Shown: piece by piece, positions 1 through 64,000 of the stretch
Layout: every line of letters begins with the position of its first letter
Position numbering within the stretch: the stretch's first letter is position 1
Source: Chthonomonadaceae bacterium
GTDB taxonomy: Bacteria > Armatimonadota > Chthonomonadetes > Chthonomonadales > Chthonomonadaceae
DNA: 64,000 nucleotides
Assembly (NCBI GenBank): GCA_025352825.1
Contig: JANXSG010000218.1
Coordinates: 1 to 64,000, forward strand
Direction: 5' to 3'
The notes under the pieces: generated by a model
What the model saw: the letters and a program-made list of their open reading frames with translations, nothing else
The model's database searches: none
What the model was told of the DNA's origin: nothing
Program-made: the position numbers and the translations under genes

Positions 1-402
1 CGAAAGATCACGCAGTGTACTTACGGCTTCCAGAGTGGCAGCAGTAACTTCAACCAGAAGTTTTACCAGGGGTTCTACATCTGGCCGAGATTCCTTGAAC
101 TCATAGAGCGATACTCTTGCTGCTGCGGCCTCTATATGATCGGTTACATCATCCAATGCACCAGCGAGCGCATGAAGATCTTCCTTATCTAAAGGAGTGA
201 CAAACGTGGCATCCGTTTTGTGGAATAGTGTTCGTGAAAGCGTATCGCCCTGGTTCTCTAAATCTTTTATTTTTTGAGCATGTTCCGCTGCGAGACTTAA
301 GTCTCTGATCTGAGCAAGAAGACCTTCCGCAGCCTGAGCCGCAATACTAGCTTGCGCTTCCAGTATGTCGTAAAAACTTGTGTCTTTTCCAAATAGCGAC
401 AA
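1..402 (-). CDS. DUF47 / PhoU-like protein, C-terminally truncated by the window edge
   Basis: The minus strand reads open from a TTG start at 402 to the window edge (134 residues visible). The start is supported by a GAGGAGG ribosome site just upstream. The protein begins MSLFGKDTSFYDILEAQAS and is a mostly helical, acidic, heptad-rich chain. That layout fits the DUF47/YkaA family, PhoU-like proteins usually encoded beside a low-affinity phosphate (Pit) permease. The permease would lie off the left edge, so the partner is inferred. The family call rests on the N-terminal pattern and helical repeats, with no catalytic motif to confirm it. Confidence 0.7.
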   Translation of the reverse strand, partial: MSLFGKDTSFYDILEAQASIAAQAAEGLLAQIRDLSLAAEHAQKIKDLENQGDTLSRTLFHKTDATFVTPLDKEDLHALAGALDDVTDHIEAAAARVSLYEFKESRPDVEPLVKLLVEVTAATLEAVSTLRDLS

Positions 403-414
403 TTAAAAATCCTC

Positions 415-457
415 CTCATCCCAGAAAAAAACCAACTCATCCCAGAAAAAAAACCAA
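415..457. repeat. short tandem duplication
   Basis: A unit of about 21 bases, CTCATCCCAGAAAAAAACCAA, occurs twice in a row with one extra A in the second copy. It lies just upstream of the DUF47 gene. It looks like replication slippage; no function is evident. Confidence 0.8.
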
Positions 458-500
458 TAAATATTTCATCTCAAATAAGTAATTGAACATTTACCCGACT

Positions 501-532
501 GTTACCTGAGTGTAACCTGATCGCGATACAAT
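501..532 (+). promoter_or_regulatory. possible promoter and inverted-repeat operator
   Basis: An inverted repeat GTTAC-N6-GTAAC (501-505 and 512-516) lies just upstream of a -10-like TACAAT (527-532). The -35 is weak (TTACCT at 19 bp spacing). The half-sites are one helical turn apart, as for a dimeric repressor. It would drive the leader and the PEP-CTERM/DUF4331 operon. The regulator is unknown. Confidence 0.35.
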
Positions 533-543
533 GTACACGACCT

Positions 544-623
544 CGATGATGCAGGACTATGTTGGTAATAACATCAGAAAACAACCGGAAGTGTTTTCAA
601 TAATGACTAGTTCTGCATTATCG
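544..623 (+). ncRNA. structured 5' leader, three-way junction (candidate cis-regulatory RNA)
   Basis: Bases 544-559 pair with 608-623 over 16 consecutive pairs, two of them G-U. Enclosed are a 4-bp hairpin (TGTT 560-563 with AACA 570-573) and a 7-bp hairpin (GAAAACA 577-583 with TGTTTTC 592-598, loop ACCGGAAG). The fold ends 35 bases before the PEP-CTERM start and its GGGAGG ribosome site. No U-run follows, so it is not a simple terminator. It could be a riboswitch, a protein-binding leader or an mRNA-stability element. It matches no leader class I recognise. Confidence 0.5.
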
Positions 624-657
624 GTGTGATTTCCTACTACGAAGGGAGGATGAACGA

Positions 658-1176
658 ATGTGTGAACGATTATTTGGCAGGCTGACACTGGTGATCCCTG
701 TAATTTTTGCTGGGATGTGGATGAGTCAGGCATCACGAGCAGACCTCGTGTTGACTCCCAACATCACTTCCTCAGGTGGTGTATATACCTACGACTACAA
801 CATCATGAACGACACGAGTTCCGATCTGGCGCTTGTAAATCTGTATGTGCCAATGGGGCAAGACCAGATTTGGAACGTGATGACTCCATCGGGGTTCCAG
901 GGGGTATACGATTCTGGGCTTGGAATCGTGACGTTTCTGAGTGACAGCAGTACAATTTCCAGTGGTTTTCAGGGCGATGGATTTAGTTTCCAGTCTAACG
1001 ATGCGCCCGGAACAATCAACACCAGTGCATTGACAATCAATGGTCAATCTCTGGTGGGTAGTACGGCAGGCCCAGTACCAGAACCGGGAAGTCTGGCTGC
1101 AATGACAGCAATGAGCTCAATCTTAGGGCTTAGCTTACTCAGAACTCGACGAAAACGAATACTAGTACAGCACTAA
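658..1176 (+). CDS. PEP-CTERM sorting-domain exported protein
   Basis: The 172-residue protein has an N-terminal signal peptide (about residues 1-29) and a beta-rich, Ser/Gly/Asn-rich body. Its C-terminal tripartite tail is a PEP motif (PVPEPGS, PEP at 141-143), a hydrophobic stretch (about 146-161) and a basic end (RTRRKR). This is the PEP-CTERM signal recognised by exosortase, which removes the tail during export to the envelope. The ATG has a good GGGAGG site. The gene heads a co-directional run with the DUF4331, TPR and NicO genes; the gap to the next start is 63 bases with no terminator. The body matches no domain I recognise. Confidence 0.85.
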   Translation: MCERLFGRLTLVIPVIFAGMWMSQASRADLVLTPNITSSGGVYTYDYNIMNDTSSDLALVNLYVPMGQDQIWNVMTPSGFQGVYDSGLGIVTFLSDSSTISSGFQGDGFSFQSNDAPGTINTSALTINGQSLVGSTAGPVPEPGSLAAMTAMSSILGLSLLRTRRKRILVQH

Positions 1177-1239
1177 GTCATGGTTTCCAATTCTGGAAAT
1201 ACTCATTTCAATTCCATATTTCTGAAGGAGAAAAGTTCG

Positions 1240-2712
1240 ATGCAATTTAATAAATTTGCCGCAATGTTCGCGGCAGGCGCTGCTCTGTTCTTGCCAGGAC
1301 AGGCAGGGCGAGCATCAAGTCACAGCGATGCACCTCTTATCAAGCAGGACCCTCAAGCAAACCTTACCGATGTCTATGCATTTGTCGGAAAGAATAAAGC
1401 CGGTACAAAAGTTCTAAACGTAGTAGTTAACGTTCGCCCATTTTGCGAACCGGGAGACGGCGTAATTTATGACCGTTTTGCCGATGACGCACTCTACAGC
1501 ATTCACATTGCAAATCCGACTACCGGAGCGGCGGTTTGCGATTACAACTTCCGCTTTTCACAGGTAAATCCTCATGTACTTCCCGGACTGAAAAATCCTA
1601 ACACGATTCTATCATACGGCCTGGGATCACAAGCCGGTCCCATCCAGACTGTGGGAGATGCTCGCCAGAACTACACACAATCGTACACAATTACCAAAAC
1701 TTCTTCCAGTGGCTCATCTGCACTTGGTAATGGATCACCTCTAATTGTGGCTCCGCCGAATGTCGGCGCCAGAACAACACCGGCCTATAACGATGCGGAC
1801 GGCATCGCTAAATCTGGTGCGACAACTTACGATGCGCTGGATGCTTATACAAAACAGACGACATTTGCTCTAAATTCCGGTGAAACAGTTTTCTGTGGTC
1901 CTCGTGATGATAGTTTCTTTTCAGATATTCCTGGAATATTCGATCTGTTAAACCCCCGAATTCTGGGATCTACTTTGGGCCAGTCCGGCACTGGTGTAGA
2001 TGGTTTTAAGGGTTTCAATGTTCTCACCTATGCCATTCAAATTCCTATAAGCCAGTTGAATAGCGTACCCGGATTCCCGAATGTGGGAGTCTATGCCTCT
2101 GTCGCCCGACAGCGTGTAACCTTGAGACTTACAGATGCGGATAACGTATCTTCAGGGCCATGGATTCAAGTGAACAGACTTGGAAATCCGCTGTTCAATG
2201 AAGCGCTGGTTGCATTGAAGGATAAAGATCGTTTCAATCGCATGTCTCCTACATCGGATGTGAGTCAGTTTTCCAAATATGCGCTCACTCCCGAACTTCC
2301 TTTCCTGATCAACTTCGTCGTATTTGGCGATCCCACCGGTCAGTCTCCGCTAGCAACACATAATCGAACAGACTTGGTTGCTATATTCATGCCAGATGTA
2401 CTTCGCGTGAATACCTCAACAGATCCGGTACCGTTGGCCGGACAGCCTGGCTTTAGCCGCCTCAGCTTTATTGGTGGAGATACCACTAACGGAGTATCCA
2501 GCGGATGGCCAAATGGCCGCCGACTTGGTGATGATGTCATCGACATCGCTCTGACTGCTATAGCTAGCGGCCCCAGTTACAGCACTATCCTCGTCGTTGG
2601 CGACAACGTCGATCACAACGATGCAGTATACAACAACGTGTTCCCATATGCGGCCACCCCGCACTCTGGAACACGCAACAGCAAAGATTCCGGCGAGAAC
2701 GTCGGGCTTTAG
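1240..2712 (+). CDS. DUF4331 domain-containing exported protein
   Basis: The 490-residue product starts at the ATG preceded by GAAGGAG; an upstream in-frame ATG lacks a ribosome site. A signal peptide (about 1-25, ending QAGRAS) is followed by the family hallmark SSHSDAPLIKQDPQANLTDVYAF, of which SSHSDAP and LTDVYAF are the most conserved parts (about 26-48). Late in the protein, GRRLGDDVIDIAL is also typical. DUF4331 proteins are secreted and of unknown function. In my knowledge of the family they often sit beside TPR and metal-transporter genes, as here. The last 21 bases, including the stop, are nearly repeated 145 bases downstream, around an intergenic repeat. Confidence 0.9.
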   Translation: MQFNKFAAMFAAGAALFLPGQAGRASSHSDAPLIKQDPQANLTDVYAFVGKNKAGTKVLNVVVNVRPFCEPGDGVIYDRFADDALYSIHIANPTTGAAVCDYNFRFSQVNPHVLPGLKNPNTILSYGLGSQAGPIQTVGDARQNYTQSYTITKTSSSGSSALGNGSPLIVAPPNVGARTTPAYNDADGIAKSGATTYDALDAYTKQTTFALNSGETVFCGPRDDSFFSDIPGIFDLLNPRILGSTLGQSGTGVDGFKGFNVLTYAIQIPISQLNSVPGFPNVGVYASVARQRVTLRLTDADNVSSGPWIQVNRLGNPLFNEALVALKDKDRFNRMSPTSDVSQFSKYALTPELPFLINFVVFGDPTGQSPLATHNRTDLVAIFMPDVLRVNTSTDPVPLAGQPGFSRLSFIGGDTTNGVSSGWPNGRRLGDDVIDIALTAIASGPSYSTILVVGDNVDHNDAVYNNVFPYAATPHSGTRNSKDSGENVGL

Positions 2713-2877
2713 GGATGTGAAAGTAATCAGATATTCGACTATTTCCGGGAGTTGAAAACTCCCGGCATCAAAAAACAGTCGTCTTTCAGACGAAATCCCG
2801 CCCACAGGGCGGCTGGCCGAAGGCCTTCCAGACGGGTACTTTAGTGCCCGGCTCAAGGCGAGAACATCGGGCTTTAA
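2692..2877 (+). repeat. stem-loop repeat family A, copy 1, with flanking direct repeats
   Basis: The core (about 2742-2853) is a chain of hairpins: CCGGGAGTT/AACTCCCGG, CGTCT/AGACG, GCCC/GGGC, GGCC/GGCC and CGGGTAC/GTGCCCG. Its flanks are a 21-base direct repeat with 19 identities: 2692-2712 (the end of the DUF4331 gene, GGCGAGAACGTCGGGCTTTAG) and 2857-2877. A diverged copy lies at 26790-26902. The perfect first hairpin could terminate or process the operon mRNA between the DUF4331 and TPR genes. Confidence 0.75.
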
Positions 2878-2976
2878 TTTGGGACTGGGATCACACACAA
2901 ACTTCCGCTCCGCCTTTCGCAGTCTATTGAAAAAGGCGGAGAAGGAAGTAATCAAATCTGGCAGGAGAGGGTGAGA

Positions 2977-4356
2977 ATGAAACAGCAGACTATGGGTGGT
3001 GCTGCCATAACGGTAGCAATTGTAGCAGGAATTGCAAGTGTAGCTGCAATGAGTATCAGAGGGGCGCACTCCAGAAATGCACAAAGCAAGGCACAAAAGT
3101 TTAGTCTGATGTCCGCTATCGACAACCCGCAGAAGAAGACTGCTTCTGATGCCGAGATTGCAAAGTGGGAATCAAAAGTCAAAGCGAAGGATACAGATGA
3201 TACCTCCTGGGTCAATTTGGGGGATGCATTGATGCAGAAGACTCGTGAGACAGCTGATGCAGGATACTATACTTTAGCAGAAGAGGCTTACAATAATGCT
3301 CTTAAGATTAAACCACAGTCCGATACAGCTATGACAGGGCTGGCGTGGGTGAACGGTGGGCGCCATGAATTTGAGAAAAGTATCGACTGGGCGCGAAAAG
3401 CGCTGGCAATCGATCCAAAAAATAATCTTGCTTACGGTCTGATCGGTGATGCACAGGTAGAGATGGGCAGCTATGATGACGCATTTACAAGCTATCAAAA
3501 AATGCTCGATCTGAAGCCAGATATCTCCTCCTACAGCCGAGGCGCACATCTATTATGTATTACAGGAAATACCCTGAAAGCCAACTGGCTGATGGCAAAA
3601 GCAATTCAAATGGGCGGGCCATATGCTGAAAACACATCCTGGTGCCGTGTACAGCTGGCTCTGATCCTATTCAACGAAGGCGCGCTGATGCCGGCCGAAA
3701 AGCTGCTGGACGAAGCCATGAAGAGTTCCCCCAACAACTACCAGGTGCTGGCAGCGATGGGCAAAGTGAAAGCGGCTAAGAAGGACTATGCCAGTGCAAT
3801 CGAATGCTACCAGAAATCTGCTGCAATTGCTCCGCAGCACGATACCATTGCTTCGCTTGGCGACCTTTATCAACTTACCGGTAAATCAGATGAGGCCAAC
3901 AAACAGTACGCGCTGCTGGAGACGATCCACACACTGAATAAGTCGAAAGGCGTTCGTGGAGATGTGCAGATGGCTCAGTTCTATGCCGACCATGATCGAA
4001 ACTTAGATGTCGCCCTTCATGAGGCTCAGGATGAGTACACAACCCGTAAAAACGTGTTCGCTCAGGACACTCTGGCCTGGTGCCTCTACAAAAATGGTAT
4101 GTTCGAAGATGCGAAAGAGATGATAAAAAAGGCGCTTAGCCACCATACTCCTGATGCTCGCATTACATTTCATGCTGGGATGATCTACGAGAAGCTGGGT
4201 AAACGCGTAGAAGCACAGCAGTTTCTATACAAAGCGCTAAGCCTGAATCCGAATTTCAGTCCAGTATATGCGTCCGTTGCCGAATCTGAATACCAGAGAC
4301 TGGGTTCTGAAAAGACTGCAACTACGACGACAGCTGGTCTGACGACAGGCAAATAA
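2977..4356 (+). CDS. TPR-repeat protein, exported or membrane-anchored
   Basis: The 459-residue protein has an N-terminal hydrophobic segment (about 8-25) that could be an uncleaved anchor or signal. The rest consists of degenerate tetratricopeptide repeats, seen as recurring A-x-x-x-Y-x-x-A-L-x-I-x-P patterns (for example AEEAYNNALKIKP, ARKALAIDPKNN and QFLYKALSLNPN). The ATG has an AGGAGAGG site at good spacing; a GTG six bases upstream would be too close to it. TPR proteins are protein-protein scaffolds. Its place between the DUF4331 and NicO genes suggests it bridges these envelope proteins; that role is inferred. Confidence 0.85.
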   Translation: MKQQTMGGAAITVAIVAGIASVAAMSIRGAHSRNAQSKAQKFSLMSAIDNPQKKTASDAEIAKWESKVKAKDTDDTSWVNLGDALMQKTRETADAGYYTLAEEAYNNALKIKPQSDTAMTGLAWVNGGRHEFEKSIDWARKALAIDPKNNLAYGLIGDAQVEMGSYDDAFTSYQKMLDLKPDISSYSRGAHLLCITGNTLKANWLMAKAIQMGGPYAENTSWCRVQLALILFNEGALMPAEKLLDEAMKSSPNNYQVLAAMGKVKAAKKDYASAIECYQKSAAIAPQHDTIASLGDLYQLTGKSDEANKQYALLETIHTLNKSKGVRGDVQMAQFYADHDRNLDVALHEAQDEYTTRKNVFAQDTLAWCLYKNGMFEDAKEMIKKALSHHTPDARITFHAGMIYEKLGKRVEAQQFLYKALSLNPNFSPVYASVAESEYQRLGSEKTATTTTAGLTTGK

Positions 4357-4393
4357 CAGTGAGATTACATTTCAAGGGAAAGCGAATCGATCG

Positions 4394-6034
4394 ATGATAA
4401 TGAAGAGAGTACTCTTAAATTGTATATTGGGGTTAACAAGTGGGCTGATGGCGTTTTCTCAACAGCCGGCTTCCGCACATCCGATGGGAAACTTTTCCAT
4501 CAGCCACTATGCAAAAATAGCTGCCGCAAATGGCGATATAAAACTCCATTACATGCTCGACTTTGCTGAGATCCCCACCGTCTCAGAAATGGACAGCAAT
4601 GGTGATGGCAGAGTGACTTCAATCGAGCGTGAGAACTACCTTCACATTCACATGGATTCTCTTCGTAAGGGTTTGGTTCTAAGCATGAATGGCGAGCTGC
4701 TTCCGCTTGAGATGGAGAATGCTCATATTTCGGCCAGACCAGGCGCAGGAGGTCTGGACACAGTGTTAATCATAATTGATTTTCATGCCTCGACTGGTTA
4801 TAAATTACTTAATGTGGGCACTAAGCTGGAGTATCGAGATAACAACTTCGCTGATCGAACCGGCTGGAAAGAGATTGTGATGGCGGGGTCGGCTGGTGGT
4901 TCGTGGTCGAGCACACAGGCTTCCGCACAGGACAGGAGCCATGGACTAAGCAGATATCCGGCCAAAGCTGCATCAGCTCCTCCCCAGGAGTTGTCGGCAG
5001 AGCTTGAATTCCATCCTGGTGTATTTGAAGTGAACAACGGAGAATCAGTTCAAGCACAGCAGGTGAGACCGAACTCGCCTAGAACTCCACAAGATGCTTT
5101 CACACGGTCTATTGCGACTAAGAAGCTTACTCCTGGCATTATACTAATATCTCTGCTATTTGCTGCCCTTTTTGGCGCGATGCATGCACTATCTCCCGGA
5201 CATGGAAAAGCGATGGTCGCCGCTTACCTTGTGGGGGCTCGGGGCACTGGCAAGCACGCCATATTTCTAGGTGGAGTGATTACTATTACGCATACAATAG
5301 GCGTATTTGCTCTCGGTTTGATCACTCTCGCTCTCTCAAGATACATTGTTCCTGAACATCTGTATCCATATCTCAGTGCCTTCTCAGGAATGTCGATCGT
5401 GATAATCGGCGCGACTCTATTTCGCCAGCGGTTGAAGCACATGCTCAGCCTTAGCAGTTCATCGGCGGGGCATGATTACCACCATCATCACGAGATGGAT
5501 CATCACCACTCAGATCACGATCAAAGTCATCTTAATGTTCATGAGCATGGCCACAGCAACGATCATGTTCATTCCTCAGATCACCATCATGATCATAGTC
5601 ATGTGCACGAACATCATTACGAAAATACTCATGAGCACGATCACACTCAACTTGAAATGGAAGGCTATCATCATCACGGGGATGGAATTTACCATAGCCA
5701 TACTTTACCGGAAGATACATCAATCAGCCTGAAGTCGCTTTTGGTACTTGGGATAACTGGGGGCGTGGTTCCGTGCCCGTCCGCTCTGGTTGTGATGTTG
5801 AGCGCAATTGCCCTGCACAGAACGATACTCGGTTTAGCTCTTATCACAGCGTTTAGTTTGGGGCTTGCAGTAGTGCTGAGTGGTATTGGAATTTTGGTAG
5901 TTTATGCTCGCGGATTTATGCAGAAGCTTCCGAGCAGCCTTCGGCTAACTACACGACTGCCGGTATTTAGCGCCGCTGTTGTGACAATAATCGGACTGGT
6001 GCTTGTTATAAATTCAATACGTGGAGTGAGTTGA
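4394..6034 (+). CDS. NicO-family nickel/cobalt transporter with His-rich loop
   Basis: The 546-residue protein has a signal peptide (about 1-28) and an extracytoplasmic domain with a complete EF-hand-like loop, DSNGDGRVTSIE (67-78). About six membrane segments follow. Family motifs are HALSPGHGKAMVAAYLVG in the first membrane block and GGVVPCPSALVVMLSAIALH in the second. Between them (about 358-437) is a hydrophilic loop with dozens of His and acidic residues, typical of RcnA-type Ni/Co exporters. It ends the DUF4331/TPR operon, so that operon probably handles nickel or cobalt. Whether it exports or imports is not decidable from sequence; the His loop favours efflux or buffering. Confidence 0.88.
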   Translation: MIMKRVLLNCILGLTSGLMAFSQQPASAHPMGNFSISHYAKIAAANGDIKLHYMLDFAEIPTVSEMDSNGDGRVTSIERENYLHIHMDSLRKGLVLSMNGELLPLEMENAHISARPGAGGLDTVLIIIDFHASTGYKLLNVGTKLEYRDNNFADRTGWKEIVMAGSAGGSWSSTQASAQDRSHGLSRYPAKAASAPPQELSAELEFHPGVFEVNNGESVQAQQVRPNSPRTPQDAFTRSIATKKLTPGIILISLLFAALFGAMHALSPGHGKAMVAAYLVGARGTGKHAIFLGGVITITHTIGVFALGLITLALSRYIVPEHLYPYLSAFSGMSIVIIGATLFRQRLKHMLSLSSSSAGHDYHHHHEMDHHHSDHDQSHLNVHEHGHSNDHVHSSDHHHDHSHVHEHHYENTHEHDHTQLEMEGYHHHGDGIYHSHTLPEDTSISLKSLLVLGITGGVVPCPSALVVMLSAIALHRTILGLALITAFSLGLAVVLSGIGILVVYARGFMQKLPSSLRLTTRLPVFSAAVVTIIGLVLVINSIRGVS

Positions 6035-6044
6035 GGTCAGGAAA

Positions 6045-6809
6045 CTATTCGTGAGCTGGCCGGTCTGTTTCGCCGTTCGCTCGGCCGCCGTTCCAGTTAT
6101 AAATTCCGTTTCCAATATTGCCCAGCATAATATCGTGTCTTCCGTCTTGAGCAGAGTAGTAAAACACTTTAGTTAGTGCAACATGGCCATCTGCCGCGGC
6201 GATAGCCATTTTTCCTGCATGGGTGGAGGGGTAGGGGTAGAGCAAGTTAATCATGTCGGTGGTATCGCCATAATCTAAAAGCGCGTATGGCTGATCTCGA
6301 TTATCACTAGCCTCCGGGCGGCGAGGATTAAGTTTCATCGGGCCAGCTTCGACAAACAGCACTGTTTGACCGCTGATTTCCAGGTTCTCCAGAGGAAAAG
6401 GGCCTGGACTGAACGTATCCCAAAATCTACGGTTCATCGCGTAGGATGTATGAACAGCGTATAGAAGTGTTGGATGCTTGAATGGACGCCCACTGCCTCC
6501 CACAGGATTAGCAGGGTTTTCATAAGTCGATGAGTCTGAGATATATGCTTTAAGGACTTCCGGCCATGTCTCCCATGTTGCGTTGGGTAGTTTTCTTGCG
6601 GGAGCCATTATCCGACCGTCCCAATCCTGCGCGTAGAGTAGCGCACAGTAAGCCAGTCGATGAAGACGTGCGAGACTCTCCGCTCTTTTCTGCCCCATTT
6701 GCTGCCAGGAAAAAATAGGAATTGCCGCCACAAGCATAACTATACCTGCACCAATTCCGAATATTATCTTTTGTCGACTAAGCGCCCACCCTGTTTTTTT
6801 CAACATCAC
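6045..6809 (-). CDS. pilin/pseudopilin-like membrane protein lacking the prepilin signature
   Basis: The 254-residue protein has a basic N-terminus, one hydrophobic helix (about 15-32) and an amphipathic continuation, RAESLARLHRLAYCALLYAQDWDGR. This resembles the DUF1559/pseudopilin proteins of the window (compare [10 protein letters not shown] in the prepilin at 30919). Near the end, HAGKMAIAAADGHV matches the H-x(n)-DGH signature of those proteins. The canonical GFTLIE cleavage site is absent, so it may be a fixed membrane protein. It is convergent with the NicO gene, 10 bases apart, so it is a separate unit. Function is not known. Confidence 0.65.
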   Translation of the reverse strand: MMLKKTGWALSRQKIIFGIGAGIVMLVAAIPIFSWQQMGQKRAESLARLHRLAYCALLYAQDWDGRIMAPARKLPNATWETWPEVLKAYISDSSTYENPANPVGGSGRPFKHPTLLYAVHTSYAMNRRFWDTFSPGPFPLENLEISGQTVLFVEAGPMKLNPRRPEASDNRDQPYALLDYGDTTDMINLLYPYPSTHAGKMAIAAADGHVALTKVFYYSAQDGRHDIMLGNIGNGIYNWNGGRANGETDRPAHE

Positions 6810-6934
6810 ATCTACCCAGCTCCCATCACTGATTTATTCAAACCTAAAAGATTATTTAGATTTCACTATAGAGGGAATTGCGTCGTCAAGAGAAACGAGT
6901 TATGATTTGTTTCCACTCTGGAAGTTGTTCCCGT

Positions 6935-7041
6935 TTACTCGATCTCACGAATTTGCTTGCGAGTAATTGGGCGTGCAGAAACATGGCGAACATGTAATAT
7001 CGTCACTGTGGGCGCGTCAATTGAAAACTTGGGTATCAGGC
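6935..7041 (-). pseudogene. C-terminal remnant of a RelE/ParE-type toxin
   Basis: The minus strand reads IDAPTVTILHVRHVSARPI, then TRKQIREIE and a stop at 6935. The phrase V-x-I-L-x-V-R-H-x-x-R-x is the usual C-terminal strand of RelE/ParE toxins. No start or N-terminal half is present. It directly follows the HicB-like pseudogene, so the two were probably one toxin-antitoxin locus now dead. Confidence 0.45.
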
Positions 7042-7279
7042 AGCTACTCCAGCTTCGGCAGCAAAAGCTTCAAGGACGGGTTCCTCTGTCTCCAATACTC
7101 CTAAACCAAATGTTTCAATATGAAAATCCTAGTACGGATTTCACATCAGTCAAAGCCTCCTTGTATGTATCTCCTTCACCGACGACTATTCCCTGGAGAC
7201 CGAGAGGATAGGCTACGTATCCATCAGCATGTTTGTCTCATAGTTTTACTATGCAATATGTAAGTTGACTCTCATTCAT
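7036..7279 (-). pseudogene. HicB-family antitoxin pseudogene (nonsense plus frameshift)
   Basis: From an ATG at 7279 the minus strand reads MNESQLTYCIVKL, a TGA, then DKHADGYVAYPLGLQGIVVG and EGDTYKEALTDVKSVLGF. A one-base shift in a TTTT run then gives FHIETFGLGVLETEEPVLEA and FAAEAGVAA with a stop at 7036. The HADGYVAYPLGLQG and GEGDTYKEAL blocks are typical of HicB-like antitoxins. Two independent lesions (probably TGG to TGA, and +1 T) show it is not functional unless both are assembly errors. Confidence 0.7.
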
Positions 7280-7510
7280 ACTCGATTTGTCTTCAAAGAG
7301 CAATCGGCTCAATTACACCACGTTATTTCCATTAGCATTCAAAAAATACTGAATTTTTGTAATACTAATTTTTTCTCCACGATGTGGGATGTGGCTTACG
7401 TATCTGATTAAATATTATACACCGGATTGATGAAGTTGTAATTTACAACTATCAAACAGGCTCCGGCCACCTGCCGGTCAGAATTTATAAAAAACAACTT
7501 TTAGTGATGT

Positions 7511-8070
7511 GATGAAAATGCAAAAGTTTCAAAGTAGTTGAGAAACTCGTTCACTCCCTCACCCCCTGTGCCCTCTCCCAAAAACAGGAGAGGGGGTGAC
7601 TATGACATCGGTTTTTTCAATAGTATTTAAGTTTTTAAGTAACTAATCAGCATGACGATTCATTATAATCGAATACAGTGTGATTTCAATATCAAATCAT
7701 TAAAGCTGTGTACTGATTGAATACAAAACAAATCATTAGCCGCAAATAAGCACAGAAAAGTATCTAGAATTTCTATGCACAATAAAATGGCAAATAAGTA
7801 TGTATACAGCAACATTATTTGCGTATTTTGTGCTTATTTGCGGCTGATTTATCCTCACTTATATTGAGCAGTAATGCTTATTTCGATATTAATACCCACT
7901 TAAATGACTAAAATCAGATTATGCTGACTTGTTACCGTATAAGTATAAATCCCACAAATGGGAGAGTGGAAACCTACGATTTAAAGTCACCCCCTCTCCT
8001 GTTTTTGGGAGAGGGCACAGGGGGTGAGGGCTGAAATATGCGTGTATATCCGACTTTTGCAATTACCTCA
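7511..8070. repeat. MITE-like repeat family B, copy 1, with a nested insertion
   Basis: Both ends and inner blocks match the copy at 33902-34169 in reverse orientation. The left end reads TGAAAATGCAAAAGTTTC and the right ends CTTTTGCAATTACCTCA. Inside each end is a GC-rich palindrome around CCCTCTCCTGTTTTTGGGAG. This copy is about 290 bases longer because of an AT-rich insert (about 7640-7930), which has its own 17-bp perfect inverted repeat (7738-7754 with 7829-7845, AGCCGCAAATAAGCACA). No transposase is encoded, so it would be a non-autonomous element. Confidence 0.75.
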
Positions 8071-8160
8071 GAAGGATAATCGATTTAAATATCGAATATT
8101 CGAGAATGGTAATAACACAGCGAAATCTTAATACGCTTTATCAAGAAGGAGTAACTCTAA

Positions 8161-9480
8161 TTGTCAGAACAAAAGAGTATTTCCAGACGTGAATTTATAA
8201 AATCTACCTCAATAACTACGGCCATTGTGGGTATGCCAACAGTAATTCCATCCGGGGTTATCTCTATGCCAGGAAGGATCGCCCCTAACGACCGTATTAT
8301 CTATGCACATATCGGGGTGGGAGGCATGGGAGCATCTCATGTGGTGCCGGATGCAGCCGCTCTCTGCGATGTGGATTCCAAGAGGCTCGCTGAGATTGCT
8401 AAAAATGTTAAAGGAACTCCGATGCTCTGCAAAGACTATCGCGAGATCCTCGATCGCAAAGATATCGACGCAGTAACCATCGGAACCCCAGATCATTGGC
8501 ACGCGATCATGACAGTGCACGCCTGCCAGGCAGGGAAAGACGTCTACTCAGAAAAGCCTACCTGTCGTACCATTCAGGAAGGGCAGGCGATGATCAATGC
8601 TGCCCAGCACAATAAACGAATCGTACAGATCGGCGCACAAGGCAGATCGAAAAAAAGCCACCGGGCGGTCTGTCAGTATATTCGGAATGGTCAGATCGGA
8701 AAAGTCAATCATGTTGAGGTCTGGCATGAGAATAACTGGACGGGTGGATGGGGTACGGAAACGACTCCACCCGAAAATCTCGACTGGGATATGTGGATCG
8801 GGCCAGCCCGCTGGCGGCCATACAACACCGATTACGCCCCCTTCAATTTCCGCTGGGTGATGGATTTTGGTGGTGGTTTTATTCGAGACAGAGGAAACCA
8901 TGTCCTGAGTATTGTAATGTGGGCAATGAACTCCGATCATACAGGCCCTGTGAGCGTTGAGGCGACCGGTGATCCTCAGAAAGAGGGGCTATGGGATACT
9001 CCAGTAACTATGGATGTCAAATGGGAGTTCAAGAATCCGGATTGGACGCTGACGTGGAGCCAGCCCGGTCCGAAACACACTTTCCCTGGCAGTGATGAGG
9101 CGCTGCCGTGGGGAGCTCAGTACTACGGTGATCGCGGCACTCTTATACAGTCTGGGGGAGATGGATACGGAGATACCGAAAAAAAAGCTCTAGAGTACGA
9201 GCCGCCAGCAGATGGCTATCATCCCTATCTCGATCCCAGCCCCGTCGAGGATGCCACGGAACGGCACCGCGAAAACTGGAGACGCTGTATTCGTACCAGG
9301 GAAAAAACGATCATGCCTATTGAAACCGGCCATCGAGTTATTACGCTAGCAGTGATTGCGAATATCTCCTACTTACTTGGAAGAAAATTGAACTGGCATC
9401 CTGTTCACGAGAGATTTATTGCCGATGAAGAGGCGAATAGAATGATTGCTCAACCGTACAGAGCGCCATATCATTTTTAA
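8161..9480 (+). CDS. Gfo/Idh/MocA-family oxidoreductase with Tat signal
   Basis: The 439-residue protein starts at TTG with an AAGGAG site about 11 bases upstream. The N-terminus has a twin-arginine motif, SRREFIK (8-14), and a hydrophobic stretch, so it should be exported folded with its cofactor. The Rossmann fold follows (IIYAHIGVGGMGASH, DVDSKRLAEIA), then GTPDHWH and the family EKP motif (SEKPTCRTIQEGQAM). These enzymes oxidise or isomerise sugars using NAD(P). It probably forms an operon with the HEAT-like gene (13-base gap) and the LarA-family gene, suggesting sugar or sugar-acid conversion. The substrate is unknown. Confidence 0.9.
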   Translation: MSEQKSISRREFIKSTSITTAIVGMPTVIPSGVISMPGRIAPNDRIIYAHIGVGGMGASHVVPDAAALCDVDSKRLAEIAKNVKGTPMLCKDYREILDRKDIDAVTIGTPDHWHAIMTVHACQAGKDVYSEKPTCRTIQEGQAMINAAQHNKRIVQIGAQGRSKKSHRAVCQYIRNGQIGKVNHVEVWHENNWTGGWGTETTPPENLDWDMWIGPARWRPYNTDYAPFNFRWVMDFGGGFIRDRGNHVLSIVMWAMNSDHTGPVSVEATGDPQKEGLWDTPVTMDVKWEFKNPDWTLTWSQPGPKHTFPGSDEALPWGAQYYGDRGTLIQSGGDGYGDTEKKALEYEPPADGYHPYLDPSPVEDATERHRENWRRCIRTREKTIMPIETGHRVITLAVIANISYLLGRKLNWHPVHERFIADEEANRMIAQPYRAPYHF

Positions 9481-9493
9481 GAAGGGAGCGATC

Positions 9494-10021
9494 ATGAATC
9501 TTAATGAGTATTTAATTCGAATTCAATCACCAGATGCAGGAATACGATACAGCGCCTGGAAATCTGCATGGTCACAAAAATCTGATGCGGTAGCGCCATT
9601 AGCAAAACTGGCATCATCACCCGATAAAGGCATTGCGAAAGCTGCCAATGCGGCGCTTCCTATTCTGGCACATCATAGTGCACGGCCTGGCGCTTATGAA
9701 GAGGCTGAATCCATGGCAAGCGAACTCCTCAAAATAGCCGAGAGCAGCGACTATCCTATGCTTATTCGTGCTCAGTCACTGAATCTTATAGGCTGCATTT
9801 CCCCTGCTCAACTAGTGCCCAGAATAGCAAAACTACTCGCCACTGATGAGCTTCGGGAAGAGGCAAGGATGGCTATCGAACGCATTCCAGGAAATCCATC
9901 CACACATGCCCTAAAAGCGGGATTGAGATCCACGCCAGAATCTTTTCATAAGAATTTACAGCAGTCTCTTCATAATCGATCGCTGACACCTCTTACTGCC
10001 GGGGTAAAGAATGCACGTTAA
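9494..10021 (+). CDS. HEAT-repeat-like helical protein
   Basis: The start is the ATG after GAAGGGAG; an upstream in-frame start overlapping the oxidoreductase gene has no ribosome site. The 175-residue product is all helical, with repeated Ala/Leu-rich segments such as VAPLAKLASSPDKGIAKAAN and LVPRIAKLLATDELREEARM. These resemble HEAT or PBS-lyase repeats. It has no signal peptide. Its stop overlaps the LarA start by 11 bases, so translation is coupled. A scaffold or cofactor-handling role beside LarA is possible but unproven. Confidence 0.6.
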   Translation: MNLNEYLIRIQSPDAGIRYSAWKSAWSQKSDAVAPLAKLASSPDKGIAKAANAALPILAHHSARPGAYEEAESMASELLKIAESSDYPMLIRAQSLNLIGCISPAQLVPRIAKLLATDELREEARMAIERIPGNPSTHALKAGLRSTPESFHKNLQQSLHNRSLTPLTAGVKNAR

Positions 10022-11294
10022 ACTGGACTACGGCAAAACTGGTCTATCTGTTGAGCTGCCAGATGCGAATGTCAGACAAATTCTGTCCATGAAACCTTCG
10101 GATGCTTTGCAGGATATTAAAGATGCTATTAACAATGCGCTTAGATCACCGATAGGAACTCGATCACTTATCGAACTGGCTGCAAACCGAGTAAGCGCCT
10201 GCATTGTTATTTGTGATATAACCCGGCCAGTTCCAAACCAACAACTGCTCCCGCCGATTCTTAAAACCCTGAATTCAGCGGGACTTCATAACGACCAGAT
10301 AGTCATTTTAGTCGCAACTGGTACGCATCGCCCAAATCTGGGAAATGAGCTTATACAACTTGTAGGAAGCGAGATTGCAAGTACGATACGAATTATCAAT
10401 CACGATTGCCACGACAGGTGTGCACAGATATGGATGGGGATGTCCCCCAATGGAGTGCCCGTTTGGCTAGACAGAACCTATGTCGAGGCAGATTTCAAGA
10501 TTACTGTTGGCCTCATCGAACCCCATTTCATGGCTGGCTACTCCGGCGGCAGAAAATTGATTATGCCAGGCATTGCAGACTTTGAGACGATCCAAAACTG
10601 GCATTGTCCCAAGTTTTTAGAATCTCCTTATGCATCGAATGGTATCATCGAGAAAAACCCTGTACATGCGGAGTCGCTTGCGATAGCAAAGATGGCCAGG
10701 CCAGATATGATCGTTGATGTCACCTTAAATGAAGCGAATGAGATCACAGGTGTTTTTGCGGGAAACTTAGAAGAAGCATGGTTGTGTGGAACTCAATATG
10801 CAGCAAAACATGTTCGCGCAGGCACGGCAGAGAAAGCGGATATTGTAGTGACAAGCTGTGCCGGGTATCCTCTCGACACGACCTTTTACCAGGCTGTCAA
10901 AGGCATGGTAGGAGCTCTGCCTGTTGTGAAACAGGGCGGTACGATTGTGATCGCTGCGGAGTGTTCTGAAGGCATAGGAAGTGCTGATTTCACAAAAGCA
11001 CTCTTGGAAATTTCCGACATTGAAGATTTTGTGAGACAGATATCACAGCCGAAAGTATTTATACCCGAAGAGTGGGAAATAGAAGAACTGGCTAAGGCCA
11101 TCCGTCAGGCTGAGATTATATGTGTCGCCAGTGGAATATCTCATGAAAAGCTTTCACGATGCTTTGTAACCCCGGCAGCTTCTGTGGAAGAGGGAGTGGA
11201 ATGTGCACTGCAGAAACATGGTCGGGATTCCACGATACTGGTAATTCCGCGGGGTCCGTACGTCATACCATACGTAGGCGCAAATAATAATTAA
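10011..11294 (+). CDS. LarA-family nickel-pincer racemase/epimerase
   Basis: This 427-residue enzyme has all the residues of lactate racemase LarA. H106 (GTHRP), H172 (EPHFMAGYSGG), K182 (GRKLIMPG) and H198 (NWHCP) match H108, H174, K184 and H200 of the Lactobacillus enzyme at a constant offset of 2. The Lys carries the covalent nickel-pincer nucleotide, and H200 is a nickel ligand. It should therefore racemise or epimerise a 2-hydroxy acid. The neighbouring sugar oxidoreductase suggests a sugar-acid substrate rather than lactate. The cofactor genes larB, larC and larE are not in the window. Confidence 0.92.
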   Translation: MHVKLDYGKTGLSVELPDANVRQILSMKPSDALQDIKDAINNALRSPIGTRSLIELAANRVSACIVICDITRPVPNQQLLPPILKTLNSAGLHNDQIVILVATGTHRPNLGNELIQLVGSEIASTIRIINHDCHDRCAQIWMGMSPNGVPVWLDRTYVEADFKITVGLIEPHFMAGYSGGRKLIMPGIADFETIQNWHCPKFLESPYASNGIIEKNPVHAESLAIAKMARPDMIVDVTLNEANEITGVFAGNLEEAWLCGTQYAAKHVRAGTAEKADIVVTSCAGYPLDTTFYQAVKGMVGALPVVKQGGTIVIAAECSEGIGSADFTKALLEISDIEDFVRQISQPKVFIPEEWEIEELAKAIRQAEIICVASGISHEKLSRCFVTPAASVEEGVECALQKHGRDSTILVIPRGPYVIPYVGANNN

Positions 11295-11333
11295 AAAAAA
11301 TTTATATTACCTGATATATACTTGACTTATTGC

Positions 11334-11362
11334 TTGACGCAAGCGATGGAACGTGTTATACT
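11334..11362 (+). promoter_or_regulatory. sigma-70 type promoter
   Basis: TTGACG (11334-11339) and TATACT (11357-11362) are separated by 17 bases. The predicted start near 11369 gives a leader of about 100 bases to the TPR gene. It separates the LarA operon from the TPR/YfhO genes. Confidence 0.75.
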
Positions 11363-11468
11363 TTCGTAATGGTTACCGCCATAAATTGCAGTAGATGTAG
11401 TAGCCGCACAGAAACAGTACAGACTAATTTCCGTCGTCAAAGCCCTTAATGTGGGAGAGACTAAGCCG

Positions 11469-11831
11469 ATGGGCAGCTATGTGAACACAAGCCTCGAACG
11501 CGGAATGGCGTTTAAAGTAGAGGGTCAATACGAGGAAGCGATCACCGAATTTCGACAGCTTCTTTCAGAAGATCCCAATTCATCTGACGGGCACTACCAG
11601 CTAGGGCTTGTCTATGGATTCAATGGTATGTTTGACGAATCGTTGGTCGAACTGCAGAGAGCATCCATGCTGGACCCTTCTCGCCTGGATGTTCGAAACG
11701 ATTTGGCGCTAACTTTTGCGATGTTAGGGATGAACGAAGAGGCAAAACAAGAATTTGAAGAAGTCCTGCGTCGTGAACCGAATAATGAAAAAGCTTTGAA
11801 GAATATTGTTTTCTTCTCAGAACCATCGTGA
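11469..11831 (+). CDS. small TPR-repeat protein
   Basis: The 120-residue protein is made of about three tetratricopeptide repeats (for example YEEAITEFRQLLSEDPNSSD and FDESLVELQRASMLDPSRLD). It has no signal peptide. The chosen ATG has GGGAGAG nine bases upstream; a GTG six codons earlier is less likely. Its last bases overlap the GTG start of the YfhO gene (GTGA), so the two are translationally coupled. This suggests it helps the membrane protein, by inference only. Confidence 0.8.
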   Translation: MGSYVNTSLERGMAFKVEGQYEEAITEFRQLLSEDPNSSDGHYQLGLVYGFNGMFDESLVELQRASMLDPSRLDVRNDLALTFAMLGMNEEAKQEFEEVLRREPNNEKALKNIVFFSEPS

Positions 11832-14371
11832 AGCTAGCTCTCAACTTCAATCACCTTCAAAACCCCAAACCCCAATCCGATGGAAATGATGGGGAGGCAT
11901 GGAAGCGTCCGGGTAATAATGGAAGTTCCAAACTCGTTGTTTGGTTCCCTCCTCTTATATATTTAGTTCTGGCTTCTCTCTTTCTCTGGCGCTCCACTTT
12001 TACATCCAATGTATTTCTTCCTGCGGGAATGCTGTCTCATTTTGCCCCATGGCGGTCAGCAGCGGGCGGTATACCCGAAGCTGCCTCGATTTGGAACCCT
12101 TTGCGCTGGGATGGGATTATCTATTTCTATCCATCGCGTTTCTTCCTCGGTCAACAGCTGCATTCGGGCACAGTTCCACTCTGGAATCCATATCAGCTAT
12201 GCGGCGCTCCGTTTCTTGCTAATATCCAGTCGGCGGTCTTCTATCCTCCGAACTGGTTATTTGCAGTTATTCCTGCCGCACGTGCCTTCGGAGTCCTGGC
12301 TCTGCTACATCTCACATTGTGTGGCTGGTTTTTCTTTCTCTTGATGAAGCGGCTTGGCTGCCGCGATATCCCTGCTATACTGTCTGGAGTGATCTATTCC
12401 TACTCCGCATGGCAGGTAAGCTGGCTGCAGCTGCCTACTTTCCTCGCTGCCTCGTGCTGGTTTTCCTTGTTGTTTCACGAATTGCATCGTATGTCCGAAT
12501 ATCGACATCGTGCAAACGAACCTAGAGGATTGCCTCCATTAGTTGGTATATCGCTTTCGCTGGCAATGATACTTCTGGCCGGTCACCTTCAGATTGCTTT
12601 TTATGGGATATTTGCGGCGATTTTGTGGTCTGTTCGACTTTTGGTTATTATTTGGCGCGAGAATGGCCGGAAAAATGCGGTCAGATTTGTGATATCAGCT
12701 GCTGGAGCGGGTGTAGTTGGTTCGATGCTTGCTATGCCTCAACTACTGCCGGCTATCGAGCTTTCTAAGAGTTCTCATCGCCAGTCAAAGCCCTCAGAAG
12801 ACGGATATCGGGCTTATATGGAGTACGGACTACCTGCAGGGAATTTGATTACGGCAGCACTTCCGAATTTCTATGGCAGTGATGCCGCACCTGAAAATCC
12901 TTACTGGGGATTCTATCAAAAGTCTTTTCCGGATGGTAACACTATCTCAATTCGCCATAATTTTGCAGAGACAGCTCTATTCCTAGGTATTATCCCTTTA
13001 CTGCTGGGTGCAGTAGCGCTCGTACGGTTTCCATTCAACCGCAAAGACATACTCTTCTTTTGTGGTTTGGCAATTCTTACTCTCTGCATGGCGATGGATA
13101 CACCCCTTGATCGGCTGTTCTATTTTGGAATTCCAGGTTTTGGGCAGTCCGGTTCCCCTGCACGATGCCTTGTATTATGGTCAATGAGCTGGGCTGCTCT
13201 GGCTGGATTTGGATTGGATACTCTTCTAAACAACCCACTCAGCAAAAGGGAGTATGTAACAATAATCACAGTAGTAGTTCTGTTCATCGCAGTCGGATTG
13301 AGTTTAGCATCCAGTAGACTCGGACATCCATCGCCAGGCAGGCAGATACCGGTTTTGGGGGAAGTGATCAGCCGTATTGGATCAGGATGGGTCATCTTTG
13401 GGATTAGTTTGTTACTTGGCGTGCTCTTAATGATTCCTGCAATTACAAAGAAATGCCAGGTTAATTCGCTATATCATGCAGCGTTTGTGATTCTGGTGAT
13501 CGCGGAGCTGTTCATCTCAGGCATAGAATATAACCCGACAGCACGTCCTGATCAAGTTTTTCCGGATTCAACTGGAATTGCAACACTTCGATCTCAGCTT
13601 AAACACGAACGTATATTTCCTGTCAATCAACTATGGTCGCTGAATAAATTCCCTCCCGCCGTGTTCCCCCCGAACGCGTCGATGGTGTATGGTTTTCGAG
13701 ATGTTCAAGGCTACGATTCACTGCTTACAGCGCAGTATAAAGCATTTGCTACACTGTTTGCACGACCGAATCGTCAGGGAGTTATCGATGCCAGCCCGCC
13801 TGAAGTCGGAAACATGGTCTTTTTTCAAAATTCGAATTCACCCAAAGTAGAAGAGACAGGCGCTGCTTTCGCCATTACCTCATCCGCCGATCTCGATCCT
13901 GCCGCTGCCCCGAACGGTTTCTCTATATATGATGTAGTCGGGGATATCGCCATCACTCCACTTTCCGGAAAAAAGGGTCGCACGTTGATATACTCTTTAA
14001 GTGGCAGTGCATCTTCGACAGGAGAACTCGCTATTCCCGAATGGGTCGAGGATGGTACTGACAAAGTATCACTCCGCACAAATACGCCGAACCCGGTAAT
14101 TCTAAGGTTAGCGGATACATACATGCCCGGCTGGATCGCAAAAATGGATGGACTTAACGTTCCAATTCATCGAGATAAAACATCGGGAATCTTCAGGGAG
14201 GTCAACATTCCTGGAGGTACTCATTTGGTAAGCTTTCAATATGAACCTGCTAATTACCGACTAGGACTCTATCTTGCTTGCCTGGGATGTCTAATGATTG
14301 TATTTAACTGCTGGGTGTCTGCATCGCTCCGTGGATCGAATCCATCTACAAAGGAGGTATCTAATGCCTAA
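11828..14371 (+). CDS. YfhO-family integral membrane protein (GT-C-like)
   Basis: The 847-residue protein starts at a GTG overlapping the TPR stop. It has a dozen or so hydrophobic segments over the first 600 residues and a soluble C-terminal domain. The first periplasmic loop has the family pattern SHFAPWR ... GTVPLWNPYQLCGAPFLANI then QSAVFYPPNWLF. YfhO proteins resemble GT-C glycosyltransferases that use lipid-linked sugars, and act in cell-envelope glycosylation. The substrate cannot be told. The gene ends inside the start of the dinD-like gene (8-base overlap). Confidence 0.88.
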   Translation: MKLALNFNHLQNPKPQSDGNDGEAWKRPGNNGSSKLVVWFPPLIYLVLASLFLWRSTFTSNVFLPAGMLSHFAPWRSAAGGIPEAASIWNPLRWDGIIYFYPSRFFLGQQLHSGTVPLWNPYQLCGAPFLANIQSAVFYPPNWLFAVIPAARAFGVLALLHLTLCGWFFFLLMKRLGCRDIPAILSGVIYSYSAWQVSWLQLPTFLAASCWFSLLFHELHRMSEYRHRANEPRGLPPLVGISLSLAMILLAGHLQIAFYGIFAAILWSVRLLVIIWRENGRKNAVRFVISAAGAGVVGSMLAMPQLLPAIELSKSSHRQSKPSEDGYRAYMEYGLPAGNLITAALPNFYGSDAAPENPYWGFYQKSFPDGNTISIRHNFAETALFLGIIPLLLGAVALVRFPFNRKDILFFCGLAILTLCMAMDTPLDRLFYFGIPGFGQSGSPARCLVLWSMSWAALAGFGLDTLLNNPLSKREYVTIITVVVLFIAVGLSLASSRLGHPSPGRQIPVLGEVISRIGSGWVIFGISLLLGVLLMIPAITKKCQVNSLYHAAFVILVIAELFISGIEYNPTARPDQVFPDSTGIATLRSQLKHERIFPVNQLWSLNKFPPAVFPPNASMVYGFRDVQGYDSLLTAQYKAFATLFARPNRQGVIDASPPEVGNMVFFQNSNSPKVEETGAAFAITSSADLDPAAAPNGFSIYDVVGDIAITPLSGKKGRTLIYSLSGSASSTGELAIPEWVEDGTDKVSLRTNTPNPVILRLADTYMPGWIAKMDGLNVPIHRDKTSGIFREVNIPGGTHLVSFQYEPANYRLGLYLACLGCLMIVFNCWVSASLRGSNPSTKEVSNA

Positions 14372-15193
14372 AGAAATTGATAAAACTAGAGGAGGTCGTA
14401 CTTCACCATTTGAATTGATTCGACGCTTGAACGATTCAGGTAACGAGTTTTGGTCTAGCCGGGATCTTGCAGAGTTATTAGGTTATACGCAATATCGTAA
14501 TTTTGAAGCAGTAATCGGAAAAGCAAAACTTGCCTGTTTCAATAGTGGACAACGAACAGAAGATCATTTTGCTGATGTCAGCATAATGATCGATATAGGT
14601 AAGGGCGGAAAAAAGGCAGTCACTGCAATCTATCTTTCTCGATACGCTTGTTATCTGATAATACAAAATGCCGATCCTAGTAAGGAGATTGTTGCACTGG
14701 AGCGGATGTACTTTGCAGTCCAGACACGCAGGCAGGAACTCTCTGATCTGGAAACGGAAGATGAGCGACGTCTGTTGTTACGCGATGAGCTGAAGCTGCA
14801 CAATGTAAAACTTGCAAATACGGCAAAAAGCGCTGGAGTGATTGAACCGATTGATTATGCCGTCTTCCAAAATCACGGATATATGGGACTTTATGGAGGG
14901 CTGGACGCAAAGAAAATCCATTCAAGGAAAGGTTTGAAAAAGAGTCAGCAGATTTTAGATCATATGGGAAGTACAGAGTTGGCAGCAAACCTTTTTCGCG
15001 CTACTCAAACTGAGGATAATTTCGACGCGAAAAGATTACTGGTAAAGTCCGGGCAAATCTCACTCACAAAGAAGTCGGTGCGAAAGTTCGCAAAACAATT
15101 GAGGAACTAGGTGGTACCATGCCGGAGAATCTGCCTGTTGCGGAAAGCATTAAGAGACTGGAGTCAAAACGAACGAAAGTCATAGAAGATTAA
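14364..15193 (+). pseudogene. dinD: DinD-like DNA-damage-inducible protein, frameshifted
   Basis: From the ATG after AAGGAGG the frame reads as DinD (FWSSRDLAELLGYTQYRNFE, FQNHGYMGLYGG) up to residue about 219 (TQTEDN). The frame then switches at about 15018-15023 (AATTTCGA, one base missing). The family C-terminus continues in the next frame as RREKITGKVRANLTHKEVGA, then KVRKTIEELGGTMPENLP, ending in a TAA at 15193. Without the shift the protein stops at 15110 with an unrelated tail. DinD is an SOS-induced inhibitor of RecA filament activity. It is either a recent pseudogene or a single-base sequencing error. Confidence 0.8.
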
Positions 15194-15265
15194 CCACCAT
15201 ATTATTTTGAGGTTCAAATCAGAATCATTTATATTTCGAGAATTGCTGAATTCACTTTTCACTTT

Positions 15266-16072
15266 CTAAAATTTATAAATCTCTTCTAGTTTGCGGGCTA
15301 CTCCGCAATCTTCGTTTGATTGTGCAATGGAATCTGCTGCAGCCAGCGGTCCAGGTCGTGCATTCTTCATAGCTACCCCCATTCCTGCCCACTCAATCAT
15401 AGGAATATCGTTATCGTTGTCGCCGAAGGCGATAGTCCGTTCTGCAGTGAAGCCTAGTCGCTCGGCAACTAACTGTAGCGCTTTCCCCTTGGTTGCATTA
15501 AGAGGCATGAATTCCAAATATTCATTTGAGCTCTTGGTAACATAAAGTCGCCCAGCATACATTTCTTTAAATGGAGTCAGCAGGGAATCGGTGTAGGCTA
15601 TTGTGTCCACGATCACTAACTTAGTGGGTTCTACCCCCTCAAATTTTGAATTCAAATCTGGCTCAACCACCACTGGCGCATTGGTTCTGCCCTGATAAAG
15701 TTTTAGGTGATCTGTGTACGCTCTGGTATATAGGATATCATCATGGTAGAAGTTGAGTTGGAGAGTTTCTGCCTGGCAGTACGCCAATACCTCGGAGGAT
15801 AGGTTGGCAGGGACTTTGAAATGCTGCCACAACTCACCTGATGCACTCTGAACCATCGCTCCATTGTAGGAGATTAACGGGGTTGTTAGCCCTAATTGAC
15901 TTGCATAGGGAAGCATCGTCACGTGCATGCGCCCTGATGCCAAGACTACAGTAACACCCATGCTGATGATAGCTTCTAATGCTTCAAGATTTCGCTGAGG
16001 TATTTGATGATGCTGGTCGAGGAGAGTATCGTCGAGATCGAGGACACAGAGCTGATAGGGTAGTTGGGACAC
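15266..16072 (-). CDS. Cof-type HAD-IIB family phosphatase
   Basis: The 268-residue cytoplasmic protein has the HAD motifs in order: DLDDTLLD (near residue 12, nucleophile Asp), a Ser/Gly motif VLASGR, a Lys (KGKALQLV) and GDNDNDIPMIEWAG (Mg-binding acids). The long cap between motifs II and III places it in the Cof/IIB subgroup. These are phosphatases of sugar phosphates, flavin precursors or phosphorylated metabolites; the substrate is unknown. It follows the zinc-ribbon gene on the same strand after 55 bases. Confidence 0.9.
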   Translation of the reverse strand: MSQLPYQLCVLDLDDTLLDQHHQIPQRNLEALEAIISMGVTVVLASGRMHVTMLPYASQLGLTTPLISYNGAMVQSASGELWQHFKVPANLSSEVLAYCQAETLQLNFYHDDILYTRAYTDHLKLYQGRTNAPVVVEPDLNSKFEGVEPTKLVIVDTIAYTDSLLTPFKEMYAGRLYVTKSSNEYLEFMPLNATKGKALQLVAERLGFTAERTIAFGDNDNDIPMIEWAGMGVAMKNARPGPLAAADSIAQSNEDCGVARKLEEIYKF

Positions 16073-16127
16073 AAGGTTACCTTTCGGGAAAATACATTTC
16101 CCTTAAAGAATACCTTGAATCTATGAC

Positions 16128-16994
16128 CTAACGAAGCATTGAAGAAGACCCAGAGTCAGTTTTGATATCAAAATCTTTGCGTAGATGATATCTTATGCAA
16201 AGATTAGAGAGCGACTCATCTGCAATCGCCGCCATTGCGTCAGCATCTGCCCCTGCTTTGCCCTGCATCTGCGTGAGAGCTTGAAGTGCGTTACTCGGAT
16301 CCGTTTGAATTTTCGCCATAGCATCGTTCACTGCAACCATGAGAGCCTGTATTTTACCCAGATGTTCATAGTATCGGTTGTGAAGTTCTCTGCAGCTATC
16401 GGGTGGAACTCGCTGTTGTAATGTGATGCTAAGTTGATTCCAATCATCTGCGCTATAGTTTACATTCTTGCTGATATTGCCAAGAGTGCTATTGTATTCA
16501 CCTTCATCTACGCTGCCAGAGAGACCTTTCGCTTGTGCCATGAGCATCAAGGCATCTCCCGTCTGTTTCCGAATGAGGACTTGTTTTGCCGCTTCTAATT
16601 TCTTAAGGAATGCAAGATAATCAATGATATCGGTGGGGGGAGGAGCTGTGTCAGCGGGTGCTTGCACAACATTGATAGGTTTCTGTTCCGCGGGGCGCTG
16701 AACCATCTGGATAGGCTGAGTTTCGCCTGGTGCCAGAACCAGTTTGCCAGAGGGAGTTTGCCCGGACTTCTGAGCAAGCTGGCCTTTTAAAAACATAGCG
16801 CCAAAAACCGCTGCAATGAGTAGAATTACCGCCGCGGCTGCTTTCAATGGCATCGAGTTGGGAGGTGTGGATATCGCGGCAGGGCTTGAAACTACGCCAG
16901 TGGGATTTATGGAAGAGCTATTTATGGGGGAACCGCATCGAAGGCAAAACTGAGACTGGCTGGGTATCTCGGCCGAACAACGAACGCATTTCAT
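16128..16994 (-). CDS. zinc-ribbon membrane-anchored protein of unknown function
   Basis: The 288-residue protein begins with a four-Cys zinc ribbon (CVRCSAEIPSQSQFCLRCGS, residues 3-22). A Ser/Pro linker, one membrane helix (about 51-69) and a Pro-rich spacer follow. A helical, presumably extracytoplasmic domain ends it (about 120-280). The ribbon-linker-helix order is common in bacterial stress or regulatory anchors. Nothing in the helical domain is recognisable. It lies between gyrB and the HAD phosphatase on the same strand. Confidence 0.7.
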   Translation of the reverse strand: MKCVRCSAEIPSQSQFCLRCGSPINSSSINPTGVVSSPAAISTPPNSMPLKAAAAVILLIAAVFGAMFLKGQLAQKSGQTPSGKLVLAPGETQPIQMVQRPAEQKPINVVQAPADTAPPPTDIIDYLAFLKKLEAAKQVLIRKQTGDALMLMAQAKGLSGSVDEGEYNSTLGNISKNVNYSADDWNQLSITLQQRVPPDSCRELHNRYYEHLGKIQALMVAVNDAMAKIQTDPSNALQALTQMQGKAGADADAMAAIADESLSNLCIRYHLRKDFDIKTDSGSSSMLR

Positions 16995-17233
16995 GGCAAA
17001 TTCCTCCCCAAAATACTACACATCATCATACCACCGAAATAGAGGGTTGTAAAGAGGCTATCCCGGGGTTGACAACCGGGTTTGGAATTGTATGCCCATC
17101 TTCGGCGGCTGGATATTCACTGGATGGGCTGACATACTGCAATGGAGCGCTTCTCCATTAGAAGTACGAGGGATTGGGGGAGAAACGCCGAGTATGAGGG
17201 TGAGCGCGTGGAATGTAGTAATATTCCATTTTG

Positions 17234-19432
17234 TTAACCATGCCAATCGACGTCGGTAACTTCTTTGGCATGGGATACAATAAAATTCTTTCGTGGCTCC
17301 ACTTTATCACTCATGAAAATATCGAACATCTCAAGCGCTGCCGTCATATTCGAAGAGTCGATCTGTACCTGTGCCAGTCGCCGTTTGTCTGGTTCCATGG
17401 TAGTCTCGGCAAGGTCGATGGCATTCATCTCTCCCAGACCCTTGAAGCGGGTGACCATTACATCACGTTTATTCTTCAAAGTCTTCAGGATCTCGTCTCG
17501 TTCTTCTTCATTTTTGGCATAGAACTGATCGTTTTTACCCGATTTTATACGGAAGAGGGGAGGCTGAGCGATGTAGACATGCCCGGCCTCAATTAACGGC
17601 CGCATGTAGTACCAGAAAAAGGTGAGTAGTAGTGTCCGAATGTGATCACCATCGACATCAGCATCCGTCATGATAATGATCTTGTCGTATCGCAGTCGGG
17701 CCAGATCGTAGTTCTTAGTCTTCTCTTTGCCGTTCTTAACATCTAAAAGTTCACCTTGCGGACCGTCTTCCACTTCTTCTTCATCGTCGCCGTACGAAAT
17801 TCCTGTACCGAAAGCTGTGATCATCGCGCGGATCTCTTCGTTCTCCAGCACTTTGTCCACTCTTGCTTTACCCGCATTTAGGATTTTACCTCTAAGTGGA
17901 AGTACAGCCTGCGTGCGCCTGTCGCGCCCCTGTTTTGCAGGGCCGCCTGCGGAATCGCCCTCTACCAGGAACAATTCACATTTTTTGGGGTCTCGTTCGG
18001 TGCAGTCTGCAAGTTTACCTGGAAGCGAGTTCGATTCTAAAGCGCTCTGCCGTTTGACTAAATCTGCTGCTTTTCGTGCCGCATCACGCACACGCTGTGC
18101 AATCTGAGCCTTTTCCATAATTCGTTTCCCTACAGCGGGATTCTCTTCCAGGTACTCCGCGAGTTTCTCACCAACGATTGAATTGACTGCTCCTTCCACA
18201 TCGGCATTAGTGAGTTTTACTTTAGTTTGGGATTCGAATTGTGGCCTAGTTAACAGTTTAACTGATATAACTGAGGAAAGACCTTCGCGAACATCATCAC
18301 CCGTGAAATTCACATCTTTTTCTTTCAGAATTCCGATTTTACGGGCATAGGTATTGAGCACACGTGTGAGAGCTGTTTTCAAACCCGAAACGTGAGTTCC
18401 GCCCATCGGGGTGTTAATGTTGTTTGCAAAAGATAGTAGAGTCTCGTGATATCCGAGATTGTACTGCATTGCTATCTCGACGATGGTAGTATCACGTACA
18501 CCTCCAAAAAATATGGGTTTGTGAAGAGGGTCTTTGGTCTCGTTGAGATGCTCTACATACTCAATCAGCCCTTTGGGATAGTGGAATACTTTCGTAATAG
18601 GTTTGCCAGAATCTATCAATTCGGTGGCAGGAGCTTCTTCACCAGCAGCTGGGATGGATGGAATCTCGGGGTCTCGCTCATTAGTAAATGTGAGTGTTAG
18701 TTCCTTATTTAGATAGGCAAGCTCGCGCAGTCTTCGTGCGATGATTTCGGCTTCATACTGATGATCATTGAATATTTCCGGGTCAGCATGCCATCGAACA
18801 AGCGTACCGTGTTCGCCAGCTTTAGCCTTACCCACTACTCGAAGCTGCTCCACGGTAACACCACGCTCAAAGCGCATCCAGTGAATCTTGCTGTCTCTGG
18901 TAACAGTCACTTCAAGCCAATCGGAAGTTGCATTCACGCATGAGACACCTACACCGTGCAGTCCGCCTGATACTTTATAAGCGCCACTATCAAACTTACC
19001 CCCCGCGTGAAGTTTCGTCAGCGCAAGCTCCACCCCCGGTACACCATATTGGGTGTTTATGTCGACAGGGATTCCACGGCCATTATCTTTAACACTGACA
19101 CTGCCATCTTCGTGGAGTATGACATCCACACGAGTACAGAATCCGGCAAGAGCTTCATCTACAGAGTTATCGCTGACTTCAGTAAATAGGTGGTGAAGCC
19201 CTTTACTATCGGTTCCACCGATGTACATTGGAACGTTACGTCGAACTGCTTCCAGGCCTTCCAGAACCTGTATCTGGTTCCCGCCATAGGCCGCTGTAAC
19301 ATGTCCGGCACTCTCAACTTTAGATAGCTGGTCAGCCTCCTGGGCCTTTTGTTCCGCGGAGCGCGGGACTGCTTTAATCTCTTCAGCAACGTTTTTCAGA
19401 TCATTATTTTCTTCGGGATTATTACTCATCAT
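17234..19432 (-). CDS. gyrB: DNA gyrase subunit B
   Basis: The 732-residue protein has the GHKL ATPase domain (EVSDNSVDEALAG, DNGRGIP, KVSGGLHGVGVSCVNA), the transducer domain, and the TOPRIM domain (EGDSAGGPAKQGRDRRTQAV, MTDADVDGDHI). It ends with the GyrB tail (FKGLGEMNA ... MEPDKRRLAQ). GyrB with GyrA introduces negative supercoils using ATP. A variable acidic N-terminal extension of about 45 residues precedes the ATPase core. EGDSAGGPAKQ has Pro where most GyrBs have Ser. gyrA is not adjacent. A promoter lies about 190 bases upstream. Confidence 0.97.
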   Translation of the reverse strand: MMSNNPEENNDLKNVAEEIKAVPRSAEQKAQEADQLSKVESAGHVTAAYGGNQIQVLEGLEAVRRNVPMYIGGTDSKGLHHLFTEVSDNSVDEALAGFCTRVDVILHEDGSVSVKDNGRGIPVDINTQYGVPGVELALTKLHAGGKFDSGAYKVSGGLHGVGVSCVNATSDWLEVTVTRDSKIHWMRFERGVTVEQLRVVGKAKAGEHGTLVRWHADPEIFNDHQYEAEIIARRLRELAYLNKELTLTFTNERDPEIPSIPAAGEEAPATELIDSGKPITKVFHYPKGLIEYVEHLNETKDPLHKPIFFGGVRDTTIVEIAMQYNLGYHETLLSFANNINTPMGGTHVSGLKTALTRVLNTYARKIGILKEKDVNFTGDDVREGLSSVISVKLLTRPQFESQTKVKLTNADVEGAVNSIVGEKLAEYLEENPAVGKRIMEKAQIAQRVRDAARKAADLVKRQSALESNSLPGKLADCTERDPKKCELFLVEGDSAGGPAKQGRDRRTQAVLPLRGKILNAGKARVDKVLENEEIRAMITAFGTGISYGDDEEEVEDGPQGELLDVKNGKEKTKNYDLARLRYDKIIIMTDADVDGDHIRTLLLTFFWYYMRPLIEAGHVYIAQPPLFRIKSGKNDQFYAKNEEERDEILKTLKNKRDVMVTRFKGLGEMNAIDLAETTMEPDKRRLAQVQIDSSNMTAALEMFDIFMSDKVEPRKNFIVSHAKEVTDVDWHG

Positions 19433-19617
19433 ATCTTTTCCGCGCTGCTATTTAAGCAGTTAGCCAGTGGATTAGGTTGGTTTGCGCTGTTATGCAAAGA
19501 TGCCATACCACCCTACATGACAGTGCGAAGATCGTAGTAACAGCTTGGTGAGGTTAACTTGCGGTATGGAAACAGATGCCAATTTTTACTGCGCTAGGTT
19601 AATCGAAATATGTAAAT

Positions 19618-19647
19618 ATAGTAGCATAAAAAGTAGACAAAAGTCAA
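19618..19647 (-). promoter_or_regulatory. probable gyrB promoter
   Basis: On the minus strand, TTGACT (19642-19647) and TACTAT (19618-19623) are 18 bases apart. They would give a gyrB leader of about 180 bases. Nothing else is evident in that leader. Confidence 0.6.
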
Positions 19648-19699
19648 GATGAATGAGTATAAATCAGACGATCTTATCGCATCATTCTGTGCCATATAC

Positions 19700-19741
19700 A
19701 AAACAACTATCCCCGGCAAAAATACCGGGGATAGTTGTTTA
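19700..19741 (-). terminator. rho-independent terminator
   Basis: A perfect 16-bp stem (AAACAACTATCCCCGG with its complement) closes an 8-base loop, CAAAAATA. It lies 24 bases past the stop of the Lys-rich exported protein gene and would end its transcript. Confidence 0.85.
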
Positions 19742-19764
19742 TTTCAATTTGAATAGAGTCTGGT

Positions 19765-20046
19765 CTATTTTGCTGCTGGCTTCTTACTTTCCATCTTAGC
19801 GCCAGCCATTTTATCGAGGTTCTTCTTAGCAGCAATTTTCCCGCCCGCCTTTTTTTTGCTGACAGCTTTCTTAGGAGCAGCTTTTTTCTTTGGAGCCATT
19901 TTGTTGCCAGCCATCTTGCCTTCCATTTTGTCAGTCTGGGCAACTACTATGTTCTTGCTCTTATCGCCTGCAGGAGAAGCAATGCTAGTGCCGGCGATGC
20001 CCAATAGAAGAGATGCTGCTGAGAGGGAAGCGAGTAGTTTTTTCAT
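19765..20046 (-). CDS. small Lys/Ala/Met-rich exported protein
   Basis: The 93-residue protein starts at the ATG after AAGGAG. A signal peptide (about 1-23, ending GTSIASPAG) is followed by a low-complexity basic chain of K, A, M and G with periodic KM pairs (KMEGKMAGNKMAPKKKAAPK). It has its own terminator and no partner gene. Repetitive Lys/Met exported proteins of this sort are not well characterised. It could bind anionic polymers or metals, or coat DNA or the envelope. No domain is recognisable. Confidence 0.75.
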   Translation of the reverse strand: MKKLLASLSAASLLLGIAGTSIASPAGDKSKNIVVAQTDKMEGKMAGNKMAPKKKAAPKKAVSKKKAGGKIAAKKNLDKMAGAKMESKKPAAK

Positions 20047-20181
20047 AAATCTGTTAAGCTCCTTGAAAAGTGAAATGGAAGTCCTATGCAGGAACAAAGC
20101 CTACATAATTATGATACTCGCAAACGGGTATATTTTCCTGCATAGTTCGAGATCAGATTTATAAAGATAACATATTGCCCC

Positions 20182-21114
20182 TCAGATTATTGTAGGTACC
20201 ATCACTCTCAGTGCTGATGGAAGTACCTCGAAAATTCCAGGGGTATGACCTACAAGCTCGCCATCGAGGAACATTGGCATGATGGGATTACTTGAAATCT
20301 CTACTCTCTTAGCACGAACAATTTTCATCGCAGGATGAGTTACATGTGTTCCTTTATATACTCTGGGAAATGCTCTTATAAACTCTAGTTTACTCAGTTC
20401 ACTTAATATGCACACATCCAGCAGGCCATCGTCAATTTCTGCATCAGGCGCAATAAGCATTCCACCACCATACGATTTTGCATTGGCAATGGAGCATAGC
20501 ATGGCTTTTGTCACCAGCAGCTCTCCATCAATCGTAATTCTGAATTCGGCCGCACGAAAAGTGAAGAGCGCATAGATTACTGCAGCTATATAAGCTATGG
20601 TACCTCGGAGCCTTTTAAATCGCTTATTGGCTGCTTCACCCACCACAGCATCAAATCCACATCCAGCGATATTTATAAAATGGCGGCATCCTACCTTTCC
20701 AATATCTATGATTCTACTCTCACCGTGCAGTAGTGTTTGCAGACCTTGATCGAATGTGTTTATCTGAATCATCCGGGCAAAATCGTTTCCGGTTCCCAAT
20801 GGTACGACACCAAGAATGGAATTCGATCCGGCGATACCATTCATCACCTGACTGATGGTGCCATCGCCACCCGCAGCAGCCACAATATCAATTCCAGAAT
20901 CTGCAGCCTGAAGTGCCACACTCTCAGTATGACTGCTCGATATTGTTTCGTTCATATTCCAATCGATATGGCTAGCAGCTTTGGAATGGATAAACGTTGT
21001 TAACTGTTCTCTGTGGCGCGCAGCAGTACCGCTTCCTGCAGCAGGGTTCAGAATGATCAAGGCTGTTTTGATCTGTCGATCAGCTAAATTTGTGATTCCA
21101 GATTGAATTTCCAT
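20182..21114 (-). CDS. diacylglycerol/lipid kinase family protein (YegS/DagK-like)
   Basis: The 310-residue cytoplasmic protein has ILNPAAGSGTA near the N-terminus, the catalytic AAGGDGTISQVMNGI motif (about 80-95) and PLGTGNDFARM. Further on come a glycine-rich YGGGMLIAPDAEIDDGLLDV block and an FLDGEL motif near the end. This is the standard order of the DAG/sphingosine/YegS lipid kinase fold. It would phosphorylate a membrane lipid such as diacylglycerol using ATP. The gene stands alone on the minus strand, divergent from the fucosidase gene. Confidence 0.93.
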   Translation of the reverse strand: MEIQSGITNLADRQIKTALIILNPAAGSGTAARHREQLTTFIHSKAASHIDWNMNETISSSHTESVALQAADSGIDIVAAAGGDGTISQVMNGIAGSNSILGVVPLGTGNDFARMIQINTFDQGLQTLLHGESRIIDIGKVGCRHFINIAGCGFDAVVGEAANKRFKRLRGTIAYIAAVIYALFTFRAAEFRITIDGELLVTKAMLCSIANAKSYGGGMLIAPDAEIDDGLLDVCILSELSKLEFIRAFPRVYKGTHVTHPAMKIVRAKRVEISSNPIMPMFLDGELVGHTPGIFEVLPSALRVMVPTII

Positions 21115-21232
21115 AGTCTCGTTTCAAAATTTTCAAGAGATGTATAGCTGCAACAACAAATTTCCAGAATAACATCCCATTTCCTTCTTTGTTGGTATTT
21201 TATTCTATCTCGATTATAGTTTTCGAGAGGAT

Positions 21233-21260
21233 TTTACCCAGTGTGGCGCCGAACTATAAT
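21233..21260 (+). promoter_or_regulatory. probable promoter of the fucosidase operon
   Basis: TTTACC (21233-21238) and TATAAT (21255-21260) are separated by 16 bases, about 30-45 bases before the start codon. Confidence 0.5.
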
Positions 21261-21289
21261 ATATATCTAAATACAACATAAGATGAAAG

Positions 21290-22594
21290 TTGCGGGGTAA
21301 AAATTTGACCGATATCACGTCTACACCAGGTAATACCGATTGGTTCGTTAAAGATAGATTTGGCCTTTTCATTCATTGGGGGCTCTATTCGCTGCCTGCA
21401 CGGCACGAATGGGTCAAGCAGTACGAACAGATTACGGATAGTGCATACGAGACCTACTTCCGGCATTTTGACCCCGATCTCTATGAGCCTGAGTTATGGG
21501 CAAAAGCTGCTGCAAATGCGGGCATGAAATATTTCGTTGTGACTACGAAACATCATGAAGGTTTCTGTTTGTGGGATACCAAACTGACGGATTATAAAGC
21601 ACCTAATACACCGGCTAGCCGGGATCTCTTACAGCCGATGGTGGACGCTTTTCGAGCGGAAAATTTAAAAGTGGGGATCTATCATTCCCTCATCGACTGG
21701 CATCATCCAGAATTCGTGATTGACGATCTACACTCACAAAGAAATCACCCTGATCGAGCCACTTTAAATGAAAAACGTTCTCAAGAGCGATATGCCGAAT
21801 ATCTGCATGGGCAGGTGCGTGAACTTCTGACAGATTTTGGTAAAATTGATATCCTGTGGTTTGACTACAGCTATCCAAGTAAAGTGGGATGGATAGGTAA
21901 GGGAAGAGCAGACTGGCAGAGCGAAAAACTGTATGATATGGTTCGAAAGCTTCAGCCGGATGTTATTCTCGACGACAGACTTGATCTCCCCGAAGGGTGG
22001 GATGTAAAAACCCCAGAGCAGTTTCAGCCGCGGGACTGGATCGAAGTGGGTGGTCAGAAAGTTGTGTGGGAAGCATGCCAAACTTTTTCAGGTTCGTGGG
22101 GCTATCACCGGGATGAGGCAAGCTGGAAAAGCCTGGATCAGCTTGTACAGATGCTCATAGATACCGTTAGCAAAGGAGGTAATCTGCTCCTAAATGTAGG
22201 GCCGACAGGCAGGGGAGAGTTTGATTCGAGAGCACTTGATCGACTGAACGGACTGGGAGATTGGATGAAACGCCACAGCCGATCAATTTATGGCTGTACT
22301 CAGGCTCCACCAGAGTATAAAACTCCCCAGGACTGCCGACTCACCTATAATCCTGATACCAATCGACTGTATTTACATGTGCTGGCGTGGCCTTTCGTTC
22401 ATCTCCATCTAGATGGTTTTGCAGGTAAAGTGGAATATGCTCAACTCTTAAATGATGCTTCTGAAGTTAAGATGGAGGGAATCGCGGATTGGCAGGCAGG
22501 GCATGAAATTAAGAGAGAGAATACATTAACATTGACTCTGCCAGTACATAAACCAAATGTTACTGTACCGGTAGTAGAACTATTTCTGAAATAA
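21290..22594 (+). CDS. GH29-family alpha-L-fucosidase
   Basis: The protein of up to 434 residues starts at TTG 21290 or at a second TTG at 21305; there is no clear ribosome site to decide. FGLFIHWGLYSLPARHEWV near the N-terminus, VVTTKHHEGFCLWDT, and KIDILWFDYSYP (family nucleophile Asp) are GH29 motifs. NLLLNVGPTGRGEF and a beta-sandwich C-terminus follow. No signal peptide is seen, so it should act in the cytoplasm on imported fucosides. It heads a run with a DUF423 gene and a COG3618 amidohydrolase. Confidence 0.9.
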   Translation: MRGKNLTDITSTPGNTDWFVKDRFGLFIHWGLYSLPARHEWVKQYEQITDSAYETYFRHFDPDLYEPELWAKAAANAGMKYFVVTTKHHEGFCLWDTKLTDYKAPNTPASRDLLQPMVDAFRAENLKVGIYHSLIDWHHPEFVIDDLHSQRNHPDRATLNEKRSQERYAEYLHGQVRELLTDFGKIDILWFDYSYPSKVGWIGKGRADWQSEKLYDMVRKLQPDVILDDRLDLPEGWDVKTPEQFQPRDWIEVGGQKVVWEACQTFSGSWGYHRDEASWKSLDQLVQMLIDTVSKGGNLLLNVGPTGRGEFDSRALDRLNGLGDWMKRHSRSIYGCTQAPPEYKTPQDCRLTYNPDTNRLYLHVLAWPFVHLHLDGFAGKVEYAQLLNDASEVKMEGIADWQAGHEIKRENTLTLTLPVHKPNVTVPVVELFLK

Positions 22595-22615
22595 ACTAAA
22601 GGGAAAAAAATCATA

Positions 22616-22990
22616 ATGACCAATAGACTAATACTTATTGGTGGGTTAAATGCACTAATTGCAGTGCTTTTGGGTGGATTCGGCACACACGCTTTGAAGT
22701 CTCATGTGACACCTGATCTATTAGAAATATTCAAAACAGGTGTCACTTATCATATGACTCACGCGATCGCTATAATTCTGGTGGGATTAGTTTCGGAACG
22801 CCACTCCAATCCACATTTCCACCGTTCAGCAGCACTGTTTCAGGCAGGAATCGTGCTTTTTTCAGGAAGCCTATATGCGATGGCGATCAGTGGCTTAAAG
22901 TCAACTCTGGTATTGATTACACCAATCGGCGGATTCTGTTATATCATTGGATGGATACTGTTTATCGCAGCCGCGAATAAATCGACTTAA
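22616..22990 (+). CDS. DUF423 small membrane protein
   Basis: The 124-residue protein has four predicted membrane helices. It has the family features GGLNALIAVLLGGFGTHALK at the N-terminus, FKTGVTYHMTHAIAI in the middle and ITPIGGFCYIIGWI near the end. DUF423 (YwdK-like) proteins are of unknown function. The gene lies 21 bases after the fucosidase gene and 23 before the amidohydrolase, so it is probably co-transcribed with them. Confidence 0.9.
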   Translation: MTNRLILIGGLNALIAVLLGGFGTHALKSHVTPDLLEIFKTGVTYHMTHAIAIILVGLVSERHSNPHFHRSAALFQAGIVLFSGSLYAMAISGLKSTLVLITPIGGFCYIIGWILFIAAANKST

Positions 22991-23013
22991 CCACCGCCAG
23001 AAGGAGGAGAGCA

Positions 23014-23862
23014 ATGATCCCAATTATCGATACACATCAGCACTTATGGGATTTGAATATTTTGCAGCTCAACTGGGTTCGAGGAGCAGGTGAACTCGGC
23101 AAGAATCATATCATGAGTGACTACTTACGTGAGGCGCAGGGATTAAATATTGCTCGAACCATCTATATGGAAGTCGACGCGCTCGAATCTCAGCATGAAG
23201 TGGAGGCGGAGTACGTTTTGGATCTCTGCGGGAGACCGGACAGCCCAATGGCAGCAGCAGTGGTGGGTGGCAGGCCAGACGATTATAGATTCAAAGAGTA
23301 TATAGATAAATTGGCGCACTCACCTTACTTTAAAGGTGTGCGGCAGGTTCTGCATGGCAATACTAAAAGATGTTACAGTCTTTCTGGAGAGTTCCTGAGA
23401 GGGCTGCAGGCTCTGGGTGATTTACGTCTGCGCTTTGATCTCTGCATGCGCCCGGAAGATCTCACAGATGCACTTACTGTATGTCGCGAATGCCCGGATA
23501 CTCTTTTTGTGCTGGATCACTGCGGCAATGCAAGCGTTCAGTCTCCCGATCTAAATCATTGGAAGAAGGACATCGAAGCGCTTGCCAAAGCTCCTAATAT
23601 TATCTGTAAGATCAGCGGTGTGGTCTCGACTGCGAAACGAGGAGAGTGGTCAGCTGCCGATCTGGAACCGATCATTTCGCACTGTGTACAAGTATTTGGT
23701 CACGACAGAGTGATGTTCGGAAGCGATTGGCCTGTCTGCACAACCACAGCAACACTTCACGAATGGGTGGCAGCACTTCAGCAGATAGTATGCAGCTGGA
23801 GCGAAACAAATCAGCGTAAACTATTCTATGACAATGCCGTTCGTTTCTACGAATTAAATTGA
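23014..23862 (+). CDS. COG3618 amidohydrolase, possible L-fuconolactonase
   Basis: The 282-residue cytoplasmic TIM-barrel protein has the metal-binding IIDTHQHLWD at the N-terminus. FVLDHCGN, KISGV and the C-terminal MFGSDWPVC motif follow. AAGGAGG precedes the ATG. COG3618 includes lactonases acting on L-fucono-1,5-lactone and related sugar lactones. Beside a GH29 fucosidase, L-fucose oxidation is the most likely pathway, though fucose dehydrogenase and fuconate dehydratase are not in the window. Family call firm, substrate inferred. Confidence 0.85.
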   Translation: MIPIIDTHQHLWDLNILQLNWVRGAGELGKNHIMSDYLREAQGLNIARTIYMEVDALESQHEVEAEYVLDLCGRPDSPMAAAVVGGRPDDYRFKEYIDKLAHSPYFKGVRQVLHGNTKRCYSLSGEFLRGLQALGDLRLRFDLCMRPEDLTDALTVCRECPDTLFVLDHCGNASVQSPDLNHWKKDIEALAKAPNIICKISGVVSTAKRGEWSAADLEPIISHCVQVFGHDRVMFGSDWPVCTTTATLHEWVAALQQIVCSWSETNQRKLFYDNAVRFYELN

Positions 23863-23915
23863 ATGAAAATTTGGGATATTTGTGCCACAGTTTAGTCAAC
23901 AACACTGCCTTGTTA

Positions 23916-25415
23916 TCATGTATCAATATTCCAATTTCGAACTCTATCGACCGCCTTTTTCCATAAACTCAACATCGATTGTCGTTGGTCTGAACTGATC
24001 ATGGGATGGAATGAGGCATCTATTTTCCAATGGCTGTCTATTTCGGAAATATCTTTCCAAAACCCAGAACCTAGCCCAGCAAGATACGCAGCGCCAAGTG
24101 CGGTTGTCTCAGTAACGGCTGGGCGTACAACGGTGGTACCCAAAATATCTGCCTGAATCTGAAGGAGTGTGTTGTTCACCGTCATACCGCCATCCACACG
24201 CAGTTCGTTCAAATCCAGTCCGCTGTCCGCCTGCATGGCTTTAAGTACATCGAAAGTTTGAAAGCAGATCGATTCTAATACTGCTCGCGCTATCTCGCCT
24301 CTGCCAGCTCCACGGGTAAGCCCGAATATGGCTCCGCGTGCGTGAGGATCCCAGTAAGGAGCCCCCAGCCCGGTAAAAGCCGGTACTACTACGACTCCTC
24401 CGCTGTCTTTGACGGATACCGCGAGTGGTTCAATCTCTGCTGAAGAACGAATGATCTGCAGCTCATCGCGCAGCCAATGAACAGCCGAGCCAGCAGAAAA
24501 TACACTTCCTTCGAGTGCGTAAGTAACACTTCCTTCCTGTTTCCAAGCAATGGTTGTCAGCAGGCCATGGCTGGATTTTTGGGGCGTTTCTCCGGTATTC
24601 ATTAGGAGAAAACATCCCGTCCCATAAGTGTTTTTTGCCATTCCTTCTCGGTGGCAAGCCTGCCCGTAAGTTGCCGACTGCTGATCCCCAGCCATCCCAA
24701 ATATTGGGATACTCACACCAAATAGAGGCGGATCGGTCTCACCGAAATAACCGCTGCTCTGTCTCACTTCAGGTAAAAGGGAATCTGGAATATCTAGAAT
24801 TGAAATTATCTCGGAATCCCATTTGAGGTCGAAAATATTATAGAGCATTGTGCGGGAGGCATTAGAGACATCCGTAGCATGTACTCGGCCGTTTGTCAAA
24901 CGCCACAATAGAAAGGAATCTACCGTTCCAAAAGCTATGTCTCCGTTTTCTGCCCGGCCTCGAAGGAAGGGAATATTACGTAACAGCCAGCATATTTTCG
25001 TTGCTGAGAAGTAAGGATCGAGTGGCAGACCAGTTTTGTTACGAAACGGTTCAGCGTGGCCGGAATTCTCCAGCATTCTGCAGTGTGAAGCAGTTCGGCG
25101 ATCCTGCCATACTATTGCGTTGGCAACTGGTTCGCCGGTAAATCTATCCCATAAGACTGTCGTTTCGCGCTGATTTGTGATCCCGATAGCAGCTATTTCG
25201 GTCGCTTGAACCCCTGAATTTCTAAAGAGCTTATGAACAACAGACATTTGACTCGACCAGATATCTTCCGGAGCATGTTCGACCCATCCAGGTTGAGGAT
25301 AGATCTGCTCGAACTCCTGCTGTTCAATTCCGCACGGCACACCTGCATGATCGATCAGCATTGCTCTCGAACTTGAAGTACCCTGATCTAGCGCCAGAAT
25401 ATACTTTTTTTTCAT
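23916..25415 (-). CDS. glpK: glycerol kinase
   Basis: The 499-residue FGGY kinase begins with LALDQGTSSSRAMLIDHAG and has GITNQRETTVLWDR with a glycerol-kinase WQDRRT block. GMAGDQQSATYGQ, TYGTGCFLLMNTG, PAFTGLGAPYWDPHARGAIF and ELRVDGGMTVNN follow. These place it as GlpK rather than another sugar kinase. It makes glycerol 3-phosphate from glycerol and ATP. It begins 4 bases after the stop of the cytochrome/monooxygenase gene, so it is probably in that operon. No glycerol facilitator gene is adjacent. Confidence 0.96.
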   Translation of the reverse strand: MKKKYILALDQGTSSSRAMLIDHAGVPCGIEQQEFEQIYPQPGWVEHAPEDIWSSQMSVVHKLFRNSGVQATEIAAIGITNQRETTVLWDRFTGEPVANAIVWQDRRTASHCRMLENSGHAEPFRNKTGLPLDPYFSATKICWLLRNIPFLRGRAENGDIAFGTVDSFLLWRLTNGRVHATDVSNASRTMLYNIFDLKWDSEIISILDIPDSLLPEVRQSSGYFGETDPPLFGVSIPIFGMAGDQQSATYGQACHREGMAKNTYGTGCFLLMNTGETPQKSSHGLLTTIAWKQEGSVTYALEGSVFSAGSAVHWLRDELQIIRSSAEIEPLAVSVKDSGGVVVVPAFTGLGAPYWDPHARGAIFGLTRGAGRGEIARAVLESICFQTFDVLKAMQADSGLDLNELRVDGGMTVNNTLLQIQADILGTTVVRPAVTETTALGAAYLAGLGSGFWKDISEIDSHWKIDASFHPMISSDQRQSMLSLWKKAVDRVRNWNIDT

Positions 25416-25419
25416 AAAG

Positions 25420-26766
25420 CTACCTGCCCGAATTCATATCGTTCATCGTCTTCTCTTCGAGCGCAAATGTAAGCCGCTGAATATCGCTTTCTGCTGATGG
25501 AATAAAATGGAGCCATACTCCTTCCATCTCGTTGACGTGGTTCATTCCGGAAACCATTCTGCGAGGTGTGCTAAATGGGTTTCGACTGTTCGCAGCAGAG
25601 TTGTCGTAGAGGCAGGTAACTTCGAGTTTCGTCCCCGCCGGCAGAGAGATTAGGTGCTTGAAATAGTATGCTTCCTGCCAATCAGCGTCCCAATCTTTGA
25701 TACACATCAGTTTTCGCTCCGTGCCATCTGGTAAGAAAGCATTTGCTGATATCTCCCTACAGACATGTTCGGCATGTGGTGAACAGCCTGTTAATATAAC
25801 AGGCATGGGGAGTGTGAGAGTAGTAGAGGCTTTATACTTTGGTTCGCCAGCTGGTATATCAATCATTCCTACCCCCATTGGCAGAAAGAGTTGAGAGTGC
25901 TTTGGGGGCTGGTGGCTCAGATAAATCCCTACTCTAGGAAGCACCGATTCGCGCTTGCCCGTCGGATGAAAACGAACGAGTAAGACTAGATCGCCTCCTT
26001 GCCGTACAGGTACGCTTGTATTGGAGGGCATAAGTTTAGGAATGGAGCCAGGCGTCCATTCAAAAAAGGCTCCAATTGAAACCAGGCTGGGGCCAGAGCG
26101 AGGGAAAAATCCTTTATCTCGATACTCCAACAGCAACTGCCGTGTCGCTCGGGTGGTATCTACAAATAACATCGCATAGCGAATAAAGGTGGTCTTGCCA
26201 AATTTGAACTCTACCGCGCGAATCCCGTTTTTCCATATTTTATCAAGGGGAGAATCCCCAAATCCAGGGATATCCGCCAGAAGGAAACTTGCATAGCTAT
26301 CGGCGCCCTCTGCGGGTACCTGAAATGCTGACTTGGGATGAAGAATTAAATCTGGCTTACCTAACCTCCACACTGCATCTTTATCGGAAGTAGATTTTAA
26401 TGCTGGAGCTGGTCTGGGAACACCTGATTCTGCCCCTGCGAAAACCCAGGCAGAAATCGTTTCCAACTCTTTTTTGGTAAGGCGTCGGGAACCACTGAAT
26501 TCACCGCAGGATGTATCTAGTTTCCATGGCGGCATGTATCTTGATTTGGTTACAATTCCGATCTGTTTTGCACGTCTTTTTACGGATTCGTATGTTGCGA
26601 ATGGGATGGGAGCTCCGCCATTGGGATGGTGACATGGTACACAGCGTTTCTGAAATATGGGCTCGATATCTCGGGAGTAGGTGATCGGTGAGGATTGAGT
26701 ATCATTTGAGATAGCTATTAAGAACAGTGACAGCGAGCAAATCAGTTTTCGGAGAATGGAAGGCAT
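25420..26766 (-). CDS. cytochrome c / copper type II monooxygenase-like secreted protein
   Basis: The 448-residue protein has a signal peptide (about 1-25) and a cytochrome c domain with a CxxCH haem site (KRCVPCHHPNGGAPIPFATY). A region resembling the ascorbate-dependent copper monooxygenase C-terminal fold follows: LPDGTERKLMCIKDWDADWQ, YDNSAANSRNPF and NEMEGVW. The usual HxH copper pair is HAEH here (SPHAEHVC), so one ligand is displaced. Fusions like this occur in Planctomycetes and Acidobacteria beside redoxins; a redoxin gene lies just upstream. The substrate is unknown. Confidence 0.75.
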   Translation of the reverse strand: MPSILRKLICSLSLFLIAISNDTQSSPITYSRDIEPIFQKRCVPCHHPNGGAPIPFATYESVKRRAKQIGIVTKSRYMPPWKLDTSCGEFSGSRRLTKKELETISAWVFAGAESGVPRPAPALKSTSDKDAVWRLGKPDLILHPKSAFQVPAEGADSYASFLLADIPGFGDSPLDKIWKNGIRAVEFKFGKTTFIRYAMLFVDTTRATRQLLLEYRDKGFFPRSGPSLVSIGAFFEWTPGSIPKLMPSNTSVPVRQGGDLVLLVRFHPTGKRESVLPRVGIYLSHQPPKHSQLFLPMGVGMIDIPAGEPKYKASTTLTLPMPVILTGCSPHAEHVCREISANAFLPDGTERKLMCIKDWDADWQEAYYFKHLISLPAGTKLEVTCLYDNSAANSRNPFSTPRRMVSGMNHVNEMEGVWLHFIPSAESDIQRLTFALEEKTMNDMNSGR

Positions 26767-26789
26767 TATTACTATCCAGTTTGCCTTTT

Positions 26790-26902
26790 TTCCGGGAGTT
26801 AAAAACTTCCTCCATCAAAAAGCAGGCGTCTTTCAGACGCGATTTCCGCTCAGAGGGCGATTGACCTCAGGCCTCTCAGACGGGTAGCAAAGTTGCCGGC
26901 AG
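26790..26902 (+). repeat. stem-loop repeat family A, copy 2
   Basis: A diverged copy of the repeat at 2742-2853. The central hairpin GCGTCT/AGACGC is kept and even lengthened, and the first is degraded (CCGGGAGTT with AACTTCCTCC). The last is held with wobbles (CGGGTAGC/GTTGCCGG). It lies between the redoxin and monooxygenase genes, on the strand opposite to them. No flanking duplication is seen. Confidence 0.7.
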
Positions 26903-26924
26903 CGTGCGCGCGAGTATTTTGGAA

Positions 26925-27551
26925 TTACTTTTCAACTTCATTTGTGCCGTGCAGAACAGTATTCGCTTTTATTCGAGGGATAAAACATCCCACCGCGCGT
27001 GTGGATTTATGGGTTGGAAGCAGCCCTTTGCACACAAAATCAAGCGCATCCCGCAGATCATGAACACTCGCTTCTTGCTTCATCTTACCGAAATCTAGGT
27101 ACCTATCATCGATTCTGCCACGATAGATATTTACGCCTTCTGGAGATAGTATGACCACTTCCGGAGTTACGGAAGCATGCACTTTATTGACCAGTTCATG
27201 CTTTTTATCAAAGAGTGATGGGCAAGAATATCCGTACGATTTTGAGTGAGCTTTCAGCTCAGAAACAGGTGTATCTATCTCTGAATAGACGATATAGAAT
27301 GAGATTTTTTTAGCTGCGTAGCGCTTTACTATCCTGTTGATCTCTGGTGCGTACGAATTTGCTATCGGGCAGTCATGTGCAATAAAAAAATAGACTCCTG
27401 CCTTTTGCCCCTGTAGATCTAGCGGGCGAATACGATTTCCGGATGCGCTAGGAAGTTCAATAGTTGAAGCTGAACCTGATTGAACAAGTATCCCAATAAA
27501 AAAAAATAACAGAGATAAAACAGATTTAATTCCACTCATTTTATTTCTCAT
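26925..27551 (-). CDS. redoxin (AhpC/TSA-like thioredoxin-fold) exported protein
   Basis: The 208-residue protein has a signal peptide (about 1-28) and a thioredoxin fold. The motif AHDCPIANSYAPEINR places one Cys where peroxiredoxin/redoxin proteins of this subgroup have it. VTPEVVILSPEGVNIYRGRI is the strand-cis-Pro region. The C-terminus has a second Cys (TRAVGCFIPRI), so an interdomain Cys pair is possible. It lies just upstream of the cytochrome c/monooxygenase gene, separated by a repeat, and the pair probably works together in the periplasm. Its partner substrate is unknown. Confidence 0.82.
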   Translation of the reverse strand: MRNKMSGIKSVLSLLFFFIGILVQSGSASTIELPSASGNRIRPLDLQGQKAGVYFFIAHDCPIANSYAPEINRIVKRYAAKKISFYIVYSEIDTPVSELKAHSKSYGYSCPSLFDKKHELVNKVHASVTPEVVILSPEGVNIYRGRIDDRYLDFGKMKQEASVHDLRDALDFVCKGLLPTHKSTRAVGCFIPRIKANTVLHGTNEVEK

Positions 27552-27562
27552 ACCATATATTT

Positions 27563-28801
27563 TTAGCCATCAGACAGAACGCCAGAGGCACGTTCTGCAC
27601 GATTACGCAGATCGGTGAGCGCAGTATGCAGCCGTATAAATCCTTCAAACAAATTCCCATAAGCGCTGAAGTACTTATGCACATCGCCATCGCTTAAATC
27701 TTTGTCCGCCAAATAGTAGAGATGATCACTGGTCTGCATCAGGCGCCATACATGAAGCATATACGGATCATTCGCAGCTTTAATTGTCTGTTCCATCAGC
27801 TTAATCTCTTCAAACGCAAACTGCTGCATTTCGCTTCCAAGCCAGGCCGAGGTGTCTCGCTCTTTATCTGCCCACGATATCGTACTAAAATCGTCCACGT
27901 ATATTTTACCAGCACGCGGCAGTCTTCGGATCGCTTCAGTGGGTGTGCTGAACTCAAGCTGCGGATGTTTTTTAATAGCGTCGGGTAAAGCTCTGATAAA
28001 GTCAAATATTCCGGTATCCGCCCAGATATGCTCTCCTAACGCCTCATAATCGAGTGCGAGAGTGACATTCATGTCTGTGTTGCCAGCGAGCCATCCTGCA
28101 AAAGTCTCAGCGCTTAACGGCCAACCTTCCCAGTTTCGATTGGGAAATCGATATCCTATATCATCGGACAACTGGTAGTTCCTCAATAGAACTGGCAGGC
28201 CGCAGTCTGCTTCGTAGATGAAATCCGGAGATTTCCAGCTCTCCATGAGCCAGTCTACCCCTTCCGTGATGATTCCTTCAAAACCCATACTCTGTACAGA
28301 AGCGGCTATACCATTGTTGAACATGCATTCTGTATTTCGGAAAACAGTTGGTTTGCGTCCAAAAAGTTTTTCGATCTCAGTGGAATGAATATCTACCTGT
28401 TCTTTGAACTCCTCGCGGATAGGATCGAATAGTCCCGCAAGCGAATGGTAGTAAGTTTCGCCTGTGAATTCAACGCATCCTGTAGCAGCCATCTGCTGAA
28501 ATATGTTGATCAGCTCTGGTTCGTAGCGCCGTGCCTGATCCAAGAAGGTGCCTGAAAGGCCATATGAAACCCGAAATTGCTTGTCTGTATCTTTATGCTG
28601 CAGCACAAGTTCTAACAAAAGCCGGGTTGCGGGGTAGTAACATTTATGCGCTACTTTCCGAAATACTTCTGCATTGAGATGATCATCGAAATAGTGGTCA
28701 AAGAGTTGATCAGAAGATATTTTGCCGCTGTTACGGCGCTTTTCGTAGGCCAAAAGGCGTTCTGGCTGATGTGCAAAAAAGAAGAAGGTGACCAGGGTCA
28801 C
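27563..28801 (-). CDS. glycoside hydrolase family 57 protein (alpha-amylase-like)
   Basis: The 412-residue protein starts at GTG with GGAAAGG upstream. FFFAHQPERL (residues 7-16) corresponds to GH57 region 1. ECVEF-like FTGETYYHSL, then VFRNTECMFNN and MNVTLALDYEALGEH, match the later conserved regions carrying the catalytic Glu and Asp. No signal peptide is present, so it should act in the cytoplasm on glycogen-like polymers. The usual second glycogen enzyme gene is not adjacent. It heads the redoxin/monooxygenase/glpK run. Confidence 0.85.
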   Translation of the reverse strand: MTLVTFFFFAHQPERLLAYEKRRNSGKISSDQLFDHYFDDHLNAEVFRKVAHKCYYPATRLLLELVLQHKDTDKQFRVSYGLSGTFLDQARRYEPELINIFQQMAATGCVEFTGETYYHSLAGLFDPIREEFKEQVDIHSTEIEKLFGRKPTVFRNTECMFNNGIAASVQSMGFEGIITEGVDWLMESWKSPDFIYEADCGLPVLLRNYQLSDDIGYRFPNRNWEGWPLSAETFAGWLAGNTDMNVTLALDYEALGEHIWADTGIFDFIRALPDAIKKHPQLEFSTPTEAIRRLPRAGKIYVDDFSTISWADKERDTSAWLGSEMQQFAFEEIKLMEQTIKAANDPYMLHVWRLMQTSDHLYYLADKDLSDGDVHKYFSAYGNLFEGFIRLHTALTDLRNRAERASGVLSDG

Positions 28802-28881
28802 GGAAGTGTCCTTTCCTTCATCGAACAGCCTGACTATATTGCTGTGCGCGAAGCACCAAGAGGTTACATTTTTACAGCTAT

Positions 28882-28910
28882 ATTATAGAGTTTATATGGA
28901 TGGGTGTCAA
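28882..28910 (-). promoter_or_regulatory. sigma-70 type promoter for the GH57 gene
   Basis: On the minus strand, TTGACA (28905-28910) and TATAAT (28882-28887) are separated by 17 bases, both perfect consensus. They sit about 80 bases before the GTG start. Confidence 0.85.
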
Positions 28911-29010
28911 GCAATGAATTTTATAATATCTCAAACCCGCATACATTCCCTGTCCATTCTCCGATTTTGGTTTAAGAAGAAATAGTGATGAGGGCTGTCT
29001 TCAAATACAC

Positions 29011-29039
29011 TTGCAGTCAATCTATGAAAGAGATATAAT
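29011..29039 (+). promoter_or_regulatory. sigma-70 type promoter for the M20/nikR operon
   Basis: TTGCAG (29011-29016) and TATAAT (29034-29039) are separated by 17 bases. The start codon of the M20 gene lies 36 bases after the -10. Confidence 0.7.
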
Positions 29040-29074
29040 AAGGCGTGATTGCAGTGGGGAGGGGATATTAACAA

Positions 29075-30262
29075 ATGATAACTAGCAGAAAGGTCAAATC
29101 CATCGTTGAAGAGATTACTCCAGAGGCGCAAAATATCAGGCGTCATCTTCATAAATATCCTGAGCTAAGCGACCTCGAAGAGGAAACGGCATCTTACATT
29201 GAAGCGAAGCTGCGAATGATCGGGCTTGATAGCCTGGAGACGAATGTAGGTGGCCACGGGATTATTGGAACCATAAAAGGCACGCGCAGCGAAAACTTCA
29301 GGCGTCTTGCAATACGGGCTGATATCGATGCGCTGCCCATCCAGGAGACTTGTGATCTTCCCTACAAATCCATTCATACAGGGGTCATGCATGCATGTGG
29401 GCACGATGGGCATACTTCGGTGCTGCTGGGGACAGCGGCGGCACTTGCAAAACTCCGAGCGGAATTCAGTGGTGAAGTACGCCTTTTGTTCCAGCCTGCG
29501 GAAGAGACGGTTGGTGGAGCCGTAAGAATGTGTGCCGGAGGCGCTATGGAGGGAGTCGATGCTGTGGTGGCGCTGCACGGCTGGCCTGGAATGGCTCCCG
29601 GTAGAATAGGAGTTCGTTCCGGGGCGATGATGGCTTCATCAGACACGTTTGATATCATTATTAAAGGGGCTGGCTGCCATGCAGCGATGCCCCATAAAGG
29701 TATCGATCCGATTGTAGTTGGCAGTATGATAGTGCAGGCCCTACAGAATATTTCGAGTCGGGAGTGTTCTCCTACCGATTCTGTGGTGGTGTCGGTGACG
29801 TGTTTTAATGCAGGGACTGCCTACAATATCATTCCTGGTTCCGCAGAATTAAAAGGGACGGTTCGCTGCCTGACGGCAGAGAATCGAAAAGATCTCCCTA
29901 TCAAGATCGAACGTATTGCGACGGGTATTTGTGAGGCTATGAGAGCCGAACTAGTATTCAAGTATCACTTGGGAATCGGTATGACAATTAATGACCAAGG
30001 CACAACTGATTTAGTCCGTGTGGTAGGAGCCGAATATCTTGGAGCAGAAAATGTGATTGAATTGGACGAGCCATCGATGGGAGCAGAGGATTTTGCGGCC
30101 TATATGGAATATGCACCTGGCACAATGTTCCGCCTGGGGGTGGGGGTAAATACGACAAATTTACACACCCCCGCATACAACTTTGGCGACGAAGCAGTTG
30201 CGCCCGGCATTGAGATGTTTGCTGGAATAGCGTTGAAATTCTTGAATGAAGGGCCTGAATGA
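29075..30262 (+). CDS. M20-family amidohydrolase/aminoacylase
   Basis: The 395-residue protein has the M20 metal motifs RADIDALPIQE and MHACGHDGH, then LFQPAEET and GSMGAEDFAAY-like EPSMGAEDFAAYME near the C-terminus. It has a dimerisation insert between. These are typical of the hippurate/N-acyl-amino-acid amidohydrolase (AmhX/IAA hydrolase) group. It should deacylate a small amide or aromatic conjugate in the cytoplasm. Its stop overlaps the nikR start (ATGA), so the two are translationally coupled, though a functional link to nickel is not obvious. Confidence 0.92.
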   Translation: MITSRKVKSIVEEITPEAQNIRRHLHKYPELSDLEEETASYIEAKLRMIGLDSLETNVGGHGIIGTIKGTRSENFRRLAIRADIDALPIQETCDLPYKSIHTGVMHACGHDGHTSVLLGTAAALAKLRAEFSGEVRLLFQPAEETVGGAVRMCAGGAMEGVDAVVALHGWPGMAPGRIGVRSGAMMASSDTFDIIIKGAGCHAAMPHKGIDPIVVGSMIVQALQNISSRECSPTDSVVVSVTCFNAGTAYNIIPGSAELKGTVRCLTAENRKDLPIKIERIATGICEAMRAELVFKYHLGIGMTINDQGTTDLVRVVGAEYLGAENVIELDEPSMGAEDFAAYMEYAPGTMFRLGVGVNTTNLHTPAYNFGDEAVAPGIEMFAGIALKFLNEGPE

Positions 30263-30750
30263 GCAAGATGAGCAGTGAGAATGAGGTAAATGACCCCACA
30301 AATCTAGATTCATTGAATACTGATGAGCTCATTCGATTTGGATTGTCAATGCCTGCATCACTAGTCCAGCAGCTGGATGAGTGGCGTAAAGAACAGGGTT
30401 ACGCAAATCGGTCTGAAGCTATTCGTGATATGGTTCGAGAGAAACTGATTGCCGCGAACTGGCAGAAGGCAGCTTTAGATCCCGCATCGCAAGTGGTTGG
30501 AGTTGTGGTATTGGTGTACGATCACACCACGCGCCAACTAAGCGAAGATTTAAATCGTATGCAGCATCACCATCATGGAACTGCCGTGGCAACACTTCAT
30601 ATTCATCTTTCGGAAGAGTACTGCCTTGAGGTAATCGTACTGCGAGGAAATCAGACCGAAGTTTTGGATATGGCAGAGCATCTCATCAGTGCCCGAGGTG
30701 TTCTTCACGGAAAATTTGTTCCCGCCACCACTGGAGCGGATATTACATAA
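30259..30750 (+). CDS. nikR: nickel-responsive transcriptional regulator NikR
   Basis: The 163-residue protein has a ribbon-helix-helix DNA-binding domain (IRFGLSMPASLVQQLDEW, NRSEAIRDMV). The C-terminal ACT-like domain has the nickel ligands. H103 (of HHHH 103-106), H114 and H116 (TLHIH) and C122 (YCLEVIVLRG) match the E. coli spacing H76, H87, H89 and C95. An N-terminal tail of about 24 residues is longer than in E. coli. NikR represses nickel uptake or related genes when nickel is bound. The closest palindrome lies downstream at 30789-30811. Confidence 0.95.
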   Translation: MSKMSSENEVNDPTNLDSLNTDELIRFGLSMPASLVQQLDEWRKEQGYANRSEAIRDMVREKLIAANWQKAALDPASQVVGVVVLVYDHTTRQLSEDLNRMQHHHHGTAVATLHIHLSEEYCLEVIVLRGNQTEVLDMAEHLISARGVLHGKFVPATTGADIT

Positions 30751-30788
30751 CATCGGCATCGTTACGAATTCAGATGAGATGAGCCAGA

Positions 30789-30811
30789 TGTAATATTAAC
30801 AGGATATTACA
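30789..30811 (+). promoter_or_regulatory. palindrome upstream of the prepilin promoter, possible operator
   Basis: TGTAATAT-TAACAGG-ATATTACA has perfect 8-bp arms. It lies 26 bases before the -35 of the prepilin promoter and 39 bases after the nikR stop. It could be an operator for NikR or another factor. Its arms do not match the E. coli GTATGA sites. Confidence 0.4.
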
Positions 30812-30836
30812 ATCTTTGCGAAACAATAAAAAGCAC

Positions 30837-30865
30837 TTGACATTTACATTTTGCTTTTGTAGACT
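30837..30865 (+). promoter_or_regulatory. sigma-70 type promoter for the prepilin gene
   Basis: TTGACA (30837-30842) and TAGACT (30860-30865) are separated by 17 bases. Transcription near 30872 excludes the ATG at 30883 and supports the start at 30919. Confidence 0.8.
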
Positions 30866-30918
30866 AGTAGCACGATATATATATGCGTGTTACTACATAC
30901 TCAGTGGAGAAGAGCAAA

Positions 30919-31851
30919 ATGAGATATGATCCAAACCGAATACGATTATGTTCCGGGTTCACTCTAATTGAACTACTTGTGGTTATAGCGATAATAGCCA
31001 TTCTTGCAGCTATTCTGTTCCCGGTGTTCTCACAGGGGCGTGAAAAAGCTCGGCAGGCCTCCTGCCTCTCGAATGAGAGACAAATAGGGCTTGGGGCGCG
31101 AATGTACATGGAAGATTATGACGGAGCATTGTATCATCATCATGAAGGATTTGTGCTTGACGATGGAACGCAGTTGGACTCGCTTCCAGCATCCATTGAT
31201 GGCTGCAAGGGTGGCGGAAAGGGAAACAGCAATGCGGAAAAGCCCTGGGCTATCTTCTTTCAACCGTACATCAAAAATCGTCAGCTGATGTTCTGCCCGT
31301 CCGATTCTGGATCAAAATCGCAGCATCAAGTAAATAACATTTTGGACTATAACGGGGGAATTACTGTAATCGGCTCGGAATGTACTGCATCTCCCAACGG
31401 CGAACAGTGCCTTGCAGAGCAGAATCACTGGACGATGTGGAGCTATGTTCTCAACTCGATTTTCACACATAAATCTTGTCGTTATGCAATGGAAGGAACA
31501 CTGCCGGGGTTTGCAACTGATGCCGTGATTTCAGCGCTTCCAGATCCCAACGTCATCATGTTTTCCGAGCGCAATTCTGCCGTACTAGATGTCTCGACTT
31601 CTGGGCTTAGCTATGTACCGCAGGACGATTACGATACTTGGCCAGGCGAGTGCACTCTGGTGAGATATGCCGATTGTGGGATATCTGGCACGAATTCTGA
31701 TCAGGGCTGGATCAAATATGATCGTCATACCGGCGGCTCGAACTACATCTACTACGATGGGCATGTGAAATTCCTTCGCTGGGCAAAAGCCCGGCTGGAT
31801 CAGTTTCCTGACCACATCGTGCGTTTCCCATTAGCAAATCCTCCTGAGTGA
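30919..31851 (+). CDS. type IV prepilin-like protein (DUF1559-like)
   Basis: The 310-residue protein starts at the ATG after [25 protein letters not shown] is the prepilin leader and methylation signal, so it is cleaved after Gly and methylated on Phe. [15 protein letters not shown] follows, a signature common in Armatimonadota. [17 protein letters not shown] is the DUF1559-type helix, and [19 protein letters not shown] ends it. A C-terminal receptor or pilus role on the surface is likely. The final bases form the first copy of a 54-bp tandem repeat. Confidence 0.9.
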
Positions 31852-31951
31852 GCCTTGAATCAACCGAGAGCTCAATCTTTTCGGGGATGAATTCTATCTG
31901 AGTGAGCCTTGAATCAACCGAGAGCTCAATCTTTTCGGGGATGAATTCTAT
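31844..31951 (+). repeat. 54-bp tandem duplication over the prepilin stop codon
   Basis: The unit from CTGAGTGAGCC to GAATTCTAT occurs twice in a row, 31844-31897 and 31898-31951, essentially identical. The first copy contains the last codons and stop of the prepilin gene; the second repeats them untranslated. Each has weak pairing (TTGA/TCAA, ACCGA/TCGG). Confidence 0.9.
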
Positions 31952-32012
31952 ATTAGAAAAAGGGAATATACCATGTTAGATCCCAATTACCTCGTATTGG
32001 TAACCACAAAAA

Positions 32013-32261
32013 TTATCTACTTCGCGATCTAGATATGGTTTCAAGAGGCGTCAAATCGAATAAGTGCTGCCTTTTGATCTTTTTCGGAATGTTTTCTTGA
32101 ATAGGAATATATGCTGATTCAAAAATTATAGGAACCAAGTCGATGCATATCTGACAACGAATCTCCATATTACATGTATTCATATCAACTTTCACCTGGA
32201 ATTTGTGTTTACAACCAGGGCATTTCAAGTTCAGATTAATGCCATCAATTATTTTAGCCAA
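32013..32261 (-). CDS. small zinc-ribbon protein
   Basis: The 82-residue product starts at TTG with a strong AAGGAGG site five bases upstream, the best evidence that it is a gene. It has a CxxC...CxxC pattern (LKCPGCKHKFQVKV, MEIRCQICIDL) that would bind one zinc. The C-terminus is basic (KKIKRQHLF). It matches no family I recognise. It stands alone in an otherwise gene-poor stretch. Confidence 0.6.
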   Translation of the reverse strand: MAKIIDGINLNLKCPGCKHKFQVKVDMNTCNMEIRCQICIDLVPIIFESAYIPIQENIPKKIKRQHLFDLTPLETISRSRSR

Positions 32262-32608
32262 TTCTTCCTCCTTGGACGAATGTATTACAATCTAACTCAA
32301 CTCCTACATTATTGCCATCCATGGAGCATTCGCTGACTGTTATATACTTTAGTTTTTGAAAGCCGTTTATTTCAGTAGAGTTTCTGACCTTGCTCTCACA
32401 TGAGGTTATTAGATCGCGCTTCCTGGCTAAGGATCCAATTGAAAGATGGTGTCCGCTTGAATCTATCTTTTGCTCACTCAGGATTGGCGAACTTATGAAG
32501 GCTTGACCGAACTATCCATAGCAAAACTAGCTAATAATTTGAACGAACATGGCGGGGGCTGAACTGTAATTGCTGTATTATTACCTGATTTAATGCGTTT
32601 TTCGATGT

Positions 32609-32624
32609 TGGCACAATTCTTGCA
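32609..32624 (+). promoter_or_regulatory. sigma-54-like -24/-12 promoter
   Basis: TTGGCAC-N5-TTGCA (TGGCAC 32609-32614, TTGCA 32620-32624) matches the sigma-54 consensus with correct spacing. No gene starts within 690 bases downstream on the plus strand. It could serve a small RNA, or be chance. Confidence 0.35.
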
Positions 32625-32853
32625 TCAAATATACATCACACATACTTCATTGGTTTTCTCGGGTTTAGAGGTATTATGATATGGCGTGATAGGTATAGGC
32701 ATGCTGTTTAGTTGCCGCTGATTGAAAAATAGGCTGAAAATCTGCATATTGTTGTTTCTTCATTAAGAATATGTAATTGGGAAATTTTTTTTTAAAATTA
32801 TATCTAATTATCTATTTGGCTTATGCCAATAATATTAATGAACTGCCTTAGAT

Positions 32854-32997
32854 TCATTCTGATTTATGTAACCACACCGAGTTTCCAGTTGAACTCCTCA
32901 CCACCTCGACGTCAGTTATCTCACTCTTGTAGTATGTATGCCGCACCTTTATAACCAGGCGTAACCGTAAGACTGTGTCCCGTTTCCTTGTTGCCAT
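32854..32997 (-). CDS. possible short orphan gene (47 residues)
   Basis: The minus strand reads MATRKRDTVLRLRLVIKVRH, then TYYKSEITDVEVVRSSTG, ending HKSE. The composition is protein-like (alternating hydrophobic and basic or acidic residues). However, there is no clear ribosome site, and it lies in a region of decayed DNA. It may be a remnant of a longer gene. Confidence 0.2.
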   Translation of the reverse strand: MATRKRDTVLRLRLVIKVRHTYYKSEITDVEVVRSSTGNSVWLHKSE

Positions 32998-33315
32998 TAC
33001 ATTTCGATTGTAGATTCATTTATTTATAAATAGATCTGCTTGATAGCAGACTATCACTTGAGTACGTTTAAACGTACCGGTATTGCTATTGACCACCATT
33101 CTTCAAACTTCTCACTGCACCAAATCAATCCCTCACCGCAATAAATCAGCCAAAAATATATCCTCACGAAACGATAGCTTACGATTGCGACAGGTATCCC
33201 AAATTCCTGGGAAGGCACATGCTTCGAGCGCTGGTCAATCGTATGCCCAAACTATCACCGTAGAGCAAAATGTTGTAAGAATTTACTTCAATGTACAATT
33301 AGGAGAACCGTCCGC

Positions 33316-33771
33316 ATGTTTCGAAAATTAAGCTTTACTATCACTGTATTGGCTGTATTCTGCATAGTTTTTGGATCGCAGTTAGCCTTACTGGCACAGA
33401 CATCATACGTGAACACGCATGTCTATACAAAACCAAGTACCACAGAATCTGATTACTACTGGTGCAGAACAATGATCGATCCAACATGGGGAATAAGTGG
33501 ATTCCTCTATATCGATACTGGGAATGCTACTTACTATGTAACGCCCACAGCTATAAATTTCGTCTCCTCAACAGATGTTATTTTATCAGCTCCTGTAACT
33601 GTAGGCTTGTACCAACAGCCAGGTTATTTACAGGCTGAATTCTGGACATCCGGTGGGTTCAATTACGCGGGGTTTGTGATAACATCGCTGTTGAATCCTA
33701 GCAAAATACTGGATTTCTCCCCAGGTATAAAGACGTATGGCACAGGATATATTCGGCTTAAATTGTATTAA
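33316..33771 (+). CDS. small exported protein of unknown function
   Basis: The 151-residue product has a signal peptide (about 1-28, ending LALLAQ) and a beta-rich, Tyr/Thr/Ser-rich body. The phrases TSYVNTHVYTKPSTTESDYY and GYLQAEFWTSGGFNYAGF are typical of secreted surface proteins. AGGAGAAC precedes the ATG at 13 bases. A hairpin terminator follows at 33837. No domain is recognised and no neighbouring gene suggests a partner. Confidence 0.65.
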   Translation: MFRKLSFTITVLAVFCIVFGSQLALLAQTSYVNTHVYTKPSTTESDYYWCRTMIDPTWGISGFLYIDTGNATYYVTPTAINFVSSTDVILSAPVTVGLYQQPGYLQAEFWTSGGFNYAGFVITSLLNPSKILDFSPGIKTYGTGYIRLKLY

Positions 33772-33836
33772 TACTATTACCATCACAGAATGTTCGCTGT
33801 CTGTTTAGATATAATCTCGCGGACAATCTAAAAATG

Positions 33837-33886
33837 TAGCACTACCGCAAAGTTGGAGAATGCTTACCAGACTTGCGGTAGTGCTA
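33837..33886 (+). terminator. strong hairpin after the exported protein gene
   Basis: A stem TAGCACTACCGCAAagt pairs with acTTGCGGTAGTGCTA, about 14 perfect pairs around an 18-20 base loop. There is no long T-run, but it could stop or stabilise the transcript of the 33316 gene. Confidence 0.6.
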
Positions 33887-33901
33887 AAATTATTATCATT
33901 A

Positions 33902-34169
33902 GAGATAATTGCAAAAGTCGGATATACACGCAGATTTATGCCGCACCCCCTGCCCCCCTCTCCTGTTTTTGGGAGAGGGAGTGACTTTAAATCGTTGGTT
34001 TCCAGTCTCCCGCTTCGTGGGATTAATATTTATATTAAGATCAAAAACTCAAATACTTTTGAAAAACCGATGCCGTAGTCTCCCCCTCTCCTGTTTTTGG
34101 GAGAGAGGGTCGGGGGGTGAGGGCGTGAACGAGTTTTTCAACTACTTTGAGACTTTTGCAATTACCTCA
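33902..34169. repeat. MITE-like repeat family B, copy 2 (most intact)
   Basis: The 268-bp element has near-perfect terminal inverted repeats: left GAGATAATTGCAAAAGTC, right ending GACTTTTGCAATTACCTC. Inside each end lies a GC-rich palindrome with CCCTCTCCTGTTTTTGGGAG. It encodes nothing, lies in a gene-free stretch and is the best copy for defining the family. Confidence 0.85.
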
Positions 34170-34224
34170 TCAAATTACAGATATCCTTGATCTCGAGCAG
34201 AGAGACTTCCTCAAAGGAAAATAA

Positions 34225-35436
34225 TTGGCAGATCTTGTAGATGTAGTTGTTGTGGGGGGCGGTATAGCAGGCGTTTCGGTGGCCTACGAACTGTCACGCC
34301 TCAACTATCGCGTGACGCTTCTTTCGAAAGGGAAATTGAGCGATCTTGAATCTCCAACCAACCGTGGGTTTGCCTGGATAAATGGCACTTCGAAACTACT
34401 TGATCGAGACTATCACCGACTGAATGCAGCAGGATTAGAATACTACAATACGCTTGCCAATTTGTTCAAAATGGAAGATATCGGACTTCATCTGGGAGGT
34501 GCGCTTTACTGGTCATCTGCTGCTTCAGAGGAGCATTTCGCATTCCAGAATGGTAGGTCTGAAATCCTAAATAGTTGGGGATATCCCGCTACAAAGGTGT
34601 CTCGTGCAGAGATGAATATTTTAGAGCCAAATGTGCATTTAACGGATGATGCACAGGGTCTATTTATGTCGCAGGATCGCTGGCTCGATACACCTCTTTT
34701 CTTGAGTAAGTTAAAGTCCGCCGCTTCTGAACTTGGCTGCGAGTTTCGAGAAAACTGCCCGGCGCTAAGTTTCTCAAGATCGGTAGATGGCTCTATAGGA
34801 TCCGTGGCAACTGCCGAGGGCAGATTTACTACTCGAATTTTGGTACTTGCAGCCGGGTTGAGTACCAGCAGGATCGTTAGTCAGATCGATCCAACGCTAA
34901 CTAGATTTGTGCCGATCAAGGCTGTTCCCGGTCTGCTGGTTGAGACTGAGCCACCAGCGACGAAACCACTGATAGAACGAGTTCTATATCCTAATGATTC
35001 TGGTGGGCTGCATCTCCGGCCGACTGTGGAGGGCGGGGTACTGATAGGAGGTGAAGATATCGATCAACAGCTTGCGCCAGAAATAAAATTCCCTCCATTG
35101 GAATACGTTGAGAATCTCCTGGCAAGATCAGAGATATTCCTTCCGGAATTGAAACAGATTCGATTGGAAAACAGATATGCCAGCAGGATATGTGTTCGAT
35201 CAATTCCGAACGATGAGATGCCCATAGTAGGCGAGCTGCCGCAAGTACCAGGCACATATATCGCGGTAATGCACAGCGGCATCACTTTTGGCCCCTTAAT
35301 TGGGAAGCTGCTCGCGTATCATATCCATACAGGAGATATGCCTGAGCGAACTAGACACTACTCCCCTGCTCGATTTGCCGCCCTCACCCCCCAACCCTCT
35401 TTCCCAAAATCAGGAGAGGGGGATATAGACAGTTAA
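34225..35436 (+). CDS. FAD-dependent oxidoreductase (DadA/DAO-like)
   Basis: The 403-residue cytoplasmic flavoprotein starts at TTG after AAAGGAAA. The N-terminal dinucleotide motif VVVVGGGIAGVSVAYELSRL (residues 7-27, GxGxxG) is clear. LVLAAGLSTSRI and the C-terminal YIAVMHSGITFGPLIGK are DAO-type features. It probably oxidises an amino acid or small amine. The last 19 residues, AALTPQPSFPKSGEGDIDS, are translated from a repeat (35380-35552), so the native C-terminus has been replaced or extended. Confidence 0.87.
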   Translation: MADLVDVVVVGGGIAGVSVAYELSRLNYRVTLLSKGKLSDLESPTNRGFAWINGTSKLLDRDYHRLNAAGLEYYNTLANLFKMEDIGLHLGGALYWSSAASEEHFAFQNGRSEILNSWGYPATKVSRAEMNILEPNVHLTDDAQGLFMSQDRWLDTPLFLSKLKSAASELGCEFRENCPALSFSRSVDGSIGSVATAEGRFTTRILVLAAGLSTSRIVSQIDPTLTRFVPIKAVPGLLVETEPPATKPLIERVLYPNDSGGLHLRPTVEGGVLIGGEDIDQQLAPEIKFPPLEYVENLLARSEIFLPELKQIRLENRYASRICVRSIPNDEMPIVGELPQVPGTYIAVMHSGITFGPLIGKLLAYHIHTGDMPERTRHYSPARFAALTPQPSFPKSGEGDIDS

Positions 35437-35552
35437 TTTGAGGGTAGATAAATCTATTTTACAAGCTAATCAAGACAAAAAGTATACGAGTAGTTCCTTG
35501 GTTTTATCTCCCCTTCTCCTGTTTTTGGGAAAGGGGGTTGGGGGGTGAGGGC
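35380..35552. repeat. MITE-like repeat family B, copy 3, fused to a gene end
   Basis: Two arms of about 48 bases form a long inverted repeat (GCCCTCACCCCCCAACC and its complement at 35531-35552), with CCCTTCTCCTGTTTTTGGGA inside. The left arm supplies the C-terminal codons and TAA of the FAD oxidoreductase gene. The TGAGGTAATTGCAAAAG ends seen in other copies are missing, so this copy is a variant or truncation. Confidence 0.8.
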
Positions 35553-35561
35553 AAGCGCAGC

Positions 35562-36353
35562 CTAGATTCCTTTAGAGCGTAGGAACTCGAAACTTGATCT
35601 CAGGCAGTCGAATGGATCCCTGCGGCAGCTATCTTGTTCGACAGCGTACCATTCCACACCGGCATTCTTACAGGCGGGAAGCAGCGATTCCCAATCCATA
35701 TTACCCTCACCCACAGCGGCAGTATCCGGGGCTTTACCGAGTACCACTTCCATATCCTTAATGTGAATCACAGGTGTCCGGCCCTTGCATTCCGCCATCC
35801 GCCTAATCGGATTGACTCCCGCGTGATGCACCCAGTAGAGATCAATCTCCAGCTTCAGATCTGTCCCGCCATCTTCTAAAAGCACACTGTGTGGCCAGCG
35901 ACGATTAGCGCCGAGCCGTTCGAACTCATGGTCGTGATTATGCACACCAAACTGAATTCCTGCTGTTTTCAATTTTGCTATCACGGGTACTGCATCATTT
36001 ACAAAGCGGCTATATCCTTCAAGGCCATCCTTTGTATACGAACTCGGCAGCCCTCCGATAGCTGCGAAATTACATCCGATTTGATGATGGAATTCTATCT
36101 CCTTGTCGGTCTTGTTTGCCAGTGACTCCCAGCTTCTATGTGTCGCAATACATCGGATGCCATTGTCATCCATCATACTGCGAAAGAGGGAGGTAGTGAC
36201 TGCAGGAGAATCTCCGTCCATTGCGCCAACCGCAGAAGCCTGCACGGCGGGATATCCAATGCGATGCAGCTTAACCAGGCTTTCCGATAGATCTTTTTCG
36301 GTTTTGGTGAAATCGCGTATAGTGTACATCTGAGCGGCAATTTTGGATGACAT
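35562..36353 (-). CDS. sugar phosphate isomerase/epimerase-like TIM-barrel protein
   Basis: The 263-residue protein starts at the ATG seven bases after AAGGAG; an ATG six bases upstream is too close. It has the family TIM-barrel pattern AAQMYTIRDFTK, IQFGVHNHDHEF, LKLEIDLYWVHHAG, VIHIKDME and YAVEQDSC, with the metal-binding Glu, Asp and His. It probably isomerises or epimerises a sugar or sugar phosphate. The exact substrate is not known. It stands alone between clpB and the FAD oxidoreductase, convergent with the latter. Confidence 0.85.
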   Translation of the reverse strand: MSSKIAAQMYTIRDFTKTEKDLSESLVKLHRIGYPAVQASAVGAMDGDSPAVTTSLFRSMMDDNGIRCIATHRSWESLANKTDKEIEFHHQIGCNFAAIGGLPSSYTKDGLEGYSRFVNDAVPVIAKLKTAGIQFGVHNHDHEFERLGANRRWPHSVLLEDGGTDLKLEIDLYWVHHAGVNPIRRMAECKGRTPVIHIKDMEVVLGKAPDTAAVGEGNMDWESLLPACKNAGVEWYAVEQDSCRRDPFDCLRSSFEFLRSKGI

Positions 36354-36416
36354 GATCATACTCCTTCAATACTAAGTTTTATCACATCAATACACCATTT
36401 ACCACGAAATTTCCTA

Positions 36417-39011
36417 CTACTCCTTACTGAAAAGTAGATTTTCATCTTCATCAGAATCCACTTTCACATGATCGCCTTCTTTAAACTCTCCTTGCAGCAG
36501 CCTCTGAGAGAGCGGATCAAGAATTAGTTTCTGAATAGCCCGCTTCAGTGGGCGAGCTCCATAGACTGGATCGTAACCGGCGAGAGCCAATGATCTTTCG
36601 GCAGCCTCTGTCACTGTCAACCCAAGTTTTCTATCCAGAAGCCGTTTACGCAGAATATTGAGCTGAATATCTACGATCTTCTTAATTTGATCGATAGAGA
36701 GACTTTGGAAAACAATAATCTCATCGATGCGGTTCAAGAATTCGGGTCGGAAGTGATTTTGGACTGACTCCATCACACGCTTCTTCATTTCCGCAGGATC
36801 TATCAGACCCATCTCTTGAATGTACTGGCTGCCAATGTTCGAGGTCATGATGATCACAGTATTTCGGAAGTCGACTGTTCTGCCCTGTCCATCTGTAAGC
36901 CGTCCATCGTCCAGGAGCTGAAGGAGAACATTGAAGACATCTGGATGCGCTTTTTCGATCTCATCGAACAGGATAACGCAATACGGCCTTCTCCGAACTA
37001 ACTCTGTCAGTTGCCCCCCTTCTTCGTAACCTACGTACCCAGGGGGCGCTCCCAACAGTCTGGAAACCGTGTGTTTCTCCATATACTCACTCATATCTAT
37101 CCGAACCATGGCACGCTCATCGTCAAACAGGAGCTCTGCTAGCGCTCTAGCGAGTTCCGTTTTTCCTACTCCCGTCGGCCCGAGAAAGATGAAGCTGCCG
37201 ATAGGCCGATTGGGATCGGAAAGCCCAGACCGTGATCGACGTACTGCATTCGAGACGGCTCCCACCGCTTCGTCCTGACCTATGACACGTTCATGAAGCC
37301 CTTCCTCCATCTTTAGCAGCTTCTGCATTTCGCCTTCCAGCAGCCGGCTGACAGGGATACCCGTCCACTTTCCAACGATTTCAGCAATATCGTCTGCAGT
37401 GACCTCCTCCTGGAGCATGGCTTGATCTCCCCCTTGCACACTGGTGAGTTCATTCTGTTCCTGTTCCAATCGTTTGGTGAGAGTGTGCATGTTGCCATAC
37501 TGCAGCTCTGCAGCTTTGGCTAAATCACCGATGCGTTCGGCTGCTTCTGCTTGAAGCCGTGTCTGTTCTATCTCCTGCTTAGTTCTACTGATCTTCTGAA
37601 TGACCCGCTTCTCGTTTTCCCAACGCGATTTTAGTTTGCTGCTCTCTTCTCGTAGTTCTCCCAGCTCGGATTCTATTTTTTCCAGTCGCTCTATACTCGG
37701 GGCATCCGTCTCCTTTTTTAAAGCCACTCTTTCAATCTCGAGCTGCCGTATTCGACGTTCAACCACATCGATCTCAGCAGGCATAGAATCTATCTCTATA
37801 CGCAGTCTGGATGCAGATTCATCCACCAGATCGATGGCTTTATCTGGAAGGAACCGATCTGTGATATATCTATTCGAAAGCACTGCCGCCGCCACCAAAG
37901 CGCTGTCCGTGATTCGTATCCCATGATGCACTTCATACTTCTCTTTGAGTCCGCGCAGTATACCGATTGTATCTTCGACACTCGGTTCGTTCACCATTAC
38001 AGGCTGGAAGCGTCGTTCCAGCGCGGCATCTTTTTCAATATATTTCCTATACTCATCAAGTGTTGTGGCCCCCACACAGCGCAGCTCTCCGCGCGCAAGC
38101 ATGGGTTTGAGCATATTGGAGGCGTCCATTGCACCCTCTGCTTTTCCTGCTCCCACCAGTGTGTGCATCTCATCTATAAATAGTATGACTGCTCCAGCGC
38201 TCTCCGAAACTTCCTGAAGCACTGCTTTCAATCTGTCCTCAAACTCACCTCGATATTTGGCGCCGGCGATTAGACTGCTGAGATCAAGGGAGATTACGAG
38301 CTTCTCTTTCAGACTCTCCGGAACATCGCCTTCTACTATGCGCTGTGCCAACCCCTCAACGATAGCAGTTTTACCTACGCCTGGTTCTCCAATCAACACA
38401 GGATTATTCTTGGTACGGCGTGATAGGACCTGAATCACTCGTCTGATCTCTTCATCACGACCTATCACAGGATCGAGTTTCTGTTTACGAGCAGCTTCGG
38501 TCAAATCACGTCCATATCTTGTAAGAGCGCCATACTTCTCTTCCGGATTTTGATCGGTGACGCGTTTCGTGCCTCGTACATCTTTTAATGCCTGCAGTAG
38601 CAGGTCTCTGGTCACTCCCTGAGCCTTCAGCAGTCTAGCGGAAGCGCCATGCTGCTCCGCTACTATTCCCAGCAGAAGATGTTCCGTACTGACAAACTCA
38701 TCTTTCATCTGTTCTGCTTCGCTGAACGCGGTGTTCATCACAGACCGAAGTCTGGGAGTGAGGCTGGAGGCGGTTTCTGCAGAACCAGATATTTTTGGAA
38801 TACGTTCTAGCTCTAGTGTCAACTTATCTCTGAGCTGTGGGATGCTGACACCCAATTTCTGAAGCAGAGGAATAGTGACACCATCCTCCTGTGCGATGAG
38901 CGCCGCTAGAATATGTTCCACATCTATCTGAACATTTTGGCTTCGCTCGGCCATGCTCTGCCCTTGCTGCACCGCTTCCTGTGCTTTAATAGTAAGCTTA
39001 TCCATTCTCAT
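36417..39011 (-). CDS. clpB: ClpB AAA+ disaggregase
   Basis: The 864-residue protein has the N-domain (two Clp repeats, about 1-145), AAA-1 (GEPGVGKT Walker A near 206, [11 protein letters not shown]), a coiled-coil middle domain (about 400-520) and AAA-2 ([18 protein letters not shown]). The end is MTSNIGS with ARPLKRAI. It unfolds aggregated proteins with DnaK. The ATG at 39011 has GGAGGG nine bases upstream. It has its own promoter (39065-39093); no heat-shock CIRCE element is seen. Confidence 0.97.
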
Positions 39012-39064
39012 GATTACTACCCTCCATATTCTGTAATACTTTAAATAAATATATAGATATGATT

Positions 39065-39093
39065 ATCATACCATTTGAGTGTATTGTTGTCAA
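39065..39093 (-). promoter_or_regulatory. sigma-70 type promoter of clpB
   Basis: TTGACA (39088-39093) and TATGAT (39065-39070) are separated by 17 bases on the minus strand. The start is about 60 bases upstream of the ATG. Confidence 0.82.
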
Positions 39094-39198
39094 GTAATAA
39101 TTATCACAACTGTTTATAAGATATGTTGCAGGTGATTTAGGGACGGACATCGAAAGTACAAATGTTCCAAAAAGAATTTTTATGGAAAGGTTAATACA

Positions 39199-39579
39199 TT
39201 GGATAAAAAGCCGATTCACACGGGAGCCGCAGTAGCTGGTTCACCATATTCACCAGGAATTGTTACTGGGAATTTAGTTTTTGTTTCTGGTCAGGTTCCC
39301 ATGAATCCTGAAACAAAGGAGGTGCTTAGAAATGATTTTGAGGGAGAAGTAAAACTCTGCATCGAAAATGTTGAGCGTGTGCTCAAAGCAGCCGGTACCG
39401 ATTTGGAACACTGCGTCAAAGTAGTAGTATTTCTTGCGGATATGGATAATTTTAGTAGGTTGAATAAGATCTATAATGCTTATTTTGGAGATACCAAGCC
39501 TGCAAGAAGCTGTGTTCAGGTTGCGCGGCTTCCACTGGACGTCGATGTGGAGATTGAAGCCATAGCAACTTTAAATTAA
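39199..39579 (+). CDS. ridA: RidA-family enamine/imine deaminase
   Basis: The 126-residue protein starts at TTG after GGAAAGG. The RidA fold is recognised by YSPGIVTGNLVFVSGQVPM, VKVVVFLADMDNF and the C-terminal PARSCVQVARLPLDVDVEIE with its conserved catalytic Arg. It hydrolyses reactive 2-aminoacrylate and similar intermediates in the cytoplasm. Divergent from clpB. Confidence 0.95.
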   Translation: MDKKPIHTGAAVAGSPYSPGIVTGNLVFVSGQVPMNPETKEVLRNDFEGEVKLCIENVERVLKAAGTDLEHCVKVVVFLADMDNFSRLNKIYNAYFGDTKPARSCVQVARLPLDVDVEIEAIATLN

Positions 39580-39710
39580 TTGATACACGAGTGAATTGAT
39601 TTAAGCATTAAATCGATTTTATTAGATTATCGGTTTGGAGTTAAATTCAGCTCCGATTGCATGCAATCCTGATTACAATTCTGGAAATATTTCACCAGTA
39701 ATGGTTATGA

Positions 39711-39829
39711 TTTTTAGACAGGATTAACAAGATTTATAGGATTAAAGCGGAGCTATAAATCGAACATTTACCGCTATTTCGTTCGTCACATGGTAGATAA
39801 CTTAATCCTTGTAATCCTGTCTGAAAATA
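39711..39829. repeat. inverted repeat element (AGACAGGATTAACA type)
   Basis: AGACAGGATTAACAAG with a second GGATTAA follows on the left (39716-39745), and the right arm ends with CTTGTAATCCTGTCTGAAA (39801-39829). The arms pair over about 22 of 28 positions. Repeats of this composition occur in many bacteria. It lies in the 300-base gap between ridA and the CBS-GGDEF gene, where I see nothing else. Confidence 0.6.
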
Positions 39830-39879
39830 CTCCAGTGTGATTATCGTTTTTAATCTAAGTGTGCAGCTGATTTTGATAA

Positions 39880-41460
39880 CTAAAGATTTGCTGGGGGTAT
39901 TGGCCGTGAGCTCCCTGATATATCTGGAGCTAAAGTTCTTCTGAACTGAAGATTTGCTGCGGCCAGCACAGCCATTGCCACGGCTCTATGTATATCCATG
40001 TTTACAAATGCAGATCCGGCGATTGGACGAGCATCTTCCGGAGTAAGATAGTGGCCAATAACGGTAACTAATGTACGGCCATCTTCTGTGTGGGCCGTAA
40101 GTACTTCATTTAGTCTGAGATCGTGCTCAGGCGGCAGCGCTTGACGGTATGCAGCTATAGTCGTTTCCGCCACAAGTTTTTTTAGGCCAGAAGAATCTGC
40201 TTTTCGGCAAAGTTCACCTGTATATATATTACCTAACTGTTCTTCAGAATGATGGGATATATTATGATCTGATAAAGTATCCGGTTGCGTTCGTATAAGG
40301 TGTGTATCGCGAACTATAGCCTGGCTCGCTGCGGTTCTATTATCCTCGAGAGCGACCAAAACTTTCGTCAGTTTTCCCTCATCAGAAATCGATATTCTCG
40401 ACAGATGGAGGAAGTCTGAGTGTACAATTCTTTTTGTCATATCTTGTGGAACTGGGTTAAACTCGCTGAGACTAAAAGGAGGCTGTGCGATTAAATCTCC
40501 TTCAGCGGCACTATTAATATTTTCATTTGCTTGTCTGATGGCGTTGAATAAAGGTGTAAAAGTACCTTCCTTATCATCCTGTTGTTTTGCTTCACTCTCC
40601 TGATGAACTTCTTGAAACTGTTGATAATTTACTGCCTTTGTTGTTTTCTTCAGTAGGCAGTCTCGACTGGCGAGATTAATTAAATTGTTGAGAGTCGCTG
40701 CAAAATGAACTTGCTCACGCTCCTTGGTGCGTCTTCCTCCGCGCATTCCTATCGATATTGATATTGAATCTCCACATGCGTCTAAAACACGCAAACTGGC
40801 TATTTCCTGCGAAATAGCTTTAGACAGTGAATTAGAATCCGATACAGCACGTATGGTAGCGATACAAAACTCATCGCCCCCATATCTGCAAACAAGGTCT
40901 AAAGAAGCATCCGTGGTATCACGCAGCACATTCGAAACGTTTCTTAGAACAGTGTCTCCCACTACATGCCCATATCGCTTATTAAATAGGCCAAAGCCGT
41001 CTATGTCCAGGAAAAGTATGGTGATTTCGTGTCCTGAACGCAGTTTTTCTATCGCCCATTCACGCATACTGTCCGACCACAAAAGTTCTGTGAGTGGATC
41101 TGTGGCGCGGCGTAATTCTGCCAAAAGATCTGAGTTTGAAATAACACCTAATAGATCGCCCTCATCCGTCAATACAGGTATTCGACCCAGCTCTTCCCGC
41201 ATCATCTGCTCTGCAGCATCGCGCAAATTCATTGTAGGGGATGCAGGATGAATATCCCTTTGCATCACTTCACTTACTTTTGTATGTAGATCAACTCCGA
41301 TGAGATGCTTGTAAAGTATCATGCCAACAAGCTTGTTATTTTCGATAACTGGAATGCCATCGATATTATGGCCTCGCATTAAGAGAATAACCGTCTCAAC
41401 TCGATGGGCAGGATTCACCCATACAGGATCTTTTCGGAGTATGTCGGAGATAGTTTTCAT
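39880..41460 (-). CDS. CBS-GGDEF protein, diguanylate cyclase, with an unassigned C-terminus
   Basis: The 526-residue protein has two CBS motifs (about 1-115) and a GGDEF domain (about 120-270) with LFLDIDGFGLFNK and the intact RYGGDEFC active site. It should make c-di-GMP, probably gated by a nucleotide binding the CBS pair. A hydrophilic linker follows, then a C-terminal domain of about 175 residues (KVLVALEDNRTAASQAIV, LVAETTIAAYRQALPPEHDL, ending VNMDIHRAVAMAVLAAANLQ) that I do not recognise. No membrane segments. Confidence 0.85.
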   Translation of the reverse strand: MKTISDILRKDPVWVNPAHRVETVILLMRGHNIDGIPVIENNKLVGMILYKHLIGVDLHTKVSEVMQRDIHPASPTMNLRDAAEQMMREELGRIPVLTDEGDLLGVISNSDLLAELRRATDPLTELLWSDSMREWAIEKLRSGHEITILFLDIDGFGLFNKRYGHVVGDTVLRNVSNVLRDTTDASLDLVCRYGGDEFCIATIRAVSDSNSLSKAISQEIASLRVLDACGDSISISIGMRGGRRTKEREQVHFAATLNNLINLASRDCLLKKTTKAVNYQQFQEVHQESEAKQQDDKEGTFTPLFNAIRQANENINSAAEGDLIAQPPFSLSEFNPVPQDMTKRIVHSDFLHLSRISISDEGKLTKVLVALEDNRTAASQAIVRDTHLIRTQPDTLSDHNISHHSEEQLGNIYTGELCRKADSSGLKKLVAETTIAAYRQALPPEHDLRLNEVLTAHTEDGRTLVTVIGHYLTPEDARPIAGSAFVNMDIHRAVAMAVLAAANLQFRRTLAPDISGSSRPIPPANL

Positions 41461-41554
41461 AATGGCTTTAGTAAGCTCCGTGGAAGAAAATAAAAAATAG
41501 TTGTCGTTTTGGTTACTACGATAGGCAATCTTTCAATTACTTCGAAAGCTTGTT

Positions 41555-42391
41555 CTACATCAATGACAGTTGAACTGCTTGTCTGCCGGCCTGCCAGAAA
41601 ACACTTGGGTGATCTCGAAGTGCAACATCTAGCGCAAATGGTACTTTAGTATTTGCTCTGATTCCTGCCTGTACCGACCTTCTTGCCAGCGAAGGAGAGT
41701 TGTTCACCCGGGATAGATGCGCCAGCCAAATGGTGGAGGGGCCATCTTCTTCGAGCCGTTTCGATACAGCATCTGCACACGCTTTGTTAGATAGATGACC
41801 AGTTTCTGAAGCTACTCTTGCTTTCATTTCGTGCGTGTATGGCCCTCTTTGCAGCCAGTCGAGGTCGTGATTGGCTTCGAGTATAATCAAATCAGCTTTG
41901 GAAAGTGCAGATTGTAGTTCAACAGAACAGTATCCAGTGTCGGTTGCATAGACTATTTTGGTATTTCCTGATTCTAATATCCATCCCACTGGTTCCACAG
42001 CATCATGAGAAACTGAAAATGAACGCACCGTGAAGCATCCAATCTCGCGTGTCTCTCCCGTTGACAGCTCCTCACAATCGTAACTAAGTTCATCTCGCGC
42101 AGCGCAAGCCTGAAGAGTAGCGGTGTTGGATACTACTGGGGCACGAGATTTTCTGGCAATTGGCCCAAGGCCCGATGTATGGTCGGAGTGTTCGTGAGTT
42201 ATTAGAATAGCGCTGAGTCCGGAGATATTGACTCCATGCTTAGAGAACTGTGGTGAGATAGTCCTTAGCGATAGACCTGCATCAATTAAAATGTTTGTAC
42301 TGCCACACTGAATCAGCATAGAATTTCCGCTGCTTCCGCTGGCAAGGCAGTGTACAGATACATCATTTGAAGGAGAAAAAGTATTTCCCAT
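41555..42391 (-). CDS. MBL-fold hydrolase, WalJ/YycJ-like
   Basis: The 278-residue protein has CLASGSSGNSMLIQCGSTN near the N-terminus and the metallo-beta-lactamase motif THEHSDHTSG (about 63-72). A late GHLSNKACADAV and metal-binding histidines follow. The SGSSGNS opening is typical of the WalJ/YycJ group, linked to cell-wall or DNA-processing roles. It follows ftsY by 14 bases on the same strand. Confidence 0.9.
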   Translation of the reverse strand: MGNTFSPSNDVSVHCLASGSSGNSMLIQCGSTNILIDAGLSLRTISPQFSKHGVNISGLSAILITHEHSDHTSGLGPIARKSRAPVVSNTATLQACAARDELSYDCEELSTGETREIGCFTVRSFSVSHDAVEPVGWILESGNTKIVYATDTGYCSVELQSALSKADLIILEANHDLDWLQRGPYTHEMKARVASETGHLSNKACADAVSKRLEEDGPSTIWLAHLSRVNNSPSLARRSVQAGIRANTKVPFALDVALRDHPSVFWQAGRQAVQLSLM

Positions 42392-42405
42392 GTCATCATC
42401 CGCAT

Positions 42406-43302
42406 CTATTCGAACAGGCTGTTGATAAAAGAAGTAGGATTAAAAACTTCAAGATCGTCCATCTTTTCACCAACACCGACTAATTTGATAGGAAGTCCGA
42501 GCTCATCTGCAATAGTGATCACAATTCCACCGCGGGCTGTTCCATCAAGTTTAGCGAGTGCAATACCAGTGAGGGGAACTGCAGTCATGAACATCTTGGC
42601 CTGGCTGATTCCGTTTTGACCTGTAGTAGCATCCAGCACGAGCAGGACTTCATCTGCAGGCCGTCCTAGCTCACGTTCGGTAATACGGTTGATTTTTTTT
42701 AGCTCTTCCATGAGGTTGGCACGATTGTGGAGTCTTCCTGCGGTGTCTGCGATAACATAGTCTGCATTGCGTGCCCTAGCAGCTTTAATCGCATCAAACA
42801 CGACAGCAGATGGATCTGCGCCGTCACGATGTTTCACGATTTCTGTACCCGAACGCTGTGCCCATATTTCTAGTTGATCGATAGCAGCCGCTCTAAAAGT
42901 GTCTGCTGCTGCTAATACCACTCGTTTTCCTTGTTTCTGAAGCATGTTCGCAAGCTTGGCGATAGTGGTGGTCTTGCCAACTCCATTCACTCCTACGATC
43001 AGATATAGCGTCGGCCCAGATACAGCCACTGTAAGCTTTACTGGGTGTTCGTCTGTACCCTTCTGGAGGACGGCAAACAGATCTTCCTTCAATCTCTGTA
43101 CTACTTCTTTTGCAGTAGTAATGCGTTCTTCTTGTACTGCCGATTTAAGATTAGTGAGTATATCATTGGTGGTATGTACATTGATATCGCCCTGAATCAT
43201 CAGCGCTTCCAGCTCTTCGAACAACTCATCATCAACTCGTCCACGCCCTGTTAATACTTGATCAATTTTTCGTATAAAATTATTAAAAAAACCAAACCGC
43301 AT
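42406..43302 (-). CDS. ftsY: signal recognition particle receptor FtsY
   Basis: The 298-residue NG-domain protein has GVNGVGKTTTIAKLA (G1), AADTFRAAAIDQLE, DTAGRLHN and ALAKLDGTARGG (G4). It ends KLVGVGEKMDDLEVFNPTSF. It has only a short N-terminal region and no acidic A-domain, as in many bacteria with a compact receptor. It targets SRP-bound ribosomes to the membrane. It forms a run with the WalJ-like gene. Confidence 0.97.
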   Translation of the reverse strand: MRFGFFNNFIRKIDQVLTGRGRVDDELFEELEALMIQGDINVHTTNDILTNLKSAVQEERITTAKEVVQRLKEDLFAVLQKGTDEHPVKLTVAVSGPTLYLIVGVNGVGKTTTIAKLANMLQKQGKRVVLAAADTFRAAAIDQLEIWAQRSGTEIVKHRDGADPSAVVFDAIKAARARNADYVIADTAGRLHNRANLMEELKKINRITERELGRPADEVLLVLDATTGQNGISQAKMFMTAVPLTGIALAKLDGTARGGIVITIADELGLPIKLVGVGEKMDDLEVFNPTSFINSLFE

Positions 43303-43408
43303 TTGGAAACTTTCTATGACGCTTATGCATATTTAGATGGTGAAAATACTTGGAACATGTAGACTCTATTATAGTGTGTATCTCAGTTTACGTCAAGCAA
43401 ATTTTGGT

Positions 43409-44272
43409 TCAATTTTGGAGATTGTTTTTAGAATGCCTGCTGTTAATACTCAAACGTGCTATTTCACGTGCGCAGAGAAACATGGACAAGAGTGAAAAAA
43501 TGATTAACAAATATTTATCACTAATATTAGGAATAATAGTGAATGTAATAATCCCCCCAATAATCCCTCCAACAAGAGCTGTTCCACCATACTGTGCATC
43601 GATTAACCCCTGTTTTCCATAACTCCAGGTTGGAAGTATTGCAGCCAGTACCACCACTATCAGCGCTGTAATTACAGTATCATGCGCGGTCAATCCGAAG
43701 AGATAGTGCAAACAGGGATACAGAAGCACCCCGGTGGTAATACCAGTGAGTTGGGATAACGCACCAATAACCGCCCCAGCGGCTACTAAACGAATACCTC
43801 CTGTCCAGTGAAAATAGTAGGGGAGGTCGAACGCAGTCATGCGAACTGTTCGGACAATGATAAAGACACATAAAAACATAGCCAATGCTTGAAATACTGA
43901 TCTAGAAGGGGAGTCGGGCGAAGTTTTTACCAATTGGGCAGAAAACAGAGCTCCCACAGTGGCTCCTGCAAAGAGCAGGAGGCCATAATACATGAGATAA
44001 AGCACAACATAATGCCCCACTGCATAGCCGATTACTGTAGTGAGAGAAGCTGCCAGAGCATATCTCATGGCGGTAGCATGAGCTTTTTCTGTTTTGAATC
44101 CTAGCATCCACTCTAATGCAGGAGTGTATGCTAGATGAGCCCCTAGCCCGGCCAGAGAGGAAAGTAAGCCGACAACAGCTGCTGAGATAACCACGATCAC
44201 CACCTTGATGCGGCTGATGTCTAAAGTTCGTCTGCGTCTGCCAGATGGATTGCCACTGTTATTTTGAGACAT
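43409..44272 (-). CDS. TSUP (TauE/SafE) family permease
   Basis: The 287-residue protein has a basic N-terminus and eight or so hydrophobic helices. VISAAVVGLLSSLAGLGAHL and AGAVIGALSQLTGITTGVLL are the two TSUP repeats. These transporters move sulfite, sulfonates or related anions; the substrate here is unknown. It follows the M16 peptidase gene after 23 bases. Confidence 0.88.
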   Translation of the reverse strand: MSQNNSGNPSGRRRRTLDISRIKVVIVVISAAVVGLLSSLAGLGAHLAYTPALEWMLGFKTEKAHATAMRYALAASLTTVIGYAVGHYVVLYLMYYGLLLFAGATVGALFSAQLVKTSPDSPSRSVFQALAMFLCVFIIVRTVRMTAFDLPYYFHWTGGIRLVAAGAVIGALSQLTGITTGVLLYPCLHYLFGLTAHDTVITALIVVVLAAILPTWSYGKQGLIDAQYGGTALVGGIIGGIITFTIIPNISDKYLLIIFSLLSMFLCAREIARLSINSRHSKNNLQN

Positions 44273-44295
44273 GGTTGTCCTTCACTGCCTCAAAG

Positions 44296-47094
44296 CTATT
44301 TGGGTGTGCCATTTTCTATGATCGCATCTGTTATATCCGGGACAGCCGGCCCTGCAATGATGATTGGCAGTTTTCCAGATCGCAGGTATTTCATTGCAGT
44401 CTGATTGACCTCGGATACTGTAAGAGCTTTTACCTGCGAGGTATATCTGTTCAAATAGTCCCAGCCTAGATGATAGTATGCCTGTTCAGACAGATGGGTA
44501 GCAATTCCACTACTAGAAGAGTACGATAATTTCATAGCTCCCACAGCATGGTCTTTCGCCCAGTTCAGCTCTTTTGCGGTCACTCCTGAAATGCTGATTT
44601 TACGAATTTCATCTAGCGCTGAGGCGAGGGCACGTTTCACATTTTTCGGATTCACACCTGCTCGGAACATCCAGGGTCCCTTTTGCAGCGCCGGCTCAAA
44701 CCGTGTATAGGCATAGTAAGCCAATCCTTCAGTATCACGCACTCTTTTTCCCACGCGCCCTACAAACTCATCTTCTCCCAGAATAAGGTTCATTATAGTA
44801 GCTGGAATATAGTCGGGGTCTTGTCGTGAGAGTGCGACTGTACCCATTGCGATATCACATTGCGATTTATCAGGGATGTTTACTATGATAGACCTATCGT
44901 CATAAGAATATACTACGGAGTTATTAGGAGAATAAGGTGGAAGTGCAGTGCCAGATGATTTCCAGCCTTCAAATAGCGCTGTCACTACCTTTTTAACTTT
45001 ATCAATTTCAATATCACCCACAATTACAATGGTGGTGTTTCCCGGCTGATATGCACTGTGGTAAAACGACAAAAGTTCATCTCGTGTTAGTGTTCTAATA
45101 CCTTCTGCAGTACCTGCTGGGCGATGTGCAAAATTGCTGTTCTTGTAAAGCAGTGTATAGAGGCGATTTGTGGCAACTAAAGCCGTACTATTATCCGACT
45201 CTTGAAGAAGCGACAGCCTTTCACCACGTTCTTTTTCTAACTCATCAGCAGGAAAAGCAGGAAATTGCAGACACTGGGACATCAGGCCAAGAATTTCTCT
45301 GAAATTCTCTTTCAGCATTAATCCTGAGATAATTGTCCGCTCGCGATCTGCCTGAAAACTGAAGCCCGCGCCTACAAACTCAGTCTCAGATGCAATCTGC
45401 TGCAAGCTCTTCGTATCTGTGCCTCTCGTAAGCATGTCGGCCACAAAGGAGGCGGTGCCAGGCTTGTCTGTCGGATCGTTTACCGAACCTGCCTTTACAA
45501 ATCCAGATATGGTGACGGTAGGGTTTGCATGGTTAACTTTAACTACCACACGCATGTTATTTGGAAGAGTAAACTCGGTTACGCCTGAATCACTTTTCGA
45601 ATCTTTCATTCCTCCGCTTGTCGCCCTGGCATAGGCAGTCCCTTGAGTACCGCCAGATTCTAGATGAGGCGCGAAATCGGCTCCAACACTATTATGGCTT
45701 CTTTGTGAATTATGTTTTGCAGATACGGATGTCCCTCCACTCTCATCCAAGGGAATGAATAAACCCAGGGTGCGGTTATCAACTTCGAGATATTTCCGTG
45801 CTACGCGCATCACATCGGTCGGTTTTACAGCATCTATATCTTCCAGAAATTTGTATTCGTTTTTCCAATCGCCTGTCACAGTCTGATAGAATCCCAATTG
45901 GGAAGCCTGGGCGAGCACACTGTCCTGTGCGAATATAAAACTCGCTCTCGACTGGTTCTTTGCTTTGGTGATGGTATGATCATCAAGAAGTGTGGTTTGT
46001 ACTCCTGCGATCTCGGATTTCAGAACGTTTTCGATCTGTGCAGTATCCACTCCTGAGCGCGCGGATACTGCTATCTCAAACATCTCAGGATCGATTCCCT
46101 GATTTGCCGATGCCGCCACATTCGTCGCGAGCTGCGTCTCAACAAGTGATTTGTACAGAATGCTGCTCTTACCGTTGCCGAGTGCATTCGCTAATACGGC
46201 AAGTGGTGCTATATCCGGACTACTTGCAGACGGTATATGCGCCATGATCTGAACATAGGAAGTTGGGCCAGCGCGTCGTACTGTAATTCGGCGTTCACCT
46301 TTCTGAGGAGGCTCGGGATTCAGTGGTAGGTGTTTGGTTGGGGTAGGCTTCACATCTGCCCACAATAGCTTAATTTTTTTTAAAAGCGTTACAGAATCGA
46401 AATCTCCTACTACCACGAGGGTCGCATTGTTGGGGGCATAGTAATCTCGGTAGTAGTCATATACCTGCTGGCGTGTATAGTGCTTTACATCCCATTTTGT
46501 ACCTATGACTGGGAAGTGGTAAGGGTGGTAAAGGTAGCTCTGTGCCCTGGTTTGATCATAAAGAAAAGATGCATTATCGTTTTCCCCTCCCTCTAACTCT
46601 GATAGCACAACTGTCTTCTCGGCTTTCAACTGAACAGGATCAATAAGTGCCTGGGTCATCCTGTCTGCTTCGATTTTCAGGGCGACATCTATCTGATCTG
46701 CCGGCAGAAGAAAATAGTAGCTGGTAGTATCCGACCCAGTTCCAGCGTTGTTCACGCCTCCATGCCTCCCAATCATAACATCGATATCGCCAGGCTTAAG
46801 CAGCTTCCTTGTCCCTTTGAACATCATATGTTCTAGCTGATGAGAGACTCCGGTAACACCGCTAATTTCGTTTCGAGAGCCCACCTTATACCACACATAG
46901 GTGCATACTACAGGAGCGGTATGCACTTCTTTTGTTAGCACCGTCAATCCGTTCGCTAGCCGAGTCTGAGTTACACCGTGATCTGAAGCTTTGGATGCTG
47001 ACGAAGCTAGTAAGGTTATGAGTATAAAAGTCGATAGATATAAGCTGGTATTTAGAATATTCGTAACAGACCGAATTTGTATCTTACTGGTCAT
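44296..47094 (-). CDS. M16-family zinc metallopeptidase, two-module
   Basis: The 932-residue exported protein starts at the ATG after GGAGAAT. A signal peptide (about 1-37) precedes the first M16 domain, with the inverted zinc motif H85-Q-L-E88-H89 (VSHQLEHMMFKG) and KTVVLSELEGGEND carrying the second Glu. The second module (about 500-900, EFTLPNNMRVVVKVNHANPT) lacks HxxEH, as in the processing-peptidase layout. It should degrade peptides in the periplasm. Substrate unknown. Confidence 0.93.
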   Translation of the reverse strand: MTSKIQIRSVTNILNTSLYLSTFILITLLASSASKASDHGVTQTRLANGLTVLTKEVHTAPVVCTYVWYKVGSRNEISGVTGVSHQLEHMMFKGTRKLLKPGDIDVMIGRHGGVNNAGTGSDTTSYYFLLPADQIDVALKIEADRMTQALIDPVQLKAEKTVVLSELEGGENDNASFLYDQTRAQSYLYHPYHFPVIGTKWDVKHYTRQQVYDYYRDYYAPNNATLVVVGDFDSVTLLKKIKLLWADVKPTPTKHLPLNPEPPQKGERRITVRRAGPTSYVQIMAHIPSASSPDIAPLAVLANALGNGKSSILYKSLVETQLATNVAASANQGIDPEMFEIAVSARSGVDTAQIENVLKSEIAGVQTTLLDDHTITKAKNQSRASFIFAQDSVLAQASQLGFYQTVTGDWKNEYKFLEDIDAVKPTDVMRVARKYLEVDNRTLGLFIPLDESGGTSVSAKHNSQRSHNSVGADFAPHLESGGTQGTAYARATSGGMKDSKSDSGVTEFTLPNNMRVVVKVNHANPTVTISGFVKAGSVNDPTDKPGTASFVADMLTRGTDTKSLQQIASETEFVGAGFSFQADRERTIISGLMLKENFREILGLMSQCLQFPAFPADELEKERGERLSLLQESDNSTALVATNRLYTLLYKNSNFAHRPAGTAEGIRTLTRDELLSFYHSAYQPGNTTIVIVGDIEIDKVKKVVTALFEGWKSSGTALPPYSPNNSVVYSYDDRSIIVNIPDKSQCDIAMGTVALSRQDPDYIPATIMNLILGEDEFVGRVGKRVRDTEGLAYYAYTRFEPALQKGPWMFRAGVNPKNVKRALASALDEIRKISISGVTAKELNWAKDHAVGAMKLSYSSSSGIATHLSEQAYYHLGWDYLNRYTSQVKALTVSEVNQTAMKYLRSGKLPIIIAGPAVPDITDAIIENGTPK

Positions 47095-47220
47095 TGAAAA
47101 AATTCTCCACAAATTGATTTTGTATTATTCAAATTCGTGACATTACTGTTTTAATCCTGCTTCGATCGCATCAGACAATTTTTGAAGTTCGCATCGGTTA
47201 CAGACAGAAATGGAAGTATT

Positions 47221-48348
47221 TTAATGGCGCAGCATTTGGCGTAGTTCAGCCTGATTACCAGCGTACTGAATGGCTTCGTCGTAGGAGATAGCCTGTGCTC
47301 GATGCAGCTTATCCAGTGCCTGATTCATAGTATTCATACCAAAGTGGCTTCCATCACGAATACACGAATGAAGATCGGTCGTATCTCCATCCTCAAGCTG
47401 CTTTTTAATAGTTGGGGAGGACGTCATCACTTCTACAGCAGGCAGCCTGCCACCAGTATTTGCCTTATGAACAAGGCGCTGAGAGGTGACACATAGCAGT
47501 GATGCTGCCAATTGCTGGCAGACCTGTTGTTTTAAATGAGAGGGAAAGCTGTTCACAATTCGATCTATGGTGGAAGCGGCAGAAGTTGTGTGTAGAGTAG
47601 TGATTACAAGATGCCCGATCTCTGACGCGACCATGGCAACATCCATTGTCTCTCTATCTCTAAGTTCTCCAATTGCAATAACATCCGGACTCTGACGGGT
47701 AACACTGCGCAGTGCAGACTCGAACGATAGGGTATCCTGCCTTATCTCTCGCTGATGGATAACACTTTTTCGATCTTCGTAGACATATTCAATCGGGTCT
47801 TCAATGGTGAAAATATTAGCGCTCCTATGCCGGTTTATCTCTTCAACAATAGCTGCTAATGTGGTGGTCTTTCCACTACCGGTCGGCCCCGTGATGATGA
47901 TGAGGCCTTGAGGCTCAGCAGCCATTTTCTTTAGAATTGGTGGAAGCACGAGCTGATCGATCGTATAAGGGCGTAAAGGAATGATTCGCAACGCCGCTCC
48001 TATCGTACCTCGCTGCATAAATAGATTGGCTCTCACTCTTGCAAGTGAAGGAATTGTGAACACGAGATCGAGTTCCTGTTTGTGCTCAAGCAGGCTCATA
48101 AGATCATCGGCGTCGTCGTTATCAGGTAGTTTTTGCATGCTCCTCTCAGCTCGAAGCAGTGTATCTCGGACGGAACTAAACATAATCTCATAAGCCATCT
48201 CTCTTGTATTTTCAGCGGAAATAGGAGAGAGCTCAGTGAGTTGTAAGCGGCCATCAACTCGGATGGCTGGAGGGGAACCGGCTTTAATTATTAAATCAGA
48301 AGCCTTGCCTTTAATAGCAATTTCAAGTAGATCATGAATGGTGTGCAT
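47221..48348 (-). CDS. PilT-like type IV pilus ATPase
   Basis: The 375-residue protein starts at the ATG after AAGGAATA. An N-terminal PAS-like domain carries DLLEIAIKGKASDLIIKAGS, and the RecA core has GPTGSGKTTT (Walker A) and FTIEDPIEYVYEDR (Asp box). DVIAIGELRDRETMDVAM is the Walker B region and HTTSAASTIDR the His box. This matches the retraction ATPase PilT/PilU group, which depolymerises pili. It fits the prepilin genes at 30.9 and 62.3 kb, although no other pilus assembly genes are nearby. Confidence 0.9.
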   Translation of the reverse strand: MHTIHDLLEIAIKGKASDLIIKAGSPPAIRVDGRLQLTELSPISAENTREMAYEIMFSSVRDTLLRAERSMQKLPDNDDADDLMSLLEHKQELDLVFTIPSLARVRANLFMQRGTIGAALRIIPLRPYTIDQLVLPPILKKMAAEPQGLIIITGPTGSGKTTTLAAIVEEINRHRSANIFTIEDPIEYVYEDRKSVIHQREIRQDTLSFESALRSVTRQSPDVIAIGELRDRETMDVAMVASEIGHLVITTLHTTSAASTIDRIVNSFPSHLKQQVCQQLAASLLCVTSQRLVHKANTGGRLPAVEVMTSSPTIKKQLEDGDTTDLHSCIRDGSHFGMNTMNQALDKLHRAQAISYDEAIQYAGNQAELRQMLRH

Positions 48349-48542
48349 AGTATTCCTTAGTACGATTTTGCAAAATAAAAAATGAATTCTGATAGGTTTC
48401 CGCCTGCTATCACAAGGCGAAAGGTAATATTCCACAGTATTTAAGACAACACGTTACTAGGCTTTGTTCTTAACTTAATCCATTTCCTATCCAAATTCGC
48501 ACATTCATATGATAAGAATTTAATATATGTAAGCCTGTCGAC

Positions 48543-48572
48543 AAAAAAAGCAGCCCAATGGCTGCTTTTTTT
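48543..48572 (-). terminator. rho-independent terminator, hppA
   Basis: AAAAAAAGCAGCC-CAAT-GGCTGCTTTTTTT is a perfect palindromic terminator with a T-run on both strands. It lies 18 bases past the hppA stop. Confidence 0.9.
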
Positions 48573-48590
48573 GGTCGATATCGATTGGTT

Positions 48591-51140
48591 TTATCTACCG
48601 CTTAGGGCAGGTTCTCTCTCGCTTTTATTACTGCTAGGAGGAGGATTACCTGTAATGTCCTCATCCCGAACAATGGAACCTCTTTTAGAAAAGAGGATTG
48701 CACCGGTGAGACACGCCGTCGATATTCCTACAATAAGCAGGCGAACCCACATTTCTAGCGGCTGTATTACTATTCCTGCGATAAGAATACCAGTCAGGTT
48801 CATTACCTTGATGAGCGGATTGAGCGCTGGGCCAGCCGTATCTTTAAACGGATCGCCTACAGTATCGCAAATAATACCTGCTTTGTGGTTCTCAGTGCCT
48901 TTTCCGCCAAAAAGTCCATCCTCAATCTTCTTCTTAGCATTATCCCATGCACCGCCAGAGTTGGATAGAAGTACCGCCATAAGCTGCCCACTGACAATTG
49001 CGCCCGCCAGATATCCTCCTAAGGCCGCAGCGCCGATGTCAGGTCGTCTGAAACCAAGTCCGAATCCCACCAAGATAGGAAGTGCGATTGCTAGAATGCC
49101 AGGGCCAAGCAGCTCCTTCTGAGCGGCTGCAGTGGAGATCGCAACACATTTTGCGTAGTCGGGCTTACTGGTTCCCAGCATGATTCCAGGATCGTTGCGG
49201 AACTGGCTGCGCACCTCTTCGATCAGCTGAAATGCAGCTCTTCCCACAGCGTTGATAGCAAAGGAGGAGAAGAGATAGGGGGCTGCCCCCCCAATAAGCA
49301 GCCCAACAAATACTTCGGGTACATCGAGTGGAATACCGAATATTCGTCCCTGGGCCAGCAGAGATGCATGTTCTGTTGCATCGTTGGGTGCCAGCAGGTG
49401 AGCATCCGTCATGAAGGATCGGAAAAGAGCGACCGCTGCGATAACTGCTGTCGCAATGGCAAATCCCTTGGTGAGGGCCTTCGTAGTATTCCCAACGGCA
49501 TCTAATCTGCCAACAATGCGGTCACCTGAAATTGCCCCGCCAACTTTTCCACTGGCATGGTCTTCTTCGAGAACCTTGGACATCTCGAAGATTCCGTTCG
49601 CATTGTCTGTGATAGGGCCGAATGTATCCATGGCTAGAATGTAGCCAGTAGTGGTAAGTAGACCTAATCCAGCTAGAGCAATCCCATAAGCAGCAAGCAG
49701 GGGATTGTTCGGGAAGATTGCCAGCGCAAAAAGCAGAGTAACGGCGATGGCGAGCGCACTCCAGACAGAACTTTCGAGCCCATACGAAAATCCTGAGATT
49801 ATCATGGTTGCCGGCCCGGTCTTAGAGTTGTGGGCAATCTCGTTCACTGGCTTTTTTTCTGTGGAGGTGAAGTATTCTGTCAGCCAGCCTATCACTATTG
49901 CCAGCACAATACCTATGAAGGTGCAAAGAAAGAATTTCCACCATTCGTACTTATAGTTCCCGGAACCATCCAGCAGAGGAATTTCTACCCCTCCTTTGAA
50001 GTACCAGTACGAGCCTGCACAGAAGAGCAGAGTGGCAATAAACGCTGAAATTCTAAATCCTTTGTTGATTGGCTGCATCGGATCGAGATCTTCTCGGTCT
50101 TCTCCCTTGACAGAGAACACACCGATTATGGAGGCAACTACTCCAACAGCGCGCACAATAAGAGGATACATGATAAGCTGAAGAGCGCTATGGGCAAGCA
50201 CTGTATTTGTGCGCCACACCTCCGTGGGAATAATCGCAGCGCCAAGAATAATCGCCGCCACCAGAGTGACTTCATAACTCTCGAAAACGTCTGCCGCCAT
50301 TCCTGCGCAGTCACCTACATTATCACCCACGTTATCTGCTATCGTGGCGGGGTTTCGCGGGTCGTCCTCCGGAATACCTGCTTCGATCTTACCCACTAGA
50401 TCAGCGCCTACATCGGCAGCTTTTGTGAATATTCCACCGCCAACTCTCATAAAGAGTGCCGCTAAAGATCCACCGAACCCGAAACCGATGAGGATGAGCA
50501 TTGCCTTTTCTTTATAGATCAAAAAGACAAGACACGCCCCCAGCAGCCCTAACCCTACGGTCATCATTCCGGAAACCGCTCCTGCTTTAAAGGCCGTTTC
50601 AAGCGCTCCTTTAAACGTAGTGCGAGCTTGATTGGCTGTTCTCTGGTTTGCTATCGTCGCCATTCCCATACCTACATATCCTGCAATATAGGAGGCGGAA
50701 ACACCCAGAATAAAGAAGAGTGCTACTCCAAGCGATTCAGGAACACCATATCCGAGGTTTGATTGACTTTTGTACAAAAAGAAAAGACCCGCAGCAATCA
50801 CAAGCACCAGAACCGACATCGTCTTGACCTGCTGCTGCAGATAAGCAAGGGCTCCATCTCGAATAGCTTTGCCCACCTCTTCCATTTTAGCGGTGCCTGG
50901 ACTCTGTTTAGCCACTTCACGATACCATAACCATCCGAAGAACAGCGACACTAGACCCATGAAAAATACAACATAGATTATGTTCATTTCATTCGGGCCA
51001 AATTTAGGAAGTTGAATGGCTTCACCCGCATGGGCTGCGCTGCCAGGAATAATTAAACCAAGCATAGCTATCAGAGGAAGCAGGCGGGATCTCCACGTTT
51101 TATAGAGGGGATTATCGCTTTCTGTGTGTTTTTCGATCAT
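48591..51140 (-). CDS. hppA: membrane proton-pumping pyrophosphatase, K+-independent type
   Basis: The 849-residue protein has about 16 membrane helices. Core motifs are DVGADLVGKIEAGIPEDDPR, IADNVGDNVGDCAGMAADVF and GDPFKDTAGPALNPLIKVMN. The K+-dependence switch reads GNTTKALTKG, with Lys, so it should be the K+-independent, proton-pumping class. It couples pyrophosphate hydrolysis to proton export. AGGAGG precedes the ATG. An N-terminal extension of about 40 residues is unusual in length for the family. Confidence 0.97.
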   Translation of the reverse strand: MIEKHTESDNPLYKTWRSRLLPLIAMLGLIIPGSAAHAGEAIQLPKFGPNEMNIIYVVFFMGLVSLFFGWLWYREVAKQSPGTAKMEEVGKAIRDGALAYLQQQVKTMSVLVLVIAAGLFFLYKSQSNLGYGVPESLGVALFFILGVSASYIAGYVGMGMATIANQRTANQARTTFKGALETAFKAGAVSGMMTVGLGLLGACLVFLIYKEKAMLILIGFGFGGSLAALFMRVGGGIFTKAADVGADLVGKIEAGIPEDDPRNPATIADNVGDNVGDCAGMAADVFESYEVTLVAAIILGAAIIPTEVWRTNTVLAHSALQLIMYPLIVRAVGVVASIIGVFSVKGEDREDLDPMQPINKGFRISAFIATLLFCAGSYWYFKGGVEIPLLDGSGNYKYEWWKFFLCTFIGIVLAIVIGWLTEYFTSTEKKPVNEIAHNSKTGPATMIISGFSYGLESSVWSALAIAVTLLFALAIFPNNPLLAAYGIALAGLGLLTTTGYILAMDTFGPITDNANGIFEMSKVLEEDHASGKVGGAISGDRIVGRLDAVGNTTKALTKGFAIATAVIAAVALFRSFMTDAHLLAPNDATEHASLLAQGRIFGIPLDVPEVFVGLLIGGAAPYLFSSFAINAVGRAAFQLIEEVRSQFRNDPGIMLGTSKPDYAKCVAISTAAAQKELLGPGILAIALPILVGFGLGFRRPDIGAAALGGYLAGAIVSGQLMAVLLSNSGGAWDNAKKKIEDGLFGGKGTENHKAGIICDTVGDPFKDTAGPALNPLIKVMNLTGILIAGIVIQPLEMWVRLLIVGISTACLTGAILFSKRGSIVRDEDITGNPPPSSNKSEREPALSGR

Positions 51141-51221
51141 GTAGTTGGGTTACCTCCTAGGGGACATGCTTCAGAGTGAATGAAGTGGTTGTTACAGAAA
51201 CAATGTGCATGTGTTAGCAAA

Positions 51222-51250
51222 ATTATATGCGAATTTAGAAATAAAGTCAA
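51222..51250 (-). promoter_or_regulatory. sigma-70 type promoter of hppA
   Basis: TTGACT (51245-51250) and TATAAT (51222-51227) are separated by 17 bases on the minus strand, about 80 bases upstream of the ATG. The rest of the gap to the sigma-factor gene (51251-51480) shows nothing. Confidence 0.82.
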
Positions 51251-51480
51251 GTGCTCATTCGCTTTTTTATATTTTGCACTTGATCTACTAATATTTAAGG
51301 AGATGGAACATAGAAAATTCACACATCATACACCGTTCGTCGATATCATCGTGTGAATATCACAAATGCACATTGAACAGATTGATGGGAAAATGGGGCA
51401 GAAACAAGCACGAAAATGCTCTTGATTATCAGATATGCGTTTGAAGTCGAAAGCATCACGGCTTAAATAACATAAAACTC

Positions 51481-52242
51481 TTAGGGAAACAGTTCCACTT
51501 CTGGGTCGAGATATCCTCTCAGACGTGTCACTGCCTGAGCGTGAAGCTGATATGCTCGTGATTCCGAGACAGTAAGAACGCTTCCAATTTCCTTGAAGGT
51601 GAGTCCATCGTGATAGTAGAGAGAGACAACTTTGCGCTCTCTATCCGGCAGCCGATCAACAGCGAATGCGAGAGCACGCTGACGTTCACGAACAGCCACA
51701 CTCTCCAATGGACTTGGGTCGTCTGTCTGAATTGTATCCACTAGCCTCTGTTGGTCGGATCCAATTCTTAGATCATCCAGTGAAAGTAGGCTGGCTCGGC
51801 CAATATTGGTGAGCAGCTTGTCCAGTTTTTCCTGCGTTATGCCGAGTTCTTGAGCGATCTCTTCTTCAGTCGCTGGTCTTCCAAGCTCTGATTCAAGACG
51901 AACATAAGCGGAACGCAGCTGTTTCTGTTGATCACGTACGAGTCGAGGCACCCAGTCGTCGCCGCGCAGCATCTCAAGAATAGCTCCGCGAATGAGGGTG
52001 ATGGCATAAGTTTCAAACTTGATCCCACGGGTGGGATCAAACTGGTCGACAGCTTTAACCAGACCAACGACGCCAGCACCGACCAGATCTTCTCGTTCCA
52101 CTCCGGAAGGGAGCGGACCAAAAAGTCTGCCAGCAGTAATCGAGACGAGGTGTGCGTACCGTTGGATAATTAATCCTCGGGCATGCTGGCAGTTCTGCTG
52201 CTTGAACTGTTGCCAGAGATTGGGGGTAGCGACATCGCCCAC
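51481..52242 (-). CDS. FliA/WhiG-type sigma factor
   Basis: The 253-residue protein starts at the GTG (52240-52242) after GGAGGAG five bases upstream; an ATG 39 bases earlier has no such site. Region 2 (GAGVVGLVKAVDQFDPTRGI, FETYAITLIRGAILEMLR), region 3 (ESELGRPATEEEIAQELG) and region 4 (RLPDRERKVVSLYYHDGLTF, SESRAYQLHAQAVTRLR) are complete. This is the sigma-28 (FliA/WhiG/SigF) group. Its target genes are not identifiable here; motility or development genes are typical. Confidence 0.92.
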   Translation of the reverse strand: MGDVATPNLWQQFKQQNCQHARGLIIQRYAHLVSITAGRLFGPLPSGVEREDLVGAGVVGLVKAVDQFDPTRGIKFETYAITLIRGAILEMLRGDDWVPRLVRDQQKQLRSAYVRLESELGRPATEEEIAQELGITQEKLDKLLTNIGRASLLSLDDLRIGSDQQRLVDTIQTDDPSPLESVAVRERQRALAFAVDRLPDRERKVVSLYYHDGLTFKEIGSVLTVSESRAYQLHAQAVTRLRGYLDPEVELFP

Positions 52243-52646
52243 TGTATCTCCTCCATGCACTAGTGGGTGCAGCCCGTCCATCCATGACAGGCATTTTGTG
52301 ATGATTCTACATATATTAAGTTATACGAAAACAGTGTCCAGCAAGATATTCATATGAGAAATGATGCTGATTTTCTATATTCGGTGTATGTAGTTGGAAC
52401 ATGTTCGATTTTCGGCAGTTTTAGCCTGCTTCGTTATAGGTATTGAAAAGTATTTTTTTTGTGATTGGCCTCAGACCCCTAAATCCTTTTTTCATGATCT
52501 CAAATGGCTTCTTAACAGATCTATTTTTAGTTTTCAAGTATTAGTACTTTGACTTGTGTAGGTATTTTCACGGAAAAATCTGATGTTGACGGAGCTAATC
52601 GCATACTCGCTTTAGCCTGGTGGTTTTTTCGAAAGGTGTACGGATT
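52243..52646. other. 404-base spacer without recognised features
   Basis: AT-rich divergent region between the sigma-factor gene and the outer-membrane-like gene. I see no clear promoter, RNA or repeat, only an AAAGG ribosome site near 52632 for the downstream gene. Confidence 0.4.
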
Positions 52647-53396
52647 ATGAAAAATGTATGGATGCGTTATGCATTAATGATGTGTGTGGTGTTTATTACT
52701 GTACCCGCCTATGCCGGCCCCCCCTTTAACGTAGATGATCCCGCAACAGTAGAACGTCATCGAGTTAACTTAATTACTTCGTATACTTCCAGTCAGAATT
52801 TTGCAGGAGAAATGCAGACTTGTCCAACCTGTTTAATAGCATATGGCTATACGGACAGAATTGAACTGGACATCGGAGCTGGCGGCACATCCCTACGAAA
52901 TTCTGGAAGCTCGAGAATATACGGTTTTGGGGATACAACAGGCGTAATCAAATGGCGATTTCAGGAAGAGACCAAACGGCGTCCCCAGTTAGCGATCGGT
53001 TACCAAATTAAAATTCCTACAGCAGATGTTCATCGTGGACTTGGTAGTGGTGCGGTAGATCACTGTATGTGGATTAGTGCAGCAAAGTCCTATGGAAGGT
53101 GGTCTCCATTTGCCAATATAGGATATAATTTCCTGGGCGGCCACGATGGAACTAACAACATGTTTTGCGGATGCGGCATCACGTATCAAGTGACAGAAAA
53201 GTTAATAGCAGGCGCGCAGGTCTATGGGAATTCTGCGAATGCGCCAGGAGTACGAGATGAGTTAGCTTGGGGTGCCGGTTTAACCTACAACTATATGCCG
53301 GATAAATCGTTCCTGCTCTCATTGGGGCGGAGCGAACATGGCTATTCGGACCTAAATGTATACGCCGGGTTTTCGATCACTTTTGGCAAAAAATAG
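52647..53396 (+). CDS. outer-membrane beta-barrel-like exported protein
   Basis: The 249-residue protein starts at the ATG after AAAGG. A signal peptide (about 1-24, ending PAYAGP) is followed by alternating strands ending in aromatic residues (YGYTDRIELDIGAGG, NIGYNFLGGHDGTNN). The final strand is YAGFSITFGKK. The layout resembles the phenol-degradation MetA-like and transporter group of outer-membrane proteins, and implies a diderm envelope. The substrate is unknown. Confidence 0.7.
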   Translation: MKNVWMRYALMMCVVFITVPAYAGPPFNVDDPATVERHRVNLITSYTSSQNFAGEMQTCPTCLIAYGYTDRIELDIGAGGTSLRNSGSSRIYGFGDTTGVIKWRFQEETKRRPQLAIGYQIKIPTADVHRGLGSGAVDHCMWISAAKSYGRWSPFANIGYNFLGGHDGTNNMFCGCGITYQVTEKLIAGAQVYGNSANAPGVRDELAWGAGLTYNYMPDKSFLLSLGRSEHGYSDLNVYAGFSITFGKK

Positions 53397-53522
53397 CTTC
53401 GTTCGAGCTGACGCTGTCATCTTTACAAATGAGTTACAACTCCGAGGCGATAACGGCGCATAAATAAACAATTTATATGCGCCGATTTGTTATTTAAGTC
53501 AATTTTAAGTGGAAAGCCAACG

Positions 53523-53612
53523 ATAAAAAACTTAAATACTTTTGAAAAACCGATGCCATAATTACCCCCCTCTCTTGTTATGGGAGAAGGTAACCTCGGG
53601 AATGAGGGTGAA
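53523..53612. repeat. partial MITE-like repeat family B, copy 4
   Basis: TTAAATACTTTTGAAAAACCG and the CCCCCTCTCTTGTTATGGGAG palindrome match one half of the 33902-34169 copy. It stops inside the 5' end of the phosphoesterase gene, whose start codon lies in the repeat remnant GAATGAGGGTG. Confidence 0.65.
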
Positions 53613-56166
53613 ACTAATCTGTATGATACTCAAATATCTACACATACTCATAATCTTGCCAATACTATCATTAATCACCAACCATGTACTTTCTCAGGAA
53701 ATTGTTGGAGATGTCGGAACCGTAAATTCTGTGCTCCCCACCTATCAGAAACTCCATCCTGCTGGCAAATCGGTTGGGTTTGGCGGACGTCCAATCGATC
53801 TGGTGATGGCTCCGGATGGAAAACATCTCTACGTAAAAGATAATCGAGGTGTGGTCGTGATAGACACCATCAGTTGGAAAGTGATTCAGCAAACTACCGT
53901 CGCCGGGGGAACGTCATTTCACGGCATTGCAGTATCATCCGATGGCAAAAAATTGTACGTCACGAATGCAAAAAGCCAGCTCGCTGTCGCGGATATCGAC
54001 CAAAATGGAACCGTCATCTGGCGAAAACCGATCACACTCATTGGCAACGGTGAATCTTTTCCTTGCGGTCTGACACTATTTGATCACGATCAGAAGGCAC
54101 TTGTATGCCTCTCCCGAAACAACTCACTGGCAATAGTCGATCTAACAGTTGGCAAACTGATGAAAGAAATTCCCGTGGGAATTGCACCCTGGTGCGTCGT
54201 CCTCTCAAAAGACGAGACGACTGCTTACGTCACCAACTGGGGAGGGCGGCATCCTTCACCAGGAGTCAGCACTGCGGACTCTGCGGGATCCGCAGTCCGA
54301 GTCGATACTCGCGGAATCGGGAACAGCGGAACGCTCTCCATAGTTGATGTCACCACCGGCATGGTTACAGCTGAAATCGATACCGGGCTGCACCCATGCG
54401 ATCTCAAACTCACTTCGGATGGCAAGCATATTATCACCGCCGATGCCAACTCTGATTCTATTTCCATCATCGATGCCGCTTCAAAAAAACGACTCAAATT
54501 GATCTCCACACGCCCATTCGTAGACTCGCAGCATGGCAGCGCACCTACCGGAATTGCGCTCTCCAAAGACGATAAAACCGCTTATGTCACCTGCGGAGGC
54601 AGTAACGCAGTCGCAGTAATATCCCTCTCAGATGGAGTCATGAAGGGGCTGATACCAGCTGGCTGGTATCCTGGCTCTCTTACGATCTCAAACGGCAGCC
54701 TGTATATCGCGAATGTGAAAGGCCTGGGCTCTCGCCTGAAAGAATTAATACATCCCGGTAGGAGCGTCTTCAACGCTCTCGGTACAGTGCAGCAGATCGA
54801 AATTCCAAACAGTAATCAACTCACCGCTTACACTCAGCAAGCTCTCAACGATCTCCGAACCCAACAAGCAAAACTTCACTATTCCAGAAAAAAATCTGAA
54901 TCAAGACGATTACCTGTTCCAACTGCACCTAATGATAAATCAGTATTCGAACACATCATCTACATCATCAAGGAGAATCGAACCTACGATCAGGTTTTCG
55001 GTGACATAAAGCAGGGAAATGGCGATCCTACACTCTGTACTTTCGGCAGGAAAATTACTCCAAATCACCATGCACTCGCCGAGCAGTTCACACTGCTGGA
55101 TAACTTCTACTGCAACGGTGTCAACTCAGCCGACGGCCACTCCTGGGCTACTGAAGGCGACGTCACCGATCACCTGGAAAAATCGCAGGGTGGGTACACT
55201 CGCTCTTACACCTGGGGCGATGACGCCCTTAACTACTGTTCCTCCGGCTTCATATGGGATAATGTACTATCTCATGGGCTATCGTTCATCAATTTTGGCG
55301 AGATGGACTACACAGGTTCGATTCCTCCAGCGAAATTTATAGCCTACTATCACGACTACTTTGACGACGTGCATAAAATTCGATACACGCACAATGTTGG
55401 TATCGCCAACCTGAAAAAATATACAATGGCGGACTATCCCGGATGGAACACAAGCATTCCAGATCAGATAAGAGCCGATATATTTATCCGGTATTTGCAC
55501 AAATTCGAAAAAAAGAACTCCCTTCCCAATTTCACTCTACTCTACCTACCAAATGACCACATTGGCGCAGATATCTCCCCGGCAAGCTATCTGGCAGACA
55601 ACGATCTCGCACTCGGTAAGGTGGTCGAGGGGATAACTCACAGCCGTTTCTGGCCGAAAACCTGTGTTTTCGTAGTTGAGGACGATTCACAGGATGGCTG
55701 GGATCATGTAGACGGCCACAGATCACTCTGCCTGGTTATTAGCCCATATACAAAACGCAAATTCGTGGATCATCACTTCTACAACCAGACATCGGTTCTG
55801 CACACCATCGGGTTAATACTTGGAATCCCTCCTATGAACCAGATGGATGCTTCTGCTCCTATAATGACCACCTGCTTCACCAATGAGTTAAGCCTGAAAG
55901 CTTATCATCATCTTACGAACACTATTCCAATACTCGATGATAAGCACGCCATGAGCAGAATTATGCCAGAAATATGGATGTCCAGCTGTCTGAGTTTCGA
56001 CCGTCCAGATATGAATATTAATAGATCACTCAATGAACTCATCTGGAAATCTGTACATCAAAAGCATATTCCATATCCTCAGACGTTTTCTGGAGCTCAC
56101 GGAAAAGGCCTGAATAAACTTGGACTTAAACTAACTTCGAACTCCCGCTTCTCTATTACCAACTGA
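53602..56166 (+). CDS. YncE-like beta-propeller fused to an alkaline phosphatase-superfamily phosphoesterase
   Basis: I place the start at the ATG at 53602, with GAGAAGG upstream; a TTG at 53542 and an ATG at 53623 are alternatives. A signal peptide (about 8-30) precedes a YVTN/YncE beta-propeller (LVMAPDGKHLYVKDNRGV, GIALSKDDKTAYVTCGGSNA). The C-terminal phosphoesterase has IIYIIKENRTYDQVFGD, FYCNGVNSADGHSWA and VFVVEDDSQDGWDHVDGHRS. It probably hydrolyses phosphoesters in the envelope. A repeat remnant overlaps its 5' end, so the original start may be lost. Confidence 0.85.
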   Translation: MRVKLICMILKYLHILIILPILSLITNHVLSQEIVGDVGTVNSVLPTYQKLHPAGKSVGFGGRPIDLVMAPDGKHLYVKDNRGVVVIDTISWKVIQQTTVAGGTSFHGIAVSSDGKKLYVTNAKSQLAVADIDQNGTVIWRKPITLIGNGESFPCGLTLFDHDQKALVCLSRNNSLAIVDLTVGKLMKEIPVGIAPWCVVLSKDETTAYVTNWGGRHPSPGVSTADSAGSAVRVDTRGIGNSGTLSIVDVTTGMVTAEIDTGLHPCDLKLTSDGKHIITADANSDSISIIDAASKKRLKLISTRPFVDSQHGSAPTGIALSKDDKTAYVTCGGSNAVAVISLSDGVMKGLIPAGWYPGSLTISNGSLYIANVKGLGSRLKELIHPGRSVFNALGTVQQIEIPNSNQLTAYTQQALNDLRTQQAKLHYSRKKSESRRLPVPTAPNDKSVFEHIIYIIKENRTYDQVFGDIKQGNGDPTLCTFGRKITPNHHALAEQFTLLDNFYCNGVNSADGHSWATEGDVTDHLEKSQGGYTRSYTWGDDALNYCSSGFIWDNVLSHGLSFINFGEMDYTGSIPPAKFIAYYHDYFDDVHKIRYTHNVGIANLKKYTMADYPGWNTSIPDQIRADIFIRYLHKFEKKNSLPNFTLLYLPNDHIGADISPASYLADNDLALGKVVEGITHSRFWPKTCVFVVEDDSQDGWDHVDGHRSLCLVISPYTKRKFVDHHFYNQTSVLHTIGLILGIPPMNQMDASAPIMTTCFTNELSLKAYHHLTNTIPILDDKHAMSRIMPEIWMSSCLSFDRPDMNINRSLNELIWKSVHQKHIPYPQTFSGAHGKGLNKLGLKLTSNSRFSITN

Positions 56167-56203
56167 GAGCGAGTACTAGATGAACAATTCTTCTCCACTA
56201 CCC

Positions 56204-56232
56204 TTTACAGCAGGCAGTCAGCATGGTATAAT
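56204..56232 (+). promoter_or_regulatory. sigma-70 type promoter of the tRNA cluster
   Basis: TTTACA (56204-56209) and TATAAT (56227-56232) are separated by 17 bases, 32 bases before tRNA-Glu. Confidence 0.85.
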
Positions 56233-56263
56233 ATGCCTGAAATTGCGGGTTGCTTGCCTGTGA

Positions 56264-56338
56264 GGGGATATCGTCTAGAGGTTAGGACGAGGGATTTTCA
56301 GTCCTTAAGCCGGGGTTCGATTCCCCGTATCCCTACCA
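56264..56338 (+). tRNA. tRNA-Glu (TTC)
   Basis: Acceptor GGGGATA pairs with TATCCCT (one G-T). D arm GTCTAGAGGTTAGGAC, anticodon loop TTTTCAG (anticodon TTC) on an AGGGA/TCCTT stem, and T arm CGGGGTTCGATTCCCCG are standard. The 3' CCA is encoded. Confidence 0.97.
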
Positions 56339-56367
56339 GTATGGCGGGCGCCCTCAGTTTTCTTTGT

Positions 56368-56449
56368 GCCGAGGTGGTGGAATGGCAGACACGTACGCTT
56401 GAGGTGCGTATGCTCAAAAGGCTTGCAGGTTCAACTCCTGTCCTCGGCA
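56368..56449 (+). tRNA. tRNA-Leu (GAG)
   Basis: Acceptor GCCGAGG with CCTCGGC, anticodon loop TTGAGGT (GAG) and the long variable arm ATGCTCAAAAGGCTT identify a class II leucine tRNA. The CCA is not encoded. Confidence 0.97.
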
Positions 56450-56477
56450 TTGCCCATTTTATTTCAGAATTATTTTT

Positions 56478-56549
56478 GGGCGGTTGGCTCAGTGGTAGAG
56501 CACCTCGTTCACACCGAGGGGGTCACTGGTTCGAATCCAGTACTGCCCA
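56478..56549 (+). tRNA. tRNA-Val (CAC)
   Basis: Acceptor GGGCGGT pairs with ACTGCCC (one mismatch or G-T). Anticodon loop TTCACAC (CAC) sits on a CCTCG/CGAGG stem, and the T arm is CTGGTTCGAATCCAG. The CCA is not encoded. Confidence 0.95.
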
Positions 56550-57250
56550 TTTCCCCCTCGTATCGCTAGTACCGCTCTCTTCTTCAAGTCGCAGGATGTG
56601 CTCTGTTTAATTTAAAATAGACGCGATTCCTTGAATTCTAAATGTTGTAATCATTTAGGCTCTCATGGTGACTAGATTTATTCCCCCTACAGATTTCGCA
56701 AACTGTGATCACAATGTCATAATCGAGGAGATTTGAAAGGACATTAATGAGCTTCACCGAGCGAATGAGGCATTTGCTCATGCAATGATACGAGCTGTGG
56801 AAAAAGTTGATTCAGTTTTTGAAAAGCAGCCGCTTAAATTGCAAGTTATTCTTTTCCAGCACGGAATAGGACTTGCAAGTTCTAGTGTATCGCTTGGAAT
56901 TATACCAGGCCGAGATGAAATAAAAGACGATGCATCACGGAGCAGCGTAAGAGATTGAATAGACTGTTTATACTAACCGAACCACTATTCGTTCCCGAAA
57001 TGTCGCGTACGTTAACCTGATATGGCGCCTTAAATTGCAAAGCCTACCACACTTGCGATTAAGCACAGAACTGCCAAAAATTAGCTTCTTCGTTCCTTTG
57101 TGTTATATCCTGCGCTCTTTAATCGCCAATCTGAAACAGGTTAAAATGAATTGAATGTTCCTTTTGAAGTAAGGTCAACCTGAGCCGTATGACTTACTTC
57201 TAAAACAGAGGAATATATATTCAGACAATTTAAATATTTACGGAGTGAAT
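56550..57250. other. 700-base spacer, mostly without genes
   Basis: Apart from a possible short gene (56785-56958), it holds an inverted repeat: GCGATTAAGCACAG (57055-57068) with CTGCGCTCTTTAATCGC (57110-57126). That repeat resembles the AGCCGCAAATAAGCACA repeat at 7.7 kb. No promoter is clear. Confidence 0.45.
56785..56958 (+). CDS. possible short orphan gene (57 residues)
   Basis: The frame reads MIRAVEKVDSVFEKQPLKLQ and continues VILFQHGIGLASSSVSLGII, ending in a TGA. The reading continues upstream without a stop to 56737 (KDINELHRANEAFAHAM). It has protein-like composition but no ribosome site and no recognised family. It may be a decayed gene end. Confidence 0.2.
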   Translation: MIRAVEKVDSVFEKQPLKLQVILFQHGIGLASSSVSLGIIPGRDEIKDDASRSSVRD

Positions 57251-57721
57251 ATGATCTGTTTTGTTCCAATGGATGATGCTGACTATAAAATCTTTACCGA
57301 TAATGCGGTCAAGGAGTATGCCGAAGAGAAAGCACTTGCAGGCCATTGGCATCCAGAAGAATCGCTGCGTCTATCCACTGAAACTTACTTAAAACTTTTG
57401 CCGCAAGGCTGCCGCACCCCGGATAACTACCTTATGCGGGTTGTGGATGTTGATTCATCCACAACCGTGGGTGTTATCTGGTATCACCATCAGAAGCGGG
57501 GGATGCACTCATCTCTTTGGATTTATGATATTGCTATCTACACAGAATATCGAAGAAGAGGCTACGGCGAGCAAGCCATGAAGATGCTGGAAGTAAAAGC
57601 GGTTGAAATGGGAGCAAATAAAATAGAGCTGCATGTGTTTGCGCACAATCCAGGCGCACTTTCACTCTATAAGAAACAAGGCTACGTTGTCACTAGTCTG
57701 AATTTGCAGAAAGTGATATAA
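57251..57721 (+). CDS. GNAT-family acetyltransferase
   Basis: The 156-residue protein starts at the ATG five bases after GGAG; a GTG two codons earlier overlaps the ribosome site. IYDIAIYTEYRRRGYGEQAM holds the acetyl-CoA motif (RRxxGYG), followed by EMGANKIELHVFAHNPGALS and LYKKQGYVV. It would acetylate a small molecule or protein N-terminus. No neighbour points to its substrate. Confidence 0.9.
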   Translation: MICFVPMDDADYKIFTDNAVKEYAEEKALAGHWHPEESLRLSTETYLKLLPQGCRTPDNYLMRVVDVDSSTTVGVIWYHHQKRGMHSSLWIYDIAIYTEYRRRGYGEQAMKMLEVKAVEMGANKIELHVFAHNPGALSLYKKQGYVVTSLNLQKVI

Positions 57722-58087
57722 TAACACTACCAAAAATACCGATCCTTGCAAAGCAGCATGTAGTGAAAAAAAGGTTGTATTCCTGTTGGAATACAACCCT
57801 CTAATCATCAATAGAAGTGACGATAGGCGGAACACAGCGAGACTTGGTCCGGAACCCTCATCCTTAACGCCATACCCAGCAGCACGTCACTTAATTTAAG
57901 GATACGATTGTAACGCTCTCCTCGTTGTTATATATAGCAATATCTATGCCAACTGTTCCCTGAATATGTAATTACACCAGTTTTTTTTGAAATTTCTAAA
58001 ATTAATTGTAAATTAGCTTTTAAAACTGTAAATATTAATAATCCACGAGACTATGATTTGTAAAATTTACTTAAGGAGTTTGTTGAT
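57722..58087. other. 366-base spacer
   Basis: It holds only the hairpin at 57772-57798 and an AT-rich stretch before the esterase ribosome site. Confidence 0.45.
57772..57798 (-). terminator. hairpin with a T-run on the minus strand
   Basis: GGTTGTATTC-CTGTTG-GAATACAACC is a perfect 10-bp stem. The run of T lies on the minus strand side, yet no minus-strand gene precedes it. On the plus strand it may still stabilise or end the acetyltransferase transcript. Confidence 0.6.
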
Positions 58088-59047
58088 ATGCCGCAGATTG
58101 ATATGCCCTTGGAAAAATTACTAGAGTATCAGGGTCGAAACCCGATACCAGATGACTTTGACAATTACTGGGATAGGGCGCTGCAAGAGATGAATTCCAT
58201 TGATCCACAAGTTGAGTTGGTTCCGCATATTCTTAAGACCAGCTTTGCTGAATGTTTCCATCTATATTTTACTGGTATGGGAGGTGCTCGTGTACATGCG
58301 AAATATATTCGTCCAAAAGCCTCGACAGGTAAACACCCCGCAATTCTTAAATTCCATGGCTATTCTGGAAACAGTGGAGACTGGGCGGATAAATTTGGCT
58401 ATGTGGCACAAGGATTTAGTGTAGCGGCGCTAGATTGCAGAGGTCAGGGCGGACTTTCGAATGATGCTGGAGGAAGCTACGGGAACACTCACCACGGCCA
58501 TATCATACGAGGGCTTTCCGATAGCCCTGATAAACTGCTATTCCGACAGATATATCTTGATACAGCACAGCTTGCAAAGATTGTCATGAGTTTGCCAGAA
58601 GTCGACGAAGATAGAGTAGTGGCGGCGGGAGGTTCGCAGGGTGGTGGACTAACTCTGGCTTGCGCCGCGCTCGAACCCAGGATTAGGAAGGCCGCCCCAG
58701 AATTTCCTTTTCTATGTGATTATCAGAGAGTTTGGGAGATGGATCTGGCTCTGCACGCATATGATGAACTGCGCACCTATTTTCGTATGTTCGACCCTCT
58801 GCATCAAAGAGAGTCAGAGATTTTTACAAAGCTTGGATATATCGATAATCAGCATCTCGCACCCAGAATACAGGCTGAAATTCTAATGGCAGTGGGGCTG
58901 ATGGATACCGTTTGTCCGCCATCAAGCCAGTTCGCAGCATATAATAAAATATCGAGTAAAAAGGATCTTGTAATATATCCTGATTTTGGACACGAGGGAC
59001 TGCCTGGAATAAATGATCGTGTCTTCGAATTTCTCACTGATATATAG
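58088..59047 (+). CDS. acetylxylan esterase/cephalosporin-C deacetylase-family hydrolase
   Basis: The 319-residue protein starts at the ATG after AAGGAG. The alpha/beta hydrolase motifs are GYSGNSGDWADK, CRGQGG, GGSQGGGLTLACAAL (catalytic Ser), GLMDTVCPPS (Asp) and FGHEG (His). This fits the AXE1 family, which removes acetyl groups from acetylated sugars or xylan oligomers. No signal peptide, so it should act in the cytoplasm. It stands alone. Confidence 0.92.
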   Translation: MPQIDMPLEKLLEYQGRNPIPDDFDNYWDRALQEMNSIDPQVELVPHILKTSFAECFHLYFTGMGGARVHAKYIRPKASTGKHPAILKFHGYSGNSGDWADKFGYVAQGFSVAALDCRGQGGLSNDAGGSYGNTHHGHIIRGLSDSPDKLLFRQIYLDTAQLAKIVMSLPEVDEDRVVAAGGSQGGGLTLACAALEPRIRKAAPEFPFLCDYQRVWEMDLALHAYDELRTYFRMFDPLHQRESEIFTKLGYIDNQHLAPRIQAEILMAVGLMDTVCPPSSQFAAYNKISSKKDLVIYPDFGHEGLPGINDRVFEFLTDI

Positions 59048-59142
59048 TAAATCTGAGTATACCATCGATACTCTAAGCGACTGAATAATCAAGTCAAAAC
59101 ATCCAAATGAATTCATGGATGCTGAGGGTGGATGATATTCAC

Positions 59143-61407
59143 CTATATCTTTACACTCTTCAAGCGTAGACTGTTCGTTACTACGGAAACACTGGACAAA
59201 GCCATCGCTGCACTGGCAATCATCGGTGAGAGTAGTATATGATAGACGGGATAAAGCACTCCAGCCGCTACAGGTATTCCGATGACATTATATATAAATG
59301 CAAAAAAGAGATTCTGCTTGATTGTGCTCATCGTTGCACGTGATAATTTTATAGCTGAGGCTACACCGCGTAGATCGCCTCTGATTAAAGTAATATCTGA
59401 AGCTTCCATGGCAATATCTGTTCCAGTTCCAATGGAGATCCCGATATCAGCCTGTGCTAATGCAGGAGAGTCGTTGATACCATCACCAACCATTGCCACT
59501 ATTTTCCCTTTAGTCTGTAATCCTCGCACGGTGTCGAGTTTCTGCTCCGGAAGTACTTCGGCAATTACATGTCTAATCCCAGCCTGCTTCGCAATTGTGT
59601 CAGCCGTTGATCTGCTATCGCCTGTGAGCATAATCACATCGATATCCATCTTAATTAATTCACTTATTGCTTCTGTCGAATGATCTTTAATCGTATCAGA
59701 AACTGCCAGAATGCCAGCAGCTATGTTATCCACCGCAACAAGAATTAGTGACTTAGCGGAATTATTGAATTTTTCCATGTTCATATCAAAAGGGTCAGTC
59801 GCAATATTTCGATCGATCATAAATGTTCTATTACCAATCAGTACTGACTTACCATCGATCATCGCCTCCACACCTTTTCCGCTATAAGACTGAAAAGAAG
59901 CAGGTTCAGATAAAATTAAGCTGAGGGATCGTGCAGTAGATACAATCGTTTCAGCAAGCGGATGTTCAGAGAATCGCTCTGCAGAAGCTGCTAACTGGAG
60001 TAAGGTGTTTTGGTTCCAAAATCCGAAAGTAATACAGTCGGTCAGTTCTGGTTTACCATTTGTGATCGTACCTGTTTTATCGAGGACTACCGTGGTGATT
60101 CGATGTGCTTTTTCCAGACTTTCACCACCTTTAATGAGGATACCGCTGGCAGCGCCTTTTCCCGATCCCACGATTATTGCTGTGGGAGTTGCCAGCCCTA
60201 GTGCACAGGGGCACGCGATGATCAATACCGATACAAATGCAGTCAATGCCTCCTGAAGTCTAAGATCAGAAGACGAGAGAAGCATCCACGCAAAAAATGT
60301 GATAATGGCAATCACCAGCACGATTGGAACGAATATTCCACTCACAATATCTGCCACTCGCTGAATAGGAGCCTTGCTGCCTTGGGCACTTTGAACCAGT
60401 CGAATAATCTGACGTAGAGCCGTATCAGCACCCACTTTTGTAGCGCTGAACTGGAAAGCTCCTGTTTTATTCATAGTAGCGCCAAAAACTTCATCCCCAG
60501 GCTTTTTCAATACCGGTAAACTTTCGCCGGTCAGCATCGATTCATCCACCGAACTTTCACCTGAAATGACTTTGCCATCCACAGGAATTTTCTCTCCCGG
60601 CCGCACAATAACAGTATCTTCATAGATAACGCTTTCAATCGGTACATCCTGTTCCACTCCATGACGCAGCACTCGTGCCGTTCGTGCCTGCAAAGTCATC
60701 AAGCTTCTAATGGCATCGCCTGTTTGCGCTCTTGCTCGCGCTTCCAGCAGTTTTCCCAGCAGTAGGAGAATGATGATCGCTGTAGCAGCTTCGAAATATA
60801 CAGGAGTCATCTTCTGTTCACTGTGTGAATGGATGAGATTTGGAAATATAGTGGCAAACAGACTATAGATGTATGCAGATCCGGTTCCGAGGGCTATGAG
60901 AGTGTTCATATCCGCAGCACGATGTTTTAGAGAATTCCAGGCTCCAGAGTAGAAATGTCGGCCAGAATAAAAGAGTATGGGAGTGGTCAAAAGCATTTGA
61001 ACCCAACCACTCCATTTAGCATGGATGTGCAGCATCCCTAAGACAACTACGGGTGTTCCCAGTACCAATCCAACAAGAAGTTTACTTTTGAGGACTCGTT
61101 TTTCTGTTTCCCGTTCCTTCTGTTCCCAATCCATACGGTTTTCAGGAGTCTCGGCTTGAGCTGTTTCATGAACGTCGTACCCAGAATCTCTGACTACATC
61201 TATCAACTTGCCCTTATCAGTAAGTGTTGGGTCGAATATGATAGCAGCATCGTTGGTAGCAAAGTTGACATTTGCGGACGAAACCCCCTCGGATCTCTTC
61301 AGGTTTTTTTCAATTCTGGTAGCGCAAGCAGCACAAAACATACCTTTTATAGGCATAGTAATACTACTTATATTAGATCCCTGTATCACATCTTTTACAT
61401 CCGACAT
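59143..61407 (-). CDS. copA: P1B-type copper-transporting ATPase
   Basis: The 754-residue protein (chosen ATG after GAGG, with a TTG 21 bases earlier lacking a site) has one N-terminal metal-binding domain with [15 protein letters not shown]. The transport motif is CPC ([18 protein letters not shown]), and [16 protein letters not shown] and [10 protein letters not shown] are the P-type catalytic motifs. It pumps Cu+ out of the cytoplasm. It follows the CopZ-like and csoR genes, so it is the third gene of the copper operon. Confidence 0.97.
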
Positions 61408-61424
61408 GCAGCCTCGATGATCTC

Positions 61425-61631
61425 TCAATTATTAGTGGAAAACCCAGCTTTGTCCAGTGCTTTTATAATCTCAGGTATGCTCGTCGACTGTTCATGGTCA
61501 ATCGAAATACCTTTTTTTTCAATATCAACTGAGACGTCGGTTATACCGGGAAATGTTCCTATCGCTTTCTTTATCGCGTTTGCGCAGCCTTCGCACTCAA
61601 TGTCTGGCGATACAAGCTTGGTTGTCATCAT
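61425..61631 (-). CDS. CopZ-like copper chaperone (HMA domain)
   Basis: The 68-residue protein starts at the ATG seven bases after AAGGAG. It is a single heavy-metal-associated domain with the copper-binding pair in [15 protein letters not shown]. The Cys pair is CEGC rather than the common CxxC of MxCxxC, but spacing is right. It delivers Cu+ to the CopA pump encoded next door. Confidence 0.93.
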
Positions 61632-61646
61632 CACTGATCTCCTTCA

Positions 61647-61937
61647 CTATTTTAAAAACCTTGAAATAACATTACGCAGCTCTTTGGCCAATTGTTCCTG
61701 TGTCATTGGTTTCGCACACTCATGTTCTGATTCAGTTCCATGTCCGATAACACACGTTTCGATATGGCTGCTGAGCAGTTCAAGCCCCAGCGCATCAAGA
61801 GCAGAACGCATAGCGGAAATTTGATTCAGAATATCGACGCAGTAACGATCCTCTTCAATCATGCGTTGTACACCGGTCAACTGTCCAGCGATCCTATTTG
61901 CTCTTGAAACGATTTTCTTTCGATTGCTCTGCGTCAT
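61647..61937 (-). CDS. csoR: CsoR-family copper-sensing repressor
   Basis: The 96-residue protein has the copper ligands C33 (RYCVDIL), H58 and C62 (SHIETC), spaced as C36, H61 and C65 in M. tuberculosis CsoR. It forms a helical tetramer that releases DNA on Cu+ binding. Its operator (61959-61991) lies inside the operon promoter, so it represses itself, copZ and copA. Confidence 0.97.
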   Translation of the reverse strand: MTQSNRKKIVSRANRIAGQLTGVQRMIEEDRYCVDILNQISAMRSALDALGLELLSSHIETCVIGHGTESEHECAKPMTQEQLAKELRNVISRFLK

Positions 61938-61958
61938 GATTCCCTCAAAGATATTCCT

Positions 61959-61991
61959 TACATAATATACCCTACGGGGGTATATTATGTA
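61959..61991 (-). promoter_or_regulatory. CsoR operator within the copper operon promoter
   Basis: TACATAATATACCC and its perfect complement GGGTATATTATGTA flank a five-base centre. It matches the CsoR consensus. On the minus strand, -35 TTTACA (61988-61993) and -10 TATATT (61964-61969), 18 bases apart, are covered by it. Confidence 0.93.
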
Positions 61992-62006
61992 AAGTGTAAA
62001 AAATCA

Positions 62007-62038
62007 CCCTTCGATGATCATCAAAGGGCGATTTATAT
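62007..62038 (-). terminator. rho-independent terminator of the prepilin-lipoprotein unit
   Basis: AAATCACCCTTCGATGAT and ATCATCAAAGGGCGATTT form a near-perfect stem. It lies past the lipoprotein gene and before the copper operon promoter. Confidence 0.6.
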
Positions 62039-62071
62039 AGTGCAATTTATTAAGGATGTCGATTAATTGTC

Positions 62072-62317
62072 TTATGGGGAACCAGCAGCAGTTCTGCCTT
62101 TCGGGCCCACCATAGGGCCGCCGCGAGCACGAATTGCAGGGTCTCGTGGCGAGCCTTTGAGACTAGGATCGATCTCTCCAGACTGATTAACGGCATCATT
62201 GTTGGAACTATGTGCAGAATGACACCCCGCCATAAAGAACACTGTCGTACTTACAATTCCGAAAAGAACTGCAAACTTATGGTGAGTATTGATTTTATGA
62301 ATGTTTACCACTGCCAT
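62072..62317 (-). CDS. small lipoprotein coupled to the prepilin gene
   Basis: The 81-residue protein has a basic N-terminus, a hydrophobic stretch and the lipobox FFMAGC (cleavage before Cys at about residue 32). The rest is Pro/Gly/Arg-rich ([20 protein letters not shown]). Its start overlaps the prepilin stop by 13 bases, so the two are translationally coupled. It may attach to the envelope near the pilin. Function unknown. Confidence 0.7.
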
Positions 62318-63102
62318 AGCTTCCAGATATCAGGATATTTGGTTTTATACACATTCGTGTCGTTGGAACTATCGATCGGGATATCGTAGCGTGTACGAAC
62401 GGTATCTAAAGCTCCGTATAATCTATCCATCTGCATCGCTTTGGCATGCCCGTCACAAAATGAGATATTGACCTGTCTATTGTGTCGTGGAGTCGGGCTG
62501 GAGTGCCAAACTTCCTGCCAGGTAGGATCACCAGCGCCACCGAGTGCATCATCCTGAAGTGGTGGAACTACCCATGGGAAGAAGATTGGAACCGTTTCCC
62601 ACCAGCAGCCCGCAGCATCTCCGGTGGCGATGCAGTTATCTATCTGCGCATCCATGAAGGCGACGTGACTGGATGGCTCATCGATTGAACCTAATGCGAC
62701 TCCATCAGGAGATGGTGTCGCCATAGAGTATCCTAATCTGCCTTCATCCCTCGCCTTTTTAAATTTGGTAGGAACTGGTGCATCAGGGCATTTTGAGTAC
62801 AAGTTACTTTTTGAGTATGGCTGAAGTACATAAACAAAAGCGTGTGTCACCAGACCGCCGCTTGGATCATAATTCAAATCGACCACATCGACTGCGCTCG
62901 GGCAGAACGTTTCATCATAATCCTGGATATACATCGCAGAAGCCAATCCAATTTGCCGCACGTTCGATACACATGTAATTGCTCTTGCTTTCTCCCTAGC
63001 TTGAGCAAAAACAGGAAATAGAATTGCCGCAAGAATAGCTATAATCGCAATGACCACCACAAGCTCGATAAGTGTGAAACCACGTTTCATAGGAAATGCC
63101 AT
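62305..63102 (-). CDS. type IV prepilin-like protein (DUF1559-like)
   Basis: The 265-residue protein starts at the ATG after [26 protein letters not shown] is the prepilin leader; [15 protein letters not shown] and [14 protein letters not shown] follow, as in the prepilin at 30.9 kb. The C-terminal H-x(n)-DGH ([18 protein letters not shown]) is the DUF1559 feature. It is secreted or assembled by the pilus machinery. Two prepilins of this type in the window fit the phylum. Confidence 0.92.
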
Positions 63103-63229
63103 TTACTCTCTCCTTGATGATTTTAGACTGGAACGAATAGATTCCTGAAAAAGCATAGAAAATACGAACATTAGATTGAGGTTACGAATTGACTGCGATG
63201 TCGAGGTTACCGAAAGTGAAACAAAAGAT

Positions 63230-63258
63230 ATTATACATGGAAAAAAAGAATTGTACAA
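63230..63258 (-). promoter_or_regulatory. sigma-70 type promoter of the second prepilin gene
   Basis: On the minus strand, TTGTAC (63253-63258) and TATAAT (63230-63235) are 17 bases apart, about 130 bases upstream of the start codon. Confidence 0.7.
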
Positions 63259-63352
63259 GGGCAATAGGTTAGCATTTTTGATATATTTACAAATTATTTT
63301 AATTTGAATTGCGTGTGCAAACTAATCAAAACTAAACATAATGTGGTTACTG

Positions 63353-63587
63353 GGGTGATTGCAAAACCCAGGGAAATACCAATTTTTGCCTAACCCCCTG
63401 ATCCCCCTCTCACAAAAAAAGGCGAGGGGAGAATTTATCAGGAATTTCAGCCCATCTATAGTCGCTACACGCTTTCTGCATCTGCTTAGATTCGTGGATT
63501 TGTCACCCCTTCTCCTGTTTTTGGGAGAGGGGGCAGGAGGTGAGGGCTGAAATACGCGTATATACTCGCCTTTTTGCAATTACCTCA
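63353..63587. repeat. MITE-like repeat family B, copy 5
   Basis: The right end is the family end (CTTTTTGCAATTACCTCA) with GAGGGCTGAAATACGCGTAT inside. The left end GGTGATTGCAAAA is a diverged terminal repeat. The central CCCTTCTCCTGTTTTTGGGA palindrome is present. The left half is only loosely similar to other copies. Confidence 0.75.
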
Positions 63588-63724
63588 CATACGGCAAAAT
63601 GGATTGGAGTGGCGGATAAGCAGCAAAACCTGGAAATTGTACCTGTAATATCCTGCGATCTTATCCAATTATATGATATAATTTCATTATGAATTATGCA
63701 TGACGATTCGTTTTGGAGGTAGAC

Positions 63725-63964
63725 ATGCCTGTCGAAGAGAGAGAACCTGAAGTTGCAGATTTAGACACCACGATGCCGCCTATTTTTGGGCGATGCCCCG
63801 TCTGCGGTAAACATTTGCGCCCACGAGATAGATACACCGGAGAACCAGCCGCCCCACCCGTAGGCGCAGGCATACTTTCACGGGCAAAATGTGATAAATG
63901 CGGAGCTATCATTGAGTACATGGGTAATGGAGTCTGGCGCGCAGTAGACCCTGTAGAACTTTAG
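63725..63964 (+). CDS. small zinc-ribbon protein
   Basis: The 79-residue protein starts at the ATG after GGAGGT. It has two Cys pairs (GRCPVCGKHL, AKCDKCGAIIEYM) that form one zinc ribbon, after an acidic N-terminal stretch. The last residues are WRAVDPVEL. No family is recognised; it is complete, ending 36 bases before the window edge. Confidence 0.7.
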   Translation: MPVEEREPEVADLDTTMPPIFGRCPVCGKHLRPRDRYTGEPAAPPVGAGILSRAKCDKCGAIIEYMGNGVWRAVDPVEL

Positions 63965-64000
63965 ATGATTGCTAAATTTCATAAGAGATCGACCAATAAA

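Follow-up and report, generated by a model that had tools for sequence, protein, structure and literature searches.

The window comprises the first 64,000 nucleotides of an 83.8-kb contig from an Armatimonadota genome with a completeness of 95 percent. Close to its beginning lie four genes on the forward strand in the order PEP-CTERM, DUF4331, TPR and NicO, with the DUF4331 gene two genes away from that of the transporter (Table 1). The earlier note had described four co-directional genes at this site, and the open reading frames were confirmed, as were their family assignments with Pfam and NCBIfam. The frame of the TPR gene opens at 2971 or 2977. For DUF4331 the ATG at 1240, which has a GGAG sequence upstream, is more likely to be the start codon than the opening of the frame at 1180. 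The gap of 264 bases between DUF4331 and the TPR gene contains hairpins and may, to judge from its sequence, loosen the coupling between the two halves of the operon. Scans of the region returned terminator-like sites no more often than expected by chance and promoters at chance level, and the gene order DUF4331–TPR–transporter is conserved across phyla.

Table 1. Features of the four-gene locus, in window coordinates.
Feature	Position	Strand	Basis
Small secreted protein with a putative C-terminal PEP-CTERM-type sorting tag	658..1176	+	TIGR02595, upstream homologues, exosortase
DUF4331 protein, secreted	1240..2712 (ORF opens 1180)	+	PF14224
Codons of the predicted mature N-terminus NH2-Ser-Ser-His, ATCUN-type	1315..1323	+	Family signal-peptidase pattern, invariant His
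Intergenic gap with hairpin-forming sequence	2713..2976	+	Sequence
TPR-repeat protein with N-terminal membrane anchor	2977..4356	+	Pfam TPR models
NicO-type Ni/Co transporter with N-terminal periplasmic domain	4394..6034	+	PF03824
Anglerase-like periplasmic domain, starting with His1 after the signal peptide	4478..5119	+	hhalign, AF2, Foldseek
Canonical EF-hand-type loop DSNGDGRVTSIE in the anglerase-like domain	4592..4627	+	Sequence
His-rich loop between transmembrane segments of NicO	about 5471..5703	+	Translation

The DUF4331 assignment is full length (profile positions 1–421 of PF14224, 302 bits against a gathering score of 27), and the window copy is the sole DUF4331 gene of the genome. 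The transporter scores 47.7 bits against PF03824 (gathering cut-off 27.7) and 145.7 bits against the RcnA-type model NF007454, under the curated cut-off of 195. It is the one NicO gene of a genome that has zero HupE/UreJ-2 genes. Urease and NiFe hydrogenase are also absent from this genome, which speaks against nickel import for these two enzymes and leaves it with no obvious client in this organism.

The first gene had been taken in the earlier note to encode a sorted PEP-CTERM protein. The tag is weak, reaching 17.8 bits with TIGR02595 (NCBIfam cut-off 16) but only 13.9 bits with Pfam PF07589, where the cut-off is 20.7. It is nevertheless backed by about 11 other loci in which a homologous PEP-CTERM gene immediately precedes DUF4331, and the genome encodes an exosortase. 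The PEP-CTERM gene is an accessory that is present in a minority of DUF4331 loci.

Predicted N-termini of DUF4331 and NicO

Across 98 secreted homologues of DUF4331 a histidine is invariant at the third residue past the predicted signal-peptide cleavage site. The position three residues before this histidine is occupied by Ala, Gly or Ser in 96 of the 98, and the position five before it is mostly Ala, Val or Thr. Such a pattern of small residues at −1 and −3 is the textbook signature of signal-peptidase cleavage. With a cleavage-score matrix trained on 62 His1 proteins from the same loci, the X-X-His site gives a mean of 4.6 bits over the 98 homologues, compared with −2.2 for a His1 site, and it is the top-scoring site in 67 of them, though not in all. 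A His1 start for DUF4331 was rejected on the cleavage-column pattern and these scores. In the window protein (PGQAGRA↓SSH, the arrow marking the predicted cleavage) the residue at −3 is Gly and the matrix favours a site three residues earlier; the Ser-Ser-His end given in Table 1 therefore rests on the pattern of the family.

The X-X-His arrangement is kept in split Armatimonadota forms (G↓SDHADTP), in Nostoc (A↓SDHQDT) and in a plasmid form (A↓SHHFEVA). Cytosolic relatives that have no signal peptide start with M-S-N-H or M-S-H-H, and removal of the methionine would again generate an X-X-His end. A protein beginning NH2-X-X-His carries an ATCUN motif, which binds Cu(II) and Ni(II) and requires a free N-terminal amine, a residue other than proline at position 2 and histidine at position 3. 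The 98 secreted homologues show this pattern at their predicted N-termini, as do the cytosolic ones. Two different routes would leave histidine precisely at position 3, which points to selection acting on the free N-terminus, and the ATCUN end of DUF4331 would bind metal. In the AF2 model of the protein residues 1–12 have a pLDDT below 50 and the motif is without structural placement. Searches of the PDB with the single sequence and with a 43-sequence profile gave nothing real, and Foldseek comparison of the model with the PDB and with viral models gave no credible match. The literature searched, 5.39 million open papers that do not cover most subscription journals, preprints and supplements, makes no mention of DUF4331 or PF14224, and nothing was found there on a sortase, a nickel transporter and a TPR protein together.

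At the other end of the operon, the NicO protein is predicted to be cleaved after an A-x-A signal-peptide end and then opens with HPMGNFSI. This His1 is invariant in 15 homologues of the NicO outer domain, and the outer domains of the HupE proteins encoded in DUF4331 operons likewise start with an invariant histidine. The EF-hand-like and His-rich loops to which the earlier note had drawn attention in this transporter were both located in the sequence. The former is a canonical loop of 12 residues that occurs also in the HupE outer domains, and the latter is common to the NicO proteins of the Streptomyces and Nostoc operons. The note had further allowed for calcium, an option consistent with the single EF-hand-like loop of the outer domain but with nothing else.

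Alignment of the NicO and HupE outer domains with hhalign gives a probability of 91% (E 1e-6), part of the score being contributed by the shared EF-hand loop; a PDB search gives EF-hand loop matches. The AF2 model of the domain (pLDDT 80) contains helices between strands 2 and 3. Its top Foldseek match in the PDB is 9GCE (probability 1.00, E 1.2e-5, TM 0.44/0.54), a structure of the Ang-1 domain from a HupE/UreJ-2 protein with copper bound (PMC12537917), and the second is the zinc-binding protein ZrgA. On the strength of the model, the periplasmic part of NicO is an anglerase-like His1 domain. In the window it is fused to NicO and not to HupE/UreJ-2. The anglerase-like domain is mobile, since one relative (L047) has an outer domain of the NicO type on a HupE/UreJ-2 permease and in two others (L034 and L040) it is found without the permease.

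Neighbourhoods of DUF4331 across genomes

Relatives of DUF4331 were collected from Armatimonadota genomes, from 47 GTDB contigs by means of peptide patterns and from plasmid records by tblastn, and were supplemented from evenly sampled genomes, 299 of Pseudomonadota and 149 of Acidobacteriota. Every open reading frame was searched with profiles of the operon proteins. NicO, HupE/UreJ and DUF4198 were treated as nickel-linked genes; these and TPR genes were counted up to a distance of 6 kb when encoded on the strand of DUF4331. Enough downstream sequence was available for 89 loci, from Armatimonadota, Verrucomicrobiota, Planctomycetota, Acidobacteriota, Pseudomonadota, Actinomycetota and others.

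A TPR or nickel-linked gene accompanies DUF4331 in 77 of these 89 loci; a nickel-linked gene is present in 58 and both kinds together in 41. Near DUF4331 there are 67 nickel-linked genes in 871 kb and beyond 6 kb there are 0 in 272 kb, a comparison that is biased by profiles trained on nearby members. HupE (PF13795) has only about one to two copies per genome, so that adjacency by chance is expected at under about 1 percent per locus. The most constant partner is the TPR protein, an adjacent homologue of which is found in most loci. The earlier note had named an absence of transporter or TPR neighbours in other genomes as a condition that would refute its proposal; the neighbours in about 108 loci did not refute it.

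The arrangement varies between lineages. In the even sample of Pseudomonadota the order DUF4331, (small lipoprotein), TPR, HupE is observed in 10 of 12 full-length cases. Phycisphaerae have DUF4198 in place of the TPR gene downstream of DUF4331, and in Streptomyces a class F sortase gene separates DUF4331 from TPR, after which comes a 'nickel transporter'. The same operon is found in Streptomyces, Marinobacter, Comamonadaceae, Lichenicola, Pseudoalteromonas and Nostoc plasmids. In Rhizobium, cytosolic copies of DUF4331 adjoin carriers of the HoxN/NixA or HupE/UreJ type, and on one plasmid DUF4331, cytochrome c, DUF4198 and HupE/UreJ are consecutive. Four Rhodobacterales loci, where DUF4331 adjoins type II secretion genes, and several cytosolic copies in Actinomycetota have no transporter neighbour.

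The suggestion that DUF4331 takes part in handling nickel or cobalt in the envelope is thus supported by its neighbours, which include NicO, HupE/UreJ-2, HupE/UreJ, DUF4198 and HoxN/NixA-type carriers. These are several families, each of which could have failed separately, and this lends support to a metal-handling role.

A candidate metal-capture system

The locus is probably (at a probability of roughly 0.6) an envelope system for metal capture and transfer that serves a permease, with nickel, cobalt or copper as the metal. The reading starts from computed observations, namely the gene content, the kept neighbourhood, the invariant histidine of X-X-H and the anglerase-like NicO domain. The mature NH2-Ser-Ser-His end of DUF4331 would chelate Ni2+ or Cu2+, and perhaps Co2+, on the outer side of the cytoplasmic membrane. 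DUF4331 would probably be docked to the permease by the TPR protein with its membrane anchor, and the His1 'anglerase' domain of the permease would take or give metal at the pore mouth; the metal bound, the docking, the hand-over and the direction of transport are all inferred. The permease would be NicO here and HupE/UreJ in most other phyla, and the PEP-CTERM protein may be a lineage-specific surface accessory.

ATCUN motifs bind Cu(II) tightest and usually favour it over Ni(II), which speaks for a copper system, a less likely but serious reading in which Cu(II) is bound outside the membrane by DUF4331 and by the anglerase-like domain, while the NicO/HupE-type permease moves copper or takes part in protection against it. 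The outer domains of HupE/UreJ-2 (Ang-1) bind both Cu and Ni through His1, RbAng-1a favours Cu2+ over Ni2+ (Kd 74 nM and 220 nM, respectively) and MmAng-2a binds Cu2+ (PMC12537917); the top fold match of the NicO domain, moreover, is Cu-bound. However, the neighbours other than anglerases are nickel-linked (DUF4198, NicO/HoxN-type carriers and HupE/UreJ), and the annotated loci show neither a copper oxidase nor a CopA or CusF gene beside DUF4331. DUF4198 binds Ni with a Kd of 18 nM and is stabilized most by Ni and not at all by Cu (PMC12537917).

Less likely, though again a serious alternative, is that DUF4331 is instead a secreted or cytosolic metalloenzyme that obtains its metal from the neighbouring transporter, with X-X-His and conserved Asp and Arg residues forming the active site. 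Its alignment has about 90 invariant columns, beyond the needs of a simple chelator, yet includes a single fully invariant histidine (alignment A1), and its modelled fold resembles no known enzyme, neither point being decisive. The presence of cytosolic forms next to nickel carriers and of a cytochrome c gene in one operon would be consistent with an enzyme.

A role in surface structure or adhesion is highly improbable. DUF4331 and the PEP-CTERM protein would then be surface material, the EF-hand-type loop would bind calcium and the transporter would be incidental, as might be suggested by the PEP-CTERM partner in about 11 loci, the class F sortase of Streptomyces, the type II secretion genes of Rhodobacterales and the EF-hand-like loop itself. 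No sorting gene, however, comes near the nickel-linked gene in constancy, and cytosolic DUF4331 without sorting genes still adjoins nickel carriers. Mere chance or an annotation artefact, that is, unrelated genes that happen to be adjacent, can practically be discarded: the association of NicO with DUF4331 across 61 Armatimonadota genomes is weak (5/13 vs 7/48 genomes, Fisher P = 0.11) and is not relied on here, but the gene order is kept in many phyla, nickel-linked genes are found near DUF4331 and none beyond 6 kb, and HupE is too scarce for accidental adjacency to be likely.

The metal-capture reading would give a specific role, the capture of metal via a free N-terminus, to a widespread family that has no assigned function and no solved relative by sequence or fold. 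The X-X-His ends together with transporter neighbours across many phyla suggest a widespread undescribed metal-capture system. A search for His1 proteins is blind to X-X-His proteins, which would explain how DUF4331 was missed. Neither the permease classes nor the anglerase idea is new, and DUF4331 is possibly a new class of carrier protein at the centre of the system. More tentatively, and at somewhat less than even odds, DUF4331 may found a large and undescribed class of ATCUN carriers, present in many phyla, that swap Ni, Co or Cu with His1 permeases via a TPR adaptor, their end being made by signal peptidase in the envelope forms and by methionine removal in the cytosolic ones.

Comparison with known systems places the locus close to several of them. 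Like the nickel/cobalt efflux transporter RcnA, the window NicO has a membrane part of the NicO superfamily and a His-rich loop; unlike RcnA, it falls below the NF007454 cut-off, and to our knowledge RcnA has no exported His1 domain. DUF4198 (PF10670) is an exported partner in the same neighbourhoods and binds metal, as is proposed for DUF4331, but it is a His1 protein of another fold and family and is absent from the window. DUF4331 shares with ATCUN proteins such as albumin and the histatins a free N-terminus, here predicted, with histidine at position 3. Its ATCUN-type end would be made by signal peptidase or by methionine removal, and we know of no ATCUN protein that is a partner of a nickel permease.

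There is a likeness, too, to the anglerase-HupE/UreJ-2 proteins (Ang-1 and Ang-2; 9GCE), with which the window domain shares a His1 directly after the signal peptide, as predicted here, fusion to a nickel-type permease and a predicted β-sandwich outer domain (Ig-like, of the 9GCE type) with helices between strands 2 and 3. Anglerases have so far been described only on HupE/UreJ-2 permeases, and the text of that paper does not mention NicO or DUF4331 (PMC12537917). The window domain, in contrast, sits on NicO and shares its operon with DUF4331 and TPR. It would thus carry the anglerase idea beyond HupE/UreJ-2 to NicO permeases and add DUF4331 and TPR as constant partners.

A mobile outer domain

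The NicO-type His1 outer domain, an anglerase-like periplasmic domain, is a mobile, putative metal-capture module: among the DUF4331 loci gathered from other genomes and plasmids (L-numbers) it occurs free of a permease in L034 and L040 and on a HupE/UreJ-2 permease in L047.

Positions of the outer domain, the repeat and the prepilin-like gene
Feature	Location	Strand	Context
His1 outer domain	L034:4378-5376		no permease
His1 outer domain	L040:4578-5369		no permease
His1 outer domain	L047:7616-8977		on HupE/UreJ-2 permease
GGCGAGAACRTCGGGCTTTA, first copy	window 2691-2711		final bases of DUF4331 gene
GGCGAGAACRTCGGGCTTTA, second copy	window 2856-2876		DUF4331-TPR intergenic gap
Resembles prepilin-like H-X9-DG protein	window 6045-6809	minus	next after NicO

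Regulatory neighbours of DUF4331

At many loci DUF4331 is adjoined by genes for an ECF sigma factor and a ChrR-cupin or RskA-type anti-sigma factor (L045, L052, L053, L057, L059, L094, L156-L167, L172), which suggests stress-controlled expression there. The window contains no ECF sigma/anti-sigma genes.

Variation in and around DUF4331

In several Armatimonadota (L032-L037) DUF4331 is made up of two adjacent genes, the first retaining the X-X-His end (the predicted ATCUN-type mature N-terminus) as SDH, the second with a product that looks like a lipoprotein. In the window, the downstream GGCGAGAACRTCGGGCTTTA copy lies beside hairpins about 165 bases from the first, and the pair is possibly an old duplication or repeat element. 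The gene that follows NicO in the window, whose product resembles a prepilin-like H-X9-DG protein, has counterparts in position at L036, L038 and L080, where prepilin-like genes are also found on the downstream side of the operon. No Ni transporter was found near DUF4331 on the Rhodobacterales plasmids (L093, L097, L098, L099); there it is accompanied by a short lipoprotein of about 70 aa, and a type II secretion cluster with an A24 prepilin peptidase adjoins the two.
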